Source: an uncultured Dehalococcoidia bacterium
GTDB lineage: Bacteria; Chloroflexota; Dehalococcoidia; Lucifugimonadales; UBA3495
Length of the DNA: 64,000 bases
Assembly: GCA_958296385.1 (NCBI GenBank)
Contig: OY282494.1
Span: forward strand, 975,416 to 1,039,415
Direction: 5' to 3'
Below are positions 1-64,000 of the stretch, one piece after another (position 1 is the stretch's first letter; every line of letters starts with the position of its first letter). The notes beneath the pieces were generated by a model, which was given only the letters and a program-made list of their open reading frames with translations, did no database searches and was not told the origin of the DNA. The position numbers were made by a program, and so were the translations under genes.

Positions 1-1
1 G

Positions 2-1000
2 GCGATGGTGTTTTACCTGGACAACTGCCTCAGCCACAAGGGGGCCATCAACGAGAACTATGGCCGTGAGCTGCTGGAGCTGTTCTCGATGGGCGTGGGG
101 ATGGACGGCGAGTTCAACTACACCGAGGATGACGTAAAGGAATGTTCCCGCGCGTTCACCGGCTGGACGCTGGCGAACAACGTTCCGGGGCAGCCCTATG
201 GCCGCTACTCGGCCAAGTTCCTTTACAATCCGGCCGACCACGACGAGGGAACCAAGACGTTCCTCGGCGAAACCGGCAACTTCAACGGCGAGGACATCAT
301 TGACATCATCTGCAAGCAGCCGGCGGCGGCCCGGTTCCTTTCCCGGCACCTTTACCGCTACTTTATTGCCGACGAGGCGCAGGTGCCGGCCTGGATGGAC
401 ACGCCGCCCAATGACCCGGACACCATCAAGATGCTGGAGGACGAGTATTACCGCTCCGGCTACGACATCCGCTCGATGCTGCGGGTGCTGTTCCACTCCG
501 ACGCTTTCAAGAATTCGCGCTTTGCGCTGGTCAAAAGCCCGGTGGAAACGGTCATCGGCACGCTGCGTCTGATTGGCGACTGGACTACTCCGAAGCCCGG
601 CTTTGAGTTCATCTTTGACGAGATGAAGTACATGGGCCAGGAGCTGTTCAATCCGCCCTCCGTAGAGGGCTGGCACACCGGACGGGAGTGGATTGACGGC
701 GGCACGCTGGTGCATCGCATCAACTTTACCGCCGACTTTGTGGGCGACGTGAACTACCCCGGCATCCGGGGGATGGTTGACCGCCTGGCGTCCGACGGGC
801 CGACGATTGAGCCGGCGCAGCTGGTGGACGGCTGCCTGCAACTGCTGGGCTGCTACGAGCTGGCCGACGAAACCCGCGAGATGCTGGCCAATCAGGCCGG
901 GAAAGACGGCGTAATCCACACGGATACCGGCGACTTCTCGGAGCGGGTCAGCAAGACGCTGCAAATGATCGTGGCGACGAAAGAGTACCTGTACGCTTAG
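2..1000 (+). CDS. DUF1800 family protein, copy 1 (5' end outside window)
   Basis: The C-terminal part of a DUF1800 protein; the reading frame is open to the window edge, so the true start lies upstream. It aligns by eye with the second DUF1800 protein of this window (7874-9271) from about residue 150 of that copy: shared stretches are GRELLELFSMGVG, SRAFTGWT, KTFLG.TGNFNG and NPPSVE.WHTG. The family has no firmly established enzyme activity; in many bacteria it is encoded beside DUF1501 proteins, as here, where a DUF1501 gene follows after about 96 bp. It is therefore probably the first gene of a three-gene cassette with DUF1501 and an NHL propeller. Function is unknown. Confidence 0.9.
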   Translation, partial: AMVFYLDNCLSHKGAINENYGRELLELFSMGVGMDGEFNYTEDDVKECSRAFTGWTLANNVPGQPYGRYSAKFLYNPADHDEGTKTFLGETGNFNGEDIIDIICKQPAAARFLSRHLYRYFIADEAQVPAWMDTPPNDPDTIKMLEDEYYRSGYDIRSMLRVLFHSDAFKNSRFALVKSPVETVIGTLRLIGDWTTPKPGFEFIFDEMKYMGQELFNPPSVEGWHTGREWIDGGTLVHRINFTADFVGDVNYPGIRGMVDRLASDGPTIEPAQLVDGCLQLLGCYELADETREMLANQAGKDGVIHTDTGDFSERVSKTLQMIVATKEYLYA

Positions 1001-1096
1001 CCGCCTTACACTGGGAACGCGGCGGGCGCTGCGCCGGCAACCGCTGGCAGCCGCCCGCCATCAAACACAATCCCTCACTTCGGGGAGGAGGAAATC

Positions 1097-2233
1097 GTGA
1101 CCGCCAACAAGAAAGACCCGGTTCTGGTAGTTCTGCAAATGTCGGGCGCCTTTGACGCTCTGAACACGTTCATTCCGTACAGCGACCCGCACTACATTGA
1201 CTATCGCCCGCATCTGCGGGTGGAGCCGGAGCACGTGCTGGCCGTTGACGACAAGGTGGGGTTCCATCCGGCGATGGGGCCGATGAAAGACCTGTATGAC
1301 GACGGCAAGGTTGCGGTAATCCAGGGCATCGGCTATCCCAATCCGATACGCTCGCACTTCCGCTCAATGGACATCTGGCACACGGCGGAGCCGGCCAAGA
1401 TGGCGACGGAGGGGTGGCTGGGCAAGACCGTTGCCGACTTGGACCCGCACAAAGAGAACGTGCTGACCGCCGTGAGCTTTGGCCGGGGACTGCCCCGGGC
1501 GCTGGCCGTGCCGGGCGTGTCCGTGGCATCGGTGGGCAGCCTGGAAACCTACGGCGTCCTCACTTCCATTGACGCCCCGGACCAGCGTTCGGAGGCCCTG
1601 GACATCTTTGCGCGGATGTACTCGCCGATGGTGGGCAGCGGCCCCATCAACGACTACCTGTCGCAGACCGGCCTGGACGCGCTCAAGGGCGCCGACATTC
1701 TGAGCACCGCGCCGGAGCAGTACTCGTCCAGCATCGAGTACAACGGCGATTACTTCTCGCAGTGGGTCAAGAACGTGGCGCAGGTGCATCTGGCCGGGTT
1801 CGGCACGCGGGTGCTGTACACGGGCTACAACCCCGGCGCTTTTGACACGCACGCCAACCAGCCGGCGGCTTTCCACCGGCTGTGGTCGGACGTTTCTAAC
1901 GCGGTGAGCGACTTCTACTATGACCTGAAGGAACACAACACCGGCGAGGAAGTGGTGATAATGCTGTTCACCGAGTTTGGCCGGCGGGTCAAGGAGAACG
2001 GCTCCGGCACCGACCACGGCTCCGGCAGCGTGGCCTTTGTAGTTGGCGATGCCGTGAAGGGCGGCCTCTACGGGGAGTACCCGTCGCTGGAACCGGACAA
2101 GCTGGACGAGGGCGACTTGCAGTGGAACAACGACTTCCGCAGCACCTACGCCACCATTCTGGACAAGTGGATGCAGGTTGACTCCCACGAGATTCTGGGC
2201 GGCAACTACGAGCACATCGACTTCATCAAGTAA
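1097..2233 (+). CDS. DUF1501 family protein, copy 1
   Basis: A 378-residue protein of the DUF1501 family, which is related in fold to the alkaline phosphatase/sulfatase superfamily. Visible landmarks are the N-terminal VLVVLQMSGAFD strand, RSHFRSMDIWHT, the FDTHANQ segment with its likely metal-side Asp/His, and FTEFGRRVKENGSGTDHGSG. The start is GTG at 1097, fixed by a strong GGGGAGGAGG ribosome site 5-14 bases upstream. DUF1501 proteins often carry a twin-arginine signal; none is visible here, so this copy may be cytoplasmic. It is paralogous over its whole length to the minus-strand protein at 6689-7825. Substrate unknown. Confidence 0.92.
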   Translation: MTANKKDPVLVVLQMSGAFDALNTFIPYSDPHYIDYRPHLRVEPEHVLAVDDKVGFHPAMGPMKDLYDDGKVAVIQGIGYPNPIRSHFRSMDIWHTAEPAKMATEGWLGKTVADLDPHKENVLTAVSFGRGLPRALAVPGVSVASVGSLETYGVLTSIDAPDQRSEALDIFARMYSPMVGSGPINDYLSQTGLDALKGADILSTAPEQYSSSIEYNGDYFSQWVKNVAQVHLAGFGTRVLYTGYNPGAFDTHANQPAAFHRLWSDVSNAVSDFYYDLKEHNTGEEVVIMLFTEFGRRVKENGSGTDHGSGSVAFVVGDAVKGGLYGEYPSLEPDKLDEGDLQWNNDFRSTYATILDKWMQVDSHEILGGNYEHIDFIK

Positions 2234-2308
2234 CAATCATGAGCAAACGGCGCGGCGGCGGGCCGCTGCGGTACGCCGCCACGCGCCGTGGCCAAAGGGT
2301 GATGCGAC

Positions 2309-3343
2309 ATGGTTACGGAAATTGCACCGATAACATTCAGGTACAGCCACACCATCGGGCGGCAGGAATCCCGGGGCGGCAACGGGTTCTTTAACCCGGT
2401 TGCGGTGACCCGTGGGCCGGGTGAACGGCTCTACGTTTTGAGCCGGGGCACGGAAACGCCGGCTTTCTTTCCCTGCAAGCGGGTTACCATCTGCTCCATT
2501 GACGAGGAGTACATCGGCGAGTTTGGCGAAAAGGTTGGCCCGGAGGATGCCGTGCCGACGGCCCACGACGGCGCATTTTTCTGGCCCACGGCGGTGGCGC
2601 TGGACAGCGCGGGCAACGCTTACGTGGCCGACGAATGGCTGAACCGCATCTCCGTTTTTACGCAGGACGGGGACTGGATTGGCAAGTGGGGCGTGGTGGG
2701 CGACGGCGACGGCGAGATTGACCGCCCGTCCGGGCTGGCCTTTGACCGGGATGACAACCTGTTTGTGGTTGACAGCCGCAACCACCGGGTGCAGGTGTTC
2801 ACCAAAGAGGGGCAGTTCCTCTACAACTGGGGCAGCCAGGGCGACGGCGCCGGCCAGTTCAACTACCCCTGGGGCATTGACATTGACCACAACGGCGACG
2901 TGTACGTTGCCGACTGGCGCAACGACCGCATCCAGAAGTTCTCGTCAACCGGCGTGTTCCTGATGGCTTTCGGGCAATCCGGCGATGGGGACGGCGAGTT
3001 CAACCGCCCGACCGACGTAGCGGTTGACCAGGACGGCACGATTTACGTTGCCGACTACAAGAACGACCGCGTGCAGGTGTTTGACGCCAGCGGCGATTAC
3101 GTTACCCAGTTGCAGGGGCAGGCTACCCTGTCCAAGTGGGCGCTGGAACGGGTGCAGCTGGACCCGGTTATCCAGCGGGGCCGCGAGGTGGCGCAGAACC
3201 TTTCCGAACGGGAAGGGGCGTTCCAGGGGCCCATCTCCGTTGACGTTGACGATGCGGGCCGGGTGTTCGTGGCTGAAACGCCGCGCCACCGGCTGCAAGT
3301 ATTCCACAAGCAATCGGCAATCTACGCCGGCGACCCGCTGTAA
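2309..3343 (+). CDS. NHL-repeat beta-propeller protein, copy 1
   Basis: A 344-residue protein made of NHL repeats, recognisable as successive blocks of the type P.GLAFD..DNLFVVDSRNHRVQVF and GIDIDHNGDVYVADWRNDR; about six blades lie between residues 30 and 335. NHL propellers act as binding scaffolds or, in some cases, as lyases; nothing here points to one substrate. It closes the DUF1800-DUF1501-NHL cassette, starting 75 bp after the DUF1501 stop. There is no signal peptide at the start I chose (ATG 2309). Its paralogue is the minus-strand gene at 5638-6636. A hairpin terminator follows at 3364. Confidence 0.9.
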   Translation: MVTEIAPITFRYSHTIGRQESRGGNGFFNPVAVTRGPGERLYVLSRGTETPAFFPCKRVTICSIDEEYIGEFGEKVGPEDAVPTAHDGAFFWPTAVALDSAGNAYVADEWLNRISVFTQDGDWIGKWGVVGDGDGEIDRPSGLAFDRDDNLFVVDSRNHRVQVFTKEGQFLYNWGSQGDGAGQFNYPWGIDIDHNGDVYVADWRNDRIQKFSSTGVFLMAFGQSGDGDGEFNRPTDVAVDQDGTIYVADYKNDRVQVFDASGDYVTQLQGQATLSKWALERVQLDPVIQRGREVAQNLSEREGAFQGPISVDVDDAGRVFVAETPRHRLQVFHKQSAIYAGDPL

Positions 3344-3363
3344 CGGCGGCGCCTGTCAAACGG

Positions 3364-3400
3364 AACGGGAGGGCAACCCTGCTGCGGCTGTCCTCCCGTT
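3364..3400 (+). terminator. Rho-independent terminator after NHL copy 1
   Basis: AACGGGAGG (3364-3372) pairs with CCTCCCGTT (3392-3400), followed by TT. It sits 20 bp after the stop of the plus-strand NHL gene and before the convergent GMC gene. Confidence 0.65.
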
Positions 3401-3426
3401 TTGCGGTGTCAACCCGCCAGGCCGGG

Positions 3427-4965
3427 CTAGCCGCCGGCAATCCAGTCGGCTACGCGCTCGCCAATCATTATGGTGGTGCAGTTGGTGTTGGCGCGGATTA
3501 CGTCGGGCATTACCGAGGCGTCGGCAACGCGCAGGTTTGCGATGCCCTGCACCTGGCAGTATTGGTCAACTACGGCCATGGGGTCGCTGGCCGGGCCCAT
3601 CTTGCAGGTGCCGGACAAGTGCTGGCCGATGCAGACTTCACGCAGCATCCAGTCGTCCAACGCTGCGTCGGATACCAGGTCGGCCTCGGTTGGCTCAATC
3701 AGGCCGTCGTAGATGCTGCCAAAGGCAACGTGTTCCAGCAGATTGAGCACGATACGCACCGACTCGCGCATCCTTTCCCGGTCCCAGTCGGCCTCAAGGT
3801 AGCGGCAATCGATGTGCGGCTGCACGTCGGGGTCGGTGGATTGCAGGGTTAGTTCGCCGGCGCTCTCGGCCAGCTCCATCATGCAGGTGATGCGGATGCC
3901 TTCGTTGGCGTAAGGGTCGCCGCCCAGGGGCGTGGAGAACGAGGACGGGAAAATCTGCATATCGTTGCGCAGGTCGGAACCGCTGGCGGTGTAGCGGAGC
4001 ACCGTCTGGATGCGGGGCGCGTCGGGGTCGAGCTGGAAATCGTCCTTGACTTTTACGCGCACCGGAACGAGGGGATGGTCGCGCAGGTTCTGGCCCACGC
4101 CGGGCAGGTCTTTGACTACCGGGATGCCCAGGCTGCGGAGCTGCTCCGCCGGGCCAACGCCGGACAGCATCAGCAGCTGCGGCGAGGCGATGGCGCCGGA
4201 GCAGAGTACAATCTGCTCCCCGTCAATGCGGAAAATCTCGCCGCCGCTTTCGACTTCAACGCCCACGGCGCGGAGGCCGTCAAACAGGATGCGGCGGGCC
4301 CGCACGTTGGCGCGGATGGTCAGGTTGAGCCGGTGCCGGTTGGGGTTCACGTAGGTCAGCGCCGTGCTCATCCGCACGCCGTTGGGGTTGTTCATCGGAA
4401 ACGGGCCAACGCCGGTGGAATCGGGGTGGTTGTGGTCATAAACTTCGGCGTAGCCGGCATCCTGGCACGCCGCGTTGAACGCAACCTGCAACGGCAGCCA
4501 GTCCTCCCGACGGTGCCGGCGCACCGGAATAGGGCCGTCAAAGCCGTGAAAGTCATCCCGTATGTCGGTGTCGGTTTCCTGCCGGCGGAAAAATGGCAGG
4601 ACGTTGATGTAACTCCACTGGTCGTTGCCCCAACTGGCCCAGCGGTCGTAATCCTCCGGCACGCCGCGCAGGAACACTTGCCCGTTGATTGCGCTGGTGC
4701 CGCCGACGACGCGGCCGCGCGGCACGGCCACCGGCTCAGTCTGGCGCGGGGTGCCGGTGCCGACGAAGGACCAGTTGTGCGGCGCGCCCATCTCGGACGC
4801 GCGGGGCGCGTAGCCGTACTTGAGGTCGTCGGGGGTTTGCTCCAGGTCGGGATAGTCGGGGCCGGCCTCCAGCAGCAGCACGGAGCGGGACGGGTCCTCC
4901 GACAGGCGGGTGGCGATGGTGCCGCCGGCCGAGCCGGCGCCGATTACGATGACGTCGTACTGCAT
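3427..4965 (-). CDS. GMC-family FAD oxidoreductase
   Basis: A 512-residue glucose-methanol-choline oxidoreductase. The N-terminal VIVIGAGSAGGTIATRL is the FAD dinucleotide-binding motif; GGTSAINGQVFLRG (about 85-98) and GAIASPQLLMLSGVGP (about 255-270) are the two GMC signatures; the C-terminal HLSGTCKMG and DASVMPDVIRANTNCTTIMI segments hold the conserved active-site His/Asn region. Such enzymes oxidise alcohols with FAD; choline-dehydrogenase-like by motif, substrate unknown. The start is supported by GGGAG upstream. It is the last gene of a minus-strand run, 42 bp after the isochorismatase-like gene, and may be co-transcribed with the DUF1800/DUF1501/NHL cassette from the promoter at 9332-9360. 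Confidence 0.92.
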   Translation of the reverse strand: MQYDVIVIGAGSAGGTIATRLSEDPSRSVLLLEAGPDYPDLEQTPDDLKYGYAPRASEMGAPHNWSFVGTGTPRQTEPVAVPRGRVVGGTSAINGQVFLRGVPEDYDRWASWGNDQWSYINVLPFFRRQETDTDIRDDFHGFDGPIPVRRHRREDWLPLQVAFNAACQDAGYAEVYDHNHPDSTGVGPFPMNNPNGVRMSTALTYVNPNRHRLNLTIRANVRARRILFDGLRAVGVEVESGGEIFRIDGEQIVLCSGAIASPQLLMLSGVGPAEQLRSLGIPVVKDLPGVGQNLRDHPLVPVRVKVKDDFQLDPDAPRIQTVLRYTASGSDLRNDMQIFPSSFSTPLGGDPYANEGIRITCMMELAESAGELTLQSTDPDVQPHIDCRYLEADWDRERMRESVRIVLNLLEHVAFGSIYDGLIEPTEADLVSDAALDDWMLREVCIGQHLSGTCKMGPASDPMAVVDQYCQVQGIANLRVADASVMPDVIRANTNCTTIMIGERVADWIAGG

Positions 4966-5007
4966 AGCTTTACTCCCGACTGGATTGGCGATGGCTGGCG
5001 TCCGGAT

Positions 5008-5535
5008 TCAGGACAGGGCCTGCACAAACTCGCTGGTGGCAATGACCTGGCCTTGACGGGGATACACTTTCTCGGTCAACACGCGATGCACTTCCGGATC
5101 GCCGTCGGAGCAGGCGTCGGACAGGACGGTGAAAGTGTAGTTGACGTCCACCGCCCAGCGGACGGCGGACAGCACGCAGCCGCTGGTGGCAACGCCCATG
5201 ATGATGAGGTTGTCGCGGCCGGCCGCGCGCAAGGTTACGTCCAGCGCGGTGGTGGAGAACGGCCCCGGCCTGATTTTGGTGATGACCAGCTCGCCATCGG
5301 CCGGCGCAACGCCGGCGTGCAGCTCCACGTCGGGGGCGTACTCGGCGAACGGGCCGCCCCGGTGCACTACGTAAATCACCGGGATACCGGCGCGGCGGGC
5401 GGCGTCCAGGGCCCGGGCGGCGTTCTCCACCACCGCAGCCGGTTCGCTGGCCACGTTGGCGATGATGCGCTGCTGAAAGTCCATGATGAGGACGGCCGAC
5501 CGGGCCGGGTCAATGCGGGAGCTTTGCTGCGTCAT
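5008..5535 (-). CDS. Isochorismatase-family cysteine hydrolase
   Basis: A 175-residue member of the isochorismatase-like hydrolase family. The three catalytic positions can be placed: Asp in VLIMDFQQRI, Lys in ITKIRPGPFS, and the nucleophilic Cys in GVATSGCVLSAVRWAVD. Relatives hydrolyse isochorismate, nicotinamide or N-carbamoyl compounds; substrate cannot be told from sequence. I chose the ATG at 5535 (MTQQSSR) because GGAGA stands just upstream on the minus strand; an in-frame start 45 bases earlier lacks one. It lies between the NHL gene and the GMC oxidoreductase, suggesting use in one catabolic route. Confidence 0.88.
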   Translation of the reverse strand: MTQQSSRIDPARSAVLIMDFQQRIIANVASEPAAVVENAARALDAARRAGIPVIYVVHRGGPFAEYAPDVELHAGVAPADGELVITKIRPGPFSTTALDVTLRAAGRDNLIIMGVATSGCVLSAVRWAVDVNYTFTVLSDACSDGDPEVHRVLTEKVYPRQGQVIATSEFVQALS

Positions 5536-5637
5536 GCGGTTTCTCCGGATCAGAATGCTGCCGACCGGCGCCAGCAGCATACTGATTGCAACCAGGATGT
5601 TGGGGCCGCCGGCGCTGGCCGGCGGGCCGGCGCGGCG

Positions 5638-6636
5638 TTAGAGGTTCAAGGGATGTTCCTCGTAGTCTTTCACCTTGTCGTAAATCTGGATGCGGTGGCG
5701 GGCCGCCTCCAGCACCATTATGCGGTCGTTCCGGTCAACCTTGACGGCCACCGGACGGCGGAACCGCCATTCGGGTTCCAGGTTGACCCGGCGGCGCGCC
5801 TTGATAATCTCCGGGTTGGCGTCAATGTAAGTCTGCGTCCAGGGGGACGGCTGCTGGGCATCGCCAACCAGGGTGGCAATAAACCGCCCGTCGGGGGCGT
5901 ACACCTGCAAGCGGTGGCTGCCCCAATCCGTTACGTACACGTCGCCCTCGGAGTCAACCGCTACGCTGCTGGGGCCGTGGAGATCGCCGACACCGGATGG
6001 TGACGCCTCGAATTTCATGAGGTAGTTGCCATCGGCGTCGAATTTCTGCACCCGATTGTTTTTCCAGTCGGCCACGTACACGTTGCCGGCATCGTCGGTG
6101 CACACGCCCCAGGGCAGGTTGAACTCGCCGTCGGCGGCCCCCTGGCGGCCAAAACCGCCCAGATACTTGCCCTTTTTGGTGAACCGCTGCACCCGGTGAT
6201 TCATGGCGTCAACCACCAGCAGGTTGCCGCTGCCGTCAAAGGTCATGCCGCTGGGCGCGTTCAGCTGGCCTTTGGCATCGCCGGCCTCGCCCCAGGCGTG
6301 CTGGAAAGCTCCGTCCTGGTCAAAGATGGAGATGCGGTTCAGGAAATCATCCGAGGCGTAGATGGCTCCGGCGTCGTCAAGGGCGATGGAACGGGGCCAG
6401 ATAAACTGGCCGTCACCGCGTCCGAAAGCTCCGAACTGGCCCAGGAATTGATGGTCCAGCGTGACCTTGCTAATCCGCTGGCCCAGTTCCTCAGCGCCCC
6501 GGCTGATGACAAACATGGTGTCGTCATCCGCCAGGGCAAAGTCCTGCGGCGCCCAAAAACCCTGCCCGGACATACCGTACATCCCCAGGCAATAGCTGTA
6601 ATCAAACACCCGCCCGTCGGCTACTGTGGTTAGCAT
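5638..6636 (-). CDS. NHL-repeat beta-propeller protein, copy 2
   Basis: A 332-residue NHL-repeat protein and the paralogue of the gene at 2309-3343. Blades read as P.GMTFDGSGNLLVVDAMNHRVQRF, GVCTDDAGNVYVADWKNNRVQKF and so on. The start at 6636 (MLTTVADG) is preceded by AGGAGGG at correct spacing, so the longer open frame reaching 6759 is not used. It follows the DUF1501 copy 2 by about 50 bp, keeping the DUF1800-DUF1501-NHL order seen in copy 1 but on the other strand. No signal peptide is visible. Molecular function unknown. Confidence 0.9.
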   Translation of the reverse strand: MLTTVADGRVFDYSYCLGMYGMSGQGFWAPQDFALADDDTMFVISRGAEELGQRISKVTLDHQFLGQFGAFGRGDGQFIWPRSIALDDAGAIYASDDFLNRISIFDQDGAFQHAWGEAGDAKGQLNAPSGMTFDGSGNLLVVDAMNHRVQRFTKKGKYLGGFGRQGAADGEFNLPWGVCTDDAGNVYVADWKNNRVQKFDADGNYLMKFEASPSGVGDLHGPSSVAVDSEGDVYVTDWGSHRLQVYAPDGRFIATLVGDAQQPSPWTQTYIDANPEIIKARRRVNLEPEWRFRRPVAVKVDRNDRIMVLEAARHRIQIYDKVKDYEEHPLNL

Positions 6637-6688
6637 ATTCTGCCCTCCTGCGCTTGAAAGGGGGATGCCCGGAGGCCCCTGGCGGCCC

Positions 6689-7825
6689 TTACACGAAGGA
6701 CAGCTGCTCGAAGTTGCCGCCGACGATGGGCACCGGGTCCAGGCCCAGCCAGCGCTCAATGACGGTGGAGTAGAGGCCGCGGAAATCGTAGTTGGGTTCC
6801 AAATCGCCCTGGGTCAAATCCTCCGGGCGCAGCGACGGGTAGGAGCTGTAATGCCCGCCCTTGACCTGATTGCCGATGACGAACGCCGCGCCGCCGGCGC
6901 CGTGGTCGGTGCCGGTGCCGTTGTCCTTGACCCGGCGCCCGAACTCGGTGAACAGCACCATAATCAGATTGTCGCCGGCGTCGTGTTCGGCCAGGTCGTC
7001 AAAGAAGTCGCTGATGGCCCGGGACATATCAATCCACAGCTTGGTGTGCATCGGCGGCTGGTTGAAGTGGGAGTCAAAGCTGCCGTGCTGGGTGTAGAAA
7101 ATCTGCGTGCCCAGGTCGGCAAGGTACACCTGCGCAATGTCGCGCAGATACTTGGCGATGGGCGTTTCGGCGTACTCAACGGTGGATGTGTACCCCTCCG
7201 GGGCGGCGCGCAGGATGTCGGCGCCCTGCAAGGCGTCGCGCCCGGTCTGGCCCAGGTAGTCCATCGTGGGGCCGGCGCCGATGGTGGGGGAGTACATCCG
7301 GGCGAAACGGTCCAGAATCTTGTTGCGCTCATCCGCGGCGGCCACGCCGGGGACGCTGGACAGGACGCCGTAGGATTCCAGGCTGGACACCGACGTTATC
7401 GGCACGCCGCGCAGGGCCAGGGCCCGGGGCAGTCCCTGCCCGAAGTTGACGCCTTTCAGCACGTTCTCGCCTCTGGGGTCAAGGTCGCGGATGACGCGCC
7501 CGGCCCAGCCTTCGGTGCCTACGATGTCCGGCTCGCAGGTGTGCCAGATGTCCATGGAGCGGAAGTGGGAGCGGGGCGAGTTCTCGTAGCCGATGCCGTG
7601 GATGATGGCAACCTTGCCGTCGTCCCACAGCTTCTTGATGGGGCCCATGTTGGGGTTGAACGCCAGCTCGTCGCTGATGGGCAGCGCCTGGTCTTCGGGG
7701 ATGCCCACGCGGGGGCGGGCGTCGTGGTAATGCGGGTTGGTGTAGGGGATGATGGTGTTCAGGTAGTCGTTGGCGCCGGTCATTTGCAGAACCACCACCA
7801 CCGGGTCTTTCGTGGTCGTTGCCAT
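6689..7825 (-). CDS. DUF1501 family protein, copy 2
   Basis: A 378-residue DUF1501 protein, the same length as copy 1 and alignable throughout. Shared motifs are VVVVLQMTGANDYLN, RSHFRSMDIWHT, FGQGLPRALAL, FDSHFNQPP and FTEFGRRVKDNGTGTDHGAGG. The conserved His/Asp positions expected of the phosphatase-like fold are kept in both copies, which argues that both are functional. The start has a GGAGG site. It is the middle gene of the minus-strand cassette. There is no twin-arginine leader. Confidence 0.92.
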   Translation of the reverse strand: MATTTKDPVVVVLQMTGANDYLNTIIPYTNPHYHDARPRVGIPEDQALPISDELAFNPNMGPIKKLWDDGKVAIIHGIGYENSPRSHFRSMDIWHTCEPDIVGTEGWAGRVIRDLDPRGENVLKGVNFGQGLPRALALRGVPITSVSSLESYGVLSSVPGVAAADERNKILDRFARMYSPTIGAGPTMDYLGQTGRDALQGADILRAAPEGYTSTVEYAETPIAKYLRDIAQVYLADLGTQIFYTQHGSFDSHFNQPPMHTKLWIDMSRAISDFFDDLAEHDAGDNLIMVLFTEFGRRVKDNGTGTDHGAGGAAFVIGNQVKGGHYSSYPSLRPEDLTQGDLEPNYDFRGLYSTVIERWLGLDPVPIVGGNFEQLSFV

Positions 7826-7873
7826 TCTATTCCTCCGCGCTTGGGCAATGTGGGACAGGGTTATGCCCGTCGG

Positions 7874-9271
7874 TTATGCAAACTGAAAATCGCGCGATGC
7901 GGCGATGAGGGCCAGCATCAGGCCGACTCGTTTCTCGGAATCGGCGGCGGCATCATCCCAGCGGAGTTCGCCGTCGCTGCGGGCCTGGTCAAGCAGTTCG
8001 GCGCGGGTGTTAGCGCCGATTTCCAGCGGGCCGACCAGCTCGAGGCAGGCGTCCACGAACTCGTCGGGGCTCAAGGCGCCCCGCGCGCGGATGCTGATGA
8101 CGATGGCGCTGACGCCGGGGAGGGCGGTATCGCCGAGGATGCCGGCGGCAAAGTTGACGCGCCGCACCAGCGCGCCGCCGTCAATCCACTCGGCGCCGGT
8201 GTGCCAGCTCTCCACGCTGGGCGGGTTGAGCAGCTCCTGCCCCTGGTAGGCGCACTCAAAGGCCAGCGAGTTGAAACCGGGCCGCGGCCCGGCAAAATGG
8301 CCGGCCATGCGAGCGGTGCCGATGACCAGTTCGGCCGGGCTCTTCACCCGCGAGAACCGGGCCTGCTTAAAGAAATCGGAGTTGAACAGCGTCCGCAGCA
8401 TCGCCCGGACGTCGCCGTTGGATTCATCGTAGGCGGCCACCAGCCGGTCGATGGCGTCGGGGTCGTTGGGCGGCGTGATGTTCCAGCTGGGAACTTGCGG
8501 CTCGTCGGCCACAAAGAAGTTGTACAGATGGCGGGCCAGGAACCGGGCCGTTGCCGGCTGGTTCACCACGATGTCAATGATGTCCTGGCCGTTGAAATTG
8601 CCGGTATGCCCCAGGAACGTCTTTGGGCCGTCGTCGTGGTCTTCCGGACGGTACTCAAAGTTCCAGTAGAACCGTCCCAGCGGATTGCGCGGAATCTTGG
8701 GGCCGACCGTCCAGCCGGTGAAAGCGCGGGAGGCTTCCTTGATGTCATCCTCGGAGTAGTTGCCCACGCCCATTGAGAACAGCTCCAGCAGCTCCCGGCC
8801 CCAGTTCTCGTTGATGGCGCCCAGATGGTTGCCGTTGTTGTCCAGCCAGAAAATCATGGCCGGATTCTGGGCCAGCTGCACCAGCAATTCCCGAAAACTG
8901 CCCAGCCCGTACTGTCGGAACATATCAATCTGCTGCGTCAACTCCGGCGGGTTGTCAACTTTGGAGTTGCCGGTGGCAAAGAGCTGGTGCCAGAACAGGG
9001 CCATCTTCTCTTCCAGCGGCCGCCGGGTGTTAATCATCCGGTAAATCCACTCGGCCTGATTGAGCGGCGGGCCTAATGCGCCCTCGTAGCCGGGCAGGAA
9101 TCGGTAAAGAACGTCGGCGTCCACCGGCTCAAACCGCTCCGGGTTCAGCAGGTCTTCGACCGCAGCCTCGTAGCCGGCGGCGGCGCGTTCTGCAAGCTCA
9201 GCGTAAGTTGCGCCGAAACCGGCCCGCCGCATCAGGTGGCCCAGCAGCGCAATATCTTCTCGGTTGCCCAT
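7874..9271 (-). CDS. DUF1800 family protein, copy 2
   Basis: A full-length 465-residue DUF1800 protein: N-terminal LLGHLMRRAGFGATYAEL, then LEEKMALFWHQLFATG, GRELLELFSMGVGNYSEDD, SRAFTGWT, KTFLGHTGNFNGQDIIDI and a C-terminal region similar to copy 1. It shows what the first 150 residues of the truncated copy at the window start should look like. A GGAGGAG ribosome site and a clear promoter (9332-9360) mark it as the first gene of a minus-strand operon: DUF1800, DUF1501, NHL, probably then isochorismatase-like and GMC. Activity unknown. Confidence 0.92.
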   Translation of the reverse strand: MGNREDIALLGHLMRRAGFGATYAELAERAAAGYEAAVEDLLNPERFEPVDADVLYRFLPGYEGALGPPLNQAEWIYRMINTRRPLEEKMALFWHQLFATGNSKVDNPPELTQQIDMFRQYGLGSFRELLVQLAQNPAMIFWLDNNGNHLGAINENWGRELLELFSMGVGNYSEDDIKEASRAFTGWTVGPKIPRNPLGRFYWNFEYRPEDHDDGPKTFLGHTGNFNGQDIIDIVVNQPATARFLARHLYNFFVADEPQVPSWNITPPNDPDAIDRLVAAYDESNGDVRAMLRTLFNSDFFKQARFSRVKSPAELVIGTARMAGHFAGPRPGFNSLAFECAYQGQELLNPPSVESWHTGAEWIDGGALVRRVNFAAGILGDTALPGVSAIVISIRARGALSPDEFVDACLELVGPLEIGANTRAELLDQARSDGELRWDDAAADSEKRVGLMLALIAASRDFQFA

Positions 9272-9331
9272 CGTAATTCTCCTCCGGTGCGGGCGGCAAT
9301 GGTACGCAAAACCGACATTTGCAATGGGCCT

Positions 9332-9360
9332 ATGCTACGAAATCGGCATAGCACTGTCAA
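9332..9360 (-). promoter_or_regulatory. Sigma-70-type promoter of the minus-strand DUF1800 operon
   Basis: Read on the minus strand: TTGACA (9355-9360), 17 bp spacer, TAGCAT (9332-9337). It lies 60-90 bp upstream of the DUF1800 copy 2 start. The -35 continues as TTGACAGTG, as in two other promoters of this window, and GCCG stands at the same spacer offset as in two of them. Confidence 0.75.
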
Positions 9361-9392
9361 GAAATATCCTGATTTTGGCCGGACGTTTCAGC

Positions 9393-10778
9393 CTACTCGA
9401 TGGCGTGCAGCCGGCCGTCGTCGGTGCGGACGAGGAGTTGGCCGTCGGCGTAGATTGGTGCGGTGCGGATTGCGGCGGGCAGTTGGAGGCGCCATTGCTG
9501 CTGGCCGTCGCTGCGGTTCAGGGCGTAGAGGGCGCCGGATTTATCGCCGAACACCAGCGTATCGCCGACCAGCACCGGCGAGGCTACGATTGCATCGGCG
9601 GCGGCAAAGCGCCAGCGTTCCTCGCCGGTAAGCCGGTCGACGGCGTGCATCACGCCGAGCAAATCGCCGGCGTAAAGGGTGTCGTCGTCCGCGGCCGGCG
9701 CGGTGATGATGCCCTCAAAGGATTTGCCCTCCGGGTTGAACCGCCAGCGGTCGCCGGGCTGGGACGGCGGGCTGGGCAGCGGGAACCCCCAGAGCCAGAG
9801 CTGCGACCACGTGCTGGTTACGGCGTAGCGGCCGGGATACTCCAGCACGTCCCCGGCCATGGCAAAAAGCTGGCCGCCGGCGACGAAATACGCCAGCCCG
9901 CCGGCGGTTACCGGCGGCGCCACCAGCTGGGCCGGCGTGCGGAACCGGGCCCGTTCCTGTCCGGTTCGGGAGTCCAAAGCGTACAGGCTGCGGTCTGCGG
10001 ATGCGACATAGACTACCTGATTGGCCACGGCAACGGGCGAGCGTACCTCGCTGAGCGAAGTGTGCCGCCAGATGTGTTCGCCGGTGGTGGCGTTGACGGC
10101 GTAGGTGGCTCCGTTCAGGGCGCCGGCGTACACGATGCCGCCGGCCACCGCTACCGGCCCGGACGCGGAATCGCCGATGGGATACTCCCACCGGATTTGC
10201 CCGCCGTCCCGCTCGCGGGCCACCAGACGGCGGTCGATGGTGGCGTAGTACATCGTATCCCCAACCAGCGCGATGGAGTTGTGCATCGGGCCGGAGGTGG
10301 GGATGGAGTCCAGTTCGGCGCCCGTTGCCGCATCCAGCACGGCGATGCGGAAGTGGGCGGGCAGGTAGATGCGCCCGTCGGACACCACCGGGGCGGCGAG
10401 GGTTGGCTCGCCGGCATCGGCGCTCCAGGCCAGGCGGCCGGCCGGCGGTTGCAAGGCATCGGCGGCGTAGCGGGTTTGGGCGATGCTGCGCCCGGCCATC
10501 GTCCAGTTGGCGCCCCCGGAACCGGAGTCTAACAGCACGTCGGGCTGCCGCGTGAGCAGGATTACCGGGTCGGGAATAAAGGGGAAGTTGAGCCAGACTA
10601 CGAAACCGAGGATGACGAAAATCGCCGCGCCGATGAGCAGGTTGCGGCGGGAAAAGGCCCGGCGGCGTCTGGTAGCCTGCGCCCAATCCGGGAGGATAAT
10701 ATCCTCCGGGCCATCAGCGGCGTCGGTAGGATTCAACGGTGTCAGGGGGCCGGAGGGTTCCGGCGGCGATGCGGCCAT
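9393..10778 (-). CDS. Membrane-anchored PQQ-type beta-propeller protein
   Basis: A 461-residue protein with a basic cytoplasmic N-terminus (RRRRAFSRRN), one hydrophobic segment at about 47-66, and an extracellular eight-blade-type PQQ-like propeller. Blades show as repeated G.VYVASADRSLYALDSRTGQE and LVFGDKSGALYALNRSDGQQQW patterns. There are no cytochrome or dehydrogenase signatures, so it is a repeat scaffold rather than a proven quinoprotein enzyme. It ends the minus-strand transporter operon, 81 bp after the DppC-like permease, which suggests a surface role linked to that uptake system. No clear ribosome site was seen. Confidence 0.85.
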   Translation of the reverse strand: MAASPPEPSGPLTPLNPTDAADGPEDIILPDWAQATRRRRAFSRRNLLIGAAIFVILGFVVWLNFPFIPDPVILLTRQPDVLLDSGSGGANWTMAGRSIAQTRYAADALQPPAGRLAWSADAGEPTLAAPVVSDGRIYLPAHFRIAVLDAATGAELDSIPTSGPMHNSIALVGDTMYYATIDRRLVARERDGGQIRWEYPIGDSASGPVAVAGGIVYAGALNGATYAVNATTGEHIWRHTSLSEVRSPVAVANQVVYVASADRSLYALDSRTGQERARFRTPAQLVAPPVTAGGLAYFVAGGQLFAMAGDVLEYPGRYAVTSTWSQLWLWGFPLPSPPSQPGDRWRFNPEGKSFEGIITAPAADDDTLYAGDLLGVMHAVDRLTGEERWRFAAADAIVASPVLVGDTLVFGDKSGALYALNRSDGQQQWRLQLPAAIRTAPIYADGQLLVRTDDGRLHAIE

Positions 10779-10859
10779 ATCAGCAGGGTTCGGTAAAAGA
10801 TGCGGCAGGATGCGTGGGTGCAGCCTGCCGTTGTTATGCAGCGATGCGGCGGCTGGCGG

Positions 10860-11771
10860 CTAGACGTTGCGGAGTTTGGGGTCAAGGCGGTCGCGCAGCC
10901 AGTCGCCCAGCAGGTTCATGGCCAGCACGGTGAGCACAATCGCCATCGTCGGGAAAAAGAACAGCCACCACGCGGTAACAATCAGCGTGCGCCCGTCGGC
11001 CACCATTAAGCCCCAGGCCGGCGTCGGTTTAACTAAGCCGGCGCCGAGGAAGCTCAACGTGGATTCCAGGATGATGACGTGGCCGATTTCCAGCGTGGCC
11101 AGCACGACTACGGTGTTGAACACGTTGGGGAATATGTGGCGGGCCATTATCCGCAGGGGCGATGCGCCGGCGACTTGGGCCCGGGCGATGAAATCCTGTT
11201 CCTTGATGGACAAAGCCTCGCCGCGTACCATCCGGGCGAACCTGGCCCAGAGCAGCAGGGCGATTACCAGCACGACGGTTTGGAATCCGGGGCCCATCAC
11301 CGCGACCAGCACCAGGGCCAGCAGTATGGAGGGGAAGGCCAGCTTGATGTCCACAATCCGCATTATCACGGTGTCAACCCAGCCGCCGCGGTAGGCGGCC
11401 AGCAGGCCGAGAACCGTGCCGACGCCGCCGCCCAGACCGATGGCCAGCAGCGAAATCGCCAGCGAGATGCGCGCGCCGTGGATGATGCGGCTCAGGATGT
11501 CAAAGCCCTGCCGGTCGGTGCCCAGCAGGTACTCCGTGCTGCCGCCCTCCAGCCAGACGGGGGGCGCCAGGCGGTTGGTGAGGCTGACCCGCACCGGGTC
11601 GTGGGGCGCAATCACGTCGGCGAAAATGGCCGGAATAACCAGCAATACCAGCAGGATAACCAGCGGTATGATGGGCACCCGGCGGACGGTGTCCAGGACT
11701 TTGCCCAGCGTCCCGCGCTCACGGAGGGACGCGGGTTCCGGTATGGATTGTGCAGCGACCGGGGTGGTCAT
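10860..11771 (-). CDS. ABC transporter permease, DppC/OppC type
   Basis: A 303-residue integral membrane permease of the peptide/nickel uptake family. After an N-terminal cytoplasmic tail come a first membrane helix (PLVILLVLLVIPAIFADV), the N-terminal OppC-like region with LGTDRQGFDILSRIIHGARISL, and four to five more helices. The EAL loop that contacts the ATPase is present as VRGEALSIKEQDFIARAQVAGAS. It is paired with the DppB-type permease 42 bp upstream. The ATPase subunits are not in the window. Confidence 0.93.
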   Translation of the reverse strand: MTTPVAAQSIPEPASLRERGTLGKVLDTVRRVPIIPLVILLVLLVIPAIFADVIAPHDPVRVSLTNRLAPPVWLEGGSTEYLLGTDRQGFDILSRIIHGARISLAISLLAIGLGGGVGTVLGLLAAYRGGWVDTVIMRIVDIKLAFPSILLALVLVAVMGPGFQTVVLVIALLLWARFARMVRGEALSIKEQDFIARAQVAGASPLRIMARHIFPNVFNTVVVLATLEIGHVIILESTLSFLGAGLVKPTPAWGLMVADGRTLIVTAWWLFFFPTMAIVLTVLAMNLLGDWLRDRLDPKLRNV

Positions 11772-11813
11772 AGCCTGATGTTCCTCGTTGCAGTTGGCAC
11801 AGCCGGGCTTTGG

Positions 11814-12737
11814 TTAGTTGTAACGGATGCGCGGGTTAAGGTAGGCGTAGGCAACGTCCACAAACAGGTTGATGAAAATGTAGAAAGTTGCGAACAGAAT
11901 TACTACGCTCTGAATCACCGGAAAATCGCGGTTGCGGATGGCGTCAATGGCCAGGTCACCCAGTCCGGGCCAGACAAAGACCGTCTCGATGACTACCGAA
12001 CCCGTGAGCAGCACCGCTCCAATCAGTCCCATGTAGGTGAACGGGACAATCAGCGCGTTGCGGAAACAGTGCTTCCAGATGACCTTGCGCTCCGGCATAC
12101 CCTTGATGCGGGCCAGCTTGACGTACTCGGTGTCCAGCACTTCCAGCATTGAGGAGCGGGTGAGGCGCATTACGGCGGCCACGTTGTAGTAGCCCAGGGC
12201 CATGCCGGGCAAGAGGACGGACTTGAAACCGGCGTCGTTGCCCGACGTGGGCAGCCAGCCGAGGATGACGGCAAAGACCCACATCAGCAGCAGGCCGATG
12301 GCGAATGATGGCGCAGACTGGCCCAGCAGGGCCACGACTTTGCCGGCCCAGTCAAAGGGGCTGTCCTTTTTAACGGCCACCAGAACGCCGATGGGCAGCG
12401 CAATGGCGGCGCTGACAACCCAGGCGAAAGAGGCCAGATAGATGGTGTTGGGCAGGCGGCGTATTATCAGCTCAGAAATGGGAACGCCGCCGTAGGCCCA
12501 GGCTTGCCCGAAATCGCCCTGCACAAAATTGCCGATGTAGCGGGCGTACTGGACGTAAATCGGCTGGTCCAGGCCCCATTTCGCGCGCACCTGCTCAACG
12601 ACTTTGGGGCTGGCGTCCTCCGGCAGCAGAATCGCCACCGGGTCGCCGGTTACCCGAGCCAGGGCAAATACAATGGCGCTGATTACCAGCAGCGCCAGGA
12701 TAGCCTGGATTATCCGCAAAAAGATGTAGCGTTGCAT
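11814..12737 (-). CDS. ABC transporter permease, DppB/OppB type
   Basis: A 307-residue permease with the usual DppB layout: a first helix at the N-terminus (IIQAILALLVISAIVFALARVTGDP), a long extracytoplasmic loop, then five more helices. The cytoplasmic coupling loop reads EVLDTEYVKLARIKGMPERKVIWKH. It forms the heterodimeric channel with the gene at 10860-11771 and receives substrate from the lipoprotein encoded 150 bp upstream (12888-14759). The substrate could be peptides, nickel or another small solute; the permeases alone do not tell. Confidence 0.93.
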   Translation of the reverse strand: MQRYIFLRIIQAILALLVISAIVFALARVTGDPVAILLPEDASPKVVEQVRAKWGLDQPIYVQYARYIGNFVQGDFGQAWAYGGVPISELIIRRLPNTIYLASFAWVVSAAIALPIGVLVAVKKDSPFDWAGKVVALLGQSAPSFAIGLLLMWVFAVILGWLPTSGNDAGFKSVLLPGMALGYYNVAAVMRLTRSSMLEVLDTEYVKLARIKGMPERKVIWKHCFRNALIVPFTYMGLIGAVLLTGSVVIETVFVWPGLGDLAIDAIRNRDFPVIQSVVILFATFYIFINLFVDVAYAYLNPRIRYN

Positions 12738-12887
12738 CAGGCGCCTGCGCTTATCCTGTCAATGACGGTTACGGTTGTTGCCGGTGTGGTAGTTGCTTGA
12801 TTCGGGGCGGCAGCCGCCGGATTCGCGGGAATCTGGCGACTGCCGTAATTGAGTTTGAGATTGTCGGGTCGGACACCGCTGGCCGCT

Positions 12888-14759
12888 TTACTGGCGTACC
12901 ACTTTGGTGTACTCGTGGCCTTTCATGCCGCCGAAGTAGCTGTTGTTGACCGAGTACTCGGCGATGACCTTGGGGTTGATGCCGAACTCGGCGAACAGGA
13001 ATCCCAGGGGCATCGTAGCGTTCTGCTCATACATATACTCGCCCTGCTGCTTCATCAGCGCCAGCCGCTCGGTTTCGTCCACGCTGTTTTGCCACTGGCC
13101 GAACAGGTCTTCGATGTGCGGGTCTTCGAACATATACACGGCGCCGGCGAGGGCGGGGCTGACGAAATAGACGCGCATATTGCGGCCGGCCGGCCAAAAG
13201 CCGGTGCGGTGCGTCCACAGTACGCCGTTCATCTCGCGGGCCTTGTAGCGCGTGCGGATGGGCTGGAATTCGCCGATTTGCGCGTCCACTTCAAAGCCCA
13301 CTTCTTTCAGCCACTGAACCATCGGCACGGCGATGTCGGTCAGTTCCGGCACGCCAACCAGCTTGCCGGACATGAACTCGACGCTGGGCCCGGAACCGTC
13401 GGCGTAGCCGGCCTCAGCCAGCAGGCGCCTGGATTCCTCCGGGTCGTATGCGGGGATTACCCACTCGGGGTTGAACGACGGGTCGGTGGGGTGCCAGCCG
13501 GTGTTGGCCATCAATTCCATCTTGTTGTCAAAGAACGCCTCGTTGATGGCATCCCGGTCGATGGCGTGGTTCATGGCGCGGCGCACCAGCACGTCGGTGT
13601 TGGGGTCGTTGGGGTCGCGCTTGTCTTCCAGGTATTGGCCGCCGATGCCAACCCAGACCATGAACGCGGGGAGGGTGCTTTGGGTGATGGCGAAGCCGGC
13701 CTTCACCACGTCGTTCTGCAATTCGCGGGGAATCTCGGCGATGTCGGCTTCACCGGCGCGGAGCATGGCAACGCGGGTGAGGTGCTCCTCGGCGAAAAAG
13801 AACGTAAGGCTGTCAAAGTCAGGGTTGATGCGCCAGTGGTTCTCAAAGGCGCGCTCGTATTCCAGCTTGGCGCCCTGCTCGTAGCTGACGTGCTTCCAGG
13901 GGCCGGTGCCAACCGGATTCTGCGCGTAGGCCGCCTCGCCGTTCGTCTGCCAGTAATCCAGGCTGTAAATCAGCGGGTCGGTGGTGGCGTCCGATGCGTA
14001 GAACGGAATCCACAGTTCGGGGCGGTTCATGTTCCAGACCATCTCGCTGTCGCTGACTTCGGTGACCGTAGCGGCCATGCCGAGGGCTTCGACCTCAAAG
14101 CTGCGCTGCTCGCCGGCCGGGCCGAGGAGCTGGTGCCAGAAGTCACCGAATCCGGTCTTGGCCTCCGGGTGGGACCAGAGCTGGAAGCTGAACACGAAGT
14201 CGGACACTCCGAAAGTATCATCGCCGTGATGGAACGGCACGTCCTCGCGCAGGTTGAAACTCCATTCCTTGCCGTCGGGAGATACCGACCATTCGGTGGT
14301 GAGCATGGGAACGGCTTCCCAGGTCTGGTAATCCCGCTGGAAAAGGTGTTCCTGCATGGGCTGCAAAATGCCCTGGTTGGTGCCGCCAACGCGCCAGCCC
14401 AGCAGGTTCTCGGCATAAGGAGGGGTAATCGCCACGCGCAGGTCGGATTGCACGGGTTGGCCGGCGGTGGCCGCCGGGGCCTCCGTGGGCGCCGGGGCAA
14501 CGGTAGGCGCGGCGCCGCCGGCGGCGGTGTCGGACATACCGCTGGGCTGCACCAGGGCCGTGGTTGCGGTAGGCTCGGCTGCCATCATCGCGGTGGGCTG
14601 CGCCGCCGCGGGCTGGGCCGGAGCCGCACTGGAACCCGAATCGGCCGGCGCACTGCTGGCCGCCGGTTCCTCAGTAGGCGCGCCACAAGCCAGCGCCGCC
14701 GTCAAAGACAGCGCAATCAGGCCAGAGGCTACGTTGCGAATACTCAAAAAGTGCTTCAA
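12888..14759 (-). CDS. ABC transporter substrate-binding lipoprotein, SBP_bac_5 family
   Basis: A 623-residue extracytoplasmic binding protein for the DppBC-type transporter downstream. The N-terminus is a lipoprotein signal with a lipobox ending at Cys25 (TAALAC). Residues about 26-105 are a Ala/Pro/Thr-rich linker, a common cell-surface spacer in Chloroflexota lipoproteins, followed by the family-5 solute-binding domain (YAENLLGWR, WSVSPDGKEWSFNLREDVPFHHGD). The start is TTG at 14759, supported by GAGGAGG nine bases upstream. Its promoter is at 14841-14869. Substrate is likely oligopeptide-like but unproven. Confidence 0.92.
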   Translation of the reverse strand: MKHFLSIRNVASGLIALSLTAALACGAPTEEPAASSAPADSGSSAAPAQPAAAQPTAMMAAEPTATTALVQPSGMSDTAAGGAAPTVAPAPTEAPAATAGQPVQSDLRVAITPPYAENLLGWRVGGTNQGILQPMQEHLFQRDYQTWEAVPMLTTEWSVSPDGKEWSFNLREDVPFHHGDDTFGVSDFVFSFQLWSHPEAKTGFGDFWHQLLGPAGEQRSFEVEALGMAATVTEVSDSEMVWNMNRPELWIPFYASDATTDPLIYSLDYWQTNGEAAYAQNPVGTGPWKHVSYEQGAKLEYERAFENHWRINPDFDSLTFFFAEEHLTRVAMLRAGEADIAEIPRELQNDVVKAGFAITQSTLPAFMVWVGIGGQYLEDKRDPNDPNTDVLVRRAMNHAIDRDAINEAFFDNKMELMANTGWHPTDPSFNPEWVIPAYDPEESRRLLAEAGYADGSGPSVEFMSGKLVGVPELTDIAVPMVQWLKEVGFEVDAQIGEFQPIRTRYKAREMNGVLWTHRTGFWPAGRNMRVYFVSPALAGAVYMFEDPHIEDLFGQWQNSVDETERLALMKQQGEYMYEQNATMPLGFLFAEFGINPKVIAEYSVNNSYFGGMKGHEYTKVVRQ

Positions 14760-14840
14760 GGCAGATTACCTCCTCGCGGTTCAGCCACCAACGCGCCCGC
14801 CCAACGGCACACGCCGGCGGCCCAGCCGGTATAGCAACGA

Positions 14841-14869
14841 AATCTACGCCATTGCGCCGGCACTGTCAA
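14841..14869 (-). promoter_or_regulatory. Sigma-70-type promoter of the ABC importer operon
   Basis: On the minus strand TTGACA (14864-14869), 17 bp spacer, TAGATT (14841-14846), about 80-110 bp upstream of the binding-protein start. The -35 extends to TTGACAGTG. Confidence 0.75.
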
Positions 14870-14910
14870 TAGCGCAAACGTCACCGCATCCCCTACGGAG
14901 CATCCCCACC

Positions 14911-15018
14911 TAATGTCATTCTGAGCGCAGCGAAGAATCTCGATGAGGTAGCGCACACGTTGGGGGAAACGGCGTTGCTACGCTGTCGAGATTCTTCGCT
15001 GCGCTCAGAATGACATTA
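14911..15018. repeat. Dispersed ~107 bp inverted-repeat element, copy A
   Basis: The ends are long inverted repeats: TAATGTCATTCTGAGCGCAG on the left is mirrored by the right end near 15000-15018, and the arms continue through AGCGAAGAATCTCGA. The middle reads TGAGGTAGCGCACACGTTGG then GGGAAACGGCGTTGCTACGC. The whole unit could fold into one hairpin. Near-identical copies lie at 17383 and 50842. No ORF inside: a non-autonomous, MITE-like or REP-like element. It sits between the divergent ABC-importer and M20 peptidase promoters. Confidence 0.9.
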
Positions 15019-15078
15019 TTAAGGGTAGGATGATAGCTAGGGACAGTACGACTGGGCAAAGCAGTGACCGGCGCTGCG

Positions 15079-15107
15079 TTGACAGTGGTTTGCCGCCTGC
15101 TTACACT
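15079..15107 (+). promoter_or_regulatory. Sigma-70-type promoter of the M20 peptidase gene
   Basis: TTGACA (15079-15084), 17 bp spacer, TACACT (15102-15107). The -35 again extends to TTGACAGTG and the spacer holds GCCG at the same offset as at 9332-9360. It drives the gene starting at 15175. Confidence 0.72.
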
Positions 15108-15174
15108 CGTTGCGGTTTGATGTGATGTGATGCGATGCGCTTTGCGATTGGCGAACTTGCGGGAGGATGCCGGT

Positions 15175-16533
15175 ATGCCTAATCTTGACGAACTGTTTGC
15201 TCAGGTGGACGCGGCCCAGGACGATATTGTTGCGCTGGAGCAGGCTTTGGTGCGGATTCCGTCGGTCAACACCGGGTTTATGCCCACCGGCGACGAAACC
15301 CCGGTTTGCGAGTACGCCCGCGACTTTCTGGCCCAGGACGGCATCTCGTCTGAAATCCTGGAATCGGCGCCCAACCGGGGCAACCTCATCGCCGGGCTGG
15401 CGGGGCGTTCCGGCAAGGCGGGGCTGATGTTTATGTCGCATACCGACGTGGTACCGGTGGAGGATGCCAGCGAGTGGCGGTTTCCGCCTTTCAGCGCCAC
15501 CATCGCCGACGGGCGCATTTTTGGGCGCGGCGCATCGGACTGCAAGGGGCTGCTTACCGCCCAGCTGATGGCAATGCGCCTGCTGCGGCGCAACGGCATT
15601 GAGCTGGAGGATGGCCTGATTCTGGCCGCCGGCGCCGATGAGGAACACGGCGGGCGCTACGGCTTTGGCTGGCTGGCGGACAATCATCCGGACAAACTGG
15701 CCGCCCCCTACGCCGTCAACGAGGGCGGCGGCACGCCAATTCAGGCGGCCGGCGCGCTGACTTACGTGCTGGGCGTGGGCGAGAAAGGGCGGCTGCAAGT
15801 GGAGATTGACGTCAAGGGCGTCAGCTCCCACGCCTCCACGCCCTGGCAGGGGGCCAACGCGCTGTACCGGCTGAGCCGCACCCTCAGCTCCATCGAGGGC
15901 TACGAGGCGGATCGGGATACGTCAACCGATTTGTTTGACCATCTGTCCACCTTTGCGATTGAGCACAAGCCGTCGCCGGGCAACGTGGACGACATCATCG
16001 CCGAGATTGAGCCGGACAACCCGCGCTTTGCGTCAATGCTGCGGGCGCTGTCGCGGATGACGCTGACGCCGACGATGGTGCGGGGCGGCATCAAGTCCAA
16101 CAGCGTGCCGGAGTCCATCCGGCTGACTTGCGACGTGCGCACGCTGCCCCATCAGGATGAGGAGTACGTGCGGGCGCAGCTGGACGCGGTGCTGTCGGAG
16201 ATTCCCGGCGTTTCCTACGAGATTGACTACATGGCCCGCCCCAACTCGTCGCCTTTTGACTCGCCGCTGTCGGACAGCATCCGGGCGGTAACGGCGCGGG
16301 CGCTGGGGCGGGATGACGTGCAGTGGGTGCCGGCCATCAGCAACGGGTTCACCGACTCCAGGTTCACCCGCCCGCTGGGCACCGTAACCTACGGCTTCTC
16401 CGGCTCACATCCCGACGACGACCCAATGCTGAACTTTACGCACGGCGCCAACGAGTCGGTGGGCATCAAAAGCCTGGTCAGCGGAACCAAAATCATGCTC
16501 GGCCTGGCCTGCGATATGCTGGCCGTTAAATAG
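15175..16533 (+). CDS. M20-family metallopeptidase (ArgE/DapE/carboxypeptidase G2 type)
   Basis: A 452-residue zinc-dependent amidohydrolase. Metal ligands can be placed: His in MSHTDVVPV, the bridging Asp in GRGASDCKGLL, the Glu pair in AGADEEHGG with the catalytic Glu, an acidic ligand in NEGGG, and a C-terminal His in THGANE. The lid domain begins near residue 190. Relatives remove acyl groups from amino acids or cut dipeptides. The start at 15175 is chosen because GGGAGGA ends seven bases before it; a longer frame from 15127 lacks such a site. The enoyl-CoA hydratase gene follows after 24 bp. Confidence 0.9.
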   Translation: MPNLDELFAQVDAAQDDIVALEQALVRIPSVNTGFMPTGDETPVCEYARDFLAQDGISSEILESAPNRGNLIAGLAGRSGKAGLMFMSHTDVVPVEDASEWRFPPFSATIADGRIFGRGASDCKGLLTAQLMAMRLLRRNGIELEDGLILAAGADEEHGGRYGFGWLADNHPDKLAAPYAVNEGGGTPIQAAGALTYVLGVGEKGRLQVEIDVKGVSSHASTPWQGANALYRLSRTLSSIEGYEADRDTSTDLFDHLSTFAIEHKPSPGNVDDIIAEIEPDNPRFASMLRALSRMTLTPTMVRGGIKSNSVPESIRLTCDVRTLPHQDEEYVRAQLDAVLSEIPGVSYEIDYMARPNSSPFDSPLSDSIRAVTARALGRDDVQWVPAISNGFTDSRFTRPLGTVTYGFSGSHPDDDPMLNFTHGANESVGIKSLVSGTKIMLGLACDMLAVK

Positions 16534-16557
16534 ACGGCGTTGTCTATGGAGCTACCA

Positions 16558-17355
16558 ATGTCATATCAAAACCTAACCGTAGAGTACGACGGAACGATTG
16601 CCGTCGTAACGCTGCAACGCCCGGAAAAGCTGAACGCCATCAACCGGGAGCTGCATCTGGAGATGATGGACGCCTGCCGGGAACTGCGCGACGACGACGG
16701 CATCCGGGTGGTCATCTTTACCGGCGCCGGCCGGGGTTTCTGCTCCGGCGCCGACCTCACCGGCGCACGCGCGGGGGATGAAAACCAGAGCAGGGCCGCA
16801 CGGCTGGACGAGTACAACTGGGTCGGCCGCCAGGCGCTGATGATTTACCGGGGGCTGGACAAGCCCACCATTGCGGCGGTGAACGGCGTTGCGGCCGGCG
16901 CCGGTATGGGGCTGGCCCTGGCGTGCGATATGCGGGTGGGCTGCGAGCACAGCCGGTTCAAGACGGTGTTCATCGAGCGCAGCCTCAGCCCGGATTCCGG
17001 CCTGTCCTACTTTCTGCCCCGCATCGTGGGCAGCAGCCGGGCCTTTGACCTGGTGTTCACCAGCCGCAGCGTTGACGCCGACGAGGCGTGGCGGCTGGGG
17101 CTGCTGGATCGGATGACGTCGGCGGACAATCTGCTGGCCGAGGCCAAAGAACTGGCGCGGCAGATTGCGTTCTGGCCGCCGGTGGCGATGCAGATGTCCA
17201 AGCGGGCGTTGCAGCGCAGCCTGGACACCGACCTGGCCGACCAGCTGGAATACGAAACGCACAGCATCGTATTCGCCCGCCGCGCCCCCCACGACGTAGC
17301 CGAGGCCGCCGCATCATTCCAGGAACGCCGCCCGCCCAACTTTACCGGGGAATAG
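16558..17355 (+). CDS. Enoyl-CoA hydratase/isomerase family protein
   Basis: A 265-residue crotonase-fold enzyme. The CoA-binding and oxyanion-hole signatures read FTGAGRGFCSGADL (about 58-71) and AVNGVAAGAGMGLALACDMR (about 108-127); the catalytic-loop region reads ERSLSPDSGLSYFLPRIVG. This points to hydration or isomerisation of an acyl-CoA, substrate unknown. The start at 16558 has GGAG six bases upstream; upstream in-frame ATG (16546) and TTG (16540) are possible. It is probably co-transcribed with the M20 peptidase. Confidence 0.9.
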   Translation: MSYQNLTVEYDGTIAVVTLQRPEKLNAINRELHLEMMDACRELRDDDGIRVVIFTGAGRGFCSGADLTGARAGDENQSRAARLDEYNWVGRQALMIYRGLDKPTIAAVNGVAAGAGMGLALACDMRVGCEHSRFKTVFIERSLSPDSGLSYFLPRIVGSSRAFDLVFTSRSVDADEAWRLGLLDRMTSADNLLAEAKELARQIAFWPPVAMQMSKRALQRSLDTDLADQLEYETHSIVFARRAPHDVAEAAASFQERRPPNFTGE

Positions 17356-17382
17356 GACATACTTTGTAGAGAGCACGCCGCC

Positions 17383-17489
17383 TAATGTCATTCTGAGCGC
17401 AGCGAAGAATCTCGATGAGGTAGCGCACACTTTGGGGGCAACGCCGTTGCTACGCTGTCGAGATTCTTCGCTACGCTCAGAATGACATT
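17383..17489. repeat. Dispersed ~107 bp inverted-repeat element, copy B
   Basis: Same element as at 14911: terminal TAATGTCATTCTGAGCGCAG, central TGAGGTAGCGCACACTTTGG, and a right arm complementary to the left. It lies 27 bp after the enoyl-CoA hydratase stop, where its hairpin could also act as a terminator. Confidence 0.9.
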
Positions 17490-17590
17490 GGGGGGGGTTG
17501 TGACATCAAGGCGTTGGCAGAATGGCGTTGGGGATGGCAGAATGGCCGGGGCAAACCACGTTTCGCAATTGCATTGGATGGAGATGAACG

Positions 17591-18739
17591 ATGACTAGCG
17601 CCGATTGGGGTTCCATTTACAAGGAGCTGGGGGCAGTTCCGGTTATCAACGCAACGGGCAGCGTTACGATGCTGGGCGGCTCGACGCCGCTGCCGGAGGT
17701 GCGGGAGGCGATGGCCCAGGCCGATGGCGCCTACCTGCCGCTGATGGAATTGCAGGAACGGGCCGGCGCCGCCATCGCCCGGATGGTCAACGTGCCGGCG
17801 GCTTACATCACCTCCGGCGCCGGCTCCGCGCTGATGCTGGCGACGGCGGCGGCGATGGCCGGCGACGATGACGACAAAATCCAGCAGCTGCCCAACACCG
17901 ACGGGATGCGGAACGAAATCCTCATCCAGACCCGGCAGCGCTACTGGTACGACCGCTGCCTGGAGCTGGCCGGGGCCAGGCTGGTGATGTTCGGTTCCGA
18001 GGCTGAGACGACGGCAGCCGATTTGGAACAAGCCATCGGCCCCAACACCGCCGCCGTCCACTACTACGCCGTGGAGCAGGATCCGGACCCCCACGCGCTG
18101 TCGCTGGAGGATACCATCGCCATTGCCCACGCCCACGGCGTTCTGGTCACGGTGGACGCCGCCGGGCAGATTTACCCGCTGGAGAACTTTGGCAAGTACG
18201 TGCGGATGGGCGCGGATTTCCAGTGCATCGCCGCCAAGTACATGGGCGCGCCCCAATCCACCGGCCTGGCCCTGGGTTCGCCGGAGATGATTGACCGGAT
18301 TGGCCGGCAGGCTTTTGCCAGCTACGAGGGGCGGCGGGTGCGCGGCGTGGGCCGTCCGCAGAAAGTTGACCGGCAGGAAATGGTCGGCGCAGTGGCCGCC
18401 GTCCGGCACTGGATGACGATGAACCACGAGGATAGGCTGGCCGACTCCGAACGCCGCAGCCGGGTCATCCTCAACGCCGTCGCCGGTATTCCGGGGCTGA
18501 CGGCGCAGCTCATCGAGAACGTCATCGGCCACCACGCCTACGGGCTGAACCTGTCGGTTGACCCGGCCGCCGCCGGAATGACCATCTACGACCTGCGCGA
18601 CCGGCTGAAAGATGGCGAGCCGCCCATCTGGACGCGGGTGCGGGACGATGAGGACTTTATCACCATCCATATGTTCGGGCTGAACCCCGGCGAGGACGCC
18701 ATCGTTGGCGAACGCATCGCGGCGTTGTTTGGCAAGTAA
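17591..18739 (+). CDS. SelA-like PLP-dependent enzyme
   Basis: A 382-residue fold-type I PLP enzyme of the L-seryl-tRNA(Sec) selenium transferase/D-glucosaminate-6-phosphate ammonia-lyase group. Landmarks are the N-terminal VINATGSVTMLGGS, the PLP phosphate segment ITSGAGSALML, the Asp of VTVDAAGQIYP, and the Schiff-base lysine in IAAKYMGAPQSTG. It is shorter than true SelA and has no SelA N-terminal domain, so an amino-acid or amino-sugar lyase/aldolase role is more likely than selenocysteine synthesis. ATG 17591 is preceded by GGAG. It converges with the PPOX-like gene. Confidence 0.88.
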   Translation: MTSADWGSIYKELGAVPVINATGSVTMLGGSTPLPEVREAMAQADGAYLPLMELQERAGAAIARMVNVPAAYITSGAGSALMLATAAAMAGDDDDKIQQLPNTDGMRNEILIQTRQRYWYDRCLELAGARLVMFGSEAETTAADLEQAIGPNTAAVHYYAVEQDPDPHALSLEDTIAIAHAHGVLVTVDAAGQIYPLENFGKYVRMGADFQCIAAKYMGAPQSTGLALGSPEMIDRIGRQAFASYEGRRVRGVGRPQKVDRQEMVGAVAAVRHWMTMNHEDRLADSERRSRVILNAVAGIPGLTAQLIENVIGHHAYGLNLSVDPAAAGMTIYDLRDRLKDGEPPIWTRVRDDEDFITIHMFGLNPGEDAIVGERIAALFGK

Positions 18740-18755
18740 GGACGGGCCGGCGGGG

Positions 18756-19199
18756 CTACCACCGCTGGCCGGGAACCCGCTCTTGCAGCACTTCTCCAAA
18801 CAGGCTGAGCACCTGGTCGATACGCAGCGCAACGATGGCCCCCTGGCTGTCTTGCAAGTAGCGCTCGTTCACCAGCCCGGCGGCCAGCAGGCGGTCAATC
18901 ATGTCCTCAAACACAGCGCCATCACGATAAACGCGGGCGGTGCAGCGGAATTTCCAGCCGGCGTCCTTTGCGGTGTTGCGGAACAGCACGATGACTTTGG
19001 GGTTGTCCTCAACGTGGTCCAGCGGAACCCGGCCGGTGCGGTCGCGGTAAATCAGCGTGTCGTCGTCCACCGTCAGCACGGTGCCGATGTAGCCGCAATT
19101 GGGCGTGCCGTCGGCGGAGGCGGTGCCGACGATGCACGGGCAGCCGTCATTGCGGGCGTTGTTAATCAGCGTTTTCATCTCATCGGTCAGCTGTATCAT
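18756..19199 (-). CDS. Pyridoxamine 5'-phosphate oxidase-fold protein
   Basis: A 147-residue split-barrel flavin-binding protein of the PNPOx-like superfamily, with GCPCIVGTASADGTPNCGYIG near the N-terminus and RTGRVPLDHVEDNPKVIVLF in the middle. Such small proteins bind FMN or F420 and reduce diverse compounds. The start at 19199 has AGGAGG seven bases upstream and lies inside the end of the SDR gene (20 bp overlap), so translation is probably coupled. A role next to a luciferase-like flavin enzyme and an SDR suggests redox modification of a shared substrate. Confidence 0.88.
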   Translation of the reverse strand: MIQLTDEMKTLINNARNDGCPCIVGTASADGTPNCGYIGTVLTVDDDTLIYRDRTGRVPLDHVEDNPKVIVLFRNTAKDAGWKFRCTARVYRDGAVFEDMIDRLLAAGLVNERYLQDSQGAIVALRIDQVLSLFGEVLQERVPGQRW

Positions 19200-19989
19200 C
19201 TGCTGCCTCCTGACGGCGGGGCGACGGGCCCAGATGCGAACCGGCGTCAACCATGATAGTTTCGCCGGTGACGTGTTCCGCCGCTTCCAGCAGCCACACC
19301 ACCGGGTCGGCGACGGCTTCGGGGGTGCCGGCGGTTTTGAGCGGAGCGGATTCGGCGTAGCGGTCGATGAAAGCCTGGTAGCCGTCGGCGCCCAGGCCCT
19401 CCCGCCACCAGCGCGTTTGCATCACGCCGGGGCAGACGGCGTTGACCCGAATCTCCGGCGCCAGCGCCCGGGCCAGCGAGAACGTCATCACGTTCAGCGC
19501 CGCTTTGGACGCCGCGTAAGCGATGGAGCTGCCCGAACCCGTGAACGCTGAGCCGGACGAAATGTTGACGATGGCGCCCTGCCCCTGCTGCTGCATCGCC
19601 GGCGCAACGGCCCGCACCATCTGATAAGCGCCAACTACGTTCACCGCGAAAATCCGCTGAAAATCGTCGCCGGACAGCCCCTCCAAGTCGGAATGGGGCA
19701 CAATTTTGGACTGCGCGGCGTTGTTGACCAGCCCGTCAATGCGGCCCCACTGCTGCAGCGCCAGCGTCGCCATCCGGCGGCAGTCCGCATCATCGGCAAC
19801 GTCGGCCTGGCACAGGATGGCCTCGCCGCCCAAGTCGCGGCACGCCTGGGCCGTGTCCAACGCCTCGGCTACGCTGCGGGTGTAGTTTATGACAACCCGC
19901 CCGCCCTTGCCGGCCAGCCGCTGCGCCACCGCCGCCCCCAGGCCGGTAGCCGAGCCGGTAACAATGAACACGCCGCCTTGAACATCCAT
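19180..19989 (-). CDS. Short-chain dehydrogenase/reductase (classical SDR)
   Basis: A 269-residue classical SDR with intact motifs: TGSATGLG at the cofactor site, NNAAQ in place of NNAG, the catalytic Ser region NISSGSAF, and YAASK holding the catalytic Tyr and Lys. The Arg-containing NYTRS after strand 2 favours NADP(H). It overlaps the PPOX-like gene by 20 bp and follows a luciferase-like gene by 39 bp. Substrate unknown. Confidence 0.92.
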   Translation of the reverse strand: MDVQGGVFIVTGSATGLGAAVAQRLAGKGGRVVINYTRSVAEALDTAQACRDLGGEAILCQADVADDADCRRMATLALQQWGRIDGLVNNAAQSKIVPHSDLEGLSGDDFQRIFAVNVVGAYQMVRAVAPAMQQQGQGAIVNISSGSAFTGSGSSIAYAASKAALNVMTFSLARALAPEIRVNAVCPGVMQTRWWREGLGADGYQAFIDRYAESAPLKTAGTPEAVADPVVWLLEAAEHVTGETIMVDAGSHLGPSPRRQEAADDTADR

Positions 19990-20028
19990 AATCTTGTCCC
20001 CATATCCGTATCGTCCGGTTGGGCGGGG

Positions 20029-20961
20029 CTACACCTTGCCCACCAAATCCCGCAGGGCGGCGTAGGTGCGCGCGCCCGATTCGGCGTCGTCTGCGGCGGT
20101 GTAGATGTTGGCGATGAAATCGGTAGCGCCGCCGGCGGCGAATTCCTCCAGCTGCCGGCGCAGGGAGTCCTCGTTGCCCACCACCGCAACCTCCGATGGC
20201 CCCTCTACGCCCTCAATGTCCAGCACCCGGCGGTAGTTGACCAGCTGGCCGTAGCGCCCGTAAGCGTCCGCCGCCCGCCGCCGTCCGGCCAGCTCATCGT
20301 CGCACACCGTAGCCGGCAGGCCCACGCAGACGCGGGGGTTGTCCCGCCCGTGGGCCGCGGCGGCCCGGTTGATGCGGGGGACGATGTGCTCCCGGATGGT
20401 GCGGGGCCCGGCCATCCAGGTTATGGTGCCGTCGGCGCGCTGGCCGGCCAGCCGCAGCATCCGGGGCGCCAGCGCCGAAATCAGCACCGGACAAGGCGGG
20501 CGATTGGGCACGTCCAGCTCCGCGTTCACGTTGTAAAACTCGCCGCTGAATTGAACCCGGCCATCCTCTATTAAAGGACGCAGCACGGAGAGGTATTCCC
20601 GGGTGTGCAAAGCCGGCCGGTCGTAGGACAGGCCGAAACCGTCCTCGATGCCGGGCCGGTGGGACGGGCCGATGCCGAGGATAAAACGCCCGCCGGATGC
20701 GGCAGCGGTGGTCAAAGCCTGCTGCGCCAGCGCCGCCGGGTGGCGGGGATAGGTCGGCACCACGCCCACGCCCAGCTCAATGCGGCTGGTCTGGCTGCCC
20801 GCCAGCGCCAACGCCGTCAGCGCGTCGTACCCCCGCGCGGAAATGTGCGGAACCCAAAAACTGTCAAACCCGTCGGCCTCAGCCTGCTTGATACGGCCAA
20901 TCAGTTCATCAAGGGTCATCAAGTCGGCCGCCGATGCCCCGACAAAAACTCCGATACGCAT
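20029..20961 (-). CDS. Luciferase-like monooxygenase family oxidoreductase (LLM/FMNO), copy 1
   Basis: A 310-residue TIM-barrel flavin enzyme of the bacterial-luciferase-like family: MRIGVFVGASAADLMTLDEL at the start, ELGVGVVPTYPRHPAALAQQ, and FILGIGPSHRPGIEDGFG, the last typical of F420-dependent members. It is one of four such paralogues in this window. GGAGG precedes the start. It is 49 bp downstream of coaBC and may belong to that transcript. Substrate unknown. Confidence 0.9.
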   Translation of the reverse strand: MRIGVFVGASAADLMTLDELIGRIKQAEADGFDSFWVPHISARGYDALTALALAGSQTSRIELGVGVVPTYPRHPAALAQQALTTAAASGGRFILGIGPSHRPGIEDGFGLSYDRPALHTREYLSVLRPLIEDGRVQFSGEFYNVNAELDVPNRPPCPVLISALAPRMLRLAGQRADGTITWMAGPRTIREHIVPRINRAAAAHGRDNPRVCVGLPATVCDDELAGRRRAADAYGRYGQLVNYRRVLDIEGVEGPSEVAVVGNEDSLRRQLEEFAAGGATDFIANIYTAADDAESGARTYAALRDLVGKV

Positions 20962-21010
20962 TAGCGTTCCTCCGCAACGTTATTCACTAGACTTGCCATT
21001 AGATGGACGC

Positions 21011-22213
21011 CTACCGCGTCCGCAAAATTGCCGCCACCCGGTCCAGTATCCGGTGCCCAACCTGGTACTTGGTGAGCAGGGGCAGACGTTCGGCTTGCAG
21101 CTCACGGTCAATCAGCACCACCCGGTTGGTATCCACGCCAAAGCCGCTGCCCGCCTCGGTAATGTCGTTGGCAACAATCAAATCCAGCTCCTTGCGCCGC
21201 ACCTTGTCAGCAGCGTTGGCCTCCAGATTTTCGCTCTCCGCCGAGAATCCCACCCGCACGAAATCGCCGCGCGCCGTTGCCAGAATGTCGGTGGTTTTGT
21301 CCAGTTCAATGACCATCTCGTCGGCGGCGGTCTTTTTGATTTTCTGCTCGGCGGCGGCCATCGGGCGATAGTCGGCGACGGCGGCGGCCATAATCAGGGC
21401 GTCGGCCCGCTCCGTTTCGGACAGCACTGCGTCGCACATATCCTGCGCCGACCGGACGGGCACCATCCGGATGAGTGGCGGGTTGGGCAAGGCTACCGGA
21501 GCGGTAACCAGCACGACGTCGGCGCCCCGGTCGCGGGCGGCTTCCGCAACGGCAAAGCCCATGCGCCCCGACGAATGATTGGTGATGACGCGCACCGGGT
21601 CGATGGCCTCCTGCGTGCCGCCGGCGCTGACGATGATGCGGCGGCCGGCCAAATCGCCGGACTTGCCCAGCGCGGCGGCGATGTGGCCCAGCAGGTCAAT
21701 GGGCTCTACCAATCGACCCATTCCCAGCAGCCCTGACGCCAGGCGGCCCGGCGCCGGGCCGGCCAGGAACACGCCCCGCGTCCGCAGGCGGGCCAGGTTC
21801 TCCTGCGTTGCGGGATGGTCAAACATATTGGCGTCCATCGCCGGCGCCACCAGCAGGGGCGCTGCGGTGGCAATCACGGTGGTAGTCAACGGGTCGTCGG
21901 CCAGGCCGGCGGCCAGTTTGGCGATGCAGTGCACCGTTGCCGGGGCAATCACCACGATGTCGGCCCAGCGGGCCAGAGCGACGTGCTCCACGCTGTGCTC
22001 CGAATTGGGGTCAAAGGTATCGGTAAGCACGCTGCGGTGGGTCAGGCTGCGAAAAGCCAGCGGCGTTACGAATTGGGTTGCGCCGTAGCTCAGGATAGTT
22101 TCCACGTTGGCACCGGCCTGCGTCAGCTTGCTGGCCAAATCCAGCGCCTTGTAACACGCAATGCTGCCGGTAACGCCCAGCACAATGTTCTTGCCGGCCA
22201 GCGCGGATTCCAT
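21011..22213 (-). CDS. coaBC: Phosphopantothenoylcysteine decarboxylase/synthetase
   Basis: A 400-residue bifunctional coenzyme A biosynthesis enzyme. The N-terminal flavin decarboxylase (CoaC, about 1-185) shows GVTGSIACYKALDL, the active-site His in SVEHVALARWAD, and PAMDANMFDHPATQ; the C-terminal synthetase (CoaB) shows SAGGTQEAIDPVRVITNHSS and AAVADYRP...QKIKK. Compared with E. coli CoaBC, the PAMN Asn is Asp and the ACG Cys is Ser (RLASG); I recall similar variants in other phyla, so this is probably lineage-typical. I chose ATG 22213, eight bases after GAGG; GTG 22222 and ATG 22219 are alternatives. It follows coaX by 15 bp. Confidence 0.94.
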   Translation of the reverse strand: MESALAGKNIVLGVTGSIACYKALDLASKLTQAGANVETILSYGATQFVTPLAFRSLTHRSVLTDTFDPNSEHSVEHVALARWADIVVIAPATVHCIAKLAAGLADDPLTTTVIATAAPLLVAPAMDANMFDHPATQENLARLRTRGVFLAGPAPGRLASGLLGMGRLVEPIDLLGHIAAALGKSGDLAGRRIIVSAGGTQEAIDPVRVITNHSSGRMGFAVAEAARDRGADVVLVTAPVALPNPPLIRMVPVRSAQDMCDAVLSETERADALIMAAAVADYRPMAAAEQKIKKTAADEMVIELDKTTDILATARGDFVRVGFSAESENLEANAADKVRRKELDLIVANDITEAGSGFGVDTNRVVLIDRELQAERLPLLTKYQVGHRILDRVAAILRTR

Positions 22214-22228
22214 CGTCATCACCTCGGC

Positions 22229-23074
22229 TTACGCCCCGCCGCCGGCCGCCAGGGACGGGCTGGCGTGGGGGGTGTCCAGCATATTGCGGCGGTAGATTAG
22301 GTCAAGTCCGACCAGCGTCAATTCCTGATTGATGTCGTCAAAAACCGGGGTGTGTTCGGCGATTACGGTCACCAGCCCGCCGGTGCCGACGACTTTCGCA
22401 TCGGCGCCAATCTCGGCCTTGAACCGCTCCACCATACTGGTAACCAGCCCGGCGTAGCCCAGCACGATGCCGGATTGCAGCGACGTCGTGGTGTTGCGGC
22501 CCACCGCAAACTCCGGAGCCACCAGCTCGACCCGCCGCAGCTGCGAGGTGTTGTAGTACAGGGCATCGGCGGACAGGTTGATGCCGGGCGCGATGGCGCC
22601 GCCCAGATACTCGCCGGCGCGGGAAACGGCGTCAAACACGGTGGCGGTGCCCAGGTCAACGACCACTACCGGCGCGCCGTAAAGCTCCTGCGCCGCCACC
22701 GCGTCCACGATGCGGTCGGCGCCCACGTCCCGGGGGTTGTCGTAACGAACCGGCATCCCCAGGTCAATTTGCGCCGACACCAGCAGGGGCGCAACGCCAA
22801 AAAACCGCTCGCAAACTTCCTCAAACATCCCCGTCAACGGCGGCACAACGGAACAGATGACGGCGGCGCTGATGTCGGTAGTCGTTATCCCCCGAAACTC
22901 CAGCAGGCTTTTCAGCAGAATCCCGTACTCATCCGCCAGCCGGCGCGAATCGGTGGCCACGCGCAGGGTGGTGAGCATACGGGCCGACGGGCTGGCGTCG
23001 TCAGGTTCGGCGGCGGCGGCGCGAAACACGCCGATGGTGACCGCAGTATTGCCGATGTCAATGGTAAGCAGCAT
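22229..23074 (-). CDS. coaX: Type III pantothenate kinase
   Basis: A 281-residue CoaX, which phosphorylates pantothenate in the first committed step of coenzyme A synthesis. The ASKHA-fold signatures are clear: TIDIGNTAVTIGVF at the N-terminus, RYDNPRDVGADRIVDAVAA, and VVVDLGTATVFDAVS with GGAIAPGINLS. The start at 23074 is the first Met before the phosphate-binding motif; a longer frame adds 25 non-conserved residues. It is immediately upstream of coaBC, so the two form a small CoA operon. Confidence 0.94.
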   Translation of the reverse strand: MLLTIDIGNTAVTIGVFRAAAAEPDDASPSARMLTTLRVATDSRRLADEYGILLKSLLEFRGITTTDISAAVICSVVPPLTGMFEEVCERFFGVAPLLVSAQIDLGMPVRYDNPRDVGADRIVDAVAAQELYGAPVVVVDLGTATVFDAVSRAGEYLGGAIAPGINLSADALYYNTSQLRRVELVAPEFAVGRNTTTSLQSGIVLGYAGLVTSMVERFKAEIGADAKVVGTGGLVTVIAEHTPVFDDINQELTLVGLDLIYRRNMLDTPHASPSLAAGGGA

Positions 23075-23218
23075 GGTATCGTGCAGCAGCAAGGCAGAAT
23101 TGGCGGGTGCGCTGCCTGCATTATAAGCGGTAGCCGCAGGTCGGGACAAACGGGCCGGAATGACGGGATGGGCGCTTTATGCTAAAATCGCCGCCGACAC
23201 CCTGTTGGAGAGGTTACT

Positions 23219-24502
23219 ATGGCCGATATTGAGCTGGTGCAAATTGTCAAACGCGGGCGCGACGCGGTGGCGGCGTGGCGTGAGGCGCACCCCAACCAGG
23301 CGATGGACTTGAACGCGGGCTATATGAGCCACGTTCGCATCCCGATGGTGGACTTGCGGGGCGCCGATATGCGCAACGCCGACTTTATGGGCGCCATGAT
23401 TCGCCGGGGCAACCTTTCCAACAGCTACCTTAACGACGTGCATCTGTACCGGGCCGACCTGCGCGAGGCCGACTTGAGCCGCTCGCTGGCGCCCGGCGCC
23501 AATATGCGGGGCGCCGACCTGCGGGCCGCCAACCTGTCCGGCATCAACCTGGACCGGGGCACCCTGTCGGAGGCCAACCTGTCCGGCGCCAACCTGACCA
23601 ACGCCAACCTGGACCGGGCTAATCTGGACCGGACCAACCTTTCCGGCGCCGACCTTTCCGGCGCCAGTTTTAACGGCGCCAACCTCTCCCGCACCAACCT
23701 TTCCGGCGCAACGCTCAGCGGCGCCGATTTTTACGAGGCCATCCTGAACGACGCCGCTACCGACGACGCCGATTTCAACGAGTGCATCATCGGGTACACC
23801 GTGTTTCAGAACTGCGCGCTGGGCGCCGCCGTCGGGCTGGACAGCATCCGGCACGACGCGCCCAGCACCATCGGACTGGATACGCTGCTGCGGTCGGGCG
23901 GCCATTTGCCCGAATCATTTTTCCTCGGCTCCGGCCTGCCGCTGTTCGCCGCCGGGTTCCAGGGCACCGTTGCCGATGCCACCGTATCCACCGTGGAAGT
24001 GCATATTTCCTGCGCCAACCGCGACGTCGAGTTTGCCCGGCAGCTGGAGCGCAACCTGCGCGCGCAGGGCATCCGCAGCTGGGTGTTCGCCGAAGGATTC
24101 CGGGGCAACCCCCTGGTTGACCGGCGCGCCACCTCCGGCGAGGAGGAGATTGAGCGCTGGGTGCGCCACTACGACCGCCTGATAGTCGTCTGCACCGCCG
24201 CCGGCCTGGACAGCGAAACCGTGCGCAACGACATCACCGCCGCCCAGGAATCCGGCAAGACTGCGGACCGCTGGAGGATGTTCCTGGTTGACGCCGACGG
24301 CATCATGGCCGGCGGACGCAACCGCATCGCCCGCCTGCTGTCGGAGGAGCACCGGGTGTTTGACCTGACCGGCCAAGCCGACGACAGCGCTGATTACCGC
24401 AGCGCGCTGGCCACGCTGGTGGAGAACCTGCGGGAGGAGCAGGCCAACAGCGCCGGCGCGCCGCCCCGCCGGGAGATTGACCCGCGCACGCTGCAACTCT
24501 GA
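23219..24502 (+). CDS. Pentapeptide-repeat protein fused to a TIR domain
   Basis: A 427-residue two-part protein. Residues about 40-190 are pentapeptide repeats (runs of A(D/N)LSGANL type) that fold as a right-handed square helix. Residues about 258-345 resemble a TIR domain: VEVHISCANRDVEFARQLERN, then RSWVFAEGF and LIVVCTAAGLDS. At the position where NAD-cleaving TIR domains have the catalytic Glu (W-V-x-x-E in SARM1) this protein has TVRND, an Asp (338). The C-terminal 80 residues are unassigned. GGAGAGG precedes ATG 23219; a TAAAAT box lies at 23183. It is divergent from coaX and stands alone. TIR fusions are common in bacterial immunity and signalling; function here is unproven. Confidence 0.88.
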   Translation: MADIELVQIVKRGRDAVAAWREAHPNQAMDLNAGYMSHVRIPMVDLRGADMRNADFMGAMIRRGNLSNSYLNDVHLYRADLREADLSRSLAPGANMRGADLRAANLSGINLDRGTLSEANLSGANLTNANLDRANLDRTNLSGADLSGASFNGANLSRTNLSGATLSGADFYEAILNDAATDDADFNECIIGYTVFQNCALGAAVGLDSIRHDAPSTIGLDTLLRSGGHLPESFFLGSGLPLFAAGFQGTVADATVSTVEVHISCANRDVEFARQLERNLRAQGIRSWVFAEGFRGNPLVDRRATSGEEEIERWVRHYDRLIVVCTAAGLDSETVRNDITAAQESGKTADRWRMFLVDADGIMAGGRNRIARLLSEEHRVFDLTGQADDSADYRSALATLVENLREEQANSAGAPPRREIDPRTLQL

Positions 24503-24625
24503 TTGCCGCCGGCGGCAAGGCCGGCGCAACCTAGACGGTACGCATATCGCTGCCGGGCGGCCATACCGTCCGGCATTTTATTGGCCGGCGCGCTCCCGAT
24601 ATTCCAGGGCCTTGTCGTTAACGGC

Positions 24626-24659
24626 AAAACGCCCGGGGCGGCTTGCACCGCTCCGGGCG
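24626..24659 (-). terminator. Rho-independent terminator of the first reductive-dehalogenase-like gene
   Basis: On the minus strand CGCCCGGAGCGG pairs with CCGCCCCGGGCG (one mismatch) around a 6-base loop, followed by TTTT. It lies about 45 bp after the stop at 24704. Confidence 0.8.
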
Positions 24660-24703
24660 TGTGTCCGTTCCGCAGAACCGACGGATTTGGCTGGCTACAC
24701 CGT

Positions 24704-25978
24704 TTAGATGTAGTCCTCCTCCTCGTACATCATATCGACGTTGTCGGTGCTCTGGTTCAGGCCGCGGATGACCTGGGCGCGGAAATCGGTGAGCATATCG
24801 TCGGTGATTTCGTTGCCGTTGGCGCGGGCGTCATCCTTGAGCTTGTCAAAGGCCCATTCGCCAGTGTCGCCGTGAGGCATATCGAAGAAGCCGGGCTCAA
24901 AGACCGGGAGTTCGCCGGGGCCGAAGTAACCCTTGCCCTCGATGTTGTAACCCTCGAGGTCGTGGGTTCCCTTGCCCAGCACCTGGCCGGTGGCCGCGTA
25001 GTGCTCCATCGTGGCCTGCATCCCGTACTTCTGGATGGGGCAGACCTTCATGCAGACGCCGCAGCCGAGGTAGCGGGCCATGACCGGTCGGCAGCGCTTG
25101 AAGTACAGCTTGTTCTTTTCGATCCCGCGCCACCAGATCTTGTCGCGCATCAGGGCGCGGCCGGGGCAGCGGTTCACGCAGACCTGGCACACCTGGCAGA
25201 AAGCGTGGATGCCGTAGTCCACCGGCTGGTCATAGGTGACGTTGGCGTCGGTGGTAATCATCATGATGCGGCAGCGGGAGCCGACGTGGGGGGTCAGCAG
25301 GTAGCCGCAGGCGCCCAGCTGGCCGAGGCCGGCGGCGACGAACATCGGGATATAGGGGCCGGTGTTGTCGTTGGGGCTGTGCACCTGGGCGCGGTAGCCC
25401 AGGCCTCGGATGAAGTTGCCCAGCTCCAGGCCAGCCTGCCCCTCGGTGCGGTAGGTGCTGGAGTGCACAATCTCAGCGTCAATGCTGGGGATGGTCTGCG
25501 TCGGCTCAAAGTCCTGCTCGTAGGCCAGGCAAACGACGTGGGGGAACTTCACCCAGTCCTTCTTGCTCTGGTACACGTAGCGGATGTCAAAGGCGGTGAC
25601 GCCGACTTCGATGAAGCCCAGCTCGCGGGCCTTCTGCTTGATGACTTCGGTTACGTCGTCGCCGGAGGCGTCGGACGTGGGCTCCAGCTCGCCGGTGAGG
25701 CGGGCGGCCATGACCAGGTTGCGATTGAGCTTGTCGTGTTCCTTGCGGATTTCACGCATCTCGGCGTGCTGGTCGCGCAGGGTGTTGGCCCAGTCGCGGG
25801 ACGCGCGCTCGGTGATGTTCATGGTCTCCACCGGATACTCGCGGGAGTACCAGTCAACCTCGCGCTGGTTCATCGGGATGCCGGGAGTCGTCGCGAGCTC
25901 CTCCGGCACCGGGATAGTAACAGGCGCGTCGCCCAGATACTTGCCGGGACGCCGAACCTCATGACCGATCTTAAGCAT
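24704..25978 (-). CDS. Cytoplasmic reductive dehalogenase-like iron-sulfur protein, copy 1
   Basis: A 424-residue protein with the C-terminal layout of reductive dehalogenases. The corrinoid-fold stretch reads FVAAGLGQLGACGYLLTPHV then RCRIMMITTDANV; two [4Fe-4S] sites follow, C261-x2-C264-x2-C267-x3-C271-P and C296-x9-C306-x2-C309-x3-C313-P. There is no twin-arginine leader and no membrane-anchor (RdhB-like) gene beside it, so it is probably cytoplasmic and not respiratory. The related epoxyqueuosine reductase QueG is a less likely match. GGAGGAG precedes the ATG; it has its own promoter and terminator. Copy 2 lies at 27442-28713. Substrate unknown. Confidence 0.85.
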   Translation of the reverse strand: MLKIGHEVRRPGKYLGDAPVTIPVPEELATTPGIPMNQREVDWYSREYPVETMNITERASRDWANTLRDQHAEMREIRKEHDKLNRNLVMAARLTGELEPTSDASGDDVTEVIKQKARELGFIEVGVTAFDIRYVYQSKKDWVKFPHVVCLAYEQDFEPTQTIPSIDAEIVHSSTYRTEGQAGLELGNFIRGLGYRAQVHSPNDNTGPYIPMFVAAGLGQLGACGYLLTPHVGSRCRIMMITTDANVTYDQPVDYGIHAFCQVCQVCVNRCPGRALMRDKIWWRGIEKNKLYFKRCRPVMARYLGCGVCMKVCPIQKYGMQATMEHYAATGQVLGKGTHDLEGYNIEGKGYFGPGELPVFEPGFFDMPHGDTGEWAFDKLKDDARANGNEITDDMLTDFRAQVIRGLNQSTDNVDMMYEEEDYI

Positions 25979-26026
25979 ATCCTCCTCCTTGTGGTTGGAT
26001 TGCGTAGATGCGCCAAAATTAGAACA

Positions 26027-26055
26027 AAGATAACCCTACGGCGTGCCATTGTCAA
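26027..26055 (-). promoter_or_regulatory. Promoter of reductive-dehalogenase-like copy 1
   Basis: On the minus strand TTGACA (26050-26055), 17 bp, TATCTT (26027-26032), leaving a leader of about 40 nt. The -35 extends as TTGACAATGG and GCCG occupies the same spacer offset as at 9332 and 15079. Surrounding DNA (26000-26100) is clearly more AT-rich than the genes. Confidence 0.75.
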
Positions 26056-26144
26056 TACTCCGCCCGCAAAATAATCATATTCTGTTACGCAATGATAATT
26101 ATAGATGCGCCTTACCGGACGGCGCAGCACGGGGCGCAGCGGCG

Positions 26145-27320
26145 TTACCGCAGGATTGACGCCAGCCGCCGGACGGCAACGGCCAATTCCTCCGACTCGT
26201 AAAGGGCAATGCTGATGCGTAATGCGTTGCCGAATCCGCCTGATGCGGAGAAATCCGCCCCCGGCCGGTACGATACCCCGGCCTCATTCGCCGTCGGCAG
26301 CAGGGCCACGGTGTCGGCGCCATCCCGGACGGTAAGCCACAGGAAATAGCCGCCGCCCGGTTTCGCAAAGTCAACCAGCCCGGCCAGTTCCGTACTCAAA
26401 GCATCGCCAACGGCGTCCATCCGCTGCCCATAAACCCGCCGCAAGTTGTCCAGATTATCGGACAGCAGCCCCAGCTCCAGCATCGCGTGGGCCAGCGTGG
26501 CCCCAAAGTGATTCAGGCCGCCGCCGCTAAAAGCCAGGCCGGAGTCAACGAAACGGCCGATGATTCCCGGAGACGCCTGTACCCAGCCCAGGCGCAATCC
26601 CGGCGCCAATATCTTGGAGAACGACCCTAACGATATGACGCCGGCGCCGGAACCGGCAGCATCGGGCGCGTCGTCCAGCATCGCCAGCGGGGGCGGCGGC
26701 GGCGGCCCGTAGTGCAGCAGCTGATAGACCTCATCGGCAATGACGGTGAACCCGTAGCGCCGGGCCAGCTCAATCAGATGCCGCCGGCGTTGCAGGGGCA
26801 GCACGGCGCCGCTGGGGTTCTGGTAGGTGGGGATGGTGTACAGCAGGCGCGGCGCGGGAATTGCCCCATCCGACAGCATCTCGGCCAGCGCGTCCGTGTT
26901 CAGCCCGTCGGCGTCGGTAGGCACGCCGATAATGTTCAGGCCGTGGTCCAGGAATATGCGCCCGATAAGGTAATAGGTAGGTTCCTCCACGTACACGGTA
27001 TCGTCGGTTTTGGCGAACAACGTAGCGGCCATGTCAATCGCCTGAGACGCGCCCGCCGTAAGAAACAGCGTTTCCGGCTTGACCGGCCCGCCGACGGCCG
27101 CCTGCCCGGACAAAAAATCGGCCAGCGCCTCCAGAAAAGGCCCGAACCCCTGCACCGCGCCATACTGCAACGGGATGGGAGATTCCCCGCCCAGCGCATA
27201 ATCAGCCGCCGCCGCCAAAGCCGCCGCCGGATGCAACCGCGCCGACGGATGCCCCCACCCCAGGTCAATAACGCCCTCCGGAATGGAGATAAGCAGGGCT
27301 GGCAGATGGGGGGTAGTCAT
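26145..27320 (-). CDS. PLP-dependent aminotransferase, class I/II (MocR/LysN-like without HTH)
   Basis: A 391-residue fold-type I aminotransferase resembling 2-aminoadipate/valine-pyruvate aminotransferases. It shows QYGAVQGFGPFLEALADFL, the PLP cup FLTAGASQAID, the YTIPTYQNPSG segment, Asp in VIADEVYQLLHYG, the Schiff-base Lys in SLGSFSKILAPG and the substrate Arg after LRLGW. A poly-Pro stretch (PPPPPP) near residue 207 is unusual. It lies between the two reductive-dehalogenase-like genes, but the terminator at 27380 and the promoter at 26027 make independent transcription likely. No strong ribosome site was seen. Confidence 0.9.
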   Translation of the reverse strand: MTTPHLPALLISIPEGVIDLGWGHPSARLHPAAALAAAADYALGGESPIPLQYGAVQGFGPFLEALADFLSGQAAVGGPVKPETLFLTAGASQAIDMAATLFAKTDDTVYVEEPTYYLIGRIFLDHGLNIIGVPTDADGLNTDALAEMLSDGAIPAPRLLYTIPTYQNPSGAVLPLQRRRHLIELARRYGFTVIADEVYQLLHYGPPPPPPLAMLDDAPDAAGSGAGVISLGSFSKILAPGLRLGWVQASPGIIGRFVDSGLAFSGGGLNHFGATLAHAMLELGLLSDNLDNLRRVYGQRMDAVGDALSTELAGLVDFAKPGGGYFLWLTVRDGADTVALLPTANEAGVSYRPGADFSASGGFGNALRISIALYESEELAVAVRRLASILR

Positions 27321-27379
27321 CGTTTGGTGGTACTCGTTGATTGGGGTGCCTGGTGCGACGGTATCGCCGATTTGCGATT

Positions 27380-27410
27380 AAAAAGGCCGGCGGGGTTGCC
27401 CCCGCCGGCC
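27380..27410 (-). terminator. Rho-independent terminator of reductive-dehalogenase-like copy 2
   Basis: On the minus strand a perfect 11-bp stem GGCCGGCGGGG/CCCCGCCGGCC with a 4-base loop is followed by TTTTT. It lies 32 bp after the stop of the gene at 27442. Confidence 0.9.
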
Positions 27411-27441
27411 CGTTTGCCGGTTGGCTTGGTGAGGGGGGCTA

Positions 27442-28713
27442 CTAGATGTAGTCCTGGTCCTCGGCCATCATCTGCAACACGTCGCCGGATTGCAGCTGGA
27501 TGGAGCGCTGGATCTGGAGCTTCAGGTCGTCGATCATGCTCTCGGTAATCTCGCCGTCGCGGGCGGCGTCCTTGAGCTGGTCAAAGGCCCACTCGTCGGA
27601 GTTGCCGTGCGGCATCTCAAAGAAACCACGCTCGAAGACCGGGAGTTCGCCGGGGCCGAAGTAGCCTTTGCCCTCAAGGTTGTAGCCTTCGAGGTCGTGG
27701 GTTCCCTTGCCCAGCACCTGGCCGGTGGCCGCGTAGTGCTCCATGACGTTCTTGAGGCCGTACTTCTGGATGGGGCAGACTTTCATGCAGACGCCGCAGC
27801 CGAGGTAGCGTGCCATCACCGGGCGGCAGCGCTTGAAGTACAGCTTGTTCTTCTCGATCCCGCGCCACCAGATCTTGTCGCGCATCAGGGCGCGGCCGGG
27901 GCAGCGGTTCACGCAGACCTGGCACACCTGGCAGAAGGCGTGGATGCCGTAGTCCACCGGCTCGTCGTAGGTGACGTTGGCGTCGGTGGTGACCATCATC
28001 AGCCGCATCCGGTTGCCGCTGTGCGGGGACAGCAGGTAGCCGCAGGCGCCCAGGGAGCCGAGGCCGGCCGCCACGAACATGGGGATGACCGGGCCGGTGG
28101 CGTCGCTGGAGTGGACGACGTGGGCCTTGTAGCCCTTGGAGCGGATGAAGTTGCCCAGCTCCAGGCCGGCCGCAGCCTGCGTCCGATAGGTGCTGGAGTG
28201 CACGATCTCGGCGTCAACGCTGGGGATGGTCTGGGTCGGCTCAAAGTCCTGCTCGTAGGCCAGGCAGATGGCGTGGGGCAGAACGGTAAAGCCGCGCTTG
28301 CTCTTGTAGTCGTACCGGGGGTCGTAGGACGTGATGCCCACTTCCAGGTAACCGAGCTGGCGGGCCTTTTCCTTAATCTCCTCGGAGATGTCCGCGCCGG
28401 TGGGCTCAGCAGTGGGGTCCATCTCGGCCGTCGCGCGGGCGGTCATGATGAGGTTGCTGTTGAGCTTGTCGTGTTCCTTGCGGATTTCACGCATCTCGGC
28501 GTGCAGGTCGCGCAGGGTGTTGGCCCAGTCCCGGGACGCCCGCTCGGTGATGTTCATGGTTTCCAGCGGATACTCGCGGGCATACCAGTCAACCTCACGG
28601 CCGGTCATCGGGATACCAGGTACGGTTTCCAGCTCCTCGGGAACCGGAATCGTGATTGCGGCGTCGCCCCAGTGCCTACCGGGTCGCACCACCTCGTGCC
28701 CAATCTTCAGCAT
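27442..28713 (-). CDS. Cytoplasmic reductive dehalogenase-like iron-sulfur protein, copy 2
   Basis: A 423-residue paralogue of the protein at 24704-25978 with the same double [4Fe-4S] pattern (CQVCQVCVNRCP and CGVCMKVCP preceded by a lone Cys) and GLGSLGACGYLLSPHSG. The last 170 residues are nearly identical to copy 1, with the DNA also matching closely in 27639-27994; the residue 90-160 part has diverged more. Start at 28713 (MLKIGHEV) is set by AGGAGG and by the identical start of copy 1; a longer frame to 28818 is not needed. Again there is no secretion signal or anchor gene. Its promoter is at 28769-28796. Confidence 0.85.
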   Translation of the reverse strand: MLKIGHEVVRPGRHWGDAAITIPVPEELETVPGIPMTGREVDWYAREYPLETMNITERASRDWANTLRDLHAEMREIRKEHDKLNSNLIMTARATAEMDPTAEPTGADISEEIKEKARQLGYLEVGITSYDPRYDYKSKRGFTVLPHAICLAYEQDFEPTQTIPSVDAEIVHSSTYRTQAAAGLELGNFIRSKGYKAHVVHSSDATGPVIPMFVAAGLGSLGACGYLLSPHSGNRMRLMMVTTDANVTYDEPVDYGIHAFCQVCQVCVNRCPGRALMRDKIWWRGIEKNKLYFKRCRPVMARYLGCGVCMKVCPIQKYGLKNVMEHYAATGQVLGKGTHDLEGYNLEGKGYFGPGELPVFERGFFEMPHGNSDEWAFDQLKDAARDGEITESMIDDLKLQIQRSIQLQSGDVLQMMAEDQDYI

Positions 28714-28768
28714 ATTAGCCTCCTCGCTAGTTGGCTGTTCCGCCCGAGGGCGGTTGCATTTGACGCAA

Positions 28769-28796
28769 TTTATACCCTTGCCAATACCTTTGTCAA
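28769..28796 (-). promoter_or_regulatory. Promoter of reductive-dehalogenase-like copy 2
   Basis: On the minus strand TTGACA (28791-28796), 16 bp, TATAAA (28769-28774), about 55 bp upstream of the start codon. The rest of the gap up to 28986 holds nothing I can recognise. Confidence 0.78.
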
Positions 28797-28986
28797 CAAC
28801 AATCGCCAACTTCGCCAACCAATTTGCGCCCGATTACGAATTACGCCGCATTTTCGGCATAAAGCAACAATTCAATCCATCCAAAACGCCGCAATCGCAA
28901 TCCCCACGAATTCGCCCAATCCCAACGCCGGCAACCCCGGAACAGCGCCGGAGAACGCCGACCGACTGTCATTTTAACCGGGCATA

Positions 28987-29616
28987 TTAATCGGGCGTGG
29001 CAAGCAGGATGGGTTCGTGGGTTTCCGGGTCTGGCCGCCAGAGGCGCCGGACTTTTATCGTGTGGGCATACTCCAGCGCCGCTTTGGCGACGTCGTAGTT
29101 GGCTTGCAGGGCGTACCACTGTTGGGCGTGGCCGCCAAAAGCCTGGTCAAAGCGGATGGCCATTTCGGGAGTGAGCGACGCGCGGCAATGCACGACGTCG
29201 TCCAGTTCCTCATAGCTGACGCCGAGATATTCGGCGGCTTGCGCCACGCTGATTTCCAGACGCTCCAGACATTCGTGGAGTAGAATCTGCCCCGGATGCA
29301 ACGGGCTGGCCATCGGCAATCCCAACTCACCCAGCGGATTGCCCAACCGCTTGACCTTTATGCCGTGGTCGGAATGCCAAACCTGCGCCAGGTCATAATA
29401 CAGTTGCAGACTGCGCCGGGTAGCGACGCCGGCGCCAAAAGCCTTGTAAAGGCGAATGGACATTTGCGGCGATATGCCGGCCGTGCCAGCGACGATGCCC
29501 GCCAGTTCCGCATAGCTGACGCCAATATGCCGGGCAGATTGGGCAACGGTGAGGCCCAGCGGCTCAATATCGTCGTGCAACACCAACTGCCCCGGATGGG
29601 GCGGATTTTTCAGCAT
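28987..29616 (-). CDS. Tandem HigA-like antitoxin-type HTH protein
   Basis: A 209-residue protein made of two HigA/XRE-type domains in one chain with a period of about 100 residues. Copy 1: HPGQLVLHDDIEPLGLTVAQ then IGVSYAEL and QLYYDL; copy 2: HPGQILLHECLERLEISVAQ then LGVSYEEL and QANYDV. A usual HigA antitoxin is a single ~100-residue domain that dimerises on DNA, so this looks like a covalent dimer. No HigB toxin or other partner is adjacent. GGGGAGG precedes the start. Likely a DNA-binding regulator; whether it is an antitoxin is unknown. Confidence 0.85.
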   Translation of the reverse strand: MLKNPPHPGQLVLHDDIEPLGLTVAQSARHIGVSYAELAGIVAGTAGISPQMSIRLYKAFGAGVATRRSLQLYYDLAQVWHSDHGIKVKRLGNPLGELGLPMASPLHPGQILLHECLERLEISVAQAAEYLGVSYEELDDVVHCRASLTPEMAIRFDQAFGGHAQQWYALQANYDVAKAALEYAHTIKVRRLWRPDPETHEPILLATPD

Positions 29617-29649
29617 CGCCGGTTCCTCCCCATCCGCTGCGCCGGCGGC

Positions 29650-31314
29650 CTACCCTCCGGTGCGCCGGGCTATCATCGCGTCGGCCAGGGGGCTGGCGCC
29701 GGATTTTACGGTTATGTTCACCAGCGACGGGCGGCCGGAGTTGATGGCCCGCTCTACGGCCGGCGCTACGTCATCGGGCTGCTCTACCAGTTCGGCGTAG
29801 CCGCCGATGCCCGCTACCACCTGGTCGTAGCGCACGTAGCGCAGCGCCGTCCCCACGTCGCGCCCGTAGTAGGCCAGCTGGAACGTCTTGTCAATCCCCC
29901 AGTTGCTGTCGTTGCCCATTATGCCGGTGATGGGCAGGTTGTGCCGGATGCAGGTGTCGTACTCCATCGAGTAAAAGCCGAACGAGCCGTCGCCCATAAA
30001 CGCCAGCACCTTGCTGTTGGGATAGGCCAGTTTCGCCGCCATTGCGTAGGGAATCGCGCCCCCCAGATGGCTCAGCGGCCCCAGACGGATGAAGTGTCCG
30101 GGGGCGCGCGCCGGCAGGTAGCACCGGCCCCACTGCACGTAATCGCCGCCGTCCAGCACGATGAACGTATCCTCGTCAATCAGATGCTCAATGCGGGTGT
30201 ACACGTCCAGCGGGTGCATCGGCGCGGCGCCGGTGGCGTTGTCGCGCAGGCTGTCCAGCCAGGCGGTTTGCTCCCGCTTGAGGGTGTCCAGCCACGGCCC
30301 CAGATTGCGGTTGGGCCGGGCCGCCGCCGTCAGCTGGTCCACGATGGCGCCCAGATCGCCCAGCAATCCGACGGCCACGCCCCGGTTGCGGCCAATCTCG
30401 GCCGGCGACGGGTCGGCCTGAATCAGCTTGGCCTCCGGAGAAAAGATGCCGCCGTAGCGATAGCGATGGTCCAGCCGCTTGCCCAGCAGCAGCACCACGT
30501 CGGCGTTGCGGAACTGCCGGGCCGTGTGATTCAGCGCGCCGTCGGCGTAGCCAAAGCAGAGGGGATGCAGGTCGTCAATCAGGCCCCGGGCCTGCTCGAC
30601 GGTAAATATCGGGGCGCCGGTCGCCTCGGCCAGCGCCTCCAGCTGCGCCGGTTCCACCGAGTAGCGGGCCGGATTGCCGGCGATTATCACGGGACGCTGC
30701 GCGTTGGCCAGCAGCGACGCCGCCTGCTCAATCAGCGACGGGTCGCCCTGCGAGCGGCCCATGTTGCGATATTCCTGCGGCAGATACGGCGGCAAGTCCT
30801 CCTCGCTGACGGGCGCCTCTTGCAGGTCAATCGGCAGCGTCAGATGCACCGGGCCGGGCCGCCCGCTCATGGCGGTGCGAAAGGCGGTGGCCACGTATTC
30901 GGGGATGCGGTGCGTGTCGTGAATCAGCCACGACCCTTTGGACACCGGCGCGGCCATGGCCACCTGGTCAATCTCCTGGAAAGTGGCCTGCCCTTTCTCC
31001 GGCAGCTCGGCGCAGCCGGCCACAAAGATGACCGGACTCTCCGAGGTGTAGATGGCCGGCAGGCCGGAGATGGCGTTGGCGAACCCCGGCCCGCCGGTGA
31101 ACAGCGCCACCGCCGGCTGCCCCGTGATGCGCGCGTAGCCGTCGGCCATGTGCATCGCCGCCCCCTCGTGCCGCGTGTCAATAAACTCAATGCCCTCATC
31201 GGCAGCAGCATCCACCAGCGGCAGGATGGTATCCCCAACAATGGTAAAAACCTTCCGCACGCCCTCCTGCTTCAGGCAGCGAATGAACAAATGCCCCCCG
31301 TTCAGCTCCGGCAT
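29650..31314 (-). CDS. Thiamine-diphosphate-dependent enzyme, acetolactate synthase-like
   Basis: A 554-residue three-domain TPP enzyme. The activating Glu lies in DTRHEGAAMHMADGYARITG near residue 50; the central FAD/nucleotide-like domain spans about 190-330; the TPP-binding motif reads MGDGSFGFYSMEYDTCIRHN ending in GNDSNWG. This family covers acetolactate synthase, benzoylformate and oxalyl-CoA decarboxylases; no regulatory subunit is nearby, so a decarboxylase or carboligase of unknown substrate is likely. ATG 31314 starts the conserved region and has GAGGGG upstream. The HigA-like gene ends the run 33 bp downstream of its stop. Confidence 0.9.
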   Translation of the reverse strand: MPELNGGHLFIRCLKQEGVRKVFTIVGDTILPLVDAAADEGIEFIDTRHEGAAMHMADGYARITGQPAVALFTGGPGFANAISGLPAIYTSESPVIFVAGCAELPEKGQATFQEIDQVAMAAPVSKGSWLIHDTHRIPEYVATAFRTAMSGRPGPVHLTLPIDLQEAPVSEEDLPPYLPQEYRNMGRSQGDPSLIEQAASLLANAQRPVIIAGNPARYSVEPAQLEALAEATGAPIFTVEQARGLIDDLHPLCFGYADGALNHTARQFRNADVVLLLGKRLDHRYRYGGIFSPEAKLIQADPSPAEIGRNRGVAVGLLGDLGAIVDQLTAAARPNRNLGPWLDTLKREQTAWLDSLRDNATGAAPMHPLDVYTRIEHLIDEDTFIVLDGGDYVQWGRCYLPARAPGHFIRLGPLSHLGGAIPYAMAAKLAYPNSKVLAFMGDGSFGFYSMEYDTCIRHNLPITGIMGNDSNWGIDKTFQLAYYGRDVGTALRYVRYDQVVAGIGGYAELVEQPDDVAPAVERAINSGRPSLVNITVKSGASPLADAMIARRTGG

Positions 31315-31455
31315 AAACGTAACCCCTCGCGATAAGTAAGAATGGCCCGGCAAAACGGGCATAGACTATACTAGCATAGGGCGCGCCGAAAATTGCCAAC
31401 CGCTAACTTGGGCGCTCGGCTGACGGATTGGGGGCGCTGGCAAAGTTTGTATCTT

Positions 31456-32319
31456 ATGGGCGTTTTGTACGTTATCGGCACTCCCATCGGCAACCTGGAG
31501 GATATTACGCTCCGGGCGGCCCGCATCTTGGCGGAGGCGCCGCTGGTGGCTGCTGAGGATACTCGGGTTACGCGGCGTCTGCTATCGCATCTTGGCGTCC
31601 GTCCCCGGCTGATTAGCTGCCACGCGCACAACTGGCCCCGGCAGCTGCCCCGCTTGCTGGACGCCCTCAGTGCGGGCGATGCTGCGCTGGTTACCGACGC
31701 CGGTTCGCCGTCAATCAGCGACCCCGGCGCCGGGCTGGTGGCCGCCGTTGCCGGGGCCGGCTATGCGGTGGTCAGCGTGCCGGGCGTTTCGGCGGTTACG
31801 GCGGCCCTGGGCGTGGCCGGCTTTCCCGCCGACCGTTTCGTGTTCCTGGGCTTTCTGCCCCGACGCCGTGCGGAGCGCATCGCAGCGCTGACGGCGGCCG
31901 GCGATTTGGGGCAAACGCTGGTGTTATTCGAGGCGCCCCATCGCCTGCGCGCTGCGCTGTCCGACATCGCCGCTGCTCTCAGCGACCCACCGCTGGCCGT
32001 CTGCCGGGAACTTACCAAGCTGCACGAGGAAGTCTGGCGCGGCACGGCATCCGGCGCGCTGGATTATTTCACGTCCCCACGCGGCGAGTTCACCATCGTA
32101 GTTGGCCCCGCCGCCGTTGACGACCGCAGCGACACCGCCCCGGCCATCACCATGCCTGCCATTACTATCGCCGCCGCGCGGGATGCTCTGGCCCAACGCC
32201 GCGCCGCCGGGCTGCGGGGCCGCCAGGCGGTAGCCGAAGTAATGGCCGCCACCGGCTTGAGCCGCCGCACCGTCTATAATCTGTGGCTGGAAACCGCCGG
32301 CGCCGAACAGCCTTGCTGA
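31456..32319 (+). CDS. rsmI: 16S rRNA (cytidine1402-2'-O)-methyltransferase
   Basis: A 287-residue RsmI, which 2'-O-methylates C1402 of 16S rRNA using SAM. The YraL/tetrapyrrole-methylase fold is evident from LYVIGTPIGNLEDITLRAAR at the N-terminus, VAAEDTRVTRRLLSHLG, TDAGSPSISDPGAGLVAAV and FEAPHRLRAAL. ATG 31456 begins the conserved domain and no clear ribosome site precedes it; a TATCTT box directly abuts it. The C-terminal 60 residues include an HTH-like segment (VAEVMAATGLSRRTVYNLW), as in many RsmI proteins. Confidence 0.95.
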   Translation: MGVLYVIGTPIGNLEDITLRAARILAEAPLVAAEDTRVTRRLLSHLGVRPRLISCHAHNWPRQLPRLLDALSAGDAALVTDAGSPSISDPGAGLVAAVAGAGYAVVSVPGVSAVTAALGVAGFPADRFVFLGFLPRRRAERIAALTAAGDLGQTLVLFEAPHRLRAALSDIAAALSDPPLAVCRELTKLHEEVWRGTASGALDYFTSPRGEFTIVVGPAAVDDRSDTAPAITMPAITIAAARDALAQRRAAGLRGRQAVAEVMAATGLSRRTVYNLWLETAGAEQPC

Positions 32320-32331
32320 ACGCCGGCCGGT

Positions 32332-33132
32332 TCAGGCGCAGACTACCACCGCATCGCCCAGTCCCTCAATTGATATGCGGGCCTCCGAGGCAAAGCCCAG
32401 CGGCGTAGGCGGCACCAGGCTGCCGGTGATAACTACGTCGCCGGCCCGCAGCGGGTGGTTGCGCGCGGAAAGCTCGTTGGCCAGCCAGGTCAGCGGCTCA
32501 AAGGGATGCCCCATCACGTCGCGCCCGTAGCCCTCGCCCACTTGCTCGCCGTTGATGCTCATTATGCCTTTGCAGTCCACCAAATCCCGGTCTTGCCAGT
32601 CGGTCACCGGGTCGCCCAGCACCACGCCGGAGTTCAGGATGTTCACCGCCACGCTCAGCAGCGTGCGTTCCTCGGTGGTCAGGTCGTCGGGAGTCCGCAT
32701 ATCCACCAGCTCAAACGCCGTGGCAACCTCGGCCACTGCGTCGGCAACCTGCTCTCGTGTGTAGGGCGCGCCGGACGCCGGCAGGTCTTTGCCCAGCGTA
32801 ACGCCGATTTCCAGCTCGATGCCCAGGTTGACGTACTCGGTGAAGTTGAGCACCACCGGCGAGCGCAGCAGCGTTTTGCGGAACACGCCGCCCAGCACCG
32901 GATGGTTCAGCCCCGCCCGTTCCTGCATTACCGGCGTGGTGTAGGCCAGTTTGTAGCCCGCCAGCGGCCCCCACAGGCCGGACAGCATACAGTGCAATTC
33001 CAGCTGGATGGCGTAGGATTCGGCCAGGGTTTTGGGAAACAGCGCGGCGGGCAGGCGCTCAAAGGGCTGCACTGCTTTGTACTGCTCAAAAATCAGCTCG
33101 GCGGCCTGCCGGGCCGGCGTCGTGGTAACCAT
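32332..33132 (-). CDS. 2-keto-4-pentenoate hydratase-like protein (FAH superfamily)
   Basis: A 266-residue protein resembling 2-hydroxypenta-2,4-dienoate/2-oxohept-3-enedioate hydratases of meta-cleavage pathways. It has GYKLAYTTPVMQERAGLNHP, LGIELEIGVTLGKDL with the metal-binding Glu residues, and the C-terminal LRAGDVVITGSLVPPTPL. Start 33132 (MVTTTPARQ) follows AAAGGGGG. The VOC dioxygenase-like protein at 41827 might supply substrates of this class, but it is far away. It converges with rsmI. Confidence 0.87.
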   Translation of the reverse strand: MVTTTPARQAAELIFEQYKAVQPFERLPAALFPKTLAESYAIQLELHCMLSGLWGPLAGYKLAYTTPVMQERAGLNHPVLGGVFRKTLLRSPVVLNFTEYVNLGIELEIGVTLGKDLPASGAPYTREQVADAVAEVATAFELVDMRTPDDLTTEERTLLSVAVNILNSGVVLGDPVTDWQDRDLVDCKGIMSINGEQVGEGYGRDVMGHPFEPLTWLANELSARNHPLRAGDVVITGSLVPPTPLGFASEARISIEGLGDAVVVCA

Positions 33133-33270
33133 TTGGCGCCCCCTTTGCGGTTGTGATGCGGCGATTATACCCTGCGGCGCAACCCGCCCGTCACCTCTAA
33201 ATGTCACTACTTGTCGTTACGACGGTCACACCGATGCGATGGGCTTAACTGCGATAGGCTTAACCAGGAA

Positions 33271-33310
33271 CGCCGCCGGCGCTGGGCTAATCGTCCCAGC
33301 GCCGGCGGCG
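33271..33310. terminator. Strong hairpin between hydratase and CDGSH genes
   Basis: A perfect 16-bp stem, CGCCGCCGGCGCTGGG (33271-33286) with CCCAGCGCCGGCGGCG (33295-33310), around an 8-base loop. It lacks a T-run on either strand but stands 30 bp after the stop of the minus-strand CDGSH gene. The surrounding 33133-33339 gap holds nothing else visible. Confidence 0.55.
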
Positions 33311-33339
33311 TCCATCGGCCGGTCAGCAAATGCAGCCCG

Positions 33340-33546
33340 TTAGCGCGCCTCGCTGGGAGCCTCAAAGCCGCATTTCCCATGCGTGCCGTCGCAGAAGGGC
33401 TTGTTGTCCGACTCCCCGCAGCGACAGAACGACACCCACTGCCCCTCGGGGATGGCGTAGCTGTTGCCGCTCTGGTCAACAATCTCAATCTCCCCGATGA
33501 CCCGCAGGGGCCCGTTGCCCCGGATTTCTACCTTAACGTCTGCCAT
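33340..33546 (-). CDS. CDGSH iron-sulfur domain protein
   Basis: A 68-residue protein with a single CDGSH motif, CRCGESDNKPFCDGTH, which binds a [2Fe-2S] cluster through three Cys and one His. The N-terminal half (VKVEIRGNGPLRVIGEIEIV) is the short beta strand region usual for bacterial single-domain members. AGGAGG precedes the start. It is likely a small electron-transfer or redox-sensing protein; no partner is obvious. Confidence 0.9.
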   Translation of the reverse strand: MADVKVEIRGNGPLRVIGEIEIVDQSGNSYAIPEGQWVSFCRCGESDNKPFCDGTHGKCGFEAPSEAR

Positions 33547-33677
33547 TTCCGGATTCCTCCTCGATGATAGTAGTAGTTGGTTGGTTGACTGACTGCCTGC
33601 CGGACGCTGCTATCCCGGTCAGCGGCCGGGATAGCAACATCCGGCGGCGTGCATCGCCCCTGATTGTGCCACAGATG

Positions 33678-34073
33678 CTACAGGTTCACCACCAGGTTGT
33701 CCGGCGCGCGGCACAGGATGCCGACCTGTTCCTCGTCGTAGGGGTTCTCCTCGATGTGCGGCGTGTTGGCCGGCACAAAGATAAAGTCGCCCGGCCCGGC
33801 CTCAATCCACTGCTCAAAGTTCTCGCCAAACCAGACCCGCACGTGGCCCTGGATGACGTAAGCGGCGGTTTCCGCCTCCAGATGGGTATGCGGCGGCCCC
33901 TTCTCCCGGGGCGCGGCCGTCACCTTGCCCATCCAGATTTTAGTAGTTTCGCCCTTGCCCGGCATAATCGCCGGCTGCCGCACCATCCCCGGCGTCTGCG
34001 TAGTCTCCGAGGCATCGCCAACGGTATGCACAACGTAAGGCTTGGCGTCGGTTTGCTGCTGCGTAGTAGTCAT
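33678..34073 (-). CDS. Cupin-domain protein
   Basis: A 131-residue single-domain cupin. The two cupin motifs are HTHLEAETAAYVIQGHVRVW, which carries the metal-binding His, His and Glu, and PGDFIFVPANTPHIEENPYD, which carries the last His. The start at 34073 (MTTTQQQTD) has AAAGGAG. The opening MTTTQQ is shared with the molybdopterin protein at 39255. Function could be dioxygenase or sugar-binding; unknown. Confidence 0.88.
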   Translation of the reverse strand: MTTTQQQTDAKPYVVHTVGDASETTQTPGMVRQPAIMPGKGETTKIWMGKVTAAPREKGPPHTHLEAETAAYVIQGHVRVWFGENFEQWIEAGPGDFIFVPANTPHIEENPYDEEQVGILCRAPDNLVVNL

Positions 34074-34111
34074 CGTAAATGCTCCTTTGCTGGTGTCATT
34101 GCAATCGTAAG

Positions 34112-34165
34112 ACGGCAATTCCGTCAAGATAACGGCTCCGTTAAGATGACAGCTCCGTTAAGGCT
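34112..34165. repeat. Short tandem repeat over a stop codon (about 17 bp units)
   Basis: Units starting at 34132 (ACGGCTCCGTTAAGATG) and 34149 (ACAGCTCCGTTAAGGCT), with a looser unit at 34112. The stop codon of the minus-strand gene at 34158 lies inside the last unit. Confidence 0.7.
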
Positions 34166-34520
34166 GATGCGCCGGGTCTGCCGGATAATCCTCCCGCCGG
34201 CCGGTATCGCCGGGCTGGATGATAAAGTCGCGGCGGTCACGATACAAGGGGGCGCGGTTCAGCACCTCCTCGTTATCCCAATCAACCTTATCGTGCGGTA
34301 TCATCAGCCAGTACTTGTAATCGCCGATAAACAGATACGCGCTGTCCCGCGTAAAAAACCGGCCGGCCACCCCCTCCCCATCATCAAGCCGCGCGCAAAC
34401 CGCCTCAAACAACTCCCGCTGCGCATCTTTTTGCAGCAGGACATACTCGTGCGGCCAAGTATGGCGGTAAGTAACCGCCTCACGCCAGGGCGCGGCGGTG
34501 ATTAGGTTGGTAAGGTTCAT
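34158..34520 (-). CDS. Conserved hypothetical protein
   Basis: A 120-residue protein I recognise only as a conserved family of unknown function: AAPWREAVTYRHTWPHEYVL near the start, then RFFTRDSAYLFIGDYKYW and a C-terminal NRAPLYRDRRDFIIQPGDTG. No signal peptide or membrane helix. The start at 34520 has AGGAG at good spacing. It lies just downstream of the DUF4268-like gene cluster on the same strand and could be its last member. Confidence 0.75.
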   Translation of the reverse strand: MNLTNLITAAPWREAVTYRHTWPHEYVLLQKDAQRELFEAVCARLDDGEGVAGRFFTRDSAYLFIGDYKYWLMIPHDKVDWDNEEVLNRAPLYRDRRDFIIQPGDTGRREDYPADPAHQP

Positions 34521-34554
34521 TGCAATACTCCTGGGACAGCGTGAATATGGGCTG

Positions 34555-35505
34555 TTATTCGTCATATCCCAATTCACCCATCACTTCGTCCAGTCGTGGT
34601 TGGATGGCAGCCTTGAATTTGGGCAAAGTATCGAGCGCCCATTCCCTGACCTCTGCAAGCCTCTCTTCCGGTTCGTTTATAGAACTGATTATGCTCGTGT
34701 AAATAGCTGACATACGCTGGTTGTCCCGGCGACTCCACCACACTCCGGCTAATTCGCTTTCAATTTCTTCCCGATACCGGAGCAGAGCATCAAAAATCTC
34801 TTTGTTTCGGTCTTTGTCCCCTGTCGCAATCCATAGGTACAAGTCAAGTCTGGGGTCTCTATTGCCTCCCCAAAAGCCAGCGTGATAGGTGATGTACTCG
34901 TATCCTGATTCAAACCAGTGATCATTACTGGCCAAAGCTGTCAATCGATCGGTGAGACCTTTGTTACGCCAGTCGTCGATCAATGGTTGAAAGAAATCTC
35001 GATACACTTGTCCAGGTTGGCGGTCACCGCTCATTTCCTGCGGTTCAGAGATTGTTCGTCCTGCCACTAGATTGAGAGCCGGAGCGTATGAATCTCCGAT
35101 GCGCCAGGCGCTTACTTCCACGCCGTAAATTTCAACCCCTTTCTCGTTGAGCCAATTCACAATACGGCAATGCCAGTCTTTGAACTCGCCGGCAACCCAG
35201 ATGAGAATACTGGAATCGCTGTGCGCGGCATAGCCGAGCAATCCCGCGCAGTGGTCGTTGTCGGAAACATCCAGTTGGTTCTCAATGACCACTTTCGCTC
35301 CGCTTTCAACTTGCTTGGCCAGAATATCAACGCGTGTCCCTCCGGGCAGCGTTGCCTCCATCTGAACCAACTCCAATTCCATACCAATCGCTTCACTCAG
35401 CAACGACAGGTTTTCCTCCAGCCAGGGCGTGAAGTTAAGCGCCTCGTTGGGCCAAACCTCCCGCACGGGCACGCGTTCCAGTGTGCCAAGATTCCGTGCA
35501 GTCAT
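34555..35505 (-). CDS. PD-(D/E)xK nuclease-like protein with DUF4268 domain, intact copy
   Basis: A 316-residue protein. The N-terminal half carries a PD-(D/E)xK-type core: Glu in ELELVQMEA, Asp in RVDILAKQ and the E-x-Q of VVIENQLDVSDNDH. The C-terminal half (from about 170, YRDFFQPLIDDWRNKGLTDR) matches DUF4268 in layout, a domain found behind putative endonucleases. It is the only one of three adjacent paralogues with both halves and all core residues. Its base composition is visibly more AT-rich than flanking genes, suggesting recent transfer. GGAG precedes the start. Role in defence or DNA metabolism is inference. Confidence 0.8.
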   Translation of the reverse strand: MTARNLGTLERVPVREVWPNEALNFTPWLEENLSLLSEAIGMELELVQMEATLPGGTRVDILAKQVESGAKVVIENQLDVSDNDHCAGLLGYAAHSDSSILIWVAGEFKDWHCRIVNWLNEKGVEIYGVEVSAWRIGDSYAPALNLVAGRTISEPQEMSGDRQPGQVYRDFFQPLIDDWRNKGLTDRLTALASNDHWFESGYEYITYHAGFWGGNRDPRLDLYLWIATGDKDRNKEIFDALLRYREEIESELAGVWWSRRDNQRMSAIYTSIISSINEPEERLAEVREWALDTLPKFKAAIQPRLDEVMGELGYDE

Positions 35506-35595
35506 CTTACAATCTCCATCCTGGTTAGCCGCATCAGCGCAATCTTACGGGTGCGGCGATGGACTGGCAAGGGCTTTGCCCGACCTTTCCTTATG

Positions 35596-36060
35596 TCAAG
35601 ATGCGGGGGTTGCTACGGGGCGGAGTATTACGGAGGGGAGCGATTCGCCGATTTTGATGGCGCTGACTTCTACGCCGTAGATTTTGATTTCGTCGGCGGT
35701 GTGGCGGTTTAGCCAGTCGATGGCGGCGCGGTGGACATCGTAAAACTTGGGCGCCACCCAAATCAGCGTGCGGGCGTTGAAATGCCCGGCGTAAGTCAGG
35801 GTTTGCCCCAAATGGCTGTTGTCGCTCCATTCCAGCTGGTTCTCGATGGCGACGTATGCGCCGTTACGGTCGCGCGCCAGTATGTCAAGAGAGAAATTGC
35901 CCGTGGACGCCTCGGTGGTCACCGCCTCCAGTTCCATCCCCAGGGCCTCGCCCAGCAGATGGATGTTTGCGGCGAGCCACGGCGTGAAATCCAGGTCCTC
36001 ATAGGGCCAGATGTCGCGCGGGCGGACGTGTTGTATGCTGCCCAGTTGCGGCCTTGCCAT
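35596..36060 (-). CDS. PD-(D/E)xK nuclease-like domain only (truncated paralogue)
   Basis: A 154-residue protein equal to the N-terminal half of the two flanking paralogues: RDIWPYEDLDFTPWLAANIH, FSLDILARDRNGAYVAIENQ and EIKIYGVEVSAIKIGESLPS. The D...E-x-Q core is intact, but the DUF4268 half is absent and the chain stops after a short tail. It starts only 2 bp after the stop of the 360-residue paralogue, with AGGAGGG, so it is translated with it. Either a genuine single-domain nuclease subunit or a truncated remnant. Confidence 0.75.
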   Translation of the reverse strand: MARPQLGSIQHVRPRDIWPYEDLDFTPWLAANIHLLGEALGMELEAVTTEASTGNFSLDILARDRNGAYVAIENQLEWSDNSHLGQTLTYAGHFNARTLIWVAPKFYDVHRAAIDWLNRHTADEIKIYGVEVSAIKIGESLPSVILRPVATPAS

Positions 36061-36062
36061 CG

Positions 36063-37145
36063 CTAATTTCCCTCCTGTTGCCCATCTATGCTATTCACAT
36101 CCGGCGTGTCCGCAGTGTAGCCAGGCCCGTCATTCGGCAACGCATCAAAACCGGCATCCCCGGTTTCGTCAGCATCATCGGCATCATCGTCCGACAGTTC
36201 GTCCATTACCTGCTCCAAAAACGGCTGGACGGCGGCTTTGAGGTTCAGCAGATTGTCCCGCATCCACTCCCGAATCTCGGCAAGTTCCCCGTCCGGCGCG
36301 TTCAGCGAACCCTCCCGCATCATCCCCAGGCTGACCCGGCGCCAGCCGCCCAGCTGGCCCATCAAGTCAAACTGGAGGTCGGCCAGTTCGCTTTGCAACT
36401 CGGCTTGATGCTGGAGCAGCGCATCGTAAATCCGCACGCTCTTGTCGTACTCGCCGGCCGAAACCCAAAGGTACACGCGGGCAGTGCCCGGCGTTAATTC
36501 GGCAACGTAGAAAATGCCGGGAAACCCGGACGGGAACGACTGCACGCTAGTAGCCCTGGCCGCAGTCCGATTCGTAAAGCCCACGCTCCACAAATCCTCA
36601 ATCAGGGGTTGAAAGAAGTTCCGGCGCTGGTAGGCCACCGGCGACAGCCCGCTGGACGCCTGCCCCTCGCGCTTGGCCCAGGCGCTGCTGAATACCACCG
36701 GACGAAACTCAATGGCCGGGGGCGAATCGCCAATCCTGATGGCGTGGGATTCTACGCCGTACACTTCAATATCGGGGTCAGTCCACTCGTTGAGCCATTC
36801 CAGCGTTTTGCGGTGTTCCGGCCGGAAGTGCGGCGCCACCCAGATGAGGACGCTGGCGCCCTGCGCCGCCGCATTGCCGGGCAGCTTGCCCAGCGCGATG
36901 TGAGCCGACCGTTGCAGCTGCGTAACGATGGCAACCGTAGAGTCGCTGCCGACTTCTTTCGCCAGGATGTCCAGGTCAAACCAGCCCACCGGCGGCTGTA
37001 TCCGCACCAGCTCCAAGTCCATGTGCAGCACTTCGCCCAGCAGCTGCAAGTTCTCCGATAACCAGCGGGAGAACTCCAGCCGGTCATCGCCCCAAAGCCG
37101 GGCCACGTCCACCGACTCAATAGCGCCAAGTTCCTGTACCGTCAT
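36063..37145 (-). CDS. DUF4268-domain paralogue with altered nuclease core
   Basis: A 360-residue paralogue with both halves: VDVARLWGDDRLEFSRWLSE, FDLDILAKEVGSD, then the DUF4268-like part from RRNFFQPLIEDLWSVGFTNR. At the core position where its neighbours have I-E-N-Q it has I-V-T-Q, so the catalytic Glu is missing; the Asp of LDILA remains. The C-terminal tail is Asp-rich (DDDADDADETGDAG). This looks like an inactive or DNA-binding-only version that might pair with the intact 154-residue neighbour. AAGGAG precedes the start. Confidence 0.78.
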   Translation of the reverse strand: MTVQELGAIESVDVARLWGDDRLEFSRWLSENLQLLGEVLHMDLELVRIQPPVGWFDLDILAKEVGSDSTVAIVTQLQRSAHIALGKLPGNAAAQGASVLIWVAPHFRPEHRKTLEWLNEWTDPDIEVYGVESHAIRIGDSPPAIEFRPVVFSSAWAKREGQASSGLSPVAYQRRNFFQPLIEDLWSVGFTNRTAARATSVQSFPSGFPGIFYVAELTPGTARVYLWVSAGEYDKSVRIYDALLQHQAELQSELADLQFDLMGQLGGWRRVSLGMMREGSLNAPDGELAEIREWMRDNLLNLKAAVQPFLEQVMDELSDDDADDADETGDAGFDALPNDGPGYTADTPDVNSIDGQQEGN

Positions 37146-37152
37146 CGCTAAC

Positions 37153-37182
37153 TCCTTACGGGGATAATCCTTACGGGATAAC
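37153..37182. repeat. 15-bp tandem duplication between genes
   Basis: TCCTTACGGGGATAA (37153-37167) is followed by TCCTTACGGGATAAC (37168-37182). It duplicates the ribosome-site sequence of the 36063-37145 gene (AAGGAG on the minus strand is at its edge). Confidence 0.7.
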
Positions 37183-37184
37183 TG

Positions 37185-37724
37185 TTAGTCCGCAGCTGCG
37201 GCCATGGCGACAATCGTAACCCCGGCCCGCCTGGCCCGCTCATATTCATGGTCGGGGATTTCGCTGCCTACGACCAGAGCGTTACATTCGGCGTCGGTGG
37301 CCTTTGCAACCGTCCGGGCGCGCCGGGCGGCCCGGTTCACGTCGGCATCGGCCACAGTAAAGCCAACTTCGACGAGGACATAAACCCGCTGCCCGTCAGG
37401 ATTAGCGCCGGCGGCGATAAGGTCGGCGTCCAGCACATCATCCCGTTCCTCCCGCGTAATAGCGCCCCGTTCATCGGCATCGTCAAGCAAGTCGCTCAGC
37501 CCATCGTCCGTATCCCCCCAATCCCGATGCACCACCCGCACCTGCGACAACCCAAAAGAGCGGCGCAGTACACCCCTGATATTCCGGGCAACCCGCCGTT
37601 CATACCGGGTGCCGCCGTAATTCTCCAACTGCTCGTTAATTTCCGCCATAATCCTGCGCATAGCACCCATCTGAACAATCATTTCGTCGGCTATTCCAGC
37701 TATTTCGTCGCTGCGGGCCAGCAA
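37185..37724 (-). CDS. Hypothetical protein, PD-(D/E)xK-like C-terminal half
   Basis: A 179-residue protein. Residues 1-40 are helical and may form a coiled coil; RYERRVARNIRGVLRRSFGL follows; then DVLDADLIAAG and YVLVEVGFTVADADVNRAAR look like the D...E-x-(K) strands of a nuclease fold, with Gly in place of the Lys. The start is TTG at 37724 with AAGGAG 11 bases upstream; a later ATG near residue 15 is possible. It lies 39 bp upstream of the 360-residue DUF4268 paralogue. The 187 bp upstream of it (37725-37911) show no feature. Confidence 0.65.
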   Translation of the reverse strand: MLARSDEIAGIADEMIVQMGAMRRIMAEINEQLENYGGTRYERRVARNIRGVLRRSFGLSQVRVVHRDWGDTDDGLSDLLDDADERGAITREERDDVLDADLIAAGANPDGQRVYVLVEVGFTVADADVNRAARRARTVAKATDAECNALVVGSEIPDHEYERARRAGVTIVAMAAAAD

Positions 37725-37911
37725 GATAGTACCTGCTCCTTAGTCATGGATGATTGGCACATTGATACCGGCGATTTCGCCATCAATACCCGGCGAATTG
37801 CAAGCAGCGCCGGGGCTACAATTGTACACCCCACAAGCATGGCCGTGGCTCAAACTTCGGCGGCGACAATGCCGGTTGACTTACTCCACATTGGATTTTT
37901 GCCGGCGCGCG

Positions 37912-39162
37912 CTATCGCTCGCCGGCCAGCATCGCCTGCAAACGTGGATGCAGCGTACTGACCAGGCGGTTCAGATGCTCCCGCATCCAAGCCACCGCAT
38001 CCTGAAAATCCGCGCTTTCCTCGCTGCCGGCCATAAACGACAAACCGCCTTGTCGCCGGAAACCGATCCTACGCCGGCCGGACCCGCTCTGCCAGAACTC
38101 CAGAGAATTGTCGTGCATTTCCTCGCCAAGCTCGTCAAGCAATTCCAATTGTTCGTCAAAGATGCGGACGGCGCGCGTTTGGTCGCGCCGCGACATCAGA
38201 AAGCAGCCGATTTCATCATTGTCGCGTCGCACGTAGCCGTCAAAACACAAGGCCCAGTCGCCGTATCCCGAATTCCGCACGCGCACGTACAGCGTTGAAT
38301 CCTTGACCGGAATCGGCACATCCACCGTCGTGTCGGCAAAAGAGAACCCCCGCAGCACCGCCGTCCAGAACCGGAGATTCTCCGCCTCTTGTTCCGAGAG
38401 CGTTTCCCGTTCCTGCTCGTCATCACCCGCGCTAACGTCTGTCACCTGACCACCGTCAACTACGAACCGCTGCACGATTTCGGTGCGGGCCAGGACGCGG
38501 GGTTGGACGATCAGGTGGTTGGCGGCATCGCGGTAAAGGGCAGCCTCAATCATCGCCAGGTTGAAATGCAGGCCGCTGTAACGCTGCACGAAGTCAACGA
38601 TGTTGGCGGCGCCCTCCTGAATCCCATCGCCGATAATCAGCAGCAGGAACTCGCCCCGCCGCAGGTGCCGGCTTACGTTGTCAACGAATTCCGATTCGTT
38701 TAACTCCGGGTGCCGTTCGTTCACCAAATCGTAGAGAACGTTGCCGCTTTTACCCAGGGCCAAAGAGACCTGACGCTGCAAATCCTCATAGCCCCACGAT
38801 GCCAGGTCTTTGGCATAGTCCAGAATCTGCCCGATGACTTCCCGCCGCGCCTGCGGGTTGCGCCACAGCTTAAACTCGGCAAGCGTAATCCGCCCCAGCC
38901 GGTTGATGTACAGCGCATCGGCATACCCGGCCGGCAAGGATAATTCCCGGCAGATTGGAACTGCGCCGGCGTAGGCCAGGTCGATGGCGGCGAGGGGCAA
39001 GGTTTGCGGATAGTGAAACAGCAGGTTTTGCAAGTCAGCCTCGGCAACGCCCCCCGATGACTGCCCGGCGCCCAGCGGCACACGCCCCAACACTTCGGGG
39101 GCGCTATCGCCGTCGGTATCAACCCGTATCAAACCTCCATAGGTTTGCGCCTCGCTGGTCAT
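37912..39162 (-). CDS. PD-(D/E)xK nuclease-like protein with DUF4268-like C-terminus
   Basis: A 416-residue protein. The nuclease-like core reads YADALYINRLGRITLAEFKL followed by WRNPQARREVIGQILDYAKD, a full D...E-x-K with the downstream R/Q typical of this superfamily. A second half from about residue 260 (LRFWTAVLRGFSF ... VAWMREHLNRLVSTLHPRLQ) resembles the DUF4268 region of the paralogues downstream. It is the first gene of the five-gene minus-strand cluster. GGTGAG precedes the start. The match to known anti-phage nucleases is structural inference only. Confidence 0.75.
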   Translation of the reverse strand: MTSEAQTYGGLIRVDTDGDSAPEVLGRVPLGAGQSSGGVAEADLQNLLFHYPQTLPLAAIDLAYAGAVPICRELSLPAGYADALYINRLGRITLAEFKLWRNPQARREVIGQILDYAKDLASWGYEDLQRQVSLALGKSGNVLYDLVNERHPELNESEFVDNVSRHLRRGEFLLLIIGDGIQEGAANIVDFVQRYSGLHFNLAMIEAALYRDAANHLIVQPRVLARTEIVQRFVVDGGQVTDVSAGDDEQERETLSEQEAENLRFWTAVLRGFSFADTTVDVPIPVKDSTLYVRVRNSGYGDWALCFDGYVRRDNDEIGCFLMSRRDQTRAVRIFDEQLELLDELGEEMHDNSLEFWQSGSGRRRIGFRRQGGLSFMAGSEESADFQDAVAWMREHLNRLVSTLHPRLQAMLAGER

Positions 39163-39198
39163 ATAACTAACTCACCTTGTCGTGCCATTCACATTGAT

Positions 39199-39226
39199 AC
39201 CGGGGCAAATCGTGATTCGCCCCGGT
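39199..39226. terminator. Hairpin after the molybdopterin-subunit gene
   Basis: ACCGGGGC (39199-39206) pairs with GCCCCGGT (39219-39226), and the stem continues through AATC/GATT after one mismatch. It lies between the minus-strand stop at 39255 and the start of the next minus-strand gene at 39162. No long T-run. Confidence 0.5.
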
Positions 39227-39254
39227 ACTTTACCGTCTGCTTTTCCCGATGACG

Positions 39255-41603
39255 TTAGCCCCCGTTCTGTTCCCACAGCGCTTCCAGCACGGCGCCGGGG
39301 TTCATGGGCAGGTTGGTCATTCGCACGCCCAGGGCGTCGTGGATGGCGTTGGCTATGGTGGCCATGGGGGGGACGATGGGTACTTCGCCCACGCCGCGCA
39401 CCCCGTAGGGGTGGCCGGGGTTCGGCACTTCCACCACCACCGTGTCAATCATCGGCAAGTCCAGCGCCGTCGGCATCCGGTAGTCCAGGAAGCTGGAGTT
39501 CTGCATCTGCGCGTCGTCGTTGAAGTAATACTCCTCGTTCAGCGCCCAGCCGATGCCCTGCACGGCGCCGCCCTGTATCTGCCCCTCCACGTAGGCCGGA
39601 TGAATGGCGGTGCCCACGTCCTGGATGGCGGTGTAGCGCAGGATGTCCACCTTGCCAGTGTCGGCGTCCACGGCCACGTCGGCGATGTGCAGGGCGTAGG
39701 CGCCGCCGACCCCCGTCGGCGAAACGTTGGCCCGCCCCACGATGGGCCCGCCGGTGCCGTTGAGCCGGGACGCCAGCTCCCGGAACGTGAAACGCAGCTC
39801 CGGCTCCGACTTGTGCTGGATGACCCCGTCGGCAAACTCCACGTTCTCCGGCGCGATGTCCCAGATGCGGGCCGCTCGGTTAATCATCTGCTGCTTGACG
39901 TCCTGCGCCGCCTCATAAGATGCCCAGCCGGTCTTGAAAGCCACGCCGCTGCCGCCGGTCATCGACGTCCAGCCGATTGAGTTAGTATCGCCCACCGACG
40001 GGTTGACGTCCTCGGCGGCGATGCCCAGCACCTCGGCAACGTGCATCGCCGCCACCGCGCGGCTGCCGCCGATGTCCGGCGAACCCTCCACCAGACTGAC
40101 GGTGCCATCGGCCAGCACGCTGACGATGGCGCTGGCCGGGCCGGTGCCGTTGAACCAGAAACCGCCGGCGACGCCGCGCCCCACTTTCTTGCCCGCGGCC
40201 TCCGGCGTCCGGTCAATGGGCGCGTTCCAGTGGTCATGCTCCCGGGCGGCCTGCAAGGTTTCCTGCCAGCCGATGCTGCCGAACTGCGGGCCGGTAACCC
40301 GCCGGTCGCCCTCTCTGGCGCCGTTCAGCGCCCGGAACTCCATCTTGTCCATCCCGATGGCATCGCAGATTTCGTCCACCACCGACTCCACGGCGAAAGC
40401 AGCCGCCGGCGAGCCGGGCGCGCGGTAGGCCGCCGTCTTGGGGTGGTTCAGCACCACGTCCGCCGCCTCAACCCGCCCGTTGGCGATGTTGTAGCAGGAC
40501 AGCGCGCATTGGGCGCCGGGGTTGACCGGCGAGCCGGGATAAGCGCCGGCCTCGTAGTACAGCGCAACGTCGGCGGCGGTAATTTTGCCGTCGTTGGTCG
40601 CGCCCATTTTCACCCGCAGATACCCGCCGGAAGTTGGGCCGGTGCCCTCAAAGACCTCGGTGCGGGACATGGCAACTTTCACCGGGCGGCCCGTCTTGCG
40701 GGACAGCGCCGCCGCCACCGGCTCCAGGTACACCAGCGTTTTGCCGCCAAACCCGCCGCCAATCTCCATCTGCACCACGCGGATTTTGGACACCGGCAGA
40801 CCCAGGACGACGGCCGACTGGTCCCGCACGTTAAAATGACCCTGGCTGCTGCACCAGATGGTCAGCGTGTCGTCGGCGTTCCACAGCGCAGTAGCGGCGT
40901 GGGGCTCGATGTAGCCCTGATGCACCGCCTTGGTGCGAAACTCCCGCTCGATAATGACGTCGGCCTGGCCAAAGCCGGCCTCCAAGTCGCCCAGCTCATA
41001 GAAATAGCGATTGGGCACGTTGCCCGTCTTGCCGCTGTCGCCGTCGGCCAGCAAACCGCCGGGCCGCACGCTGGGGTCGTTGAGATTGGCCAGCCGCTCG
41101 TGAACCAGCGGCGCATCGTCCCGCATCGCCTCCAGCACGTCGGTAACCGGCGCCAGCACCTCGTACTCCACGTCAATCAGCGCCAGCGCCAGCTCCGCCG
41201 TGTGCGCGTTGTCGGCGGCTACGGCGGCGATGGCGTGGCCCTTGTACAGGGCTTTGTCCGCGGCCAGGCAGTTGTTGCTCAAAAACTTGGGGTTAATCAT
41301 CGCCCCCTCGCCCAGGTCAATGACCCGTCCGGCGGGTTGGGGCAAATCCGCCGCCGTAGCCACGGCGTGCACGCCGGGCATCGCCTCCGCGCGGGACGTG
41401 TCAATGCTGATGATGCGGGCGTGGGCGTGCGGGCTGCGCAAAACCTTGCCGTGGAGCATCCCCGGCAGCTGCCAGTCCGCCCCATACTGCGCCCGCCCGG
41501 TAACCTTGTCGGTGCCGTCATGACGGATGGGCCGGCTCCCGATGACGCGGTAACCGTCAGTGGCGGCCGATTGCTGGGCGGCCGATTGCTGGGTAGTAGT
41601 CAT
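39255..41603 (-). CDS. Xanthine dehydrogenase family molybdopterin-binding subunit
   Basis: A 782-residue large subunit of the xanthine oxidase/CO dehydrogenase family, which hydroxylates its substrate at a molybdopterin-cytosine-type cofactor. It has the N-terminal a/b hammerhead (PIRHDGTDKVTGRAQYGADW), the GGGFGGKT loop, AYRAPGSPAAAFAVESVVDE and the C-terminal GVRGVGEVPIVPPMATIANA with the active-site Glu region. The usual FAD-binding and [2Fe-2S] subunits are not adjacent, so they must come from elsewhere. The N-terminus carries a duplicated SAAQQ from a 15-bp tandem repeat. GGGAGGGG precedes the start. Confidence 0.93.
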   Translation of the reverse strand: MTTTQQSAAQQSAATDGYRVIGSRPIRHDGTDKVTGRAQYGADWQLPGMLHGKVLRSPHAHARIISIDTSRAEAMPGVHAVATAADLPQPAGRVIDLGEGAMINPKFLSNNCLAADKALYKGHAIAAVAADNAHTAELALALIDVEYEVLAPVTDVLEAMRDDAPLVHERLANLNDPSVRPGGLLADGDSGKTGNVPNRYFYELGDLEAGFGQADVIIEREFRTKAVHQGYIEPHAATALWNADDTLTIWCSSQGHFNVRDQSAVVLGLPVSKIRVVQMEIGGGFGGKTLVYLEPVAAALSRKTGRPVKVAMSRTEVFEGTGPTSGGYLRVKMGATNDGKITAADVALYYEAGAYPGSPVNPGAQCALSCYNIANGRVEAADVVLNHPKTAAYRAPGSPAAAFAVESVVDEICDAIGMDKMEFRALNGAREGDRRVTGPQFGSIGWQETLQAAREHDHWNAPIDRTPEAAGKKVGRGVAGGFWFNGTGPASAIVSVLADGTVSLVEGSPDIGGSRAVAAMHVAEVLGIAAEDVNPSVGDTNSIGWTSMTGGSGVAFKTGWASYEAAQDVKQQMINRAARIWDIAPENVEFADGVIQHKSEPELRFTFRELASRLNGTGGPIVGRANVSPTGVGGAYALHIADVAVDADTGKVDILRYTAIQDVGTAIHPAYVEGQIQGGAVQGIGWALNEEYYFNDDAQMQNSSFLDYRMPTALDLPMIDTVVVEVPNPGHPYGVRGVGEVPIVPPMATIANAIHDALGVRMTNLPMNPGAVLEALWEQNGG
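41563..41592. repeat. 15-bp tandem duplication in the molybdopterin-subunit gene
   Basis: GCGGCCGATTGCTGG occurs twice in direct succession (41563-41577 and 41578-41592). It is in frame and gives a repeated QQSAA at residues 5-14. Confidence 0.85.
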
Positions 41604-41731
41604 AATTCCCCTCCCGGTGGTAATGATTTTGGTACTGATTTAGCGCGGCGCTTGCCGCAAACGCGCCGGGGCGCCATTGCCGCCATAGTACCATACGGGG
41701 TTTGCCGGATTGCGCGCCCTGCGTCATCCCC

Positions 41732-41765
41732 CGCTGGCGGCAATCAAACGCTGGCAGCAATCAGG
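41732..41765. repeat. 17-bp tandem duplication and adjoining hairpin
   Basis: CGCTGGCGGCAATCAAA (41732-41748) is followed by CGCTGGCAGCAATCAGG (41749-41765). Immediately beyond, AGGGGCGC (41763-41770) can pair with GCGCCCCT (41777-41784), a possible terminator for the VOC gene that ends at 41827. Confidence 0.6.
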
Positions 41766-41826
41766 GGCGCCGCCAAGCGCCCCTCGAACAACCGTCGCTA
41801 TGCCGTCCCCATGCGGGAAAGCCGGC

Positions 41827-42327
41827 CTAGCGCCGGGCCACCATCTGGCCGGCCAGTTCCTCATCCCACGGGCCGGGCATACGCCCTTTCTCGGTGCCGC
41901 CAATCATATAGCCGCTCTCGTCGTGTCCCCACTGTTCCCGCGGCATCTCGTAAGACAGCTCAATGCCGTTGCCGTCCGGGTCTTTGATGTAGATGCCGAT
42001 GGCGTGGCCGTGGTCCGAAACCCGGTCAATGGCGATGCCCTTCTCTTTAACCCGGTGATACAGCTCTTTCAGGTCGTCCAGCGTTTCCATATACCAGGCC
42101 ATGTGATTCAGGCCCACCTGCCCGCCCTGCGGCCCGTCCGCGTCATCGCCAACCTGCGTCAGCGCAATCTCGTGCGAGTTCCCCAGGTCAGCCGACATAA
42201 AGGCGGCCCGGCCCGGAAAGAACCCGTAGGTATGCAGCCCCAGCAGGTCGGCGTACCATTCGCGGGAGCGTTCCGCATTGCGTACAAAAATGTTCACGTG
42301 CCCCAGCTGTTTCGGCGTGTAACCCAT
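41827..42327 (-). CDS. VOC-family protein (glyoxalase/extradiol dioxygenase fold)
   Basis: A 166-residue vicinal-oxygen-chelate protein. The metal ligands are probably His in LGHVNIFVRNAERSREWYAD, His in GLNHMAWYMET and Glu in DPDGNGIELSYEMP. It resembles the catalytic domain of catechol 2,3-dioxygenase-like enzymes. The C-terminal tail (GYMIGGTEKGRMPGPWDEEL) is longer than in glyoxalase I. AGGGAGG precedes the start. It lies 223 bp upstream of the molybdopterin subunit gene; substrate unknown. Confidence 0.88.
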   Translation of the reverse strand: MGYTPKQLGHVNIFVRNAERSREWYADLLGLHTYGFFPGRAAFMSADLGNSHEIALTQVGDDADGPQGGQVGLNHMAWYMETLDDLKELYHRVKEKGIAIDRVSDHGHAIGIYIKDPDGNGIELSYEMPREQWGHDESGYMIGGTEKGRMPGPWDEELAGQMVARR

Positions 42328-42385
42328 AATTGCCTCCCTTTTGCAGCGATTCTACCCAACTGATGCCATCATACCAGCCATCCGG

Positions 42386-42967
42386 CTACAAACGCCGGCT
42401 CAGGTCCAGCGGCACGGCATAGCGCGGCTCAGCAATCGGACGGCCCGGCGCCGGCGGTTCCAGAAACGTCACGCTGTCGTAAAAATCATCCAGCGCGATA
42501 AACTTGCCGTTTTCCTCCGCCCATTCTCGCATCCGGCGGTTGCAGCTGTGCCGCCACGACAGCAACTCAATACGCCAGCCCCGGTTGTGCATCCGATCCA
42601 AATCGGCGTGAAAGCCAACCCCATCGTCAAACCCGGCCCCGTCCCCGGTAAGCAGCACTGCCTTACCGGGCGCGCCGGTATAATCCAACGTGTCGCGCAG
42701 CATTGCGGTTTGCAAAGCGCCCCGTTCCTGCAACTGAACCGTTACGCCGGCGTTCTCAATCCGATTCCAAACGTGGCGCAGTTCCGGCGGCACCGAACCG
42801 ACGGCAATCGCCCGTTGAATCTCCCGCCCCCCGTGCGCCAGTTCCATCAGGTTGGGAAAGTGCACGCGGGCCCGGGAACGGGCCTCCTCCCCCTCGCTAT
42901 CCGCCGCAACCTGCTGCGCGCTGATAAAGATGTTGGAGTTGTCCCAGTAGATAAAAACCCTTTCCAT
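42386..42967 (-). CDS. NYN-domain RNase-like protein
   Basis: A 193-residue protein with an NYN (PIN-like) fold: the acidic start FIYWDNSNIFISAQQ, the central TGAPGKAVLLTGDGAGFDDG with two conserved Asp, and a C-terminal strand IELLSWRHSCNRRMREW. NYN proteins cut RNA with a metal-binding Asp cluster or, in regulatory roles, bind RNA. There is no second domain (LOTUS or other). It is divergent from the CoA-transferase gene and has only a weak ribosome site. Confidence 0.85.
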   Translation of the reverse strand: MERVFIYWDNSNIFISAQQVAADSEGEEARSRARVHFPNLMELAHGGREIQRAIAVGSVPPELRHVWNRIENAGVTVQLQERGALQTAMLRDTLDYTGAPGKAVLLTGDGAGFDDGVGFHADLDRMHNRGWRIELLSWRHSCNRRMREWAEENGKFIALDDFYDSVTFLEPPAPGRPIAEPRYAVPLDLSRRL

Positions 42968-43084
42968 TGCAAGCCTGCCCCGTCCGTTTCTGCCATTGTA
43001 GCACCCCGTCCCCGAACTCCCCGGATGGCCGTTCGATCAGGCCGGCGCCGTCCGGCCAACCCGGTTCTCAATTTTGGCGGTTTT

Positions 43085-43115
43085 TTGATTGATTTATGAA
43101 AACTTGCGTTATAAT
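43085..43115 (+). promoter_or_regulatory. Candidate promoter of the CoA-transferase operon
   Basis: TATAAT at 43110-43115 in an AT-rich stretch. TTGATT occurs at 43085 (19 bp spacer) and 43089 (15 bp spacer), neither ideal. The gene starts 62 bp further on. Confidence 0.5.
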
Positions 43116-43177
43116 ATCGTGCGCAGCCGCACCGGGCGTCCGCTGCGGGCGCCGGGGCGTTGGGAGGATTTGCTATT

Positions 43178-44368
43178 ATGAGGCCATTGGAAGGCATAAA
43201 GGTGCTGGATTTGACCCGGGCTCTGGCCGGGCCGTTCTGCACTCTGATGCTGGGCGATTACGGTTCCGACGTTATCAAGATTGAAATGCCCGGCACCGGC
43301 GATGATACCCGCCAGTGGGGGCCGCCTTTCATCGGCGATGAATCGGCTTACTTCCTTTCCGTCAACCGCAACAAGCGCAGCCTGACCCTGAACCTGCGGG
43401 ACGAGCAGGCCCAGCAGGTTTTCCTCAAGCTGGCCGCCGACGCCGACGTGATTGTTGAGAACTTTACGCCCGGCGTCATGGGCCGTTTCAACCTCTCTTA
43501 CGAGGCAGTGCAACAGGTCAACCCCGGCATCGTCTATTGCTCCATCTCCGGTTTCGGCGCCAACGGCCCCTATCAGAGCCGCCCCGCTTACGACCAGATT
43601 ATGCAGGGCATCAGCGGCATCATGAGCATCACCGGCGATTTGGGCGGCGACCCGCAGAAAGTCGGCATCGCCGTAGCCGACATTGGCGCCGGAATGTGGG
43701 CCGCCTTTGCCGTGATGACTGCCCTCTTTCACCGCGCCACCGCCGGCGGCAAAGGCCAGTACATTGACCTGTCCATGCTTGACGCCCAGGTTGCCTGGAT
43801 GACCTATCAGGCCGGCTACTACTTTGCCACCGGCGAGGCCCCCAAGCGTCTGGGCGCCGCCCATCCCACGCTGGTGCCGTATCAGGCGTTCATGGGCCAG
43901 GACGGCAAGTATTTCAACGTGGCCGTCGGCTCCGCCCGCCTCTGGGACCGTTTCTGCCAGGGCATCGACCGGATGGACTTGCACCAGCACCCGGACTATC
44001 TGGACAACGGCCAGCGGGTAACGCATCGCTCCGCACTGGTGCCGCTGTTGCAGGAATACTTCCTTAAGAAAGACGCCGACGAGTGGGTAGCCGACCTCCA
44101 GGCCGTGAGCGTGCCGGCCGGCCCCATCAACGACCTGGCCGACGTGTTCAACGACCCGCAGGTGCTGCACCGGGAGATGCTGCTGGATATGCCGCATCCC
44201 ACCCTGGGCAGCATCAAGCAGACCGGCTTGCCCATCAAGTTCTCCGGCACGCCGGGCGCACTGGAAAAGCCGCCCCCGCTGCTGGGCGAACACAATCACG
44301 CAATCCTTACTGCGCTGGGTTACTCCGACGCCGACATTGACCGAATGTCCGGAACCGGCGTCATCTGA
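43178..44368 (+). CDS. CaiB/BaiF family (class III) CoA-transferase
   Basis: A 396-residue class III CoA-transferase, which moves CoA between carboxylic acids through a mixed anhydride on an Asp. The fold signatures are LEGIKVLDLTRALAGPFCTL, VIKIEMPGTGDDTRQWGPPF, SVNRNKRSLTLNL, VENFTPGVM, and the likely catalytic Asp in GIAVADIGAGMWAAF. The start 43178 has GGGAGGA nine bases before. It is followed 30 bp later by a degenerate SDR and then an M24 peptidase, probably one operon. Substrate pair unknown. Confidence 0.93.
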   Translation: MRPLEGIKVLDLTRALAGPFCTLMLGDYGSDVIKIEMPGTGDDTRQWGPPFIGDESAYFLSVNRNKRSLTLNLRDEQAQQVFLKLAADADVIVENFTPGVMGRFNLSYEAVQQVNPGIVYCSISGFGANGPYQSRPAYDQIMQGISGIMSITGDLGGDPQKVGIAVADIGAGMWAAFAVMTALFHRATAGGKGQYIDLSMLDAQVAWMTYQAGYYFATGEAPKRLGAAHPTLVPYQAFMGQDGKYFNVAVGSARLWDRFCQGIDRMDLHQHPDYLDNGQRVTHRSALVPLLQEYFLKKDADEWVADLQAVSVPAGPINDLADVFNDPQVLHREMLLDMPHPTLGSIKQTGLPIKFSGTPGALEKPPPLLGEHNHAILTALGYSDADIDRMSGTGVI

Positions 44369-44398
44369 CGCCTCAGGAAGTGGAGAGGGGGTGCCGTT

Positions 44399-45226
44399 AT
44401 GGATCTGGGATTGGAAGGCAAAGTAATCCTGGTCGTTGACTCGCAGCTGGCCATTATGACCTCCGCTGCGGTTGCCCTGGCCAAAGAGGGCGCGCGCCTG
44501 GCGCTGTCCGCGCCCAGCAACCGCCATATGCGCCACGTTGAACTGGAACTCGCCCGGCGGAACATCCCGCAGGAGCGCTTCCGGGGGATGATTGCCGACC
44601 TGGAGCGGGAGCATGACGTGCGCCGCCTGGTGCGGGAAACGCTGCACCGCCAGGGCGACGTCAGCGTGCTGGTAACCATGGTCCAGAACCTGCAAATTGC
44701 CGGTTCGCCCGAATTGCAGGACGAGCAAATCCAGCCGGCTTTGGCGCGCAACTTTCTGGCCCCGCTGCATCTGGTGCGCGCCGTCATCCCCCACATGAAA
44801 CGCCTCGGCGAGGGCCGCATCATCAACCTGCTGCCCCTTTCCGCGCTGGAAGTTTCGCCGGGCAACGCCCTGTCGTCGGCCACCACCGCGCCCATGCTGG
44901 CCTATTTCAAGGGCCTGGCCTCCGAGCTGGCGCCCTACCGCATCACCGTCAACAACGTCATCTACGAGGGCGTCCAATGTCAGGAAACCGCCGACGCCAT
45001 GCGCGCCCGCGCCGCCTGCGAGTTGGGCGATGACGCCGACGAGGACGCCATCGCCGACCGCGCTGAGTGCATAACCCAGAAAACCGTTGACGATATTCCC
45101 ATGAAACGCATGGCCGAACCCCACGAGATTGGCGACATCATCTGCATGATTGCGTCCAAAAGAACCTCGTACATCACCGGCGCCAACATCATCATCGACG
45201 GCGGCCTCCACCATACCTACGCCTAG
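44399..45226 (+). CDS. Degenerate short-chain dehydrogenase-like protein
   Basis: A 275-residue SDR-fold protein that keeps the C-terminal signature (YITGANIIIDGG) and the overall pattern of helices, but lacks the catalytic and cofactor motifs. The glycine-rich TGxxxGxG is VVDSQLAIMT, the NNAG motif is missing (VTMVQNLQIAG), and the YxxxK region is SSATTAPMLAYFK. The Ser of LLPLSALEV remains. It is therefore unlikely to be a normal NAD(P)-dependent enzyme and may be a structural or binding subunit. GAGAGGGGG precedes ATG 44399. It lies in the CoA-transferase operon. Confidence 0.85.
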   Translation: MDLGLEGKVILVVDSQLAIMTSAAVALAKEGARLALSAPSNRHMRHVELELARRNIPQERFRGMIADLEREHDVRRLVRETLHRQGDVSVLVTMVQNLQIAGSPELQDEQIQPALARNFLAPLHLVRAVIPHMKRLGEGRIINLLPLSALEVSPGNALSSATTAPMLAYFKGLASELAPYRITVNNVIYEGVQCQETADAMRARAACELGDDADEDAIADRAECITQKTVDDIPMKRMAEPHEIGDIICMIASKRTSYITGANIIIDGGLHHTYA

Positions 45227-45259
45227 ACCACCTACGCCTGGACCACCGATGCCTGGCCC
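45215..45259. repeat. 15-bp tandem triplication over a stop codon
   Basis: Three units: ACCTACGCCTAGACC (45215), ACCTACGCCTGGACC (45230), ACCGATGCCTGGCCC (45245). The stop codon TAG of the SDR-like gene is in the first unit; the other units carry TGG at that place. Confidence 0.85.
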
Positions 45260-45275
45260 AGGGAAGTTACCGACT

Positions 45276-46451
45276 ATGGCCAACGAGAATATGCTGCGCG
45301 ACGCCCGCGCGTTCCTGCAAGCCGAGGGTCTGCCCGGCTGGCTCATCTACGACTATCTCGGCTGCAACCCGGTACTGAACCAGGTTGCCCCGTCGTCCGG
45401 ACACGTAACCCGCCCCGTGTTCCTCTACGTGCCGGCCGACGGCCCCGCCCGCCTGCTCACCCACCACGTGGACGCCGGCAAGTTCGCCGACGCCGGCATC
45501 GCAACGGTGGTGTACAGCAGCCGGGCCTCGCTGGAAACCGCCCTGCAAGAAACGCTGGCCGGCATCCCCTCGGTAGCGATGGAATACTCCCCCCGCAACG
45601 GCCTGCCCCGCGTGTCGCGGGTTGACGCCGGCACCGTTGAGCTGGTGCAAAGCATGGGCCCGGCGGTCGTATCCTCGGCAGACTTGATGCAATATGCCAC
45701 GCAGCGCTGGTCGCCGGAGCAGCTGGCCGGCCACCGCCGCGCCGCCGACGCCTTGGGCCGCATCGTCAACGCAGCGTTCGACCGGATTGGCGCCCGCCTG
45801 CATCAGGAACCTACCGAGTTCGAAATCGCCGAGTTCATCCGGCAGCGGTTCCGCGCGGAGGGCCTCACCACCGCCGACGGCCCCATCGTCTCCACCAACG
45901 CCCACTGCTCCGACCCCCACTACGAACCCGCGCCCACCGGCAGCAGCGTAATCCGCGCCGGAGATTGGGTGCTGATTGACCTGTGGGCCCGGGAGGACAC
46001 CCCCGGCAGCGTGTACGCCGACATCACCTGGACGGCCTACGTCGGCGCGGCGCCGCCCGCCCAGCATCAGGCAGTATTCGCCATCGTCCTGGGCGCCCGC
46101 GACGCCGCCCTCCAATTCCTGCAAGACAGCCACGCCGCCGGCCAGTCAGTGCAAGGCTGGCAAGCCGACGACGTAGCCCGCCGCTACATCGCCGAACGCG
46201 GCTACGGCGATTACTTCACCCACCGCCTCGGCCACAGCATCTACCAAACCGTACACGGCGAAGGCGTAAATCTGGACAACTTTGAGACCAGCGACACCCG
46301 CCGCATCATCCCCGGCGTAGGCTTCTCCATAGAACCCGGCATCTACCTCCCCGAGTTCGGCGTCCGCTCCGAAATTGACGCCTACATGAGCGACGACGGC
46401 CCCTATGCCTCATCGCCGGTACAACGGGAAATCGTGCTGATACCGGCCTAA
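45276..46451 (+). CDS. M24-family metallopeptidase (Xaa-Pro dipeptidase-like)
   Basis: A 391-residue protein with a creatinase-type N-terminal domain (about 1-160) and a pita-bread M24 catalytic domain. The five metal ligands are Asp in VLIDLWARED, Asp in VYADITWTAY, His in HRLGHSIYQT, Glu in FSIEPGIYL and Glu in GVRSEIDAY. Such enzymes cut Xaa-Pro bonds or hydrolyse creatine-like compounds. Start 45276 (MANENML) has GGGAAG; an upstream ATG at 45249 is also possible. Its stop overlaps the stop of the convergent histidine kinase by 4 bp. Confidence 0.92.
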   Translation: MANENMLRDARAFLQAEGLPGWLIYDYLGCNPVLNQVAPSSGHVTRPVFLYVPADGPARLLTHHVDAGKFADAGIATVVYSSRASLETALQETLAGIPSVAMEYSPRNGLPRVSRVDAGTVELVQSMGPAVVSSADLMQYATQRWSPEQLAGHRRAADALGRIVNAAFDRIGARLHQEPTEFEIAEFIRQRFRAEGLTTADGPIVSTNAHCSDPHYEPAPTGSSVIRAGDWVLIDLWAREDTPGSVYADITWTAYVGAAPPAQHQAVFAIVLGARDAALQFLQDSHAAGQSVQGWQADDVARRYIAERGYGDYFTHRLGHSIYQTVHGEGVNLDNFETSDTRRIIPGVGFSIEPGIYLPEFGVRSEIDAYMSDDGPYASSPVQREIVLIPA

Positions 46452-47917
46452 CCCGCCGCCCCATCATCGCCCGCCGCCGGCCCGTCCACCGGCAGCATAC
46501 AAACAAACCGGCTGCCCTCCCCAACCGCGCTTTCCGCCGCCAGCCGCCCGCCGTGCGCCGCCGCCAGCTGCCGGGCGATGGTCAACCCCAGCCCGGAGCC
46601 GCCGGTGGCCCGTGAACGCGACGGGTCAGTCCGGTAAAATCGGTCAAACACGTGCTCCAGTTCCTCCGGCGATATGCCGGGCCCGGTATCGGCTACCGAC
46701 ACCTGAACGCCCCCGCCGGCCATACCAATCGCAACGCCAACCGTCCCCCCCGCCGGCGTGTGCGTAATGGCGTTCTCCACCAAATTGTCAATAATCTGAG
46801 CAACCCGCCGCGCGTCAGCGGCAATCTCCGGCAAGTCGTCGGGCGCCTCCAGATGCAGCGTCACGCCGTCCGCCGCCGCCCGCGCGCGGAACGCCTCCAC
46901 CGATTCCTGCACAATCCGGGCCGGCGCCACCTGCTGGATGTCCAGCGCCAGCGCGCCGGCCTCGGCGCGGGCCAGCAGCGCCAAGTCGTCCACCAGCTGG
47001 GACAGGTGCGTTGACTGCTGGTGCAGCGTGTCAATGGTGGCGCTGTCGGCCGGCAGCACGCCGTCCCGTATCGCCTCCAGGTAGCCCCGAATGTTGGACA
47101 GCGGGGTACGCAGCTCGTGGGCTACGTCGGCGGTCATGTTGCGCCGCACCGCGTCGCTGCGTTCCAAATTATGCGCCATCGTGTTGAACGCCGCCGCCAG
47201 CCGCCGCACCTCGGCCGGCCCCCGTTCCGGCACCCGCTCCGACAAATCGCCCCGGCCCACCCGCACGGCGGCCAGATTGAGCTGCGCCAGCGGACGCAGC
47301 ATCCGCGTCGCCATCAGCCCAACCACCACAATGCCCAGCAGGCCCGCCGCAATGCCGCCGATAAACAGCGACTTCCGGACGTTGTCCTGCACCATCGCCA
47401 CCTCCAGCGGAGCAAAAGGCTCGTCTGGCGGGTCGTCCCCGGTGAGCAGATAGCCGATAGTATCCCCGGCGTCGTTGCTGATGGCCCGGGTTTCCACCTC
47501 CTGATTATAAAACCGGGCCGGCGCAGCCCAGGGCCGGTCATCGTCATCGTCCCTATCCCGGTCCTTGTCCTTGTCCGGCCCCCGCCCGGAATCGGCAACC
47601 ACCATCCCCCGGTCGTCCAGGATTATCACGCGCTTGCCCAAAGCCGGGCCGATGCTGTGCACCGCCGACTCCACCGGCTCCCAGCCGCGATGCTCCTCGT
47701 GCACGCTGGCGGCAAACCGGGTCAATCGCTTTTCCATATATTCCCGGTCGGTTTCGGCGTGAGAGTACAGCGCGGCCAGCGAGATGTACCCGCTTACGCC
47801 GGTGGCCAGCGTCAAAGTCAGCAGCAGCACGCCGGCAAACACCAGCACCATACGCCAGCGCAGGCTGCTGAATGGCCGGAACCGGCCCGTGCCGCCCGAT
47901 AGATTAGGATTAGCCAT
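46448..47917 (-). CDS. Sensor histidine kinase (two-component system)
   Basis: A 489-residue membrane kinase. Helix 1 is at about 22-46 and helix 2 at about 183-206, leaving a 135-residue extracellular sensor. HAMP follows (RPLAQLNLAAVRVGRGDLSE); the phosphoacceptor is His267 in DVAHELRTPL; the ATPase domain has QIIDNLVENAITHTPAGG, ADTGPGIS and TGGSGLGLTIARQLA. The sensor contains an Asp/Lys/Arg run (about 115-128, KDKDRDRDDDDD) that might bind cations. The start at 47917 overlaps the response-regulator stop by 8 bp, so translation is coupled. Confidence 0.93.
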   Translation of the reverse strand: MANPNLSGGTGRFRPFSSLRWRMVLVFAGVLLLTLTLATGVSGYISLAALYSHAETDREYMEKRLTRFAASVHEEHRGWEPVESAVHSIGPALGKRVIILDDRGMVVADSGRGPDKDKDRDRDDDDDRPWAAPARFYNQEVETRAISNDAGDTIGYLLTGDDPPDEPFAPLEVAMVQDNVRKSLFIGGIAAGLLGIVVVGLMATRMLRPLAQLNLAAVRVGRGDLSERVPERGPAEVRRLAAAFNTMAHNLERSDAVRRNMTADVAHELRTPLSNIRGYLEAIRDGVLPADSATIDTLHQQSTHLSQLVDDLALLARAEAGALALDIQQVAPARIVQESVEAFRARAAADGVTLHLEAPDDLPEIAADARRVAQIIDNLVENAITHTPAGGTVGVAIGMAGGGVQVSVADTGPGISPEELEHVFDRFYRTDPSRSRATGGSGLGLTIARQLAAAHGGRLAAESAVGEGSRFVCMLPVDGPAAGDDGAAG

Positions 47918-48602
47918 CGCCAAACTTGTACCCCACGCCGTAGATGGTGTGGATAACCCGCCGCCCGCCGTTGGCCGACTCCAGCTTGCGGCGCAGGCTG
48001 GATACGTGCACGTCAACCGTGCGGTCAAAGCCGTCGTAGTCGTACCCAAACGCCTGGTCAATAATCCGGTCCCGGTCAAAGACCCGCCCCGGCTGCTTGA
48101 CGAACATCGCCAGCAGACGAAACTCCGTCGGCGTCAGCCGAACCGCCGCGCCATCAATGTCAACCGAATGTTCCCGCGCGTCAACGGTAATGTTCTCCCA
48201 GCGCAGCTGGCCCGGATTGTCCTGTCCCTCGGCCCGGTCGCGCGCCGAGCGGCGCAGGATGGCCCGCACCCGCGCCGCCACTTCCCGCGGGCTGAAAGGC
48301 TTGGTGATGTAATCGTCCGCGCCCAGGTCAAACCCGGCCAGCCGGTCATCCTCCTCAACCCGGGCCGTCAGCATCACAATCGGCACGTCGGAATCCCGCC
48401 GCAGCGTCTGGCAAACCTCCCACCCGTTCAGCCCCGGCATCATCACGTCCAGCAAAACCAGGTCGGGATGCTCCGCCCGCGCCGCCGCCAGCCCGTCGCT
48501 GCCGTTGTCCGCCGTAAGCACGTGGTGGCCATCCCGGTCCAGATAGAGCCGCACCAGCTCGCGGGTGTGCGGGTCATCCTCAACGACTAAAACGGTTGAC
48601 AT
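47910..48602 (-). CDS. OmpR/PhoB-family response regulator
   Basis: A 230-residue response regulator. The receiver has the acidic pair VVEDDPHT, the phospho-Asp in LVLLDVMMPGLNGW, the Thr/Ser switch in VMLTARVEED and Lys in YITKPFSPREV. The winged-helix output domain follows from about residue 135 (LTPTEFRLLAMFVKQPGRVF, DVHVSSLRRKLE, IHTIYGVGYKFGD). It lies 18 bp downstream of a YceI-like lipoprotein gene and overlaps the kinase gene. Confidence 0.95.
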   Translation of the reverse strand: MSTVLVVEDDPHTRELVRLYLDRDGHHVLTADNGSDGLAAARAEHPDLVLLDVMMPGLNGWEVCQTLRRDSDVPIVMLTARVEEDDRLAGFDLGADDYITKPFSPREVAARVRAILRRSARDRAEGQDNPGQLRWENITVDAREHSVDIDGAAVRLTPTEFRLLAMFVKQPGRVFDRDRIIDQAFGYDYDGFDRTVDVHVSSLRRKLESANGGRRVIHTIYGVGYKFGDG

Positions 48603-48620
48603 AGTTCCACCGCCCGCCCG

Positions 48621-49475
48621 TCAGCGCGGGGCCAGCGTGCCGCTAAAGTCCAGCTCCAGCCGGATGATGTCCTCCACGCTAAGCACAATGGCAACGCTGG
48701 GCTTGTCCATACCAAAATCGTCAAAGGTGAACTCCACGCTGGCCGTGCCGGACGGATTGCCGCCGGCCGTAAAATCGCCCACCGCATCCCACGTAACCGC
48801 GCGGGTAGCATCCCGGATGGTCAAATCCCCGGTGATGGTGAACTCGTAATTACCGCTGAGCTCGTCCCAAGGCCCCGGCAGCCCGTCAATAGCCGTCGGC
48901 ACAAACACCACCTCCGGGTAGGTATCGGTCAGCAGCGTGCGGTTGCGCACGTACCCGTCCCGCCGGTCGCTGTCCGTCCGCAGCGCACCCGCCTGCACCG
49001 CAATACGGCTTTCCTCCGACACCACGGCGCCATCCGGCCCAACGGCAATCGCGCCGGCCACCGCATTGGTAACCCCGGTAGCCACCTTGAACCCGGTACG
49101 CGCCAAAACCTCCTCCACCTTGTACCGGGCCACCGAACCGTCATCCAGCGTGAACACAAACCCCGCCGGTTCGCTGACCGTTGGCGTTGGCGCCGGCGCC
49201 GTCGTCGCAGTAGGTTCCGTCGTCGCAGTGGGCGCCGGCGCTGCGGTTGCCGATTGGCCGGCGGCGGCCGGCGCAGCAGTAGCGGTTGCCGGCTGGCCGG
49301 CGGTGGGCGCCGCTTGCGCCGGCGCCGGCGTTGCGGTTGCGGATACGGGCACAGCAGCCGGCTCGGCCGCCGGCGAACCGCAGGCAATCGCCAGCGCCAC
49401 CATCGCCAGCAGGCCCACCGCCCCCAGGCTGTACTTTAATCTGCTGCAATCCCATCGGATATAAGCGCTAATCAC
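48621..49475 (-). CDS. YceI-family lipoprotein
   Basis: A 284-residue surface lipoprotein. A signal peptide ends in LAIAC; an Ala/Pro/Thr-rich linker of about 75 residues follows; the C-terminal half is a YceI-like lipocalin-type barrel (NRTLLTDTYPEVVFVPTAID, FTITGDLTIRDATRAVTWDA, SVEFTFDDFGMDKPSVAIVL). YceI domains bind isoprenoid-type lipids. I prefer the GTG at 49475 because GGGGAGG lies six bases upstream; ATG at 49523 has none. It begins an operon with the two-component system, so it may be the sensed or regulated partner. Confidence 0.88.
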   Translation of the reverse strand: MISAYIRWDCSRLKYSLGAVGLLAMVALAIACGSPAAEPAAVPVSATATPAPAQAAPTAGQPATATAAPAAAGQSATAAPAPTATTEPTATTAPAPTPTVSEPAGFVFTLDDGSVARYKVEEVLARTGFKVATGVTNAVAGAIAVGPDGAVVSEESRIAVQAGALRTDSDRRDGYVRNRTLLTDTYPEVVFVPTAIDGLPGPWDELSGNYEFTITGDLTIRDATRAVTWDAVGDFTAGGNPSGTASVEFTFDDFGMDKPSVAIVLSVEDIIRLELDFSGTLAPR

Positions 49476-49653
49476 AATCGGCCTCCCCAGATGGCATAGT
49501 ACAGGACGCTTTTGGTACAGCATAACCTACGCCAGGCCCAAACTAGCGCACAACTGTAAAGAGATTATGAAGCGTTCCGGTTGCCGCCGCCTGGTGCAGC
49601 GGGTAAAATCGCCGCAAAGCACCGCCGCCGCCGACAGCAGGGAGACCGCGATT

Positions 49654-50802
49654 ATGAAATTTGGCCTGGCCTACGAGATGCAGCGCCCCCAACTGGACGA
49701 CCACGCCGTTATCGAGGAAACCATCGAGCAGATTATCCTCGCCGACCGCATGGGCTTCGATTACGTCTGGTTCGTGGAGCATCACTTCCTCACCACCTTC
49801 AGTATGTCCCCCTGCCCGGAGGTGATTTTTGGCGCCCTCAGCCGCCTGACCAAAAACATCCGTCTGGGCTTTGGCGTAGTCATCCTGCCCTACCACCATC
49901 CCGTGCGCGTTGCCGAACGCGTGGCGATGGTTGACCACCTGTCCAACGGGCGCGTGGACTTTGGCACCGGACGCAGCGCCCCTTACGAGCAGACCGGGAT
50001 GGGCATTGACCCGCGGGAAACGCGCGGGATGTGGGAGGAATCGCTTCAGATGATTCCCCAAATCTGGGACGCCGACTACTTTGAGTGGGAGGGCGAGTAC
50101 TGGAACGTGCCGCCCCGCCAGGTGCTGCCCAAGCCCTACCAGCAGCCGCACCCGCCCATCTGGGTTGCCGCGCTGCAACCCGCCACCTACGAACTGGCCG
50201 CCGCCAAGGGCATCGGCGTAATGGCCCTGGGCATCTCCGCCCCCTCCGTCCTCGCCCCCCACATCTCCGCCTACCGCGAGAACATCAAGAACGCCCAGCC
50301 CGTCGGCCGGTTCGTCAACAACCAGTGGCTCAGCTCCGTCTTTGGACTCTGCGGCGCCGATGATTCCGCAACCCGCCAGCTGTGCGCCGATTCCCTGAAA
50401 ACCTTTTTCGGCCCCGGCCGTCCTTACGTCCAGGACCAGAAAGACATCTACTCCAAGCTGCTGGAACAGTGGGGCGGCGTTCCCGACCACTTGCAGCAGA
50501 ACTTCTCCCGCTACATTGACGTCCAGCCCGACGCCGATTCCGGTGAGGCCGGCGCCGTTGACCTGTCCGGCGGCACCGCCCTGGCGCAGAAAATCTGGGA
50601 GGAATTCGACGCCGACACCTTGGCCGACCGGGGCGTCATCGTCGCCGGCGACCCGGACAGCTGCATCCGCTCCGCCAAACTCCACGAGGCTACCGGCATC
50701 GACCAGCTCCAATTCCTGATGGCTACCGAAACCGTCGAACACGCCAAAGTGATGGAATCCATCGAACTGTTCGGCAAACACGTCCTCCCCGCTTTCAAGT
50801 AG
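49654..50802 (+). CDS. Luciferase-like monooxygenase family oxidoreductase, copy 2
   Basis: A 382-residue luciferase-like flavin enzyme: KFGLAYEMQRP at the first strand, YVWFVEHHFLTTFSMSPCPE, LGFGVVILPYHHPVRVAERV, and DHLSNGRVDFGTGRSAPYEQ. The His pair of VEHHF is typical of alkane/luciferase-type FMN members. Start 49654 has GGGAG; the frame extends upstream without conservation. It is divergent from the YceI operon. Substrate unknown. Confidence 0.92.
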   Translation: MKFGLAYEMQRPQLDDHAVIEETIEQIILADRMGFDYVWFVEHHFLTTFSMSPCPEVIFGALSRLTKNIRLGFGVVILPYHHPVRVAERVAMVDHLSNGRVDFGTGRSAPYEQTGMGIDPRETRGMWEESLQMIPQIWDADYFEWEGEYWNVPPRQVLPKPYQQPHPPIWVAALQPATYELAAAKGIGVMALGISAPSVLAPHISAYRENIKNAQPVGRFVNNQWLSSVFGLCGADDSATRQLCADSLKTFFGPGRPYVQDQKDIYSKLLEQWGGVPDHLQQNFSRYIDVQPDADSGEAGAVDLSGGTALAQKIWEEFDADTLADRGVIVAGDPDSCIRSAKLHEATGIDQLQFLMATETVEHAKVMESIELFGKHVLPAFK

Positions 50803-50841
50803 CCACGATAGCGTTCCGTTTCAGGTGGTTTAGTTTCCCTC

Positions 50842-50947
50842 AATGTCATTCTGAGCGCAGCGAAGAATCTCGATGACGTAGGACACACTTTGAGGGCAAC
50901 GCCGTTGCTACGCTTTCGAGATTCTTCGCTACGCTCAGAATGACATT
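50842..50947. repeat. Dispersed ~107 bp inverted-repeat element, copy C
   Basis: Third copy of the element at 14911 and 17383: AATGTCATTCTGAGCGCAGC at the left end, central GATGACGTAGGACACACTTT (slightly diverged), and a complementary right arm ending at TGACATT (50941-50947). It lies between two convergent luciferase-like genes. Confidence 0.9.
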
Positions 50948-51026
50948 AGGGAGGAGGACTGATTACACCCACCTAAAACGTAACGCTACCAGTAGCCACT
51001 GATGACTTGATGGGGACGGCATCGGA

Positions 51027-52121
51027 TTACCGGGCCGCCCCCGTCAAGTCGCTAACCCGCGGCGCCACCTCCTCCGCAATCAGCCGCAGGCAGTCCAGTT
51101 CCCACTGGTGGTCGTCCGGGTCCTGCGTGATGCACAGCAGATGGCCAAACCCGCCCACGCCGTCGTACAGCTGCCGGATGCGCTGGGCGCACTCGTCCGG
51201 ATCGCCCACAATCCAGATGTTCTCCATCATGTAGTCAACGGTCAGTTCGTCGTCGCTCATGTTGGGGTCAATTTTGGTGGCCTGAATCAGCCCGGAACCC
51301 CGGCGGTTGGGCAGCTGGTGTTGCAGATAGTTGCGCCCCAGCACGGCGTAAGCCCGTTCCCGCGCCTCCGCGCTCGTTTCCGCCACGAACACGTCCCGCC
51401 CGATGCGCCAGTCGGCGCGGCTGGCCTCCCGCCCGGCCTCGGCGGCCGCGTCCTCTACCGTCGTCCAGTGGTCGCTGAGATACTGCGGGGCCAGGTTGCT
51501 GCTGCTCATCGGTATCCAGCCCTCGCGCCCGGCTACCCGGATGCTGCTGCTGCCGATGGACGTGGCCGCGACGCCAATCGGCGGGTGCGGCTGCTGCAAC
51601 GGTTTCATATGCAGACCCCGTTCCAGCACCGGGTCCAGCTCCGGCGCCTCAATGTCAAAGAACTCCCCGTGATAGGAGAACCGCCCTTCCGACGCCCACA
51701 GCTTCAGCACCACGTCCAGCACTTCGGCGGCCCGCCGGCGCACGTCCTCCCCCTGGCTGGGGTCCATCCCAAACAGCGCCAGGTCGGTAGGAATGGCCCG
51801 GTGTCCGATGCCCCAGTACAGCCGCCCCCGCGTCAGGTGGTCCAGCATCGCGATGCGGTGCGCCAGCTCAATCGGATTGTGAATCGGCAGCAGCGTAACG
51901 CCCGTGGCCAGCCGGATGTTCTCCGTCAGCGCCGACGCTTTGGCAATCAGCAAGTCGGGAAACGGCGCGTTCTCCCAACGCTCGGTCAAGTGTTCGCCAA
52001 TCCACGCCTCGTGAAAACCCAGCCGGTCAGCGGCTTGCAGCAAGTCCAAATCGCGGTCGTAGGAATCGGCGTAAGAACGGTGCGGCGGATGCAGCGGCAT
52101 CATAAACAACCCAAATTGCAT
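51027..52121 (-). CDS. Luciferase-like monooxygenase family oxidoreductase, copy 3
   Basis: A 364-residue luciferase-like enzyme: QFGLFMMPLHPPHRSYADSY, EAWIGEHLTERWENAPFPDL, LATGVTLLPIHNPIELAHRI and GRLYWGIGHRAIPTDLALFG. It is only distantly similar to copy 2 although adjacent, so this is not a recent tandem duplication. The start at 52121 has AAAGGAG. The 52122-52351 gap beyond holds a palindromic repeat and a candidate promoter. Confidence 0.92.
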   Translation of the reverse strand: MQFGLFMMPLHPPHRSYADSYDRDLDLLQAADRLGFHEAWIGEHLTERWENAPFPDLLIAKASALTENIRLATGVTLLPIHNPIELAHRIAMLDHLTRGRLYWGIGHRAIPTDLALFGMDPSQGEDVRRRAAEVLDVVLKLWASEGRFSYHGEFFDIEAPELDPVLERGLHMKPLQQPHPPIGVAATSIGSSSIRVAGREGWIPMSSSNLAPQYLSDHWTTVEDAAAEAGREASRADWRIGRDVFVAETSAEARERAYAVLGRNYLQHQLPNRRGSGLIQATKIDPNMSDDELTVDYMMENIWIVGDPDECAQRIRQLYDGVGGFGHLLCITQDPDDHQWELDCLRLIAEEVAPRVSDLTGAAR

Positions 52122-52280
52122 GGCGTACTCCTTTATATGATAGTCAGCGCTACGGCAGTCAACGCCCGCCCAGCATAGCGCAGGCAAGGCACAGCGGCAA
52201 CGCCCCGCTGTCACTCTGCGCGCCGCGCTGAACCCCAACGCCGCAGCAGCCCCCCTTGCCCCCAAGAATACGCAGGGGGT

Positions 52281-52303
52281 CTGGGGGAAATGATTTCCCC
52301 CAG
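52281..52303. repeat. Dispersed palindrome, copy 1
   Basis: A perfect 11-1-11 palindrome, CTGGGGGAAAT-G-ATTTCCCCCAG, flanked by AGGGGGT on the left and GCGTCACCCCC on the right. A second copy with the same flanks lies at 60861-60883. Confidence 0.85.
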
Positions 52304-52340
52304 CGTCACCCCCACTGGTAAAATTGCGCCCATAACGCGC

Positions 52341-52346
52341 TATAAT
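52341..52346 (+). promoter_or_regulatory. Candidate -10 box of a leaderless S49 protease transcript
   Basis: TATAAT at 52341-52346, five bases before ATG 52352. Transcription would be expected to start within a base or two of the start codon, and no ribosome site precedes it. A good -35 was not found. Confidence 0.45.
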
Positions 52347-52351
52347 GGCGT

Positions 52352-53185
52352 ATGGCTATTTTCAAACGCAAAGCCGGCATTGCCATCATCGAGATGCACG
52401 GCGTCATCGGTACGGCAATCCGCGAACCCGAATACTCCCGCCTGCTGGAGCGGGTGGAGCAAAACCGCAAGATTGGCGCGCTGGTGCTGGACATCGACTC
52501 GCCCGGCGGTTCCGCCTCGGCCAGCGACCTGCTCTACGAGAACATCCGCCGCGTCGCGCAGCGCAAGCCCGTCGTCGCCTACATTCGCGGCCTGGGCGCC
52601 TCCGGCGGCTACTACATCGCCTGCGGCGCCAGCACCATCGTCGCCTCCCGCGCCGCCCTCGTCGGCTCCATCGGCGTCATCTACCTCCGCCCCGTCATAG
52701 AGCAGCTGCTGGGCAAAATCGGCATCGAGCTGTCCGTGTTCAAGGCCGGCCGCCTCAAGGATATGTCCGGTTTCTGGCGCCATCCCACTGATGAGGAATC
52801 GGACAAGATGCAAGACCTGATTGCCCAGACTTACGACCTGTTCGTATCGGTAGTCACCGACAGCCGCCGCCTGTCCGATGCCGAGGTGCGCGAGCTGGCG
52901 ACGGGCGAACTCTACACCGCCCGCACCGCGCAGGAACGCCGGCTAATCGACGGGCAGGGCAGTTTCAACGATGCCATTGACGAGGCGATGCGGCTCAGCG
53001 GCGCCCGCCGTCGCATCAAGCGGCTGCGCCCCAAACGCCCCTTTATGGAACGCATGACGCCTTTCGGACGCCCCGGCTCCCAATGGCAGCTGCTGGCCGG
53101 ACTAACCGAACTGGCCGCCGGCGGCCTCTACTTTATGGAACCCGGCTCCCTCGGCTACGGCCTCACGCAAACCGGCCGCGACTAA
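52352..53185 (+). CDS. S49 family serine protease (signal peptide peptidase SppA-like)
   Basis: A 277-residue S49 protease. The fold shows IAIIEMHGVIGTAIREPEYS, LVLDIDSPGGSASASDLLYE, the nucleophilic Ser in GLGASGGYYIACGA and the likely general-base Lys in AGRLKDMSGF. There is no N-terminal membrane helix, unlike typical SppA; a C-terminal hydrophobic stretch (WQLLAGLTELAAGGLYFM) may attach it to the membrane. Such proteases clear signal-peptide remnants or process membrane proteins. There is no ribosome site, and TATAAT stands five bases upstream. Confidence 0.9.
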   Translation: MAIFKRKAGIAIIEMHGVIGTAIREPEYSRLLERVEQNRKIGALVLDIDSPGGSASASDLLYENIRRVAQRKPVVAYIRGLGASGGYYIACGASTIVASRAALVGSIGVIYLRPVIEQLLGKIGIELSVFKAGRLKDMSGFWRHPTDEESDKMQDLIAQTYDLFVSVVTDSRRLSDAEVRELATGELYTARTAQERRLIDGQGSFNDAIDEAMRLSGARRRIKRLRPKRPFMERMTPFGRPGSQWQLLAGLTELAAGGLYFMEPGSLGYGLTQTGRD

Positions 53186-53223
53186 TCTGCCAACGACTAA
53201 TCCGCCAACGACTAATCCGCCGC
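53179..53223. repeat. 15-bp tandem triplication over two convergent stop codons
   Basis: Units CGACTAATCTGCCAA (53179), CGACTAATCCGCCAA (53194) and CGACTAATCCGCCGC (53209). The S49 protease stop (TAA at 53183) is in the first unit and the stop of the convergent MazG gene (53212-53214) is in the third. Confidence 0.88.
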
Positions 53224-54066
53224 CCTTTGCTCAATAGACTTGGCCTCTTGCCAAAGCGCCTCTTTGCCATCCAGCGGCAAACCGGAAAAGTCCTGCCCCC
53301 GTTCCCGGGCCAGCGCCTCCATCGTGCGGTAGCGGCTGCGAAAGCGCCCGTTGCTCCGGCGCAGCGCATCCTCCGCGTGGATGCCGCTCCACCGGGCCAA
53401 GTTCACCAGCGCAAACATTATGTCCCCAAACTCGTCGGCCCGTTCCCCGTCAGATTCTGCCGCCCGGAATTCGCCAATCTCCTCAACAATCTTGTCCAGC
53501 ACCCCGCCAACGTCATCCCAATCAAACCCGAACCGGGCGGCCCGGTCCTGAATCAGCTGGGCCGCCGTCAAAGCCGGCAGCGCGCCGGGTATGCTGTCCA
53601 TCGCCGACGGTTCCGGCTTGCCGGCCTGCCGGCGTTCCTCGGCCTTGAGCTGCTCCCAGTTCCGCTCCACCTGCCGCGCGTCGTCGGCCCGCCCGTCGGC
53701 AAACACGTGCGGATGCCGCCGGATCAGCTTGTGGTTAATCGCCGTCAGCACATCGGCAATGTCAAAGTCGCCCGCCTGCCGCGCAATATCCGCGTGAAAC
53801 GCCACCTGCACCAGAATATCCCCCAACTCCTCCGCCAATTCCCCCGGCCCGCCGCCGTCAATCGCCTCCAAAGCCTCGTAGCACTCTTCCAGCAGATTGC
53901 GTTTCAGCGATTCGTGCGTCTGCTCCGCATCCCACGGACACCCCCCCGGCGCCCGCAACCGGGCCACGATGTCAATGAGCGACTGAAACTCGCCAATGCG
54001 CGCTTCAGGAATAGGCGATTCGGGAATGGGTGATTCGGCATTTGATGAATGATGGTAAGCAGTCAT
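53212..54066 (-). CDS. mazG: Nucleoside triphosphate pyrophosphohydrolase
   Basis: A 284-residue two-domain MazG that hydrolyses (d)NTPs to monophosphates. The first domain has the conserved CPWDAEQTHESLKRNLLEEC and ELAEELGDILVQVAFHADIA with the metal-binding EExxE/ExxD pattern; the second has GFDWDDVGGVLDKIVEEIGE and EFGDIMFALVNLARW. The N-terminus is extended by an SPIPE-SPIPE duplication coming from a 15-bp tandem repeat (54004-54033). A TATACT box lies nine bases upstream of the ATG, with no ribosome site. Confidence 0.93.
   Translation of the reverse strand: MTAYHHSSNAESPIPESPIPEARIGEFQSLIDIVARLRAPGGCPWDAEQTHESLKRNLLEECYEALEAIDGGGPGELAEELGDILVQVAFHADIARQAGDFDIADVLTAINHKLIRRHPHVFADGRADDARQVERNWEQLKAEERRQAGKPEPSAMDSIPGALPALTAAQLIQDRAARFGFDWDDVGGVLDKIVEEIGEFRAAESDGERADEFGDIMFALVNLARWSGIHAEDALRRSNGRFRSRYRTMEALARERGQDFSGLPLDGKEALWQEAKSIEQRAAD
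54004..54033. repeat. 15-bp tandem duplication in mazG
   Basis: TTCAGGAATAGGCGA (54004-54018) is followed by TTCGGGAATGGGTGA (54019-54033). In frame, it encodes the repeated SPIPE near the MazG N-terminus. Confidence 0.8.
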
Positions 54067-54136
54067 AGCGCACGCAGTATATCAGCCCTGATGCCCCGGT
54101 TGCCCCGGCGGGTTGGCGGGTGATACGTTAGTTGCC

Positions 54137-54907
54137 ATGCAGTCCGCATCCAACCTTACGGTATTCCTGCAACCGGCGCTGCGCGTGGCGGCGGCGCTGT
54201 GCGTGCCGGCGTGCCTGCTGCTGCTGGTGGCCGGCTCGGTGGCGTGGGCCGTCAACGACCCCGGCCTGTACCGCAACGGCTTTGACCGCTACAACACCGC
54301 CGCCCGCAGCGGCATCACCGATGCCAACCTGAACCGCATCGGCGCCGACCTGCGCGCCTACTTCAACACCCGCGCCGAACCCCTGGCCGTCCGCGCCCCC
54401 ATCTACGGCATCGAGCAGGACGTGTTCAACGCGCGGGAGGTTGCCCATATGTACGACGTCAAGCGCCTGGTGCGCGGCGTCTATTGGGTAGCCGTCGGTT
54501 CCGCCGCCTGGATTATCGCCACCCTCGCCATCGGATTCACGGCCCGGCGCCGCAGGTTCGTCCCCACGGCGGCCCGCATCGCACTATGGGCCGGCGCAAT
54601 CACGCTGGCCTCGGTGGTAGGCGTCGGAGTAGCAGCGATCGCCGGCTTTGAGCGTTTATTCCTGCTGTTTCACCAGCTAAGTTTCGCCAACGATTTATGG
54701 ATTCTAAACCCTCACACCGACTATCTGCTGATTATGTTCCCCGCCGGATTCTGGTTTGACGCCACCATGCGCGTAGCCCTGACCGCAGTGCTGGGCGCCA
54801 TCCTGCTGCTGTCCGCCGGCGCCGCCACGCTAGGCTATGGACGCTGGTCAGAGCTGCGGCAGCAGCGGGCCGCTAACCCGACTCCAACCGCGCCGGCATC
54901 AGACTAA
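54137..54907 (+). CDS. DUF1461 (TIGR01906-type) integral membrane protein
   Basis: A 256-residue membrane protein with four predicted helices: about 14-38, then after a long extracytoplasmic loop about 110-130, 147-170 and 213-236. The loop carries the family pattern NPGL/DPGLYRNGFDRYN and HMYDVKRLVRGVYW, and the second loop FHQLSFANDLWILNPHTDYL is the family signature. It has no known biochemical function; in some Gram-positive bacteria it accompanies cell-envelope genes. The ribosome site is weak, and an upstream TTG at 54113 is possible. Confidence 0.85.
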   Translation: MQSASNLTVFLQPALRVAAALCVPACLLLLVAGSVAWAVNDPGLYRNGFDRYNTAARSGITDANLNRIGADLRAYFNTRAEPLAVRAPIYGIEQDVFNAREVAHMYDVKRLVRGVYWVAVGSAAWIIATLAIGFTARRRRFVPTAARIALWAGAITLASVVGVGVAAIAGFERLFLLFHQLSFANDLWILNPHTDYLLIMFPAGFWFDATMRVALTAVLGAILLLSAGAATLGYGRWSELRQQRAANPTPTAPASD

Positions 54908-54925
54908 TCAGCGCGTAATCTCAAT

Positions 54926-54951
54926 GACTAAAAACGCCGACTAAAAACGCC
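54926..54951. repeat. 13-bp tandem duplication
   Basis: GACTAAAAACGCC (54926-54938) occurs again directly after (54939-54951). The second copy supplies the A-run that becomes the T-tail of the FmdB terminator. Confidence 0.85.
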
Positions 54952-54971
54952 GCCCGTTGCGCCGGGCGGCG
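54943..54971 (-). terminator. Rho-independent terminator of the FmdB-like gene
   Basis: On the minus strand CGCCGCCCG (54963-54971) pairs with CGGGCGGCG (54948-54956) around a 6-base loop and is followed by TTTTT (54943-54947). It lies 28 bp after the stop at 54999. Confidence 0.9.
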
Positions 54972-54998
54972 TCAATCCGAGCGGGCTGTACCGGCAAA

Positions 54999-55238
54999 TC
55001 AGTGGCCGCAGCCGCAGGCGCCGCCGCAACCGCCGCCCATTGGCATCGGCATCGGCGCACCGCCCAGGTCGGCCATATCGCTGGCAAACCCGTCGCCCTT
55101 GCTCACGGCGGCAAACACCGAGATGGCCCGCCGGGCCGGCTGCTCGCAGTTCGGGCAATCGGCGCCGGACGCCGACATGGATTGCAGTTTCTCAAACTTG
55201 TGCCCGCAAGTCGGGCAACCGTATTCGTAAATGGGCAT
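54999..55238 (-). CDS. FmdB-family zinc-ribbon protein
   Basis: A 79-residue protein with an N-terminal zinc ribbon, PIYEYGCPTCGHKFEKLQSM followed by a second CxxC (DCPNCEQ), which is the FmdB/putative regulatory protein family. The C-terminus is Gly/Met/Cys-rich (PMPMPMGGGCGGACGCGH), a possible second metal site. Start 55238 has AAAGGGAG. It faces the Zur-like regulator gene divergently. FmdB was named from an amidase operon; its general function is unclear. Confidence 0.88.
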   Translation of the reverse strand: MPIYEYGCPTCGHKFEKLQSMSASGADCPNCEQPARRAISVFAAVSKGDGFASDMADLGGAPMPMPMGGGCGGACGCGH

Positions 55239-55365
55239 AGCAGACACTCCCTTTGGTGATGGCCCAAATATAACCCCCCCGCCCTAACAGCGTCAAGGCA
55301 TCGCCGACCCACCACGCCCGGAAATTACGGCCGGAAATCGCGGGTTGACGCCGGCCGCAACTACT

Positions 55366-55395
55366 GATAAGGTATCCAACTGATACGGAGTATCA
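55366..55395 (+). promoter_or_regulatory. Candidate Zur/Fur operator overlapping the regulator's own ribosome site
   Basis: Two inverted repeats: GATA-AGG-TATC (55366-55376) and TGATAC-GGA-GTATCA (55381-55395). The second one encloses CGGAG, the only ribosome-site-like sequence before ATG 55398. TTGACG at 55345 could be the -35 of this promoter. Confidence 0.6.
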
Positions 55396-55397
55396 TA

Positions 55398-55865
55398 ATG
55401 ATTACCGCTGCCGTAAAGCATACTGGACACCGCCATCCCCGGCCCCGCTCGGCCGCCATCGTGGACGACATCATCGCCCAGTTGTCGCAGCAGGGCTACC
55501 GCGATACCGAACCCCGCCGGCTGGTCATCAACGCCGCCGCCGCCCAGCGACGTCCCTTTACCGCCGAGGAACTGTGCGCCGCGCTGCCCTGCGTGGGGCG
55601 CGCTACCGTGTACCGGGGCCTGCGCCTGCTGGTGGAAACCGAGCAAGTCTGCCGCGTGCTGCTGGAGGACCGCGAACTCCGCTACCAGCTCAGCCACCAG
55701 GGACACCATCACCATCTGCTCTGCGCCGCCTGCGGAGCCTCCGCAGACCTGGCCAACTGCGACGTGGATGCGCTGCTCCAGGAAGCCGCCGCCACCGCCG
55801 GCTTTCAGATGAGCGGCCACTGGCTGGAAATCTACGGACGCTGCGCCGATTGCGCCGTGGTCTGA
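55398..55865 (+). CDS. zur: Fur-family transcriptional regulator, probably Zur
   Basis: A 155-residue Fur-type repressor. The N-terminal winged helix (PFTAEELCAALPCVGRATVY) is followed by the dimerisation domain with HHHHLLCAACG and YGRCADCAVV, the two CxxC pairs of the structural zinc site, and the His-rich HQGHHHH segment of the sensing site. Directly upstream of znuA/znuB, it most likely senses zinc and represses that transporter and itself. The start ATG lies three bases after a candidate operator. A longer basic N-terminus (residues 1-18) is present. Confidence 0.88.
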   Translation: MITAAVKHTGHRHPRPRSAAIVDDIIAQLSQQGYRDTEPRRLVINAAAAQRRPFTAEELCAALPCVGRATVYRGLRLLVETEQVCRVLLEDRELRYQLSHQGHHHHLLCAACGASADLANCDVDALLQEAAATAGFQMSGHWLEIYGRCADCAVV

Positions 55866-55900
55866 ACCGCCGCCGCTTTTATTTTTTACGCGGCTTTATT

Positions 55901-55913
55901 GATACTACATATC
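55901..55913 (+). promoter_or_regulatory. Candidate Zur operator upstream of znuA
   Basis: GATA-CTACA-TATC, an inverted repeat with the same GATA/TATC half-sites as the one before zur, in an AT-rich stretch 105 bp before the znuA start. Confidence 0.4.
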
Positions 55914-56042
55914 GTTTATCGCCGCACCAGGCATCAAGGAGGACATCCCATAACTAGCCAATCCCCGCGCCCCTCGTTTATCACCGCACCAATATCACCG
56001 CACCAAGGAGACGTTCCATGACTAGCCCATCCCCTCGCCGCG
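55913..56042 (+). repeat. 62-bp duplication of the znuA translation-start region
   Basis: Two imperfect copies with a period of 62 bp, both starting CGTTTATC(G/A)CCGCACCA (55913 and 55975). Each carries a ribosome site (AAGGAGGA; AAGGAGA) and the words CATRACTAGCC. In copy 1 the start codon is ATA (55950); in copy 2 it is the ATG of znuA (56018). Confidence 0.85.
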
Positions 56043-57157
56043 TCCTGTCCGGCCGCATTTCCAACCGGCGGTTGGCCGGAGTGCTGGCCGCCTTTCTCCT
56101 GGCCGCCGCGCTGTTTCTGCCCGCCTGCGGGAGCGATGCAGCGCCCACGCCCGTTCCGACTGCGGAACCGCCGGCCGCCGCCGTCGCCGCCCCATCCGGC
56201 AGTGGCCCGGCCGGGCCGGCGGATACGTCGGCGCAACCCGCCTCCGGCAGCGCCGTCGCCGCACCCGTCAGCGTAGTCACCAGCAACGCCCTGCTGTCCA
56301 ACCTGGCGCAGCGCGTTGGCGGCGACCGGGTGGACATCTACAACCTGGTGCCGCCGGGCAGCGACGTCCATTCCTACCAAAGCACGCCGCAGGACAGCGT
56401 GCGCATCGCCCAGGCCAGCGTCATCATCAGCAACGGCGCCAGCCTGTCCGTCACGACTGATGAACTCATCGCAACCACCGCCCCCGCCAATGCCGTCCAA
56501 GTAGTAACCTCCCACGGCCTGCAACCGCTGGAAGCCCCGGAGTCCATCACCATCGACAGCGACGACGATGACCACGCTGACGACGACCATGATGACCACG
56601 ATAGCGATGGCGATGACCACGCCGACGACCACGACGACCACGACCACTCCGCCGGCGACCCTCATTTCTGGACGAATCCGCAATTCACCATCCACTACGT
56701 GAACGAGATTGCCGAAGGTTTCGCCGCCGCTGACCCGGCCAACGCCGCTTTCTACGCAGACAACGCCGCCGCCTACGTCGCGGAGCTGGAGGCCCTGGAC
56801 GCTTACATCGCCGACGCCCTGGCCGCCATCCCGCCGGAACGCCGCGTGCTGGTAACCTTTCACGACGCTTTCCAGTACTTCGGCAACCACTACGGGCTGG
56901 AAGTGATGGCCTTTGTCGGCGGCCACGGCGGCGACGTTTCGCCCGACGACATCGTGCGGGTGCTGGAGCTGGTATCCGAACGCGGCCTGCCCGCCGTCTT
57001 CTCCGAGCCCCAGTTCTCTGCCGATGCCCTGGAGCAGGTCGCCCGGGACTCCGGCGTCCAGGTTGGCATCATGCGCTCCCTGCCCGACGACGTCCACCGC
57101 GACTACATCGGCATGATGCGCGCCAACGCCGACGTTCTGTCGTCGCTGCTGCGGTAA
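56018..57157 (+). CDS. znuA: Zinc ABC transporter substrate-binding lipoprotein
   Basis: A 379-residue metal-binding lipoprotein of the cluster 9 family. The lipobox ends at Cys37 (LPAC). The zinc ligands are placed at His in PPGSDVHSYQ, His in GDPHFWTNPQF, His in VTFHDAFQYFG and the acidic residue in FSEPQFS. A long Asp/His-rich loop (about 187-215) precedes the second ligand, typical of zinc-specific ZnuA, where it acts in metal capture. It is followed 7 bp later by the permease gene. The start is ATG 56018 with AAGGAG. Confidence 0.92.
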   Translation: MTSPSPRRVLSGRISNRRLAGVLAAFLLAAALFLPACGSDAAPTPVPTAEPPAAAVAAPSGSGPAGPADTSAQPASGSAVAAPVSVVTSNALLSNLAQRVGGDRVDIYNLVPPGSDVHSYQSTPQDSVRIAQASVIISNGASLSVTTDELIATTAPANAVQVVTSHGLQPLEAPESITIDSDDDDHADDDHDDHDSDGDDHADDHDDHDHSAGDPHFWTNPQFTIHYVNEIAEGFAAADPANAAFYADNAAAYVAELEALDAYIADALAAIPPERRVLVTFHDAFQYFGNHYGLEVMAFVGGHGGDVSPDDIVRVLELVSERGLPAVFSEPQFSADALEQVARDSGVQVGIMRSLPDDVHRDYIGMMRANADVLSSLLR

Positions 57158-57164
57158 TCACGCC

Positions 57165-58079
57165 GTGCTGGAACCGATAATCGAGCTGATACTCGAGCCC
57201 ATGCGGTTCGGGTTTATGCAGCGGGCGCTGCTGATTTCGGCGCTCGCTGCGACGGCGTGCGGCGTGGTGGGAACCTTCGTCGTGCTGCGCGGCATGGCCT
57301 TCCTCGGCGACGCCATCGCCCACTCCGCGCTGACCGGAATGGCGGCGGCCTTCCTGCTGGGCGCCAACGTCTTTCTCGGCGCCCTGCTGTGGGCGGTTCC
57401 CGCCTCCCTCACCATATCCGCCGTATCCCGCCGCGCCGGCGTCCGCATCGACGCCATCATCGGCGTAATGTTCGCCGGCGGTTTCGCCCTCGGCATCATC
57501 CTCATCAACTCCACCGAGAACTACTCCGGCGATTTATTCAGCATCCTGTTCGGCAACGTGCTGGGCGCCTCCTGGTGGGACGTGCTGGCCGGCGGCGTGC
57601 TGGCCGGCGGCGTGCTGGTAACGGTGCGTCTGCTCTACAAAGAGCTGGTGTTCACCACCTACGACGCCGCCGTCGCCCAGGCGTCCGGCCTCCCCGTGCG
57701 TTTCCTGGAATACCTGCTGCCCCTGCTGGTTGCCCTCACCACCGTTGCCGCCCTGAAAACCGTCGGCAACGTGATGGTTATGTCGCTGCTGGTGGTGCCG
57801 GCCGTTACCGGAACCCTGCTGGCCCGACGCCTCCACAGCATAATGGCGGCAACGGTAATCGTCGCCCTCATCGCCGTCGTCATCGGCCTCTACGCATCCT
57901 ACTACTACGACCTGCCCACCGGCCCGGCCATCGTCGTAACGTCGGTAGGGCTGCTCCTGGTAACGGTAGCCATCTCCCCCCGCCGCTGGACGCTGCTGGC
58001 CCGCCTGCGCCGCAAACCCGCCCCGGAGCGGGCGCAACCGGAGCCGGCGCAATCGGAGTATGACCCGGTTTCTCCATAG
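57165..58079 (+). CDS. znuB: Zinc ABC transporter permease
   Basis: A 304-residue ABC-3 family permease with seven to nine membrane helices. Signatures are GTFVVLRGMAFLGDAIAHSA at the second helix, INSTENYSGDLFSILFGNVL, and TVAALKTVGNVMVMSLLVVP. It partners ZnuA; the ATPase (ZnuC) is not in the window, so it must be encoded elsewhere. GTG start directly after znuA, with no own strong ribosome site, suggesting coupling. The VLAGGVLAGGVLV segment comes from a perfect 15-bp tandem repeat (57581). Confidence 0.92.
   Translation: MLEPIIELILEPMRFGFMQRALLISALAATACGVVGTFVVLRGMAFLGDAIAHSALTGMAAAFLLGANVFLGALLWAVPASLTISAVSRRAGVRIDAIIGVMFAGGFALGIILINSTENYSGDLFSILFGNVLGASWWDVLAGGVLAGGVLVTVRLLYKELVFTTYDAAVAQASGLPVRFLEYLLPLLVALTTVAALKTVGNVMVMSLLVVPAVTGTLLARRLHSIMAATVIVALIAVVIGLYASYYYDLPTGPAIVVTSVGLLLVTVAISPRRWTLLARLRRKPAPERAQPEPAQSEYDPVSP
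57581..57618. repeat. 15-bp in-frame tandem repeat in znuB
   Basis: CGTGCTGGCCGGCGG is repeated perfectly at 57581-57595 and 57596-57610, with a partial third unit. It adds Gly/Val/Leu/Ala residues to a membrane helix. Confidence 0.85.
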
Positions 58080-58992
58080 ACGCCGCGCCGGACGCATCGC
58101 CGGACTGATAATGACGCTGCTGCTGGCCGCCGTTGTCCTGTCCTGCGCTGGCCGGCCGGCCATGCCATCGGAGATAACCGTTCCCGACTTGGGCGCCATC
58201 GACGAACTGATTGGCCCCGCTGGCCCGACGGCGGCCGGTTTCGTCGATGCCGATTACGTCCAGCTGCGTCACCCCGACGACATCCCCCCGATTTACGCCC
58301 CCCAGTTTGTCCCCGCCGCCCGCGCCAATCTGCCCGACGACGAACCCGTCATCGGCCTGTCCGTCAACGGCGATAGCCGGGCCTACCCCGCCGGCATCCT
58401 GTACCGTCGGGAAATCGTCAACGACGTCATCGGCGGCATCCCCACGCTGGTCAGCTGGTGCCCCCTCTGCTACACCGCCCTGGCCCACGACCGGCGGCTG
58501 GACGGAACGACTATCACCTTTGGCAATCAGGGCGCGCTCTACAAAGGCGCAATGACCTGGTACGACCACGACACCGGCAGCATCTGGGCGCAGCCCTACG
58601 GACAGGCCATCGCCGGCCCCCGCGCCGCCCGCACCCTGGCCCGCATCCCGGCGCAGCTAACCACCTGGGGAGAGTGGCAATCGGCCCACCCCGACACGCT
58701 GGCCCTGTCCGTAAGCGAACCCGCCTTGCCCTACCGGGGCCGTCTGCCCGGTGAGCAGCACGTAGTAGGCATCGTGATTGGCGATGCGGCGGCCGCGTGG
58801 CCCTACAACCACAGCCGTCCGCTGGCCGGACGGGTGGGCGAGATTGAGGTAGTCATCTGGCGCGACGCCGCCACCGGCGCAATACGCGCCGCCCGGACAA
58901 CCGTCCCGCCCTACGGCTGGCGCGAGCTGCCGGTAATCATCGCCTACCGCCAGGCGTGGGAACGCCTGTACCCCGGCACCCTGGTTGAATAG
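58060..58992 (+). CDS. DUF3179 lipoprotein
   Basis: A 310-residue DUF3179 protein. A basic start, hydrophobic stretch and lipobox VVLSC give a lipoprotein signal. The conserved region has LSVNGDSRAYPAGILYRREI, VNDVIGGIPTLVSWCPLCYT with the family Cys pair, TTITFGNQGALYKGAMTWYD, and SIWAQPYGQAIAG. Function is unknown; the cysteines may bind a metal or form a disulfide. It overlaps znuB by 20 bp (ATG 58060; a later ATG at 58111 is possible), tying it to zinc uptake. Confidence 0.88.
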   Translation: MTRFLHRRRAGRIAGLIMTLLLAAVVLSCAGRPAMPSEITVPDLGAIDELIGPAGPTAAGFVDADYVQLRHPDDIPPIYAPQFVPAARANLPDDEPVIGLSVNGDSRAYPAGILYRREIVNDVIGGIPTLVSWCPLCYTALAHDRRLDGTTITFGNQGALYKGAMTWYDHDTGSIWAQPYGQAIAGPRAARTLARIPAQLTTWGEWQSAHPDTLALSVSEPALPYRGRLPGEQHVVGIVIGDAAAAWPYNHSRPLAGRVGEIEVVIWRDAATGAIRAARTTVPPYGWRELPVIIAYRQAWERLYPGTLVE

Positions 58993-59028
58993 GCCATCAG
59001 TGGAACCGGCGCTGCCCCGCTGCCGGCT

Positions 59029-59811
59029 CTACTGCGCGGTGTACCCCCCGTCAATCACCAGCTCGCTGCCGGTCATAAACGATGCCTCGTCGGAGGCCAG
59101 AAACAGCACGCCGTTGGCAATGTCGTCCACCGTGCCGATGCGGCCCAGCGGCGTGCTGCCGACGCGCATTTCCCGCATCCCCGGCATTGACATCATCCGC
59201 TCCGTCATCGCCGTGTCAATGTAGCCCGGATGCACCGAGTTGCACCGGATGCCCTCCGACGCGTACTGCACCGCCGTGGCCTTGGTCAGCAGCCGGACGG
59301 CGCCCTTGGAACTGGCGTAGGCGGCGCCGGCGCCGGAACCGGGGCTCAACCCCACCAGCCCGGCGATGGACGATATGTTGATGATGGAACCGCCGCCCGC
59401 CTCGCGCATGGCGCCAATGGCTGCCCGCGTGCCGAGAAACACGCCCTTGCCGTTGATGTCCATAATCTGGTCCCACACCTCCACCGGCGCCTCGTGGATG
59501 CGCGGCGCGTCCACACCGCCGGCGTTGGTGCTGCCGATGCCCGCGTTGTTCACCAGAATATCCAGCTTGCCGTAGCGGTTCACCGCCTCGCTAACCGCCG
59601 TCTCCCACTGGTCGGCGTCCGTAACGTCCAGATGGACGAACGTGCACTGCCCGCCCAGCTCCCGGATTTCCGCCTCCAGTTTCATCCCGTCGTCATCGAG
59701 AATATCCCCGATAACCACGGCGGCGCCCTCCTGCGTGAACAGCCGGGCCTCCGCCGCGCCCTGCCCCCGCGCGCCGCCGCTGATTAGCGCAACTTTACCT
59801 TCCAATCGCAT
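59029..59811 (-). CDS. Short-chain dehydrogenase/reductase (classical SDR)
   Basis: A 260-residue classical SDR: SGGARGQGAAEARLF at the cofactor site (a Gln in place of the usual Ile/Leu), Asp in IGDILDDDG pointing to NAD(H), DILVNNAGIG, IINISSIAG and the catalytic YASSKGAV. The last residues are GSELVIDGGYTAQ. GAGG precedes the start. It runs 50 bp downstream of a luciferase-like gene, the same pairing as at 19180-20961. Confidence 0.93.
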   Translation of the reverse strand: MRLEGKVALISGGARGQGAAEARLFTQEGAAVVIGDILDDDGMKLEAEIRELGGQCTFVHLDVTDADQWETAVSEAVNRYGKLDILVNNAGIGSTNAGGVDAPRIHEAPVEVWDQIMDINGKGVFLGTRAAIGAMREAGGGSIINISSIAGLVGLSPGSGAGAAYASSKGAVRLLTKATAVQYASEGIRCNSVHPGYIDTAMTERMMSMPGMREMRVGSTPLGRIGTVDDIANGVLFLASDEASFMTGSELVIDGGYTAQ

Positions 59812-59861
59812 AATGAAACCTCACCGATTCAGCCTGCTTGCGAAACCCTTTTGCCGCCCCC

Positions 59862-60713
59862 TTAGCGGGTCAGTTCCTCCGCGATACCCTCCAGCTGCCG
59901 CTCCATTTCCGCCTCGGTGTCGCAGTGTTCCGCCCACACCGCCACCCGCAGCGCGCCGGCGTTGAGATATGCGTCCACCTGCTCCCGCGTGGTGTCCGGC
60001 GGCTGCCCGAATACGGAGATGGTCAGCGATGCCGGGTCGCGGCCCGCCTCGTCGGCCAGAGCGTCCAGCCGTTGGCGACTGTCGGCGATTTGCTCCGGCG
60101 TGGCCCGGTTAGGCAGCCAGCCGTCGGCGTAGCGAACCACCCGCCGCAGCACGTTGCGCGCGTTGCCCCCCAGCAAAACCGGCGGGTGCGGCTGCTGCGC
60201 CGGCTTGGGATACGAATAGACCGGCGGGAAATCGTAATAGCGCCCGTGATATTCGGCCTGCTCGTTCGTCCACAGCGTTTTCAGGGCGTTGATTGCATCC
60301 TCCGTTTGCGTCCAGCGATGGTCAAAATCGCCGCCCATCATCGCAGTTTCCTCCCGGTTCCAGCCGGCGCCCACACCGAACACAAACCGCCCGTTGCTGT
60401 GCCGGTCCAGCACCGCAATCTCTTTGGCCAGAATCAGCGGGTTGCGCTCCGGCACCAGCGTAATGCCCGTGCAAAGCTTGATGCGCTCGGTCACCGCCGC
60501 CGCCATCGCCAGCGAGATGTACGGCTCCGAGAAATGGCGATACGTCCACGGAATCTCGCCCCCGGTAGCCGGAAACGGGCTGGCGCTGTTCACCGGCAAA
60601 ATCGGGTGCTCGTGATACCAAATCGACTCAAACCCCAGCTCCTCGGCTTTCCGGGCAATAAACGCCGGGTTCAGCGTGTACGCCGGCAAAGGCACTATCA
60701 GTCCTACTGACAT
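59862..60713 (-). CDS. Luciferase-like monooxygenase family oxidoreductase, copy 4
   Basis: A 283-residue luciferase-like protein, shorter than copies 2 and 3 and nearer the F420-dependent subgroup. Features: FESIWYHEHPILPVNSASPF, KLCTGITLVPERNPLILAKE, FVFGVGAGWNREETAMMGGD, and KPAQQPHPPVLLGGNARNVL. GGAGG precedes the start. It forms a two-gene unit with the SDR at 59029, suggesting successive oxidations of one substrate. Confidence 0.92.
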   Translation of the reverse strand: MSVGLIVPLPAYTLNPAFIARKAEELGFESIWYHEHPILPVNSASPFPATGGEIPWTYRHFSEPYISLAMAAAVTERIKLCTGITLVPERNPLILAKEIAVLDRHSNGRFVFGVGAGWNREETAMMGGDFDHRWTQTEDAINALKTLWTNEQAEYHGRYYDFPPVYSYPKPAQQPHPPVLLGGNARNVLRRVVRYADGWLPNRATPEQIADSRQRLDALADEAGRDPASLTISVFGQPPDTTREQVDAYLNAGALRVAVWAEHCDTEAEMERQLEGIAEELTR

Positions 60714-61533
60714 CTCAAACCTCCGTTAGTTTGGAAATTGGCAAGCGCGGGCAGCAGCAGCCCCCCGCGTCATCATCATCGCCTGGATCATCGCCGCAAA
60801 GTTAGCACAGCCCCGCCCATAGCACAAACCGCCCGGCCCCCAAAGACACACCGAGGGGGTCTGGGGGAAATGATTTCCCCCAGCGGCACCCCCCTTATCC
60901 TCAAACGATACGCCTCCCCCGTCAAAATCCCCCGCCAAATCCAAAAAATCAATGACGCTACCCTCTTGCCAATCAGCACTTGCGTTCGCTACTATACATC
61001 CATCGGGCAAATCAAGCAACCCCCCCACCCAGCCGTTCTCATATAGAGGGCGCACCTGAGGAACCGGGGCCATCACACCGCACCGCTAGCACCATCGCAT
61101 CGTCGGAGATTCAAGTCAAAACGGCCAGTCAGCAAAATCGCAATCGGCAAGGGTAGTCCCATCCCCGCTTACACGGCGTGGGCTGCCTCCGCTGGGTATC
61201 GAGCTTCAGCCCGCGTGCAGCCCCTAAAAAGGTAGGACACGTAAAATGAAGGTCCAAAATAGTTGCGTACCAACCTCCGGCCGTAGGGCTGACAACGACT
61301 TGAATCTCCGGCAACAACCATCAAATCAAACCCAACCGAACCCACCGCCCGATAAACGCCCGATACCAGCCAACCGCAAACTCTATCGTAAAGGATGACC
61401 GATTATGACTTGACCAAACCACGCTGAAACGGAACGCCGCCGCCGGGCTTGCCCCGCATAGCGGGTTGGTGGTAGAAATAGGGCTGAACTAAACCACGTC
61501 GTCGTCCTGTGCGATTACGATTAGAGGTATGCT
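60714..61533. other. Gene-poor region of about 820 bp
   Basis: No convincing gene. It holds one copy of the dispersed palindrome (60861-60883), runs of C, and an AT-richer stretch from 61080 to 61450. Open frames of 116 codons (60726-61076, minus) and 62 codons (61129-61317, minus) lack ribosome sites and recognisable motifs; a decayed gene cannot be excluded. Confidence 0.6.
60861..60883. repeat. Dispersed palindrome, copy 2
   Basis: CTGGGGGAAAT-G-ATTTCCCCCAG with the same AGGGGGT and GCGGCACCCCC flanks as the copy at 52281. It might mark a small mobile repeat family or a shared terminator-type structure. Confidence 0.85.
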
Positions 61534-61944
61534 ATGCCCCGCGTTACTATTCAGGAGGCGTCCCGGATTCTGAACGTCTCCCAGGACGTTATTCGCCGCA
61601 ACGTCCGCGACGGCAAACTGACCGCCGCCAAAGAGGGCGGCCCCAACGGCACCCGCTGGATGGTGGACATCCCGGAGAACATCGAGGATTACTCCGACGA
61701 CTTCAAACAGGACATCCACGCCCTGGCCCAGACGCTGACCCCCTGGTGGTACGACAACCCCAACAAGCGCGGGTTCGTCCACTACCTGGAAAGCCTGGGC
61801 ATTGAGGAAGTAGAGCCGTTCTTTCTCTGCGGCGCCAAAGGCGAGGACATCTGGCCCGCCACCGGCCATCAAACCGGCGACCGCTGCCAGGAATGTATCC
61901 TCGAAGCCATGGCCCAGGGCTTCCCGATGGAAACCCGCGAGTAA
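61534..61944 (+). CDS. Small HTH (excisionase/MerR-like) protein
   Basis: A 136-residue protein. Residues 1-45 are a winged helix of the excisionase/MerR type (VTIQEASRILNVSQDVIRRN then VRDGKLTAA), ending in RWMVDIPEN. Residues 55-136 are unassigned and contain ALAQTLTPWWYDNPNKRGFV and a C-terminal HQTGDRCQECILEA segment whose Cys/His spacing could hold a metal. GAGGT precedes the start. There are no phage genes nearby, so a chromosomal regulator is more likely than an excisionase. Confidence 0.75.
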   Translation: MPRVTIQEASRILNVSQDVIRRNVRDGKLTAAKEGGPNGTRWMVDIPENIEDYSDDFKQDIHALAQTLTPWWYDNPNKRGFVHYLESLGIEEVEPFFLCGAKGEDIWPATGHQTGDRCQECILEAMAQGFPMETRE

Positions 61945-61953
61945 CGCCTCTGC

Positions 61954-61975
61954 GGGGCCGGTAAAGACCGGCCCC
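61954..61975. terminator. Bidirectional terminator hairpin
   Basis: GGGGCCGGT (61954-61962) pairs with ACCGGCCCC (61967-61975) around AAAG. It lies between the convergent HTH and methyltransferase genes; TT follows on the plus strand only after one base. Confidence 0.65.
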
Positions 61976-61982
61976 GTTCCAT

Positions 61983-62633
61983 TCAGCGCACCCGATACAC
62001 CCAAACCTGGTGCATCACGTCCGGCTCCCCTTTGGGCAAAGCGGGAAACGGCTCCGTCACCGACACCAGACTCCAGACCCCATCGGCCGCCATTTTGTCC
62101 TGCTGTTCCTTAAACCCCAGCTCCACGTGAGCATCCGGACGCAGGCTGAACGTCACCAGCCCGCCGGGTTTAGTGACCCGGCACAGTTCGTCAAAAGCGT
62201 GCGGCGGCGCGTGGCCCGGCGTAAATACCCCCACGCTAATCACCGCGTCGTAGGTATCCGACGGAAAGTCCAGCGCCTCGCCCAGCGTCATCTGCCGGAA
62301 ATCGTTGTAGCACCCCTTGGCCCTGGCCTCCTCCAGCATCCCCTCCGAAAGGTCCATCGCGCAAATGTCGCTGAACCCCAGCCGTTGCAGCTCCACGCCA
62401 ACCAGCCCGGTGCCGGCGCCGGCGTCCAGCACCTTGCTGGCGGCCGGCGCCGGCGTCTGTTCCGCCAGCACTTCGGCGGCCCGCCGGGGGCCAACCCAGG
62501 CAAAGGTATCCTCCAAATCCTGGTCGTATTCCTTGGCCCACCAGTCGTACCGCTCCGCCAACTCGTCGTTATTGCGGGAGGAATAGATCCACTGGACGCG
62601 CCCTTCCGAGTCCACGTTTTCCAAGTCAGGCAT
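61983..62633 (-). CDS. Class I SAM-dependent methyltransferase
   Basis: A 216-residue Rossmann-fold methyltransferase. Motif I reads VLDAGAGTGLVGVELQRLGF, motif II AMDLSEGMLEEA, and motif III VTKPGGLVTFSLRP. The N-terminus (NNDELAERYDWWAKEYDQDL) is the short cap seen in small-molecule methyltransferases. Start 62633 has GGAG. It lies 99 bp downstream of the second methyltransferase and may share a transcript with panD. Substrate unknown. Confidence 0.88.
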   Translation of the reverse strand: MPDLENVDSEGRVQWIYSSRNNDELAERYDWWAKEYDQDLEDTFAWVGPRRAAEVLAEQTPAPAASKVLDAGAGTGLVGVELQRLGFSDICAMDLSEGMLEEARAKGCYNDFRQMTLGEALDFPSDTYDAVISVGVFTPGHAPPHAFDELCRVTKPGGLVTFSLRPDAHVELGFKEQQDKMAADGVWSLVSVTEPFPALPKGEPDVMHQVWVYRVR

Positions 62634-62732
62634 TGCAGATTGCTCCAATTGATGCCGCCCTTACTCCCCACGGCGGTGCTAGATGCGATTGGGAGTAAAG
62701 GCGATGGGATAATTGCGGGCCGCCGCCGGCGC

Positions 62733-63575
62733 CTACTTCACGCAGAGATACTGCGCCCAGCCCAGCTCGTCGTTGCGCACGGCGGCCACCATCTTGAGAT
62801 AGGCGTCCGACAAAGCGGCGAACCGTTCGGCCCGCGCGTCGTCGTCAGCCCCCGCCGCCATCTGCGACAGGCAGGAGTAGCTGCGGGCCAGATGCGCCGA
62901 CAGGTCGCGCGCCTCCAGCACCCGGAACCCCGTTTCCCGCAGGGCCTCCATGTACGAGTAGAAGCTGAAGTCCGTGTCAAACAGCAGCCGGTCGTACACA
63001 AAAGTGCGCGCCTCGTCGCTGATGTCCGGCCTGGGCTTGATCAGGTCGTCAAACACCATCGTGCCGCCGGGCCGCAAAACCCGGTACGCTTCCTGCAAGG
63101 TCTTAACCTTGTCGGGAATGTGGTAGATGGTGGCCTGGCTCCAAACGTGGGTGAACGTCCCGTCGGCAAAAGGCAGGTCGGTGGCCGACGCCTTCTCAAA
63201 GTGCAGCTTCGCCGCCAGTTCGGGAACCGCACTCAGCGACTCAATGGCGTTGGCAATCCGCACGCCGCTGAGGTCAACCCCGGTCACGCTGGCGCCGGTG
63301 GTGCGGCACAGCCACGTTGCGGTGTTGCCGTTGCCGCAGCCCAAATCCAGCACCTGCGCCGCCGGGTCAATGCCGGCGTTGGCCAGCATCACGTCGTTAA
63401 GACGCAAGCAGGCCGCCATAAACCCGGCACGCACGTCGGTTGCGCCGTCGTCCGGGGCGTCAAAGACGCCCCAGTGCAGGCTGCCCGCCGAATCCCAGAA
63501 GGAACGGTACAGGGCGTCCTCAGCGTCGTAGTATTCTTCGGTCTCCCGCTCAGAAAATTCCCGCAGGTTCGGCAT
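62733..63575 (-). CDS. SAM-dependent methyltransferase, sarcosine/dimethylglycine-type
   Basis: A 280-residue methyltransferase with an N-terminal segment (EEYYDAEDALYRSFWDSAGS then LHWGVFD) reminiscent of amine N-methyltransferases such as the glycine betaine pathway enzymes. Motif I is VLDLGCGNGNTATWL, then VTGVDLSGVRI and RVLRPGGTMVFDDLI. The start at 63575 has GAAGGGG and lies 26 bp inside panD, so translation is probably coupled. This makes beta-alanine, the PanD product, a candidate acceptor, but that is inference only. Confidence 0.85.
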   Translation of the reverse strand: MPNLREFSERETEEYYDAEDALYRSFWDSAGSLHWGVFDAPDDGATDVRAGFMAACLRLNDVMLANAGIDPAAQVLDLGCGNGNTATWLCRTTGASVTGVDLSGVRIANAIESLSAVPELAAKLHFEKASATDLPFADGTFTHVWSQATIYHIPDKVKTLQEAYRVLRPGGTMVFDDLIKPRPDISDEARTFVYDRLLFDTDFSFYSYMEALRETGFRVLEARDLSAHLARSYSCLSQMAAGADDDARAERFAALSDAYLKMVAAVRNDELGWAQYLCVK

Positions 63576-63927
63576 ACATGGCCCCTTCAATGTACTCGAG
63601 GAATCGGTTGTTCTCGTCGGTCAGAATCATCCGCGGCTCCACCGGATGGTCGGTGACTTCGTAGGACAGAATGACCAGGCAGTCCCCCTTGTGGCACAGG
63701 CGGGCGCCGGGCCCCTGCACGGAAATGGTGCCGCTGCCGCGCTCGCCGGGCAAAGCGTAAGTTTCCCAGCGGTGGCCGTTGTTCGCGTTGCAGATGACGA
63801 CCTTCTCGAACTCCCAGATGTCGGCTCGTTCCATCAGTTCGCGGTCAATGATGATGCTGCCGACGTATTCCAGGTTGGACCCGGTTACCCAGCAACGGTG
63901 AATTTTGGACCGTAAGACCTCGCGCAT
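63550..63927 (-). CDS. panD: Aspartate 1-decarboxylase
   Basis: A 125-residue pyruvoyl-type PanD that makes beta-alanine from aspartate. It keeps the self-processing Gly23-Ser24 (LEYVGSIIID), Lys8, His10, Tyr21 and the HRWETY segment, equivalent to E. coli Arg54, Thr57 and Tyr58, as well as ERGSGTISVQG. The start at 63927 has AAGGAG, and the frame upstream adds ten non-conserved residues. It overlaps the downstream methyltransferase gene by 26 bp. It may serve coenzyme A synthesis (coaX and coaBC are elsewhere in the window) or a methylated beta-alanine. Confidence 0.87.
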   Translation of the reverse strand: MREVLRSKIHRCWVTGSNLEYVGSIIIDRELMERADIWEFEKVVICNANNGHRWETYALPGERGSGTISVQGPGARLCHKGDCLVILSYEVTDHPVEPRMILTDENNRFLEYIEGAMYAEPAGIF

Positions 63928-64000
63928 AGTGTTCTCCTTTTCGTGTCTCGTGCCCACACGCCTGATGGCACGACAGACGGCAACCTACCGTGTTGCCGGT

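Follow-up and report, generated by a model that had tools for sequence, protein, structure and literature searches.

The nuclease genes described here belong to PDC-S11, one of the PDC-type candidate defence genes that PADLOC lists as single genes without a mechanism; no functional antiphage test of PDC-S11 was found in the literature searched, and the family stands as a candidate. The nearest fold is that of the mismatch nuclease NucS/EndoMS (PDB 2vld, 5gke), and the nearest worked-out parallel for the gene arrangement is R.BspD6I (Nt.BspD6I plus a small subunit), in which the large subunit is an active nickase and the small subunit is inactive if the large one is catalytically dead (PMC6261011). 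DUF4268, the second domain of the proteins considered here, is a known added domain of GmrSD proteins (PMC4619093), which are type IV restriction enzymes.

The locus lies in a window of 64,000 nucleotides (the whole stretch of DNA that was analysed) from an uncultured Dehalococcoidia bacterium. We use NC for proteins that join an N (NucS/EndoMS-like nuclease) domain to a DUF4268 C domain, and P6 for the product of P0006. The six genes P0001-P0006 all lie on the minus strand, with every open reading frame intact, at the positions where a first-pass annotation had placed its genes:

37912-39162, minus strand: P0001, 416 aa; PD-(D/E)xK-like N-terminal part (D...LAEFKLW) and DUF4268-like C-terminus.
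37185-37724, minus strand: P0002, 179 aa; TTG start; weakly PDDEXK_10-like.
36063-37145, minus strand: P0003, 360 aa; VAIVTQL; dead NC protein with its DUF4268 C domain intact.
35596-36060, minus strand: P0004, 154 aa; VAIENQL; lone N (nuclease) domain with D59...E73-N-Q75 intact.
34555-35505, minus strand: P0005, 316 aa; VVIENQL; complete live NC protein with D60...E75-N-Q77 and DUF4268; PDC-S11 family.
34158-34520, minus strand: P6 (P0006), about 120 aa from ATG; the version in the list of open reading frames, with GTG, begins at 34577.
33678-34127, minus strand: cupin-type gene, one conserved edge of the hotspot.
39255-41603, minus strand: molybdopterin (xanthine dehydrogenase-type) oxidoreductase, the other conserved edge.

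For P0006, the ATG at 34520 is most likely the start, rather than the listed GTG. P0003, P0004 and P0005 are paralogues with 41-50% identity to one another, and the only three copies of the family within the 3.30 Mb genome; the intact, N-domain-only and I-V-T-Q versions that the annotation distinguished are real. Its statement that no known defence system is recognised has to be withdrawn, as the PADLOC PDC-S11 profiles match with E values of 1e-44 to 1e-64. The likeness extends over the full length of P0005 (1-306 of 318) and P0003 (1-312), and over the first half in P0004 (profile positions 3-155 only); DUF4268 matches P0003 with an E value of 2e-6 and P0005 with 1e-10. PADLOC already catalogues the family, as a candidate of one gene, whereas the window version comes with P6 and has one of its copies divided between a dead platform and a catalytic domain that stands alone. 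The DUF262 and DUF1524 domains of GmrSD are absent from the window genes.

Two more nuclease-like genes, P0001 and P0002, had been proposed at this locus. P0001 has a D...EFK motif, seen by eye, and a DUF4268-like C-terminus, found with the C-domain profile (E 2e-25); it matches the PDC-S11 profile weakly, and it is accessory cargo of the hotspot, genes of its type (P1) forming direct pairs with P6 in G011 and G008; P1-P6 pairs occupy loci L212, L215, L102 and L112. The PD-(D/E)xK assignment of P0002 is weak (PDDEXK_10 E 0.064, below the cut-off). Homologues of P0002, 274-303 aa long, stand upstream of NC or P1 genes in L048, L059, L062 and L215, and window P0002 may be truncated, because their N-terminal part, coiled-coil-like by eye, is missing from it.

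The N domain of P0005 folds as the NucS/EndoMS nuclease does (Z 12.8, 1.8 Å over 103 residues; 2vld_A, 5gke_A), with the catalytic Asp and Glu in like positions, bearing out the predicted PD-(D/E)xK fold; a PDB sequence search with the N domain gave no usable match. NucS/EndoMS has ExK, whereas Gln77 is present in 65 of 68 N domains of the window family, making the active site D-ExQ rather than D-ExK, and the family carries a C-terminal DUF4268 and no N-terminal NucS domain. The DUF4268 C domain of P0005 resembles dimeric secretion-chaperone/YbjN-type folds (Z 7-9). In the same census of 68 N domains, Glu75 is present in 65 and missing only from the three dead proteins, namely P0003 and its counterparts in a congener (G006) and in a member of another family (G033). 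P0003 retains Asp59, but its catalytic Glu is replaced by Val74 and its Glu21 by Asp; Glu21 is changed in all three dead proteins, which retain W18, F25, W28 and N120, and the G033 protein has lost Asp60 as well. No shifted Glu was found on the same strand of P0003, the catalytic residue being truly lost.

The paralogue phylogeny and the synteny comparison that the annotation had suggested both show the dead and lone genes to be a lasting pair. They stand side by side, with their order unchanged, in the window, in G006, where the pair occupies the same locus (L048), and in G033, where it occupies another (L047). The spacing, exactly 2 bp in the window as previously reported, is 2 bp in G006 and a start/stop overlap in G033, and the lone domains of both relatives end at the same domain boundary as P0004. 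We considered whether P0004 is a truncated NC gene and ruled this out, since neither the 90 bp that follow P0004 nor the gap in L048 holds a C-domain remnant. Both genes are under purifying selection, with dN/dS values between window and G006 of 0.20-0.23 for the dead gene (0.13-0.19 for its N domain) and 0.14-0.22 for the lone gene. The dead proteins are monophyletic (99/97) and the lone domains cluster (87/65), indicating one origin, long kept. Pairs of dead proteins share 55% identity in N and 29-32% in C, compared with a mean of 27% (sd 10) in C for 118 pairs of live proteins matched for N identity; because this pattern resembles that of live pairs, the dead domain is not relaxed.

The description of the array as genes in 'different states of decay' is thus not upheld, and we regard it as very improbable that P0003 and P0004 are pseudogene stages. 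The residue loss in P0003, the missing C domain of P0004 and the short P0002 would suit such decay, but the same two states occur in two further species, with losses specific to the active site, and the 154-residue gene is no pseudogene in either. This conservation refutes decay unless the three pairs represent one recent transfer, against which the 55-58% identity between the window and G033 copies argues. As the dead and lone genes are kept by selection in related species, they look like parts of a split enzyme and not like a decaying array, and the asymmetric complex proposed earlier is reasonable because the unit of a lone active domain and a full-length inactive protein is conserved. The idea that P0005 belongs with the conserved pair was rejected: G006 has a third gene, but it is not orthologous to P0005 (41% identity, other subclade), and G033 has no such gene there. 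With dead, lone and P6 genes and no live NC gene alongside, the G033 locus is the usual NC-P6 unit in split form, complete in itself. High-scoring relatives considered as further pairs, G302, G419 and G421 among them, turned out to be live NC proteins.

We tentatively favour, while stopping short of calling it probable, a nuclease-P6 defence-like module in which one of the NC copies now exists as two proteins, a pseudonuclease that serves as platform and a catalytic subunit that stands alone. The core unit would be an NC protein with its small partner P6; in the split copy, P0003 retains DUF4268 and the nuclease fold without the catalysis, which P0004, a lone nuclease domain, has kept. DUF4268 may hold P0003 on the target as a dimer or platform, and P0004 may dock on the dead nuclease domain via the interface that normally joins two NucS-like domains on DNA, which would give half the usual active sites per assembly, and so nicking or conditional cutting. 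P6 might then work with the nuclease as a trigger, target or adaptor component. R.BspD6I resembles this arrangement in combining a large subunit that has an added domain with a neighbouring lone small nuclease gene, as P0003/P0004, L048 and L047 each set a lone catalytic gene beside a large subunit with a homologous nuclease domain, and both of its subunits are among the N-domain fold matches (2p14 Z 7.6, 6qnz Z 7.2). However, its large subunit is catalytically competent whereas P0003 is dead, and its dependence on a live large subunit would count against a split enzyme here. The finding of only three dead and lone pairs among 250 genomes of the order also speaks against it, as would self-pairing of the lone domains in the NucS manner, P0003 then having a separate role.

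P6 is an undescribed family, with no match in Pfam, NCBIfam, PADLOC, PHROGs or PDB, and fold searches (Foldseek, VIA) gave weak matches (best E 0.48; best Z 3.6). Its conserved residues include W22, H24 and E25 as well as D95, R96, R97 and D98. It is spread over many phyla, largely in sponge symbionts, was not found in phages or plasmids, and has nuclease-like neighbours of at least five types: NC/PDC-S11, P0001-type, ESK-type, PDDEXK_4/PDC-S26 and, in some loci, GmrSD; other PD-(D/E)xK genes also stand next to it. Window P6 has closer relatives than the one in G033, and inheritance of P6 is therefore not strictly tied to that of the dead and lone pair. The locus itself is one occupant of a chromosomal hotspot with conserved flanks and exchangeable, nuclease-based defence-like cargo: the gap between oxidoreductase and cupin genes holds NC and P6, P1 and P6, or other cargo in 13 of the 14 genus members that could be placed by both edges, or by one edge and the cargo. 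Members of the NC family were gathered by genome search and P6 alignment, a single-sequence scan of genome contigs with P0005 having given no match; the viral contigs searched held one N-domain relative.

These distributions bear on other roles for the same genes. The dead NC protein may be a brake, an inhibitor derived from a duplicated nuclease that binds P0004 and/or P0005 and keeps them inactive until infection. Adjacent, translationally coupled genes under purifying selection are equally expected of such a pair, and P0003 comes before P0004, the order expected of an inhibitor; but no dead partner accompanies the canonical NC-P6 units found elsewhere, so the nuclease in general needs no such brake, and we consider this explanation rather unlikely. 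Slightly less likely still is a toxin-antitoxin pair in which P6 neutralises a toxic NC protein or lone N domain. P6 is small, adjacent or overlapping and strongly conserved (dN/dS 0.09), and it persists as a remnant after loss of the nuclease (L213, L108), all in keeping with an antitoxin, but it is 56-70% identical beside unrelated nucleases, whereas specific antitoxins usually track their toxin. Many NC genes, moreover, have no P6, even inside the P6-carrying clade (L030, L032, L040), and P6 occurs once as a natural fusion to a lone N domain (G499, L183), a fusion that also favours the nuclease-P6 module. Although the nearest fold is that of NucS/EndoMS, a repair or genome-maintenance nuclease with a similar mismatch role, and no defence module, seems improbable: the best score with the NucS equivalog models, that of P0004, is 16.1 bits where the cut-off is 216, and patchy presence, several copies per genome, a hotspot of swapped cargo and the annotation 'DUF4268 domain-containing protein' on plasmids and an archaeal provirus are atypical of a repair gene.

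Returning to the module that we favour, a wider and more doubtful proposal is that P6 may be a general partner of restriction-like nucleases, exchanged between phyla in sponge microbiomes, and that one lineage had its nuclease remade in two parts, a pseudonuclease serving as platform and a separate catalytic subunit that would cut only one strand, or cut only when assembled. Close relatives of the window bacterium live in sponges, whose microbiomes are enriched in restriction genes that are mostly unexplained (PMC5649159, PMC8163846), and P6 marks gene traffic within them. The P6 family offers a handle on a partner that seemingly serves several unrelated nucleases, and at this locus catalysis and scaffold are naturally separate within a PDC-type family, making the division of labour, and the lone domain's need for the dead one, directly testable.

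The six predicted genes of the cluster at 34158–39162 are given below in transcription order.

P0001: minus strand, predicted protein of 416 aa
P0002: 37185–37724, minus strand, predicted protein of 179 aa
P0003: minus strand, 360 aa, nuclease (N) domain plus DUF4268 (C) domain, catalytic Glu replaced by Val ('dead')
P0004: minus strand, 154 aa, N domain without the C domain ('lone')
P0005: minus strand, 316 aa, N domain plus C domain, catalytic Glu kept ('live')
P0006 (P6): 34158–34520, minus strand, about 120 aa

P0003, P0004 and P0005 are paralogues (41–50% identity to P0005) and the only three copies of their family in the 3.30 Mb single-contig genome; in the full-length (NC) members an N domain of about 155 aa is joined to Pfam DUF4268. 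The family is already known and catalogued as candidate defence, all three proteins carrying the PADLOC label PDC-S11, which has no further mention in the literature searched; there, DUF4268 appears just as a functionally uncharacterized domain that is frequently appended to GmrSD. Among its other architectures are four tandem genes at L067:5129–9184 (G028), each with an N domain and a non-DUF4268 C-terminal part (311–324 aa), and NC proteins of 553–557 aa at L184:1471–3144 and L187:4882–6543 with an additional 233-residue N-terminal region, for which, in the L184 protein, no Pfam family was matched.

The model of P0005 (pLDDT 89.8, pTM 0.54, the latter leaving it unsure how the two domains are placed relative to each other) has an N domain with the NucS/EndoMS nuclease fold, superposing on 2vld with Z 12.8 and 1.8 Å over 103 residues at 18% identity, and equally on 5gke. 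For the C domain, the similarity is to dimeric secretion-chaperone, YbjN and DR_1245-type folds at Z 7–9 and, because the comparison tool warns of chance likeness in that range, its dimerization is something that we infer.

Across 68 distinct N domains (P0005 numbering), position 75 is Glu in 65 and Val in three, which are precisely the dead-type proteins; Asp60 occurs in 67, the exception being the dead protein from G033, and Glu21 in 64, each dead protein having another residue there. The dead proteins do retain W18, F25, W28 and N120, and have thus lost catalytic acids but not the scaffold. The first-pass annotation was right that the catalytic Glu of P0003 is gone, as the strand holds no alternative Glu.

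Its description of the genes as states of decay does not hold for the dead and lone pair. The pair recurs in G006 (same genus, OY282456.1), at the same genomic position and likewise with a 2 bp gap, and in G033 (another family, OY282442.1), at another position and with a start/stop overlap; the order, dead then lone, is constant, and the lone protein always ends at the domain boundary. The dead proteins form one clade (support 99/97), the lone domains grouping less firmly (87/65). Between the window and G006, dN/dS is 0.20–0.23 for the dead protein (0.13–0.19 for its N domain) and 0.14–0.22 for the lone protein, compared with 0.09 for P6 and 0.04–0.10 for flanking genes; both members of the pair are under purifying selection. 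Compared with the more distant G033 copy, the dead proteins are 55% identical in the N domain and 29–32% in the C domain, matching live pairs of equal N identity (C domain 27 ± 10%, 118 pairs). Had the nuclease domain of the dead protein been without function, it would have drifted. The third gene, by contrast, can be exchanged: at the position of P0005, G006 encodes a protein of another subclade with 41% identity to P0005, and no such gene adjoins the pair in G033. The sole truncated gene of the cluster may be P0002, which is without the N-terminal extension of about 100 residues present in its homologues at L048, L059, L062 and L215.

P6 matched no family in Pfam, NCBIfam, PADLOC or PHROGs and, despite a confident model (pLDDT 90, pTM 0.84), nothing convincingly in the PDB. 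Its invariant residues are W12/R13, W22-P-H-E-Y26, K69-Y-W71, N88-R89 and D95-R-R-D-F99. A scan of about 85 000 species, one genome each, gave 130 relatives, the best 79 of which (L101–L179) fall in Chloroflexota, Actinomycetota, Gemmatimonadota, Acidobacteriota, Pseudomonadota, Bacteroidota and Latescibacterota, although these loci come from metagenome bins, in which an isolated match in another phylum may reflect a binning error. By sample code, 31 of these 79 originate from sponge studies: six are Aplysina bins (PMC5649159), 23 carry RHO/COS/IRC/CAR/APA codes, consistent with the seven sponge species of PMC8163846, and two carry 277c, the code of a Petrosia ficiformis specimen (PMC6506613). 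The family is probably found largely in sponge-symbiont bins. The remaining sample codes among the 79 bear what we take to be a resemblance to those of sponge projects.

At the same 79 loci, P6 has nuclease-like genes of at least five kinds as neighbours: ESK-type PD-(D/E)xK-like proteins (20), NC or N proteins (12), PDDEXK_4/PDC-S26 proteins (five), GmrSD (two, plus one DUF262-like by eye) and P0001-type proteins (two), with at least 23 changes of partner type on its tree. A natural fusion in G499 (L183:5795–6634), where P6 and a lone N domain form one 279-aa ORF, links P6 to the N domain; a P0002 homologue follows this ORF. In some Acidimicrobiia a macro-domain gene lies upstream of P6, and L110, L111, L131, L135, L142 and L144 (four titled Acidimicrobiia), where P6 follows it directly, form one clade of the P6 tree (99/91).

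Comparison of the window cluster with the matching gaps in 13 related genomes placed it between a molybdopterin oxidoreductase gene and a cupin gene. Within the genus, this gap is occupied by NC and P6 in G001, G003, G005, G009, G010 and G012, by NC without P6 in G007, by a P0001-type gene and P6 in G011, and by larger gene sets in G006 and the window. In two genomes the occupant is a dCTP-deaminase-like gene, in G002 by itself (L214) and in G004 with a P6 fragment (L213). In G013, NC and P6 are flanked by the cupin gene and by an oxidoreductase paralogue. P0002, P0001-type and P6 genes adjoin the oxidoreductase gene in G008, the cupin gene not being found. Between the P0002 and P0001 homologues of G008 lies a small, weakly HEPN/PaREP1-like gene (L215:9487–9858; E 0.002, 0.0075), possibly additional defence cargo. 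With fixed edges and exchangeable nuclease-like cargo, the site looks like a candidate defence hotspot.

The sources searched held no description of the P6 partner family, or of a conserved pseudonuclease split from a lone catalytic domain. R.BspD6I offers a structural parallel, but there the catalytic activity of the large subunit is required (PMC6261011), whereas here the large subunit has lost its catalytic Glu. The most economical reading is that a canonical NC–P6 unit was duplicated and one copy split its labour, the full-length P0003-type protein retaining the C domain together with a nuclease fold that does not cut, and the lone domain retaining catalysis. The dead, lone and P6 genes of G033 make up a complete unit with no live NC gene adjoining, which suggests that the pair can substitute for one live NC protein. 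On this reading the dead and lone domains would bind each other, and their assembly would nick or cut conditionally, with P6 as a putative trigger or adaptor and invading DNA as the presumed target.
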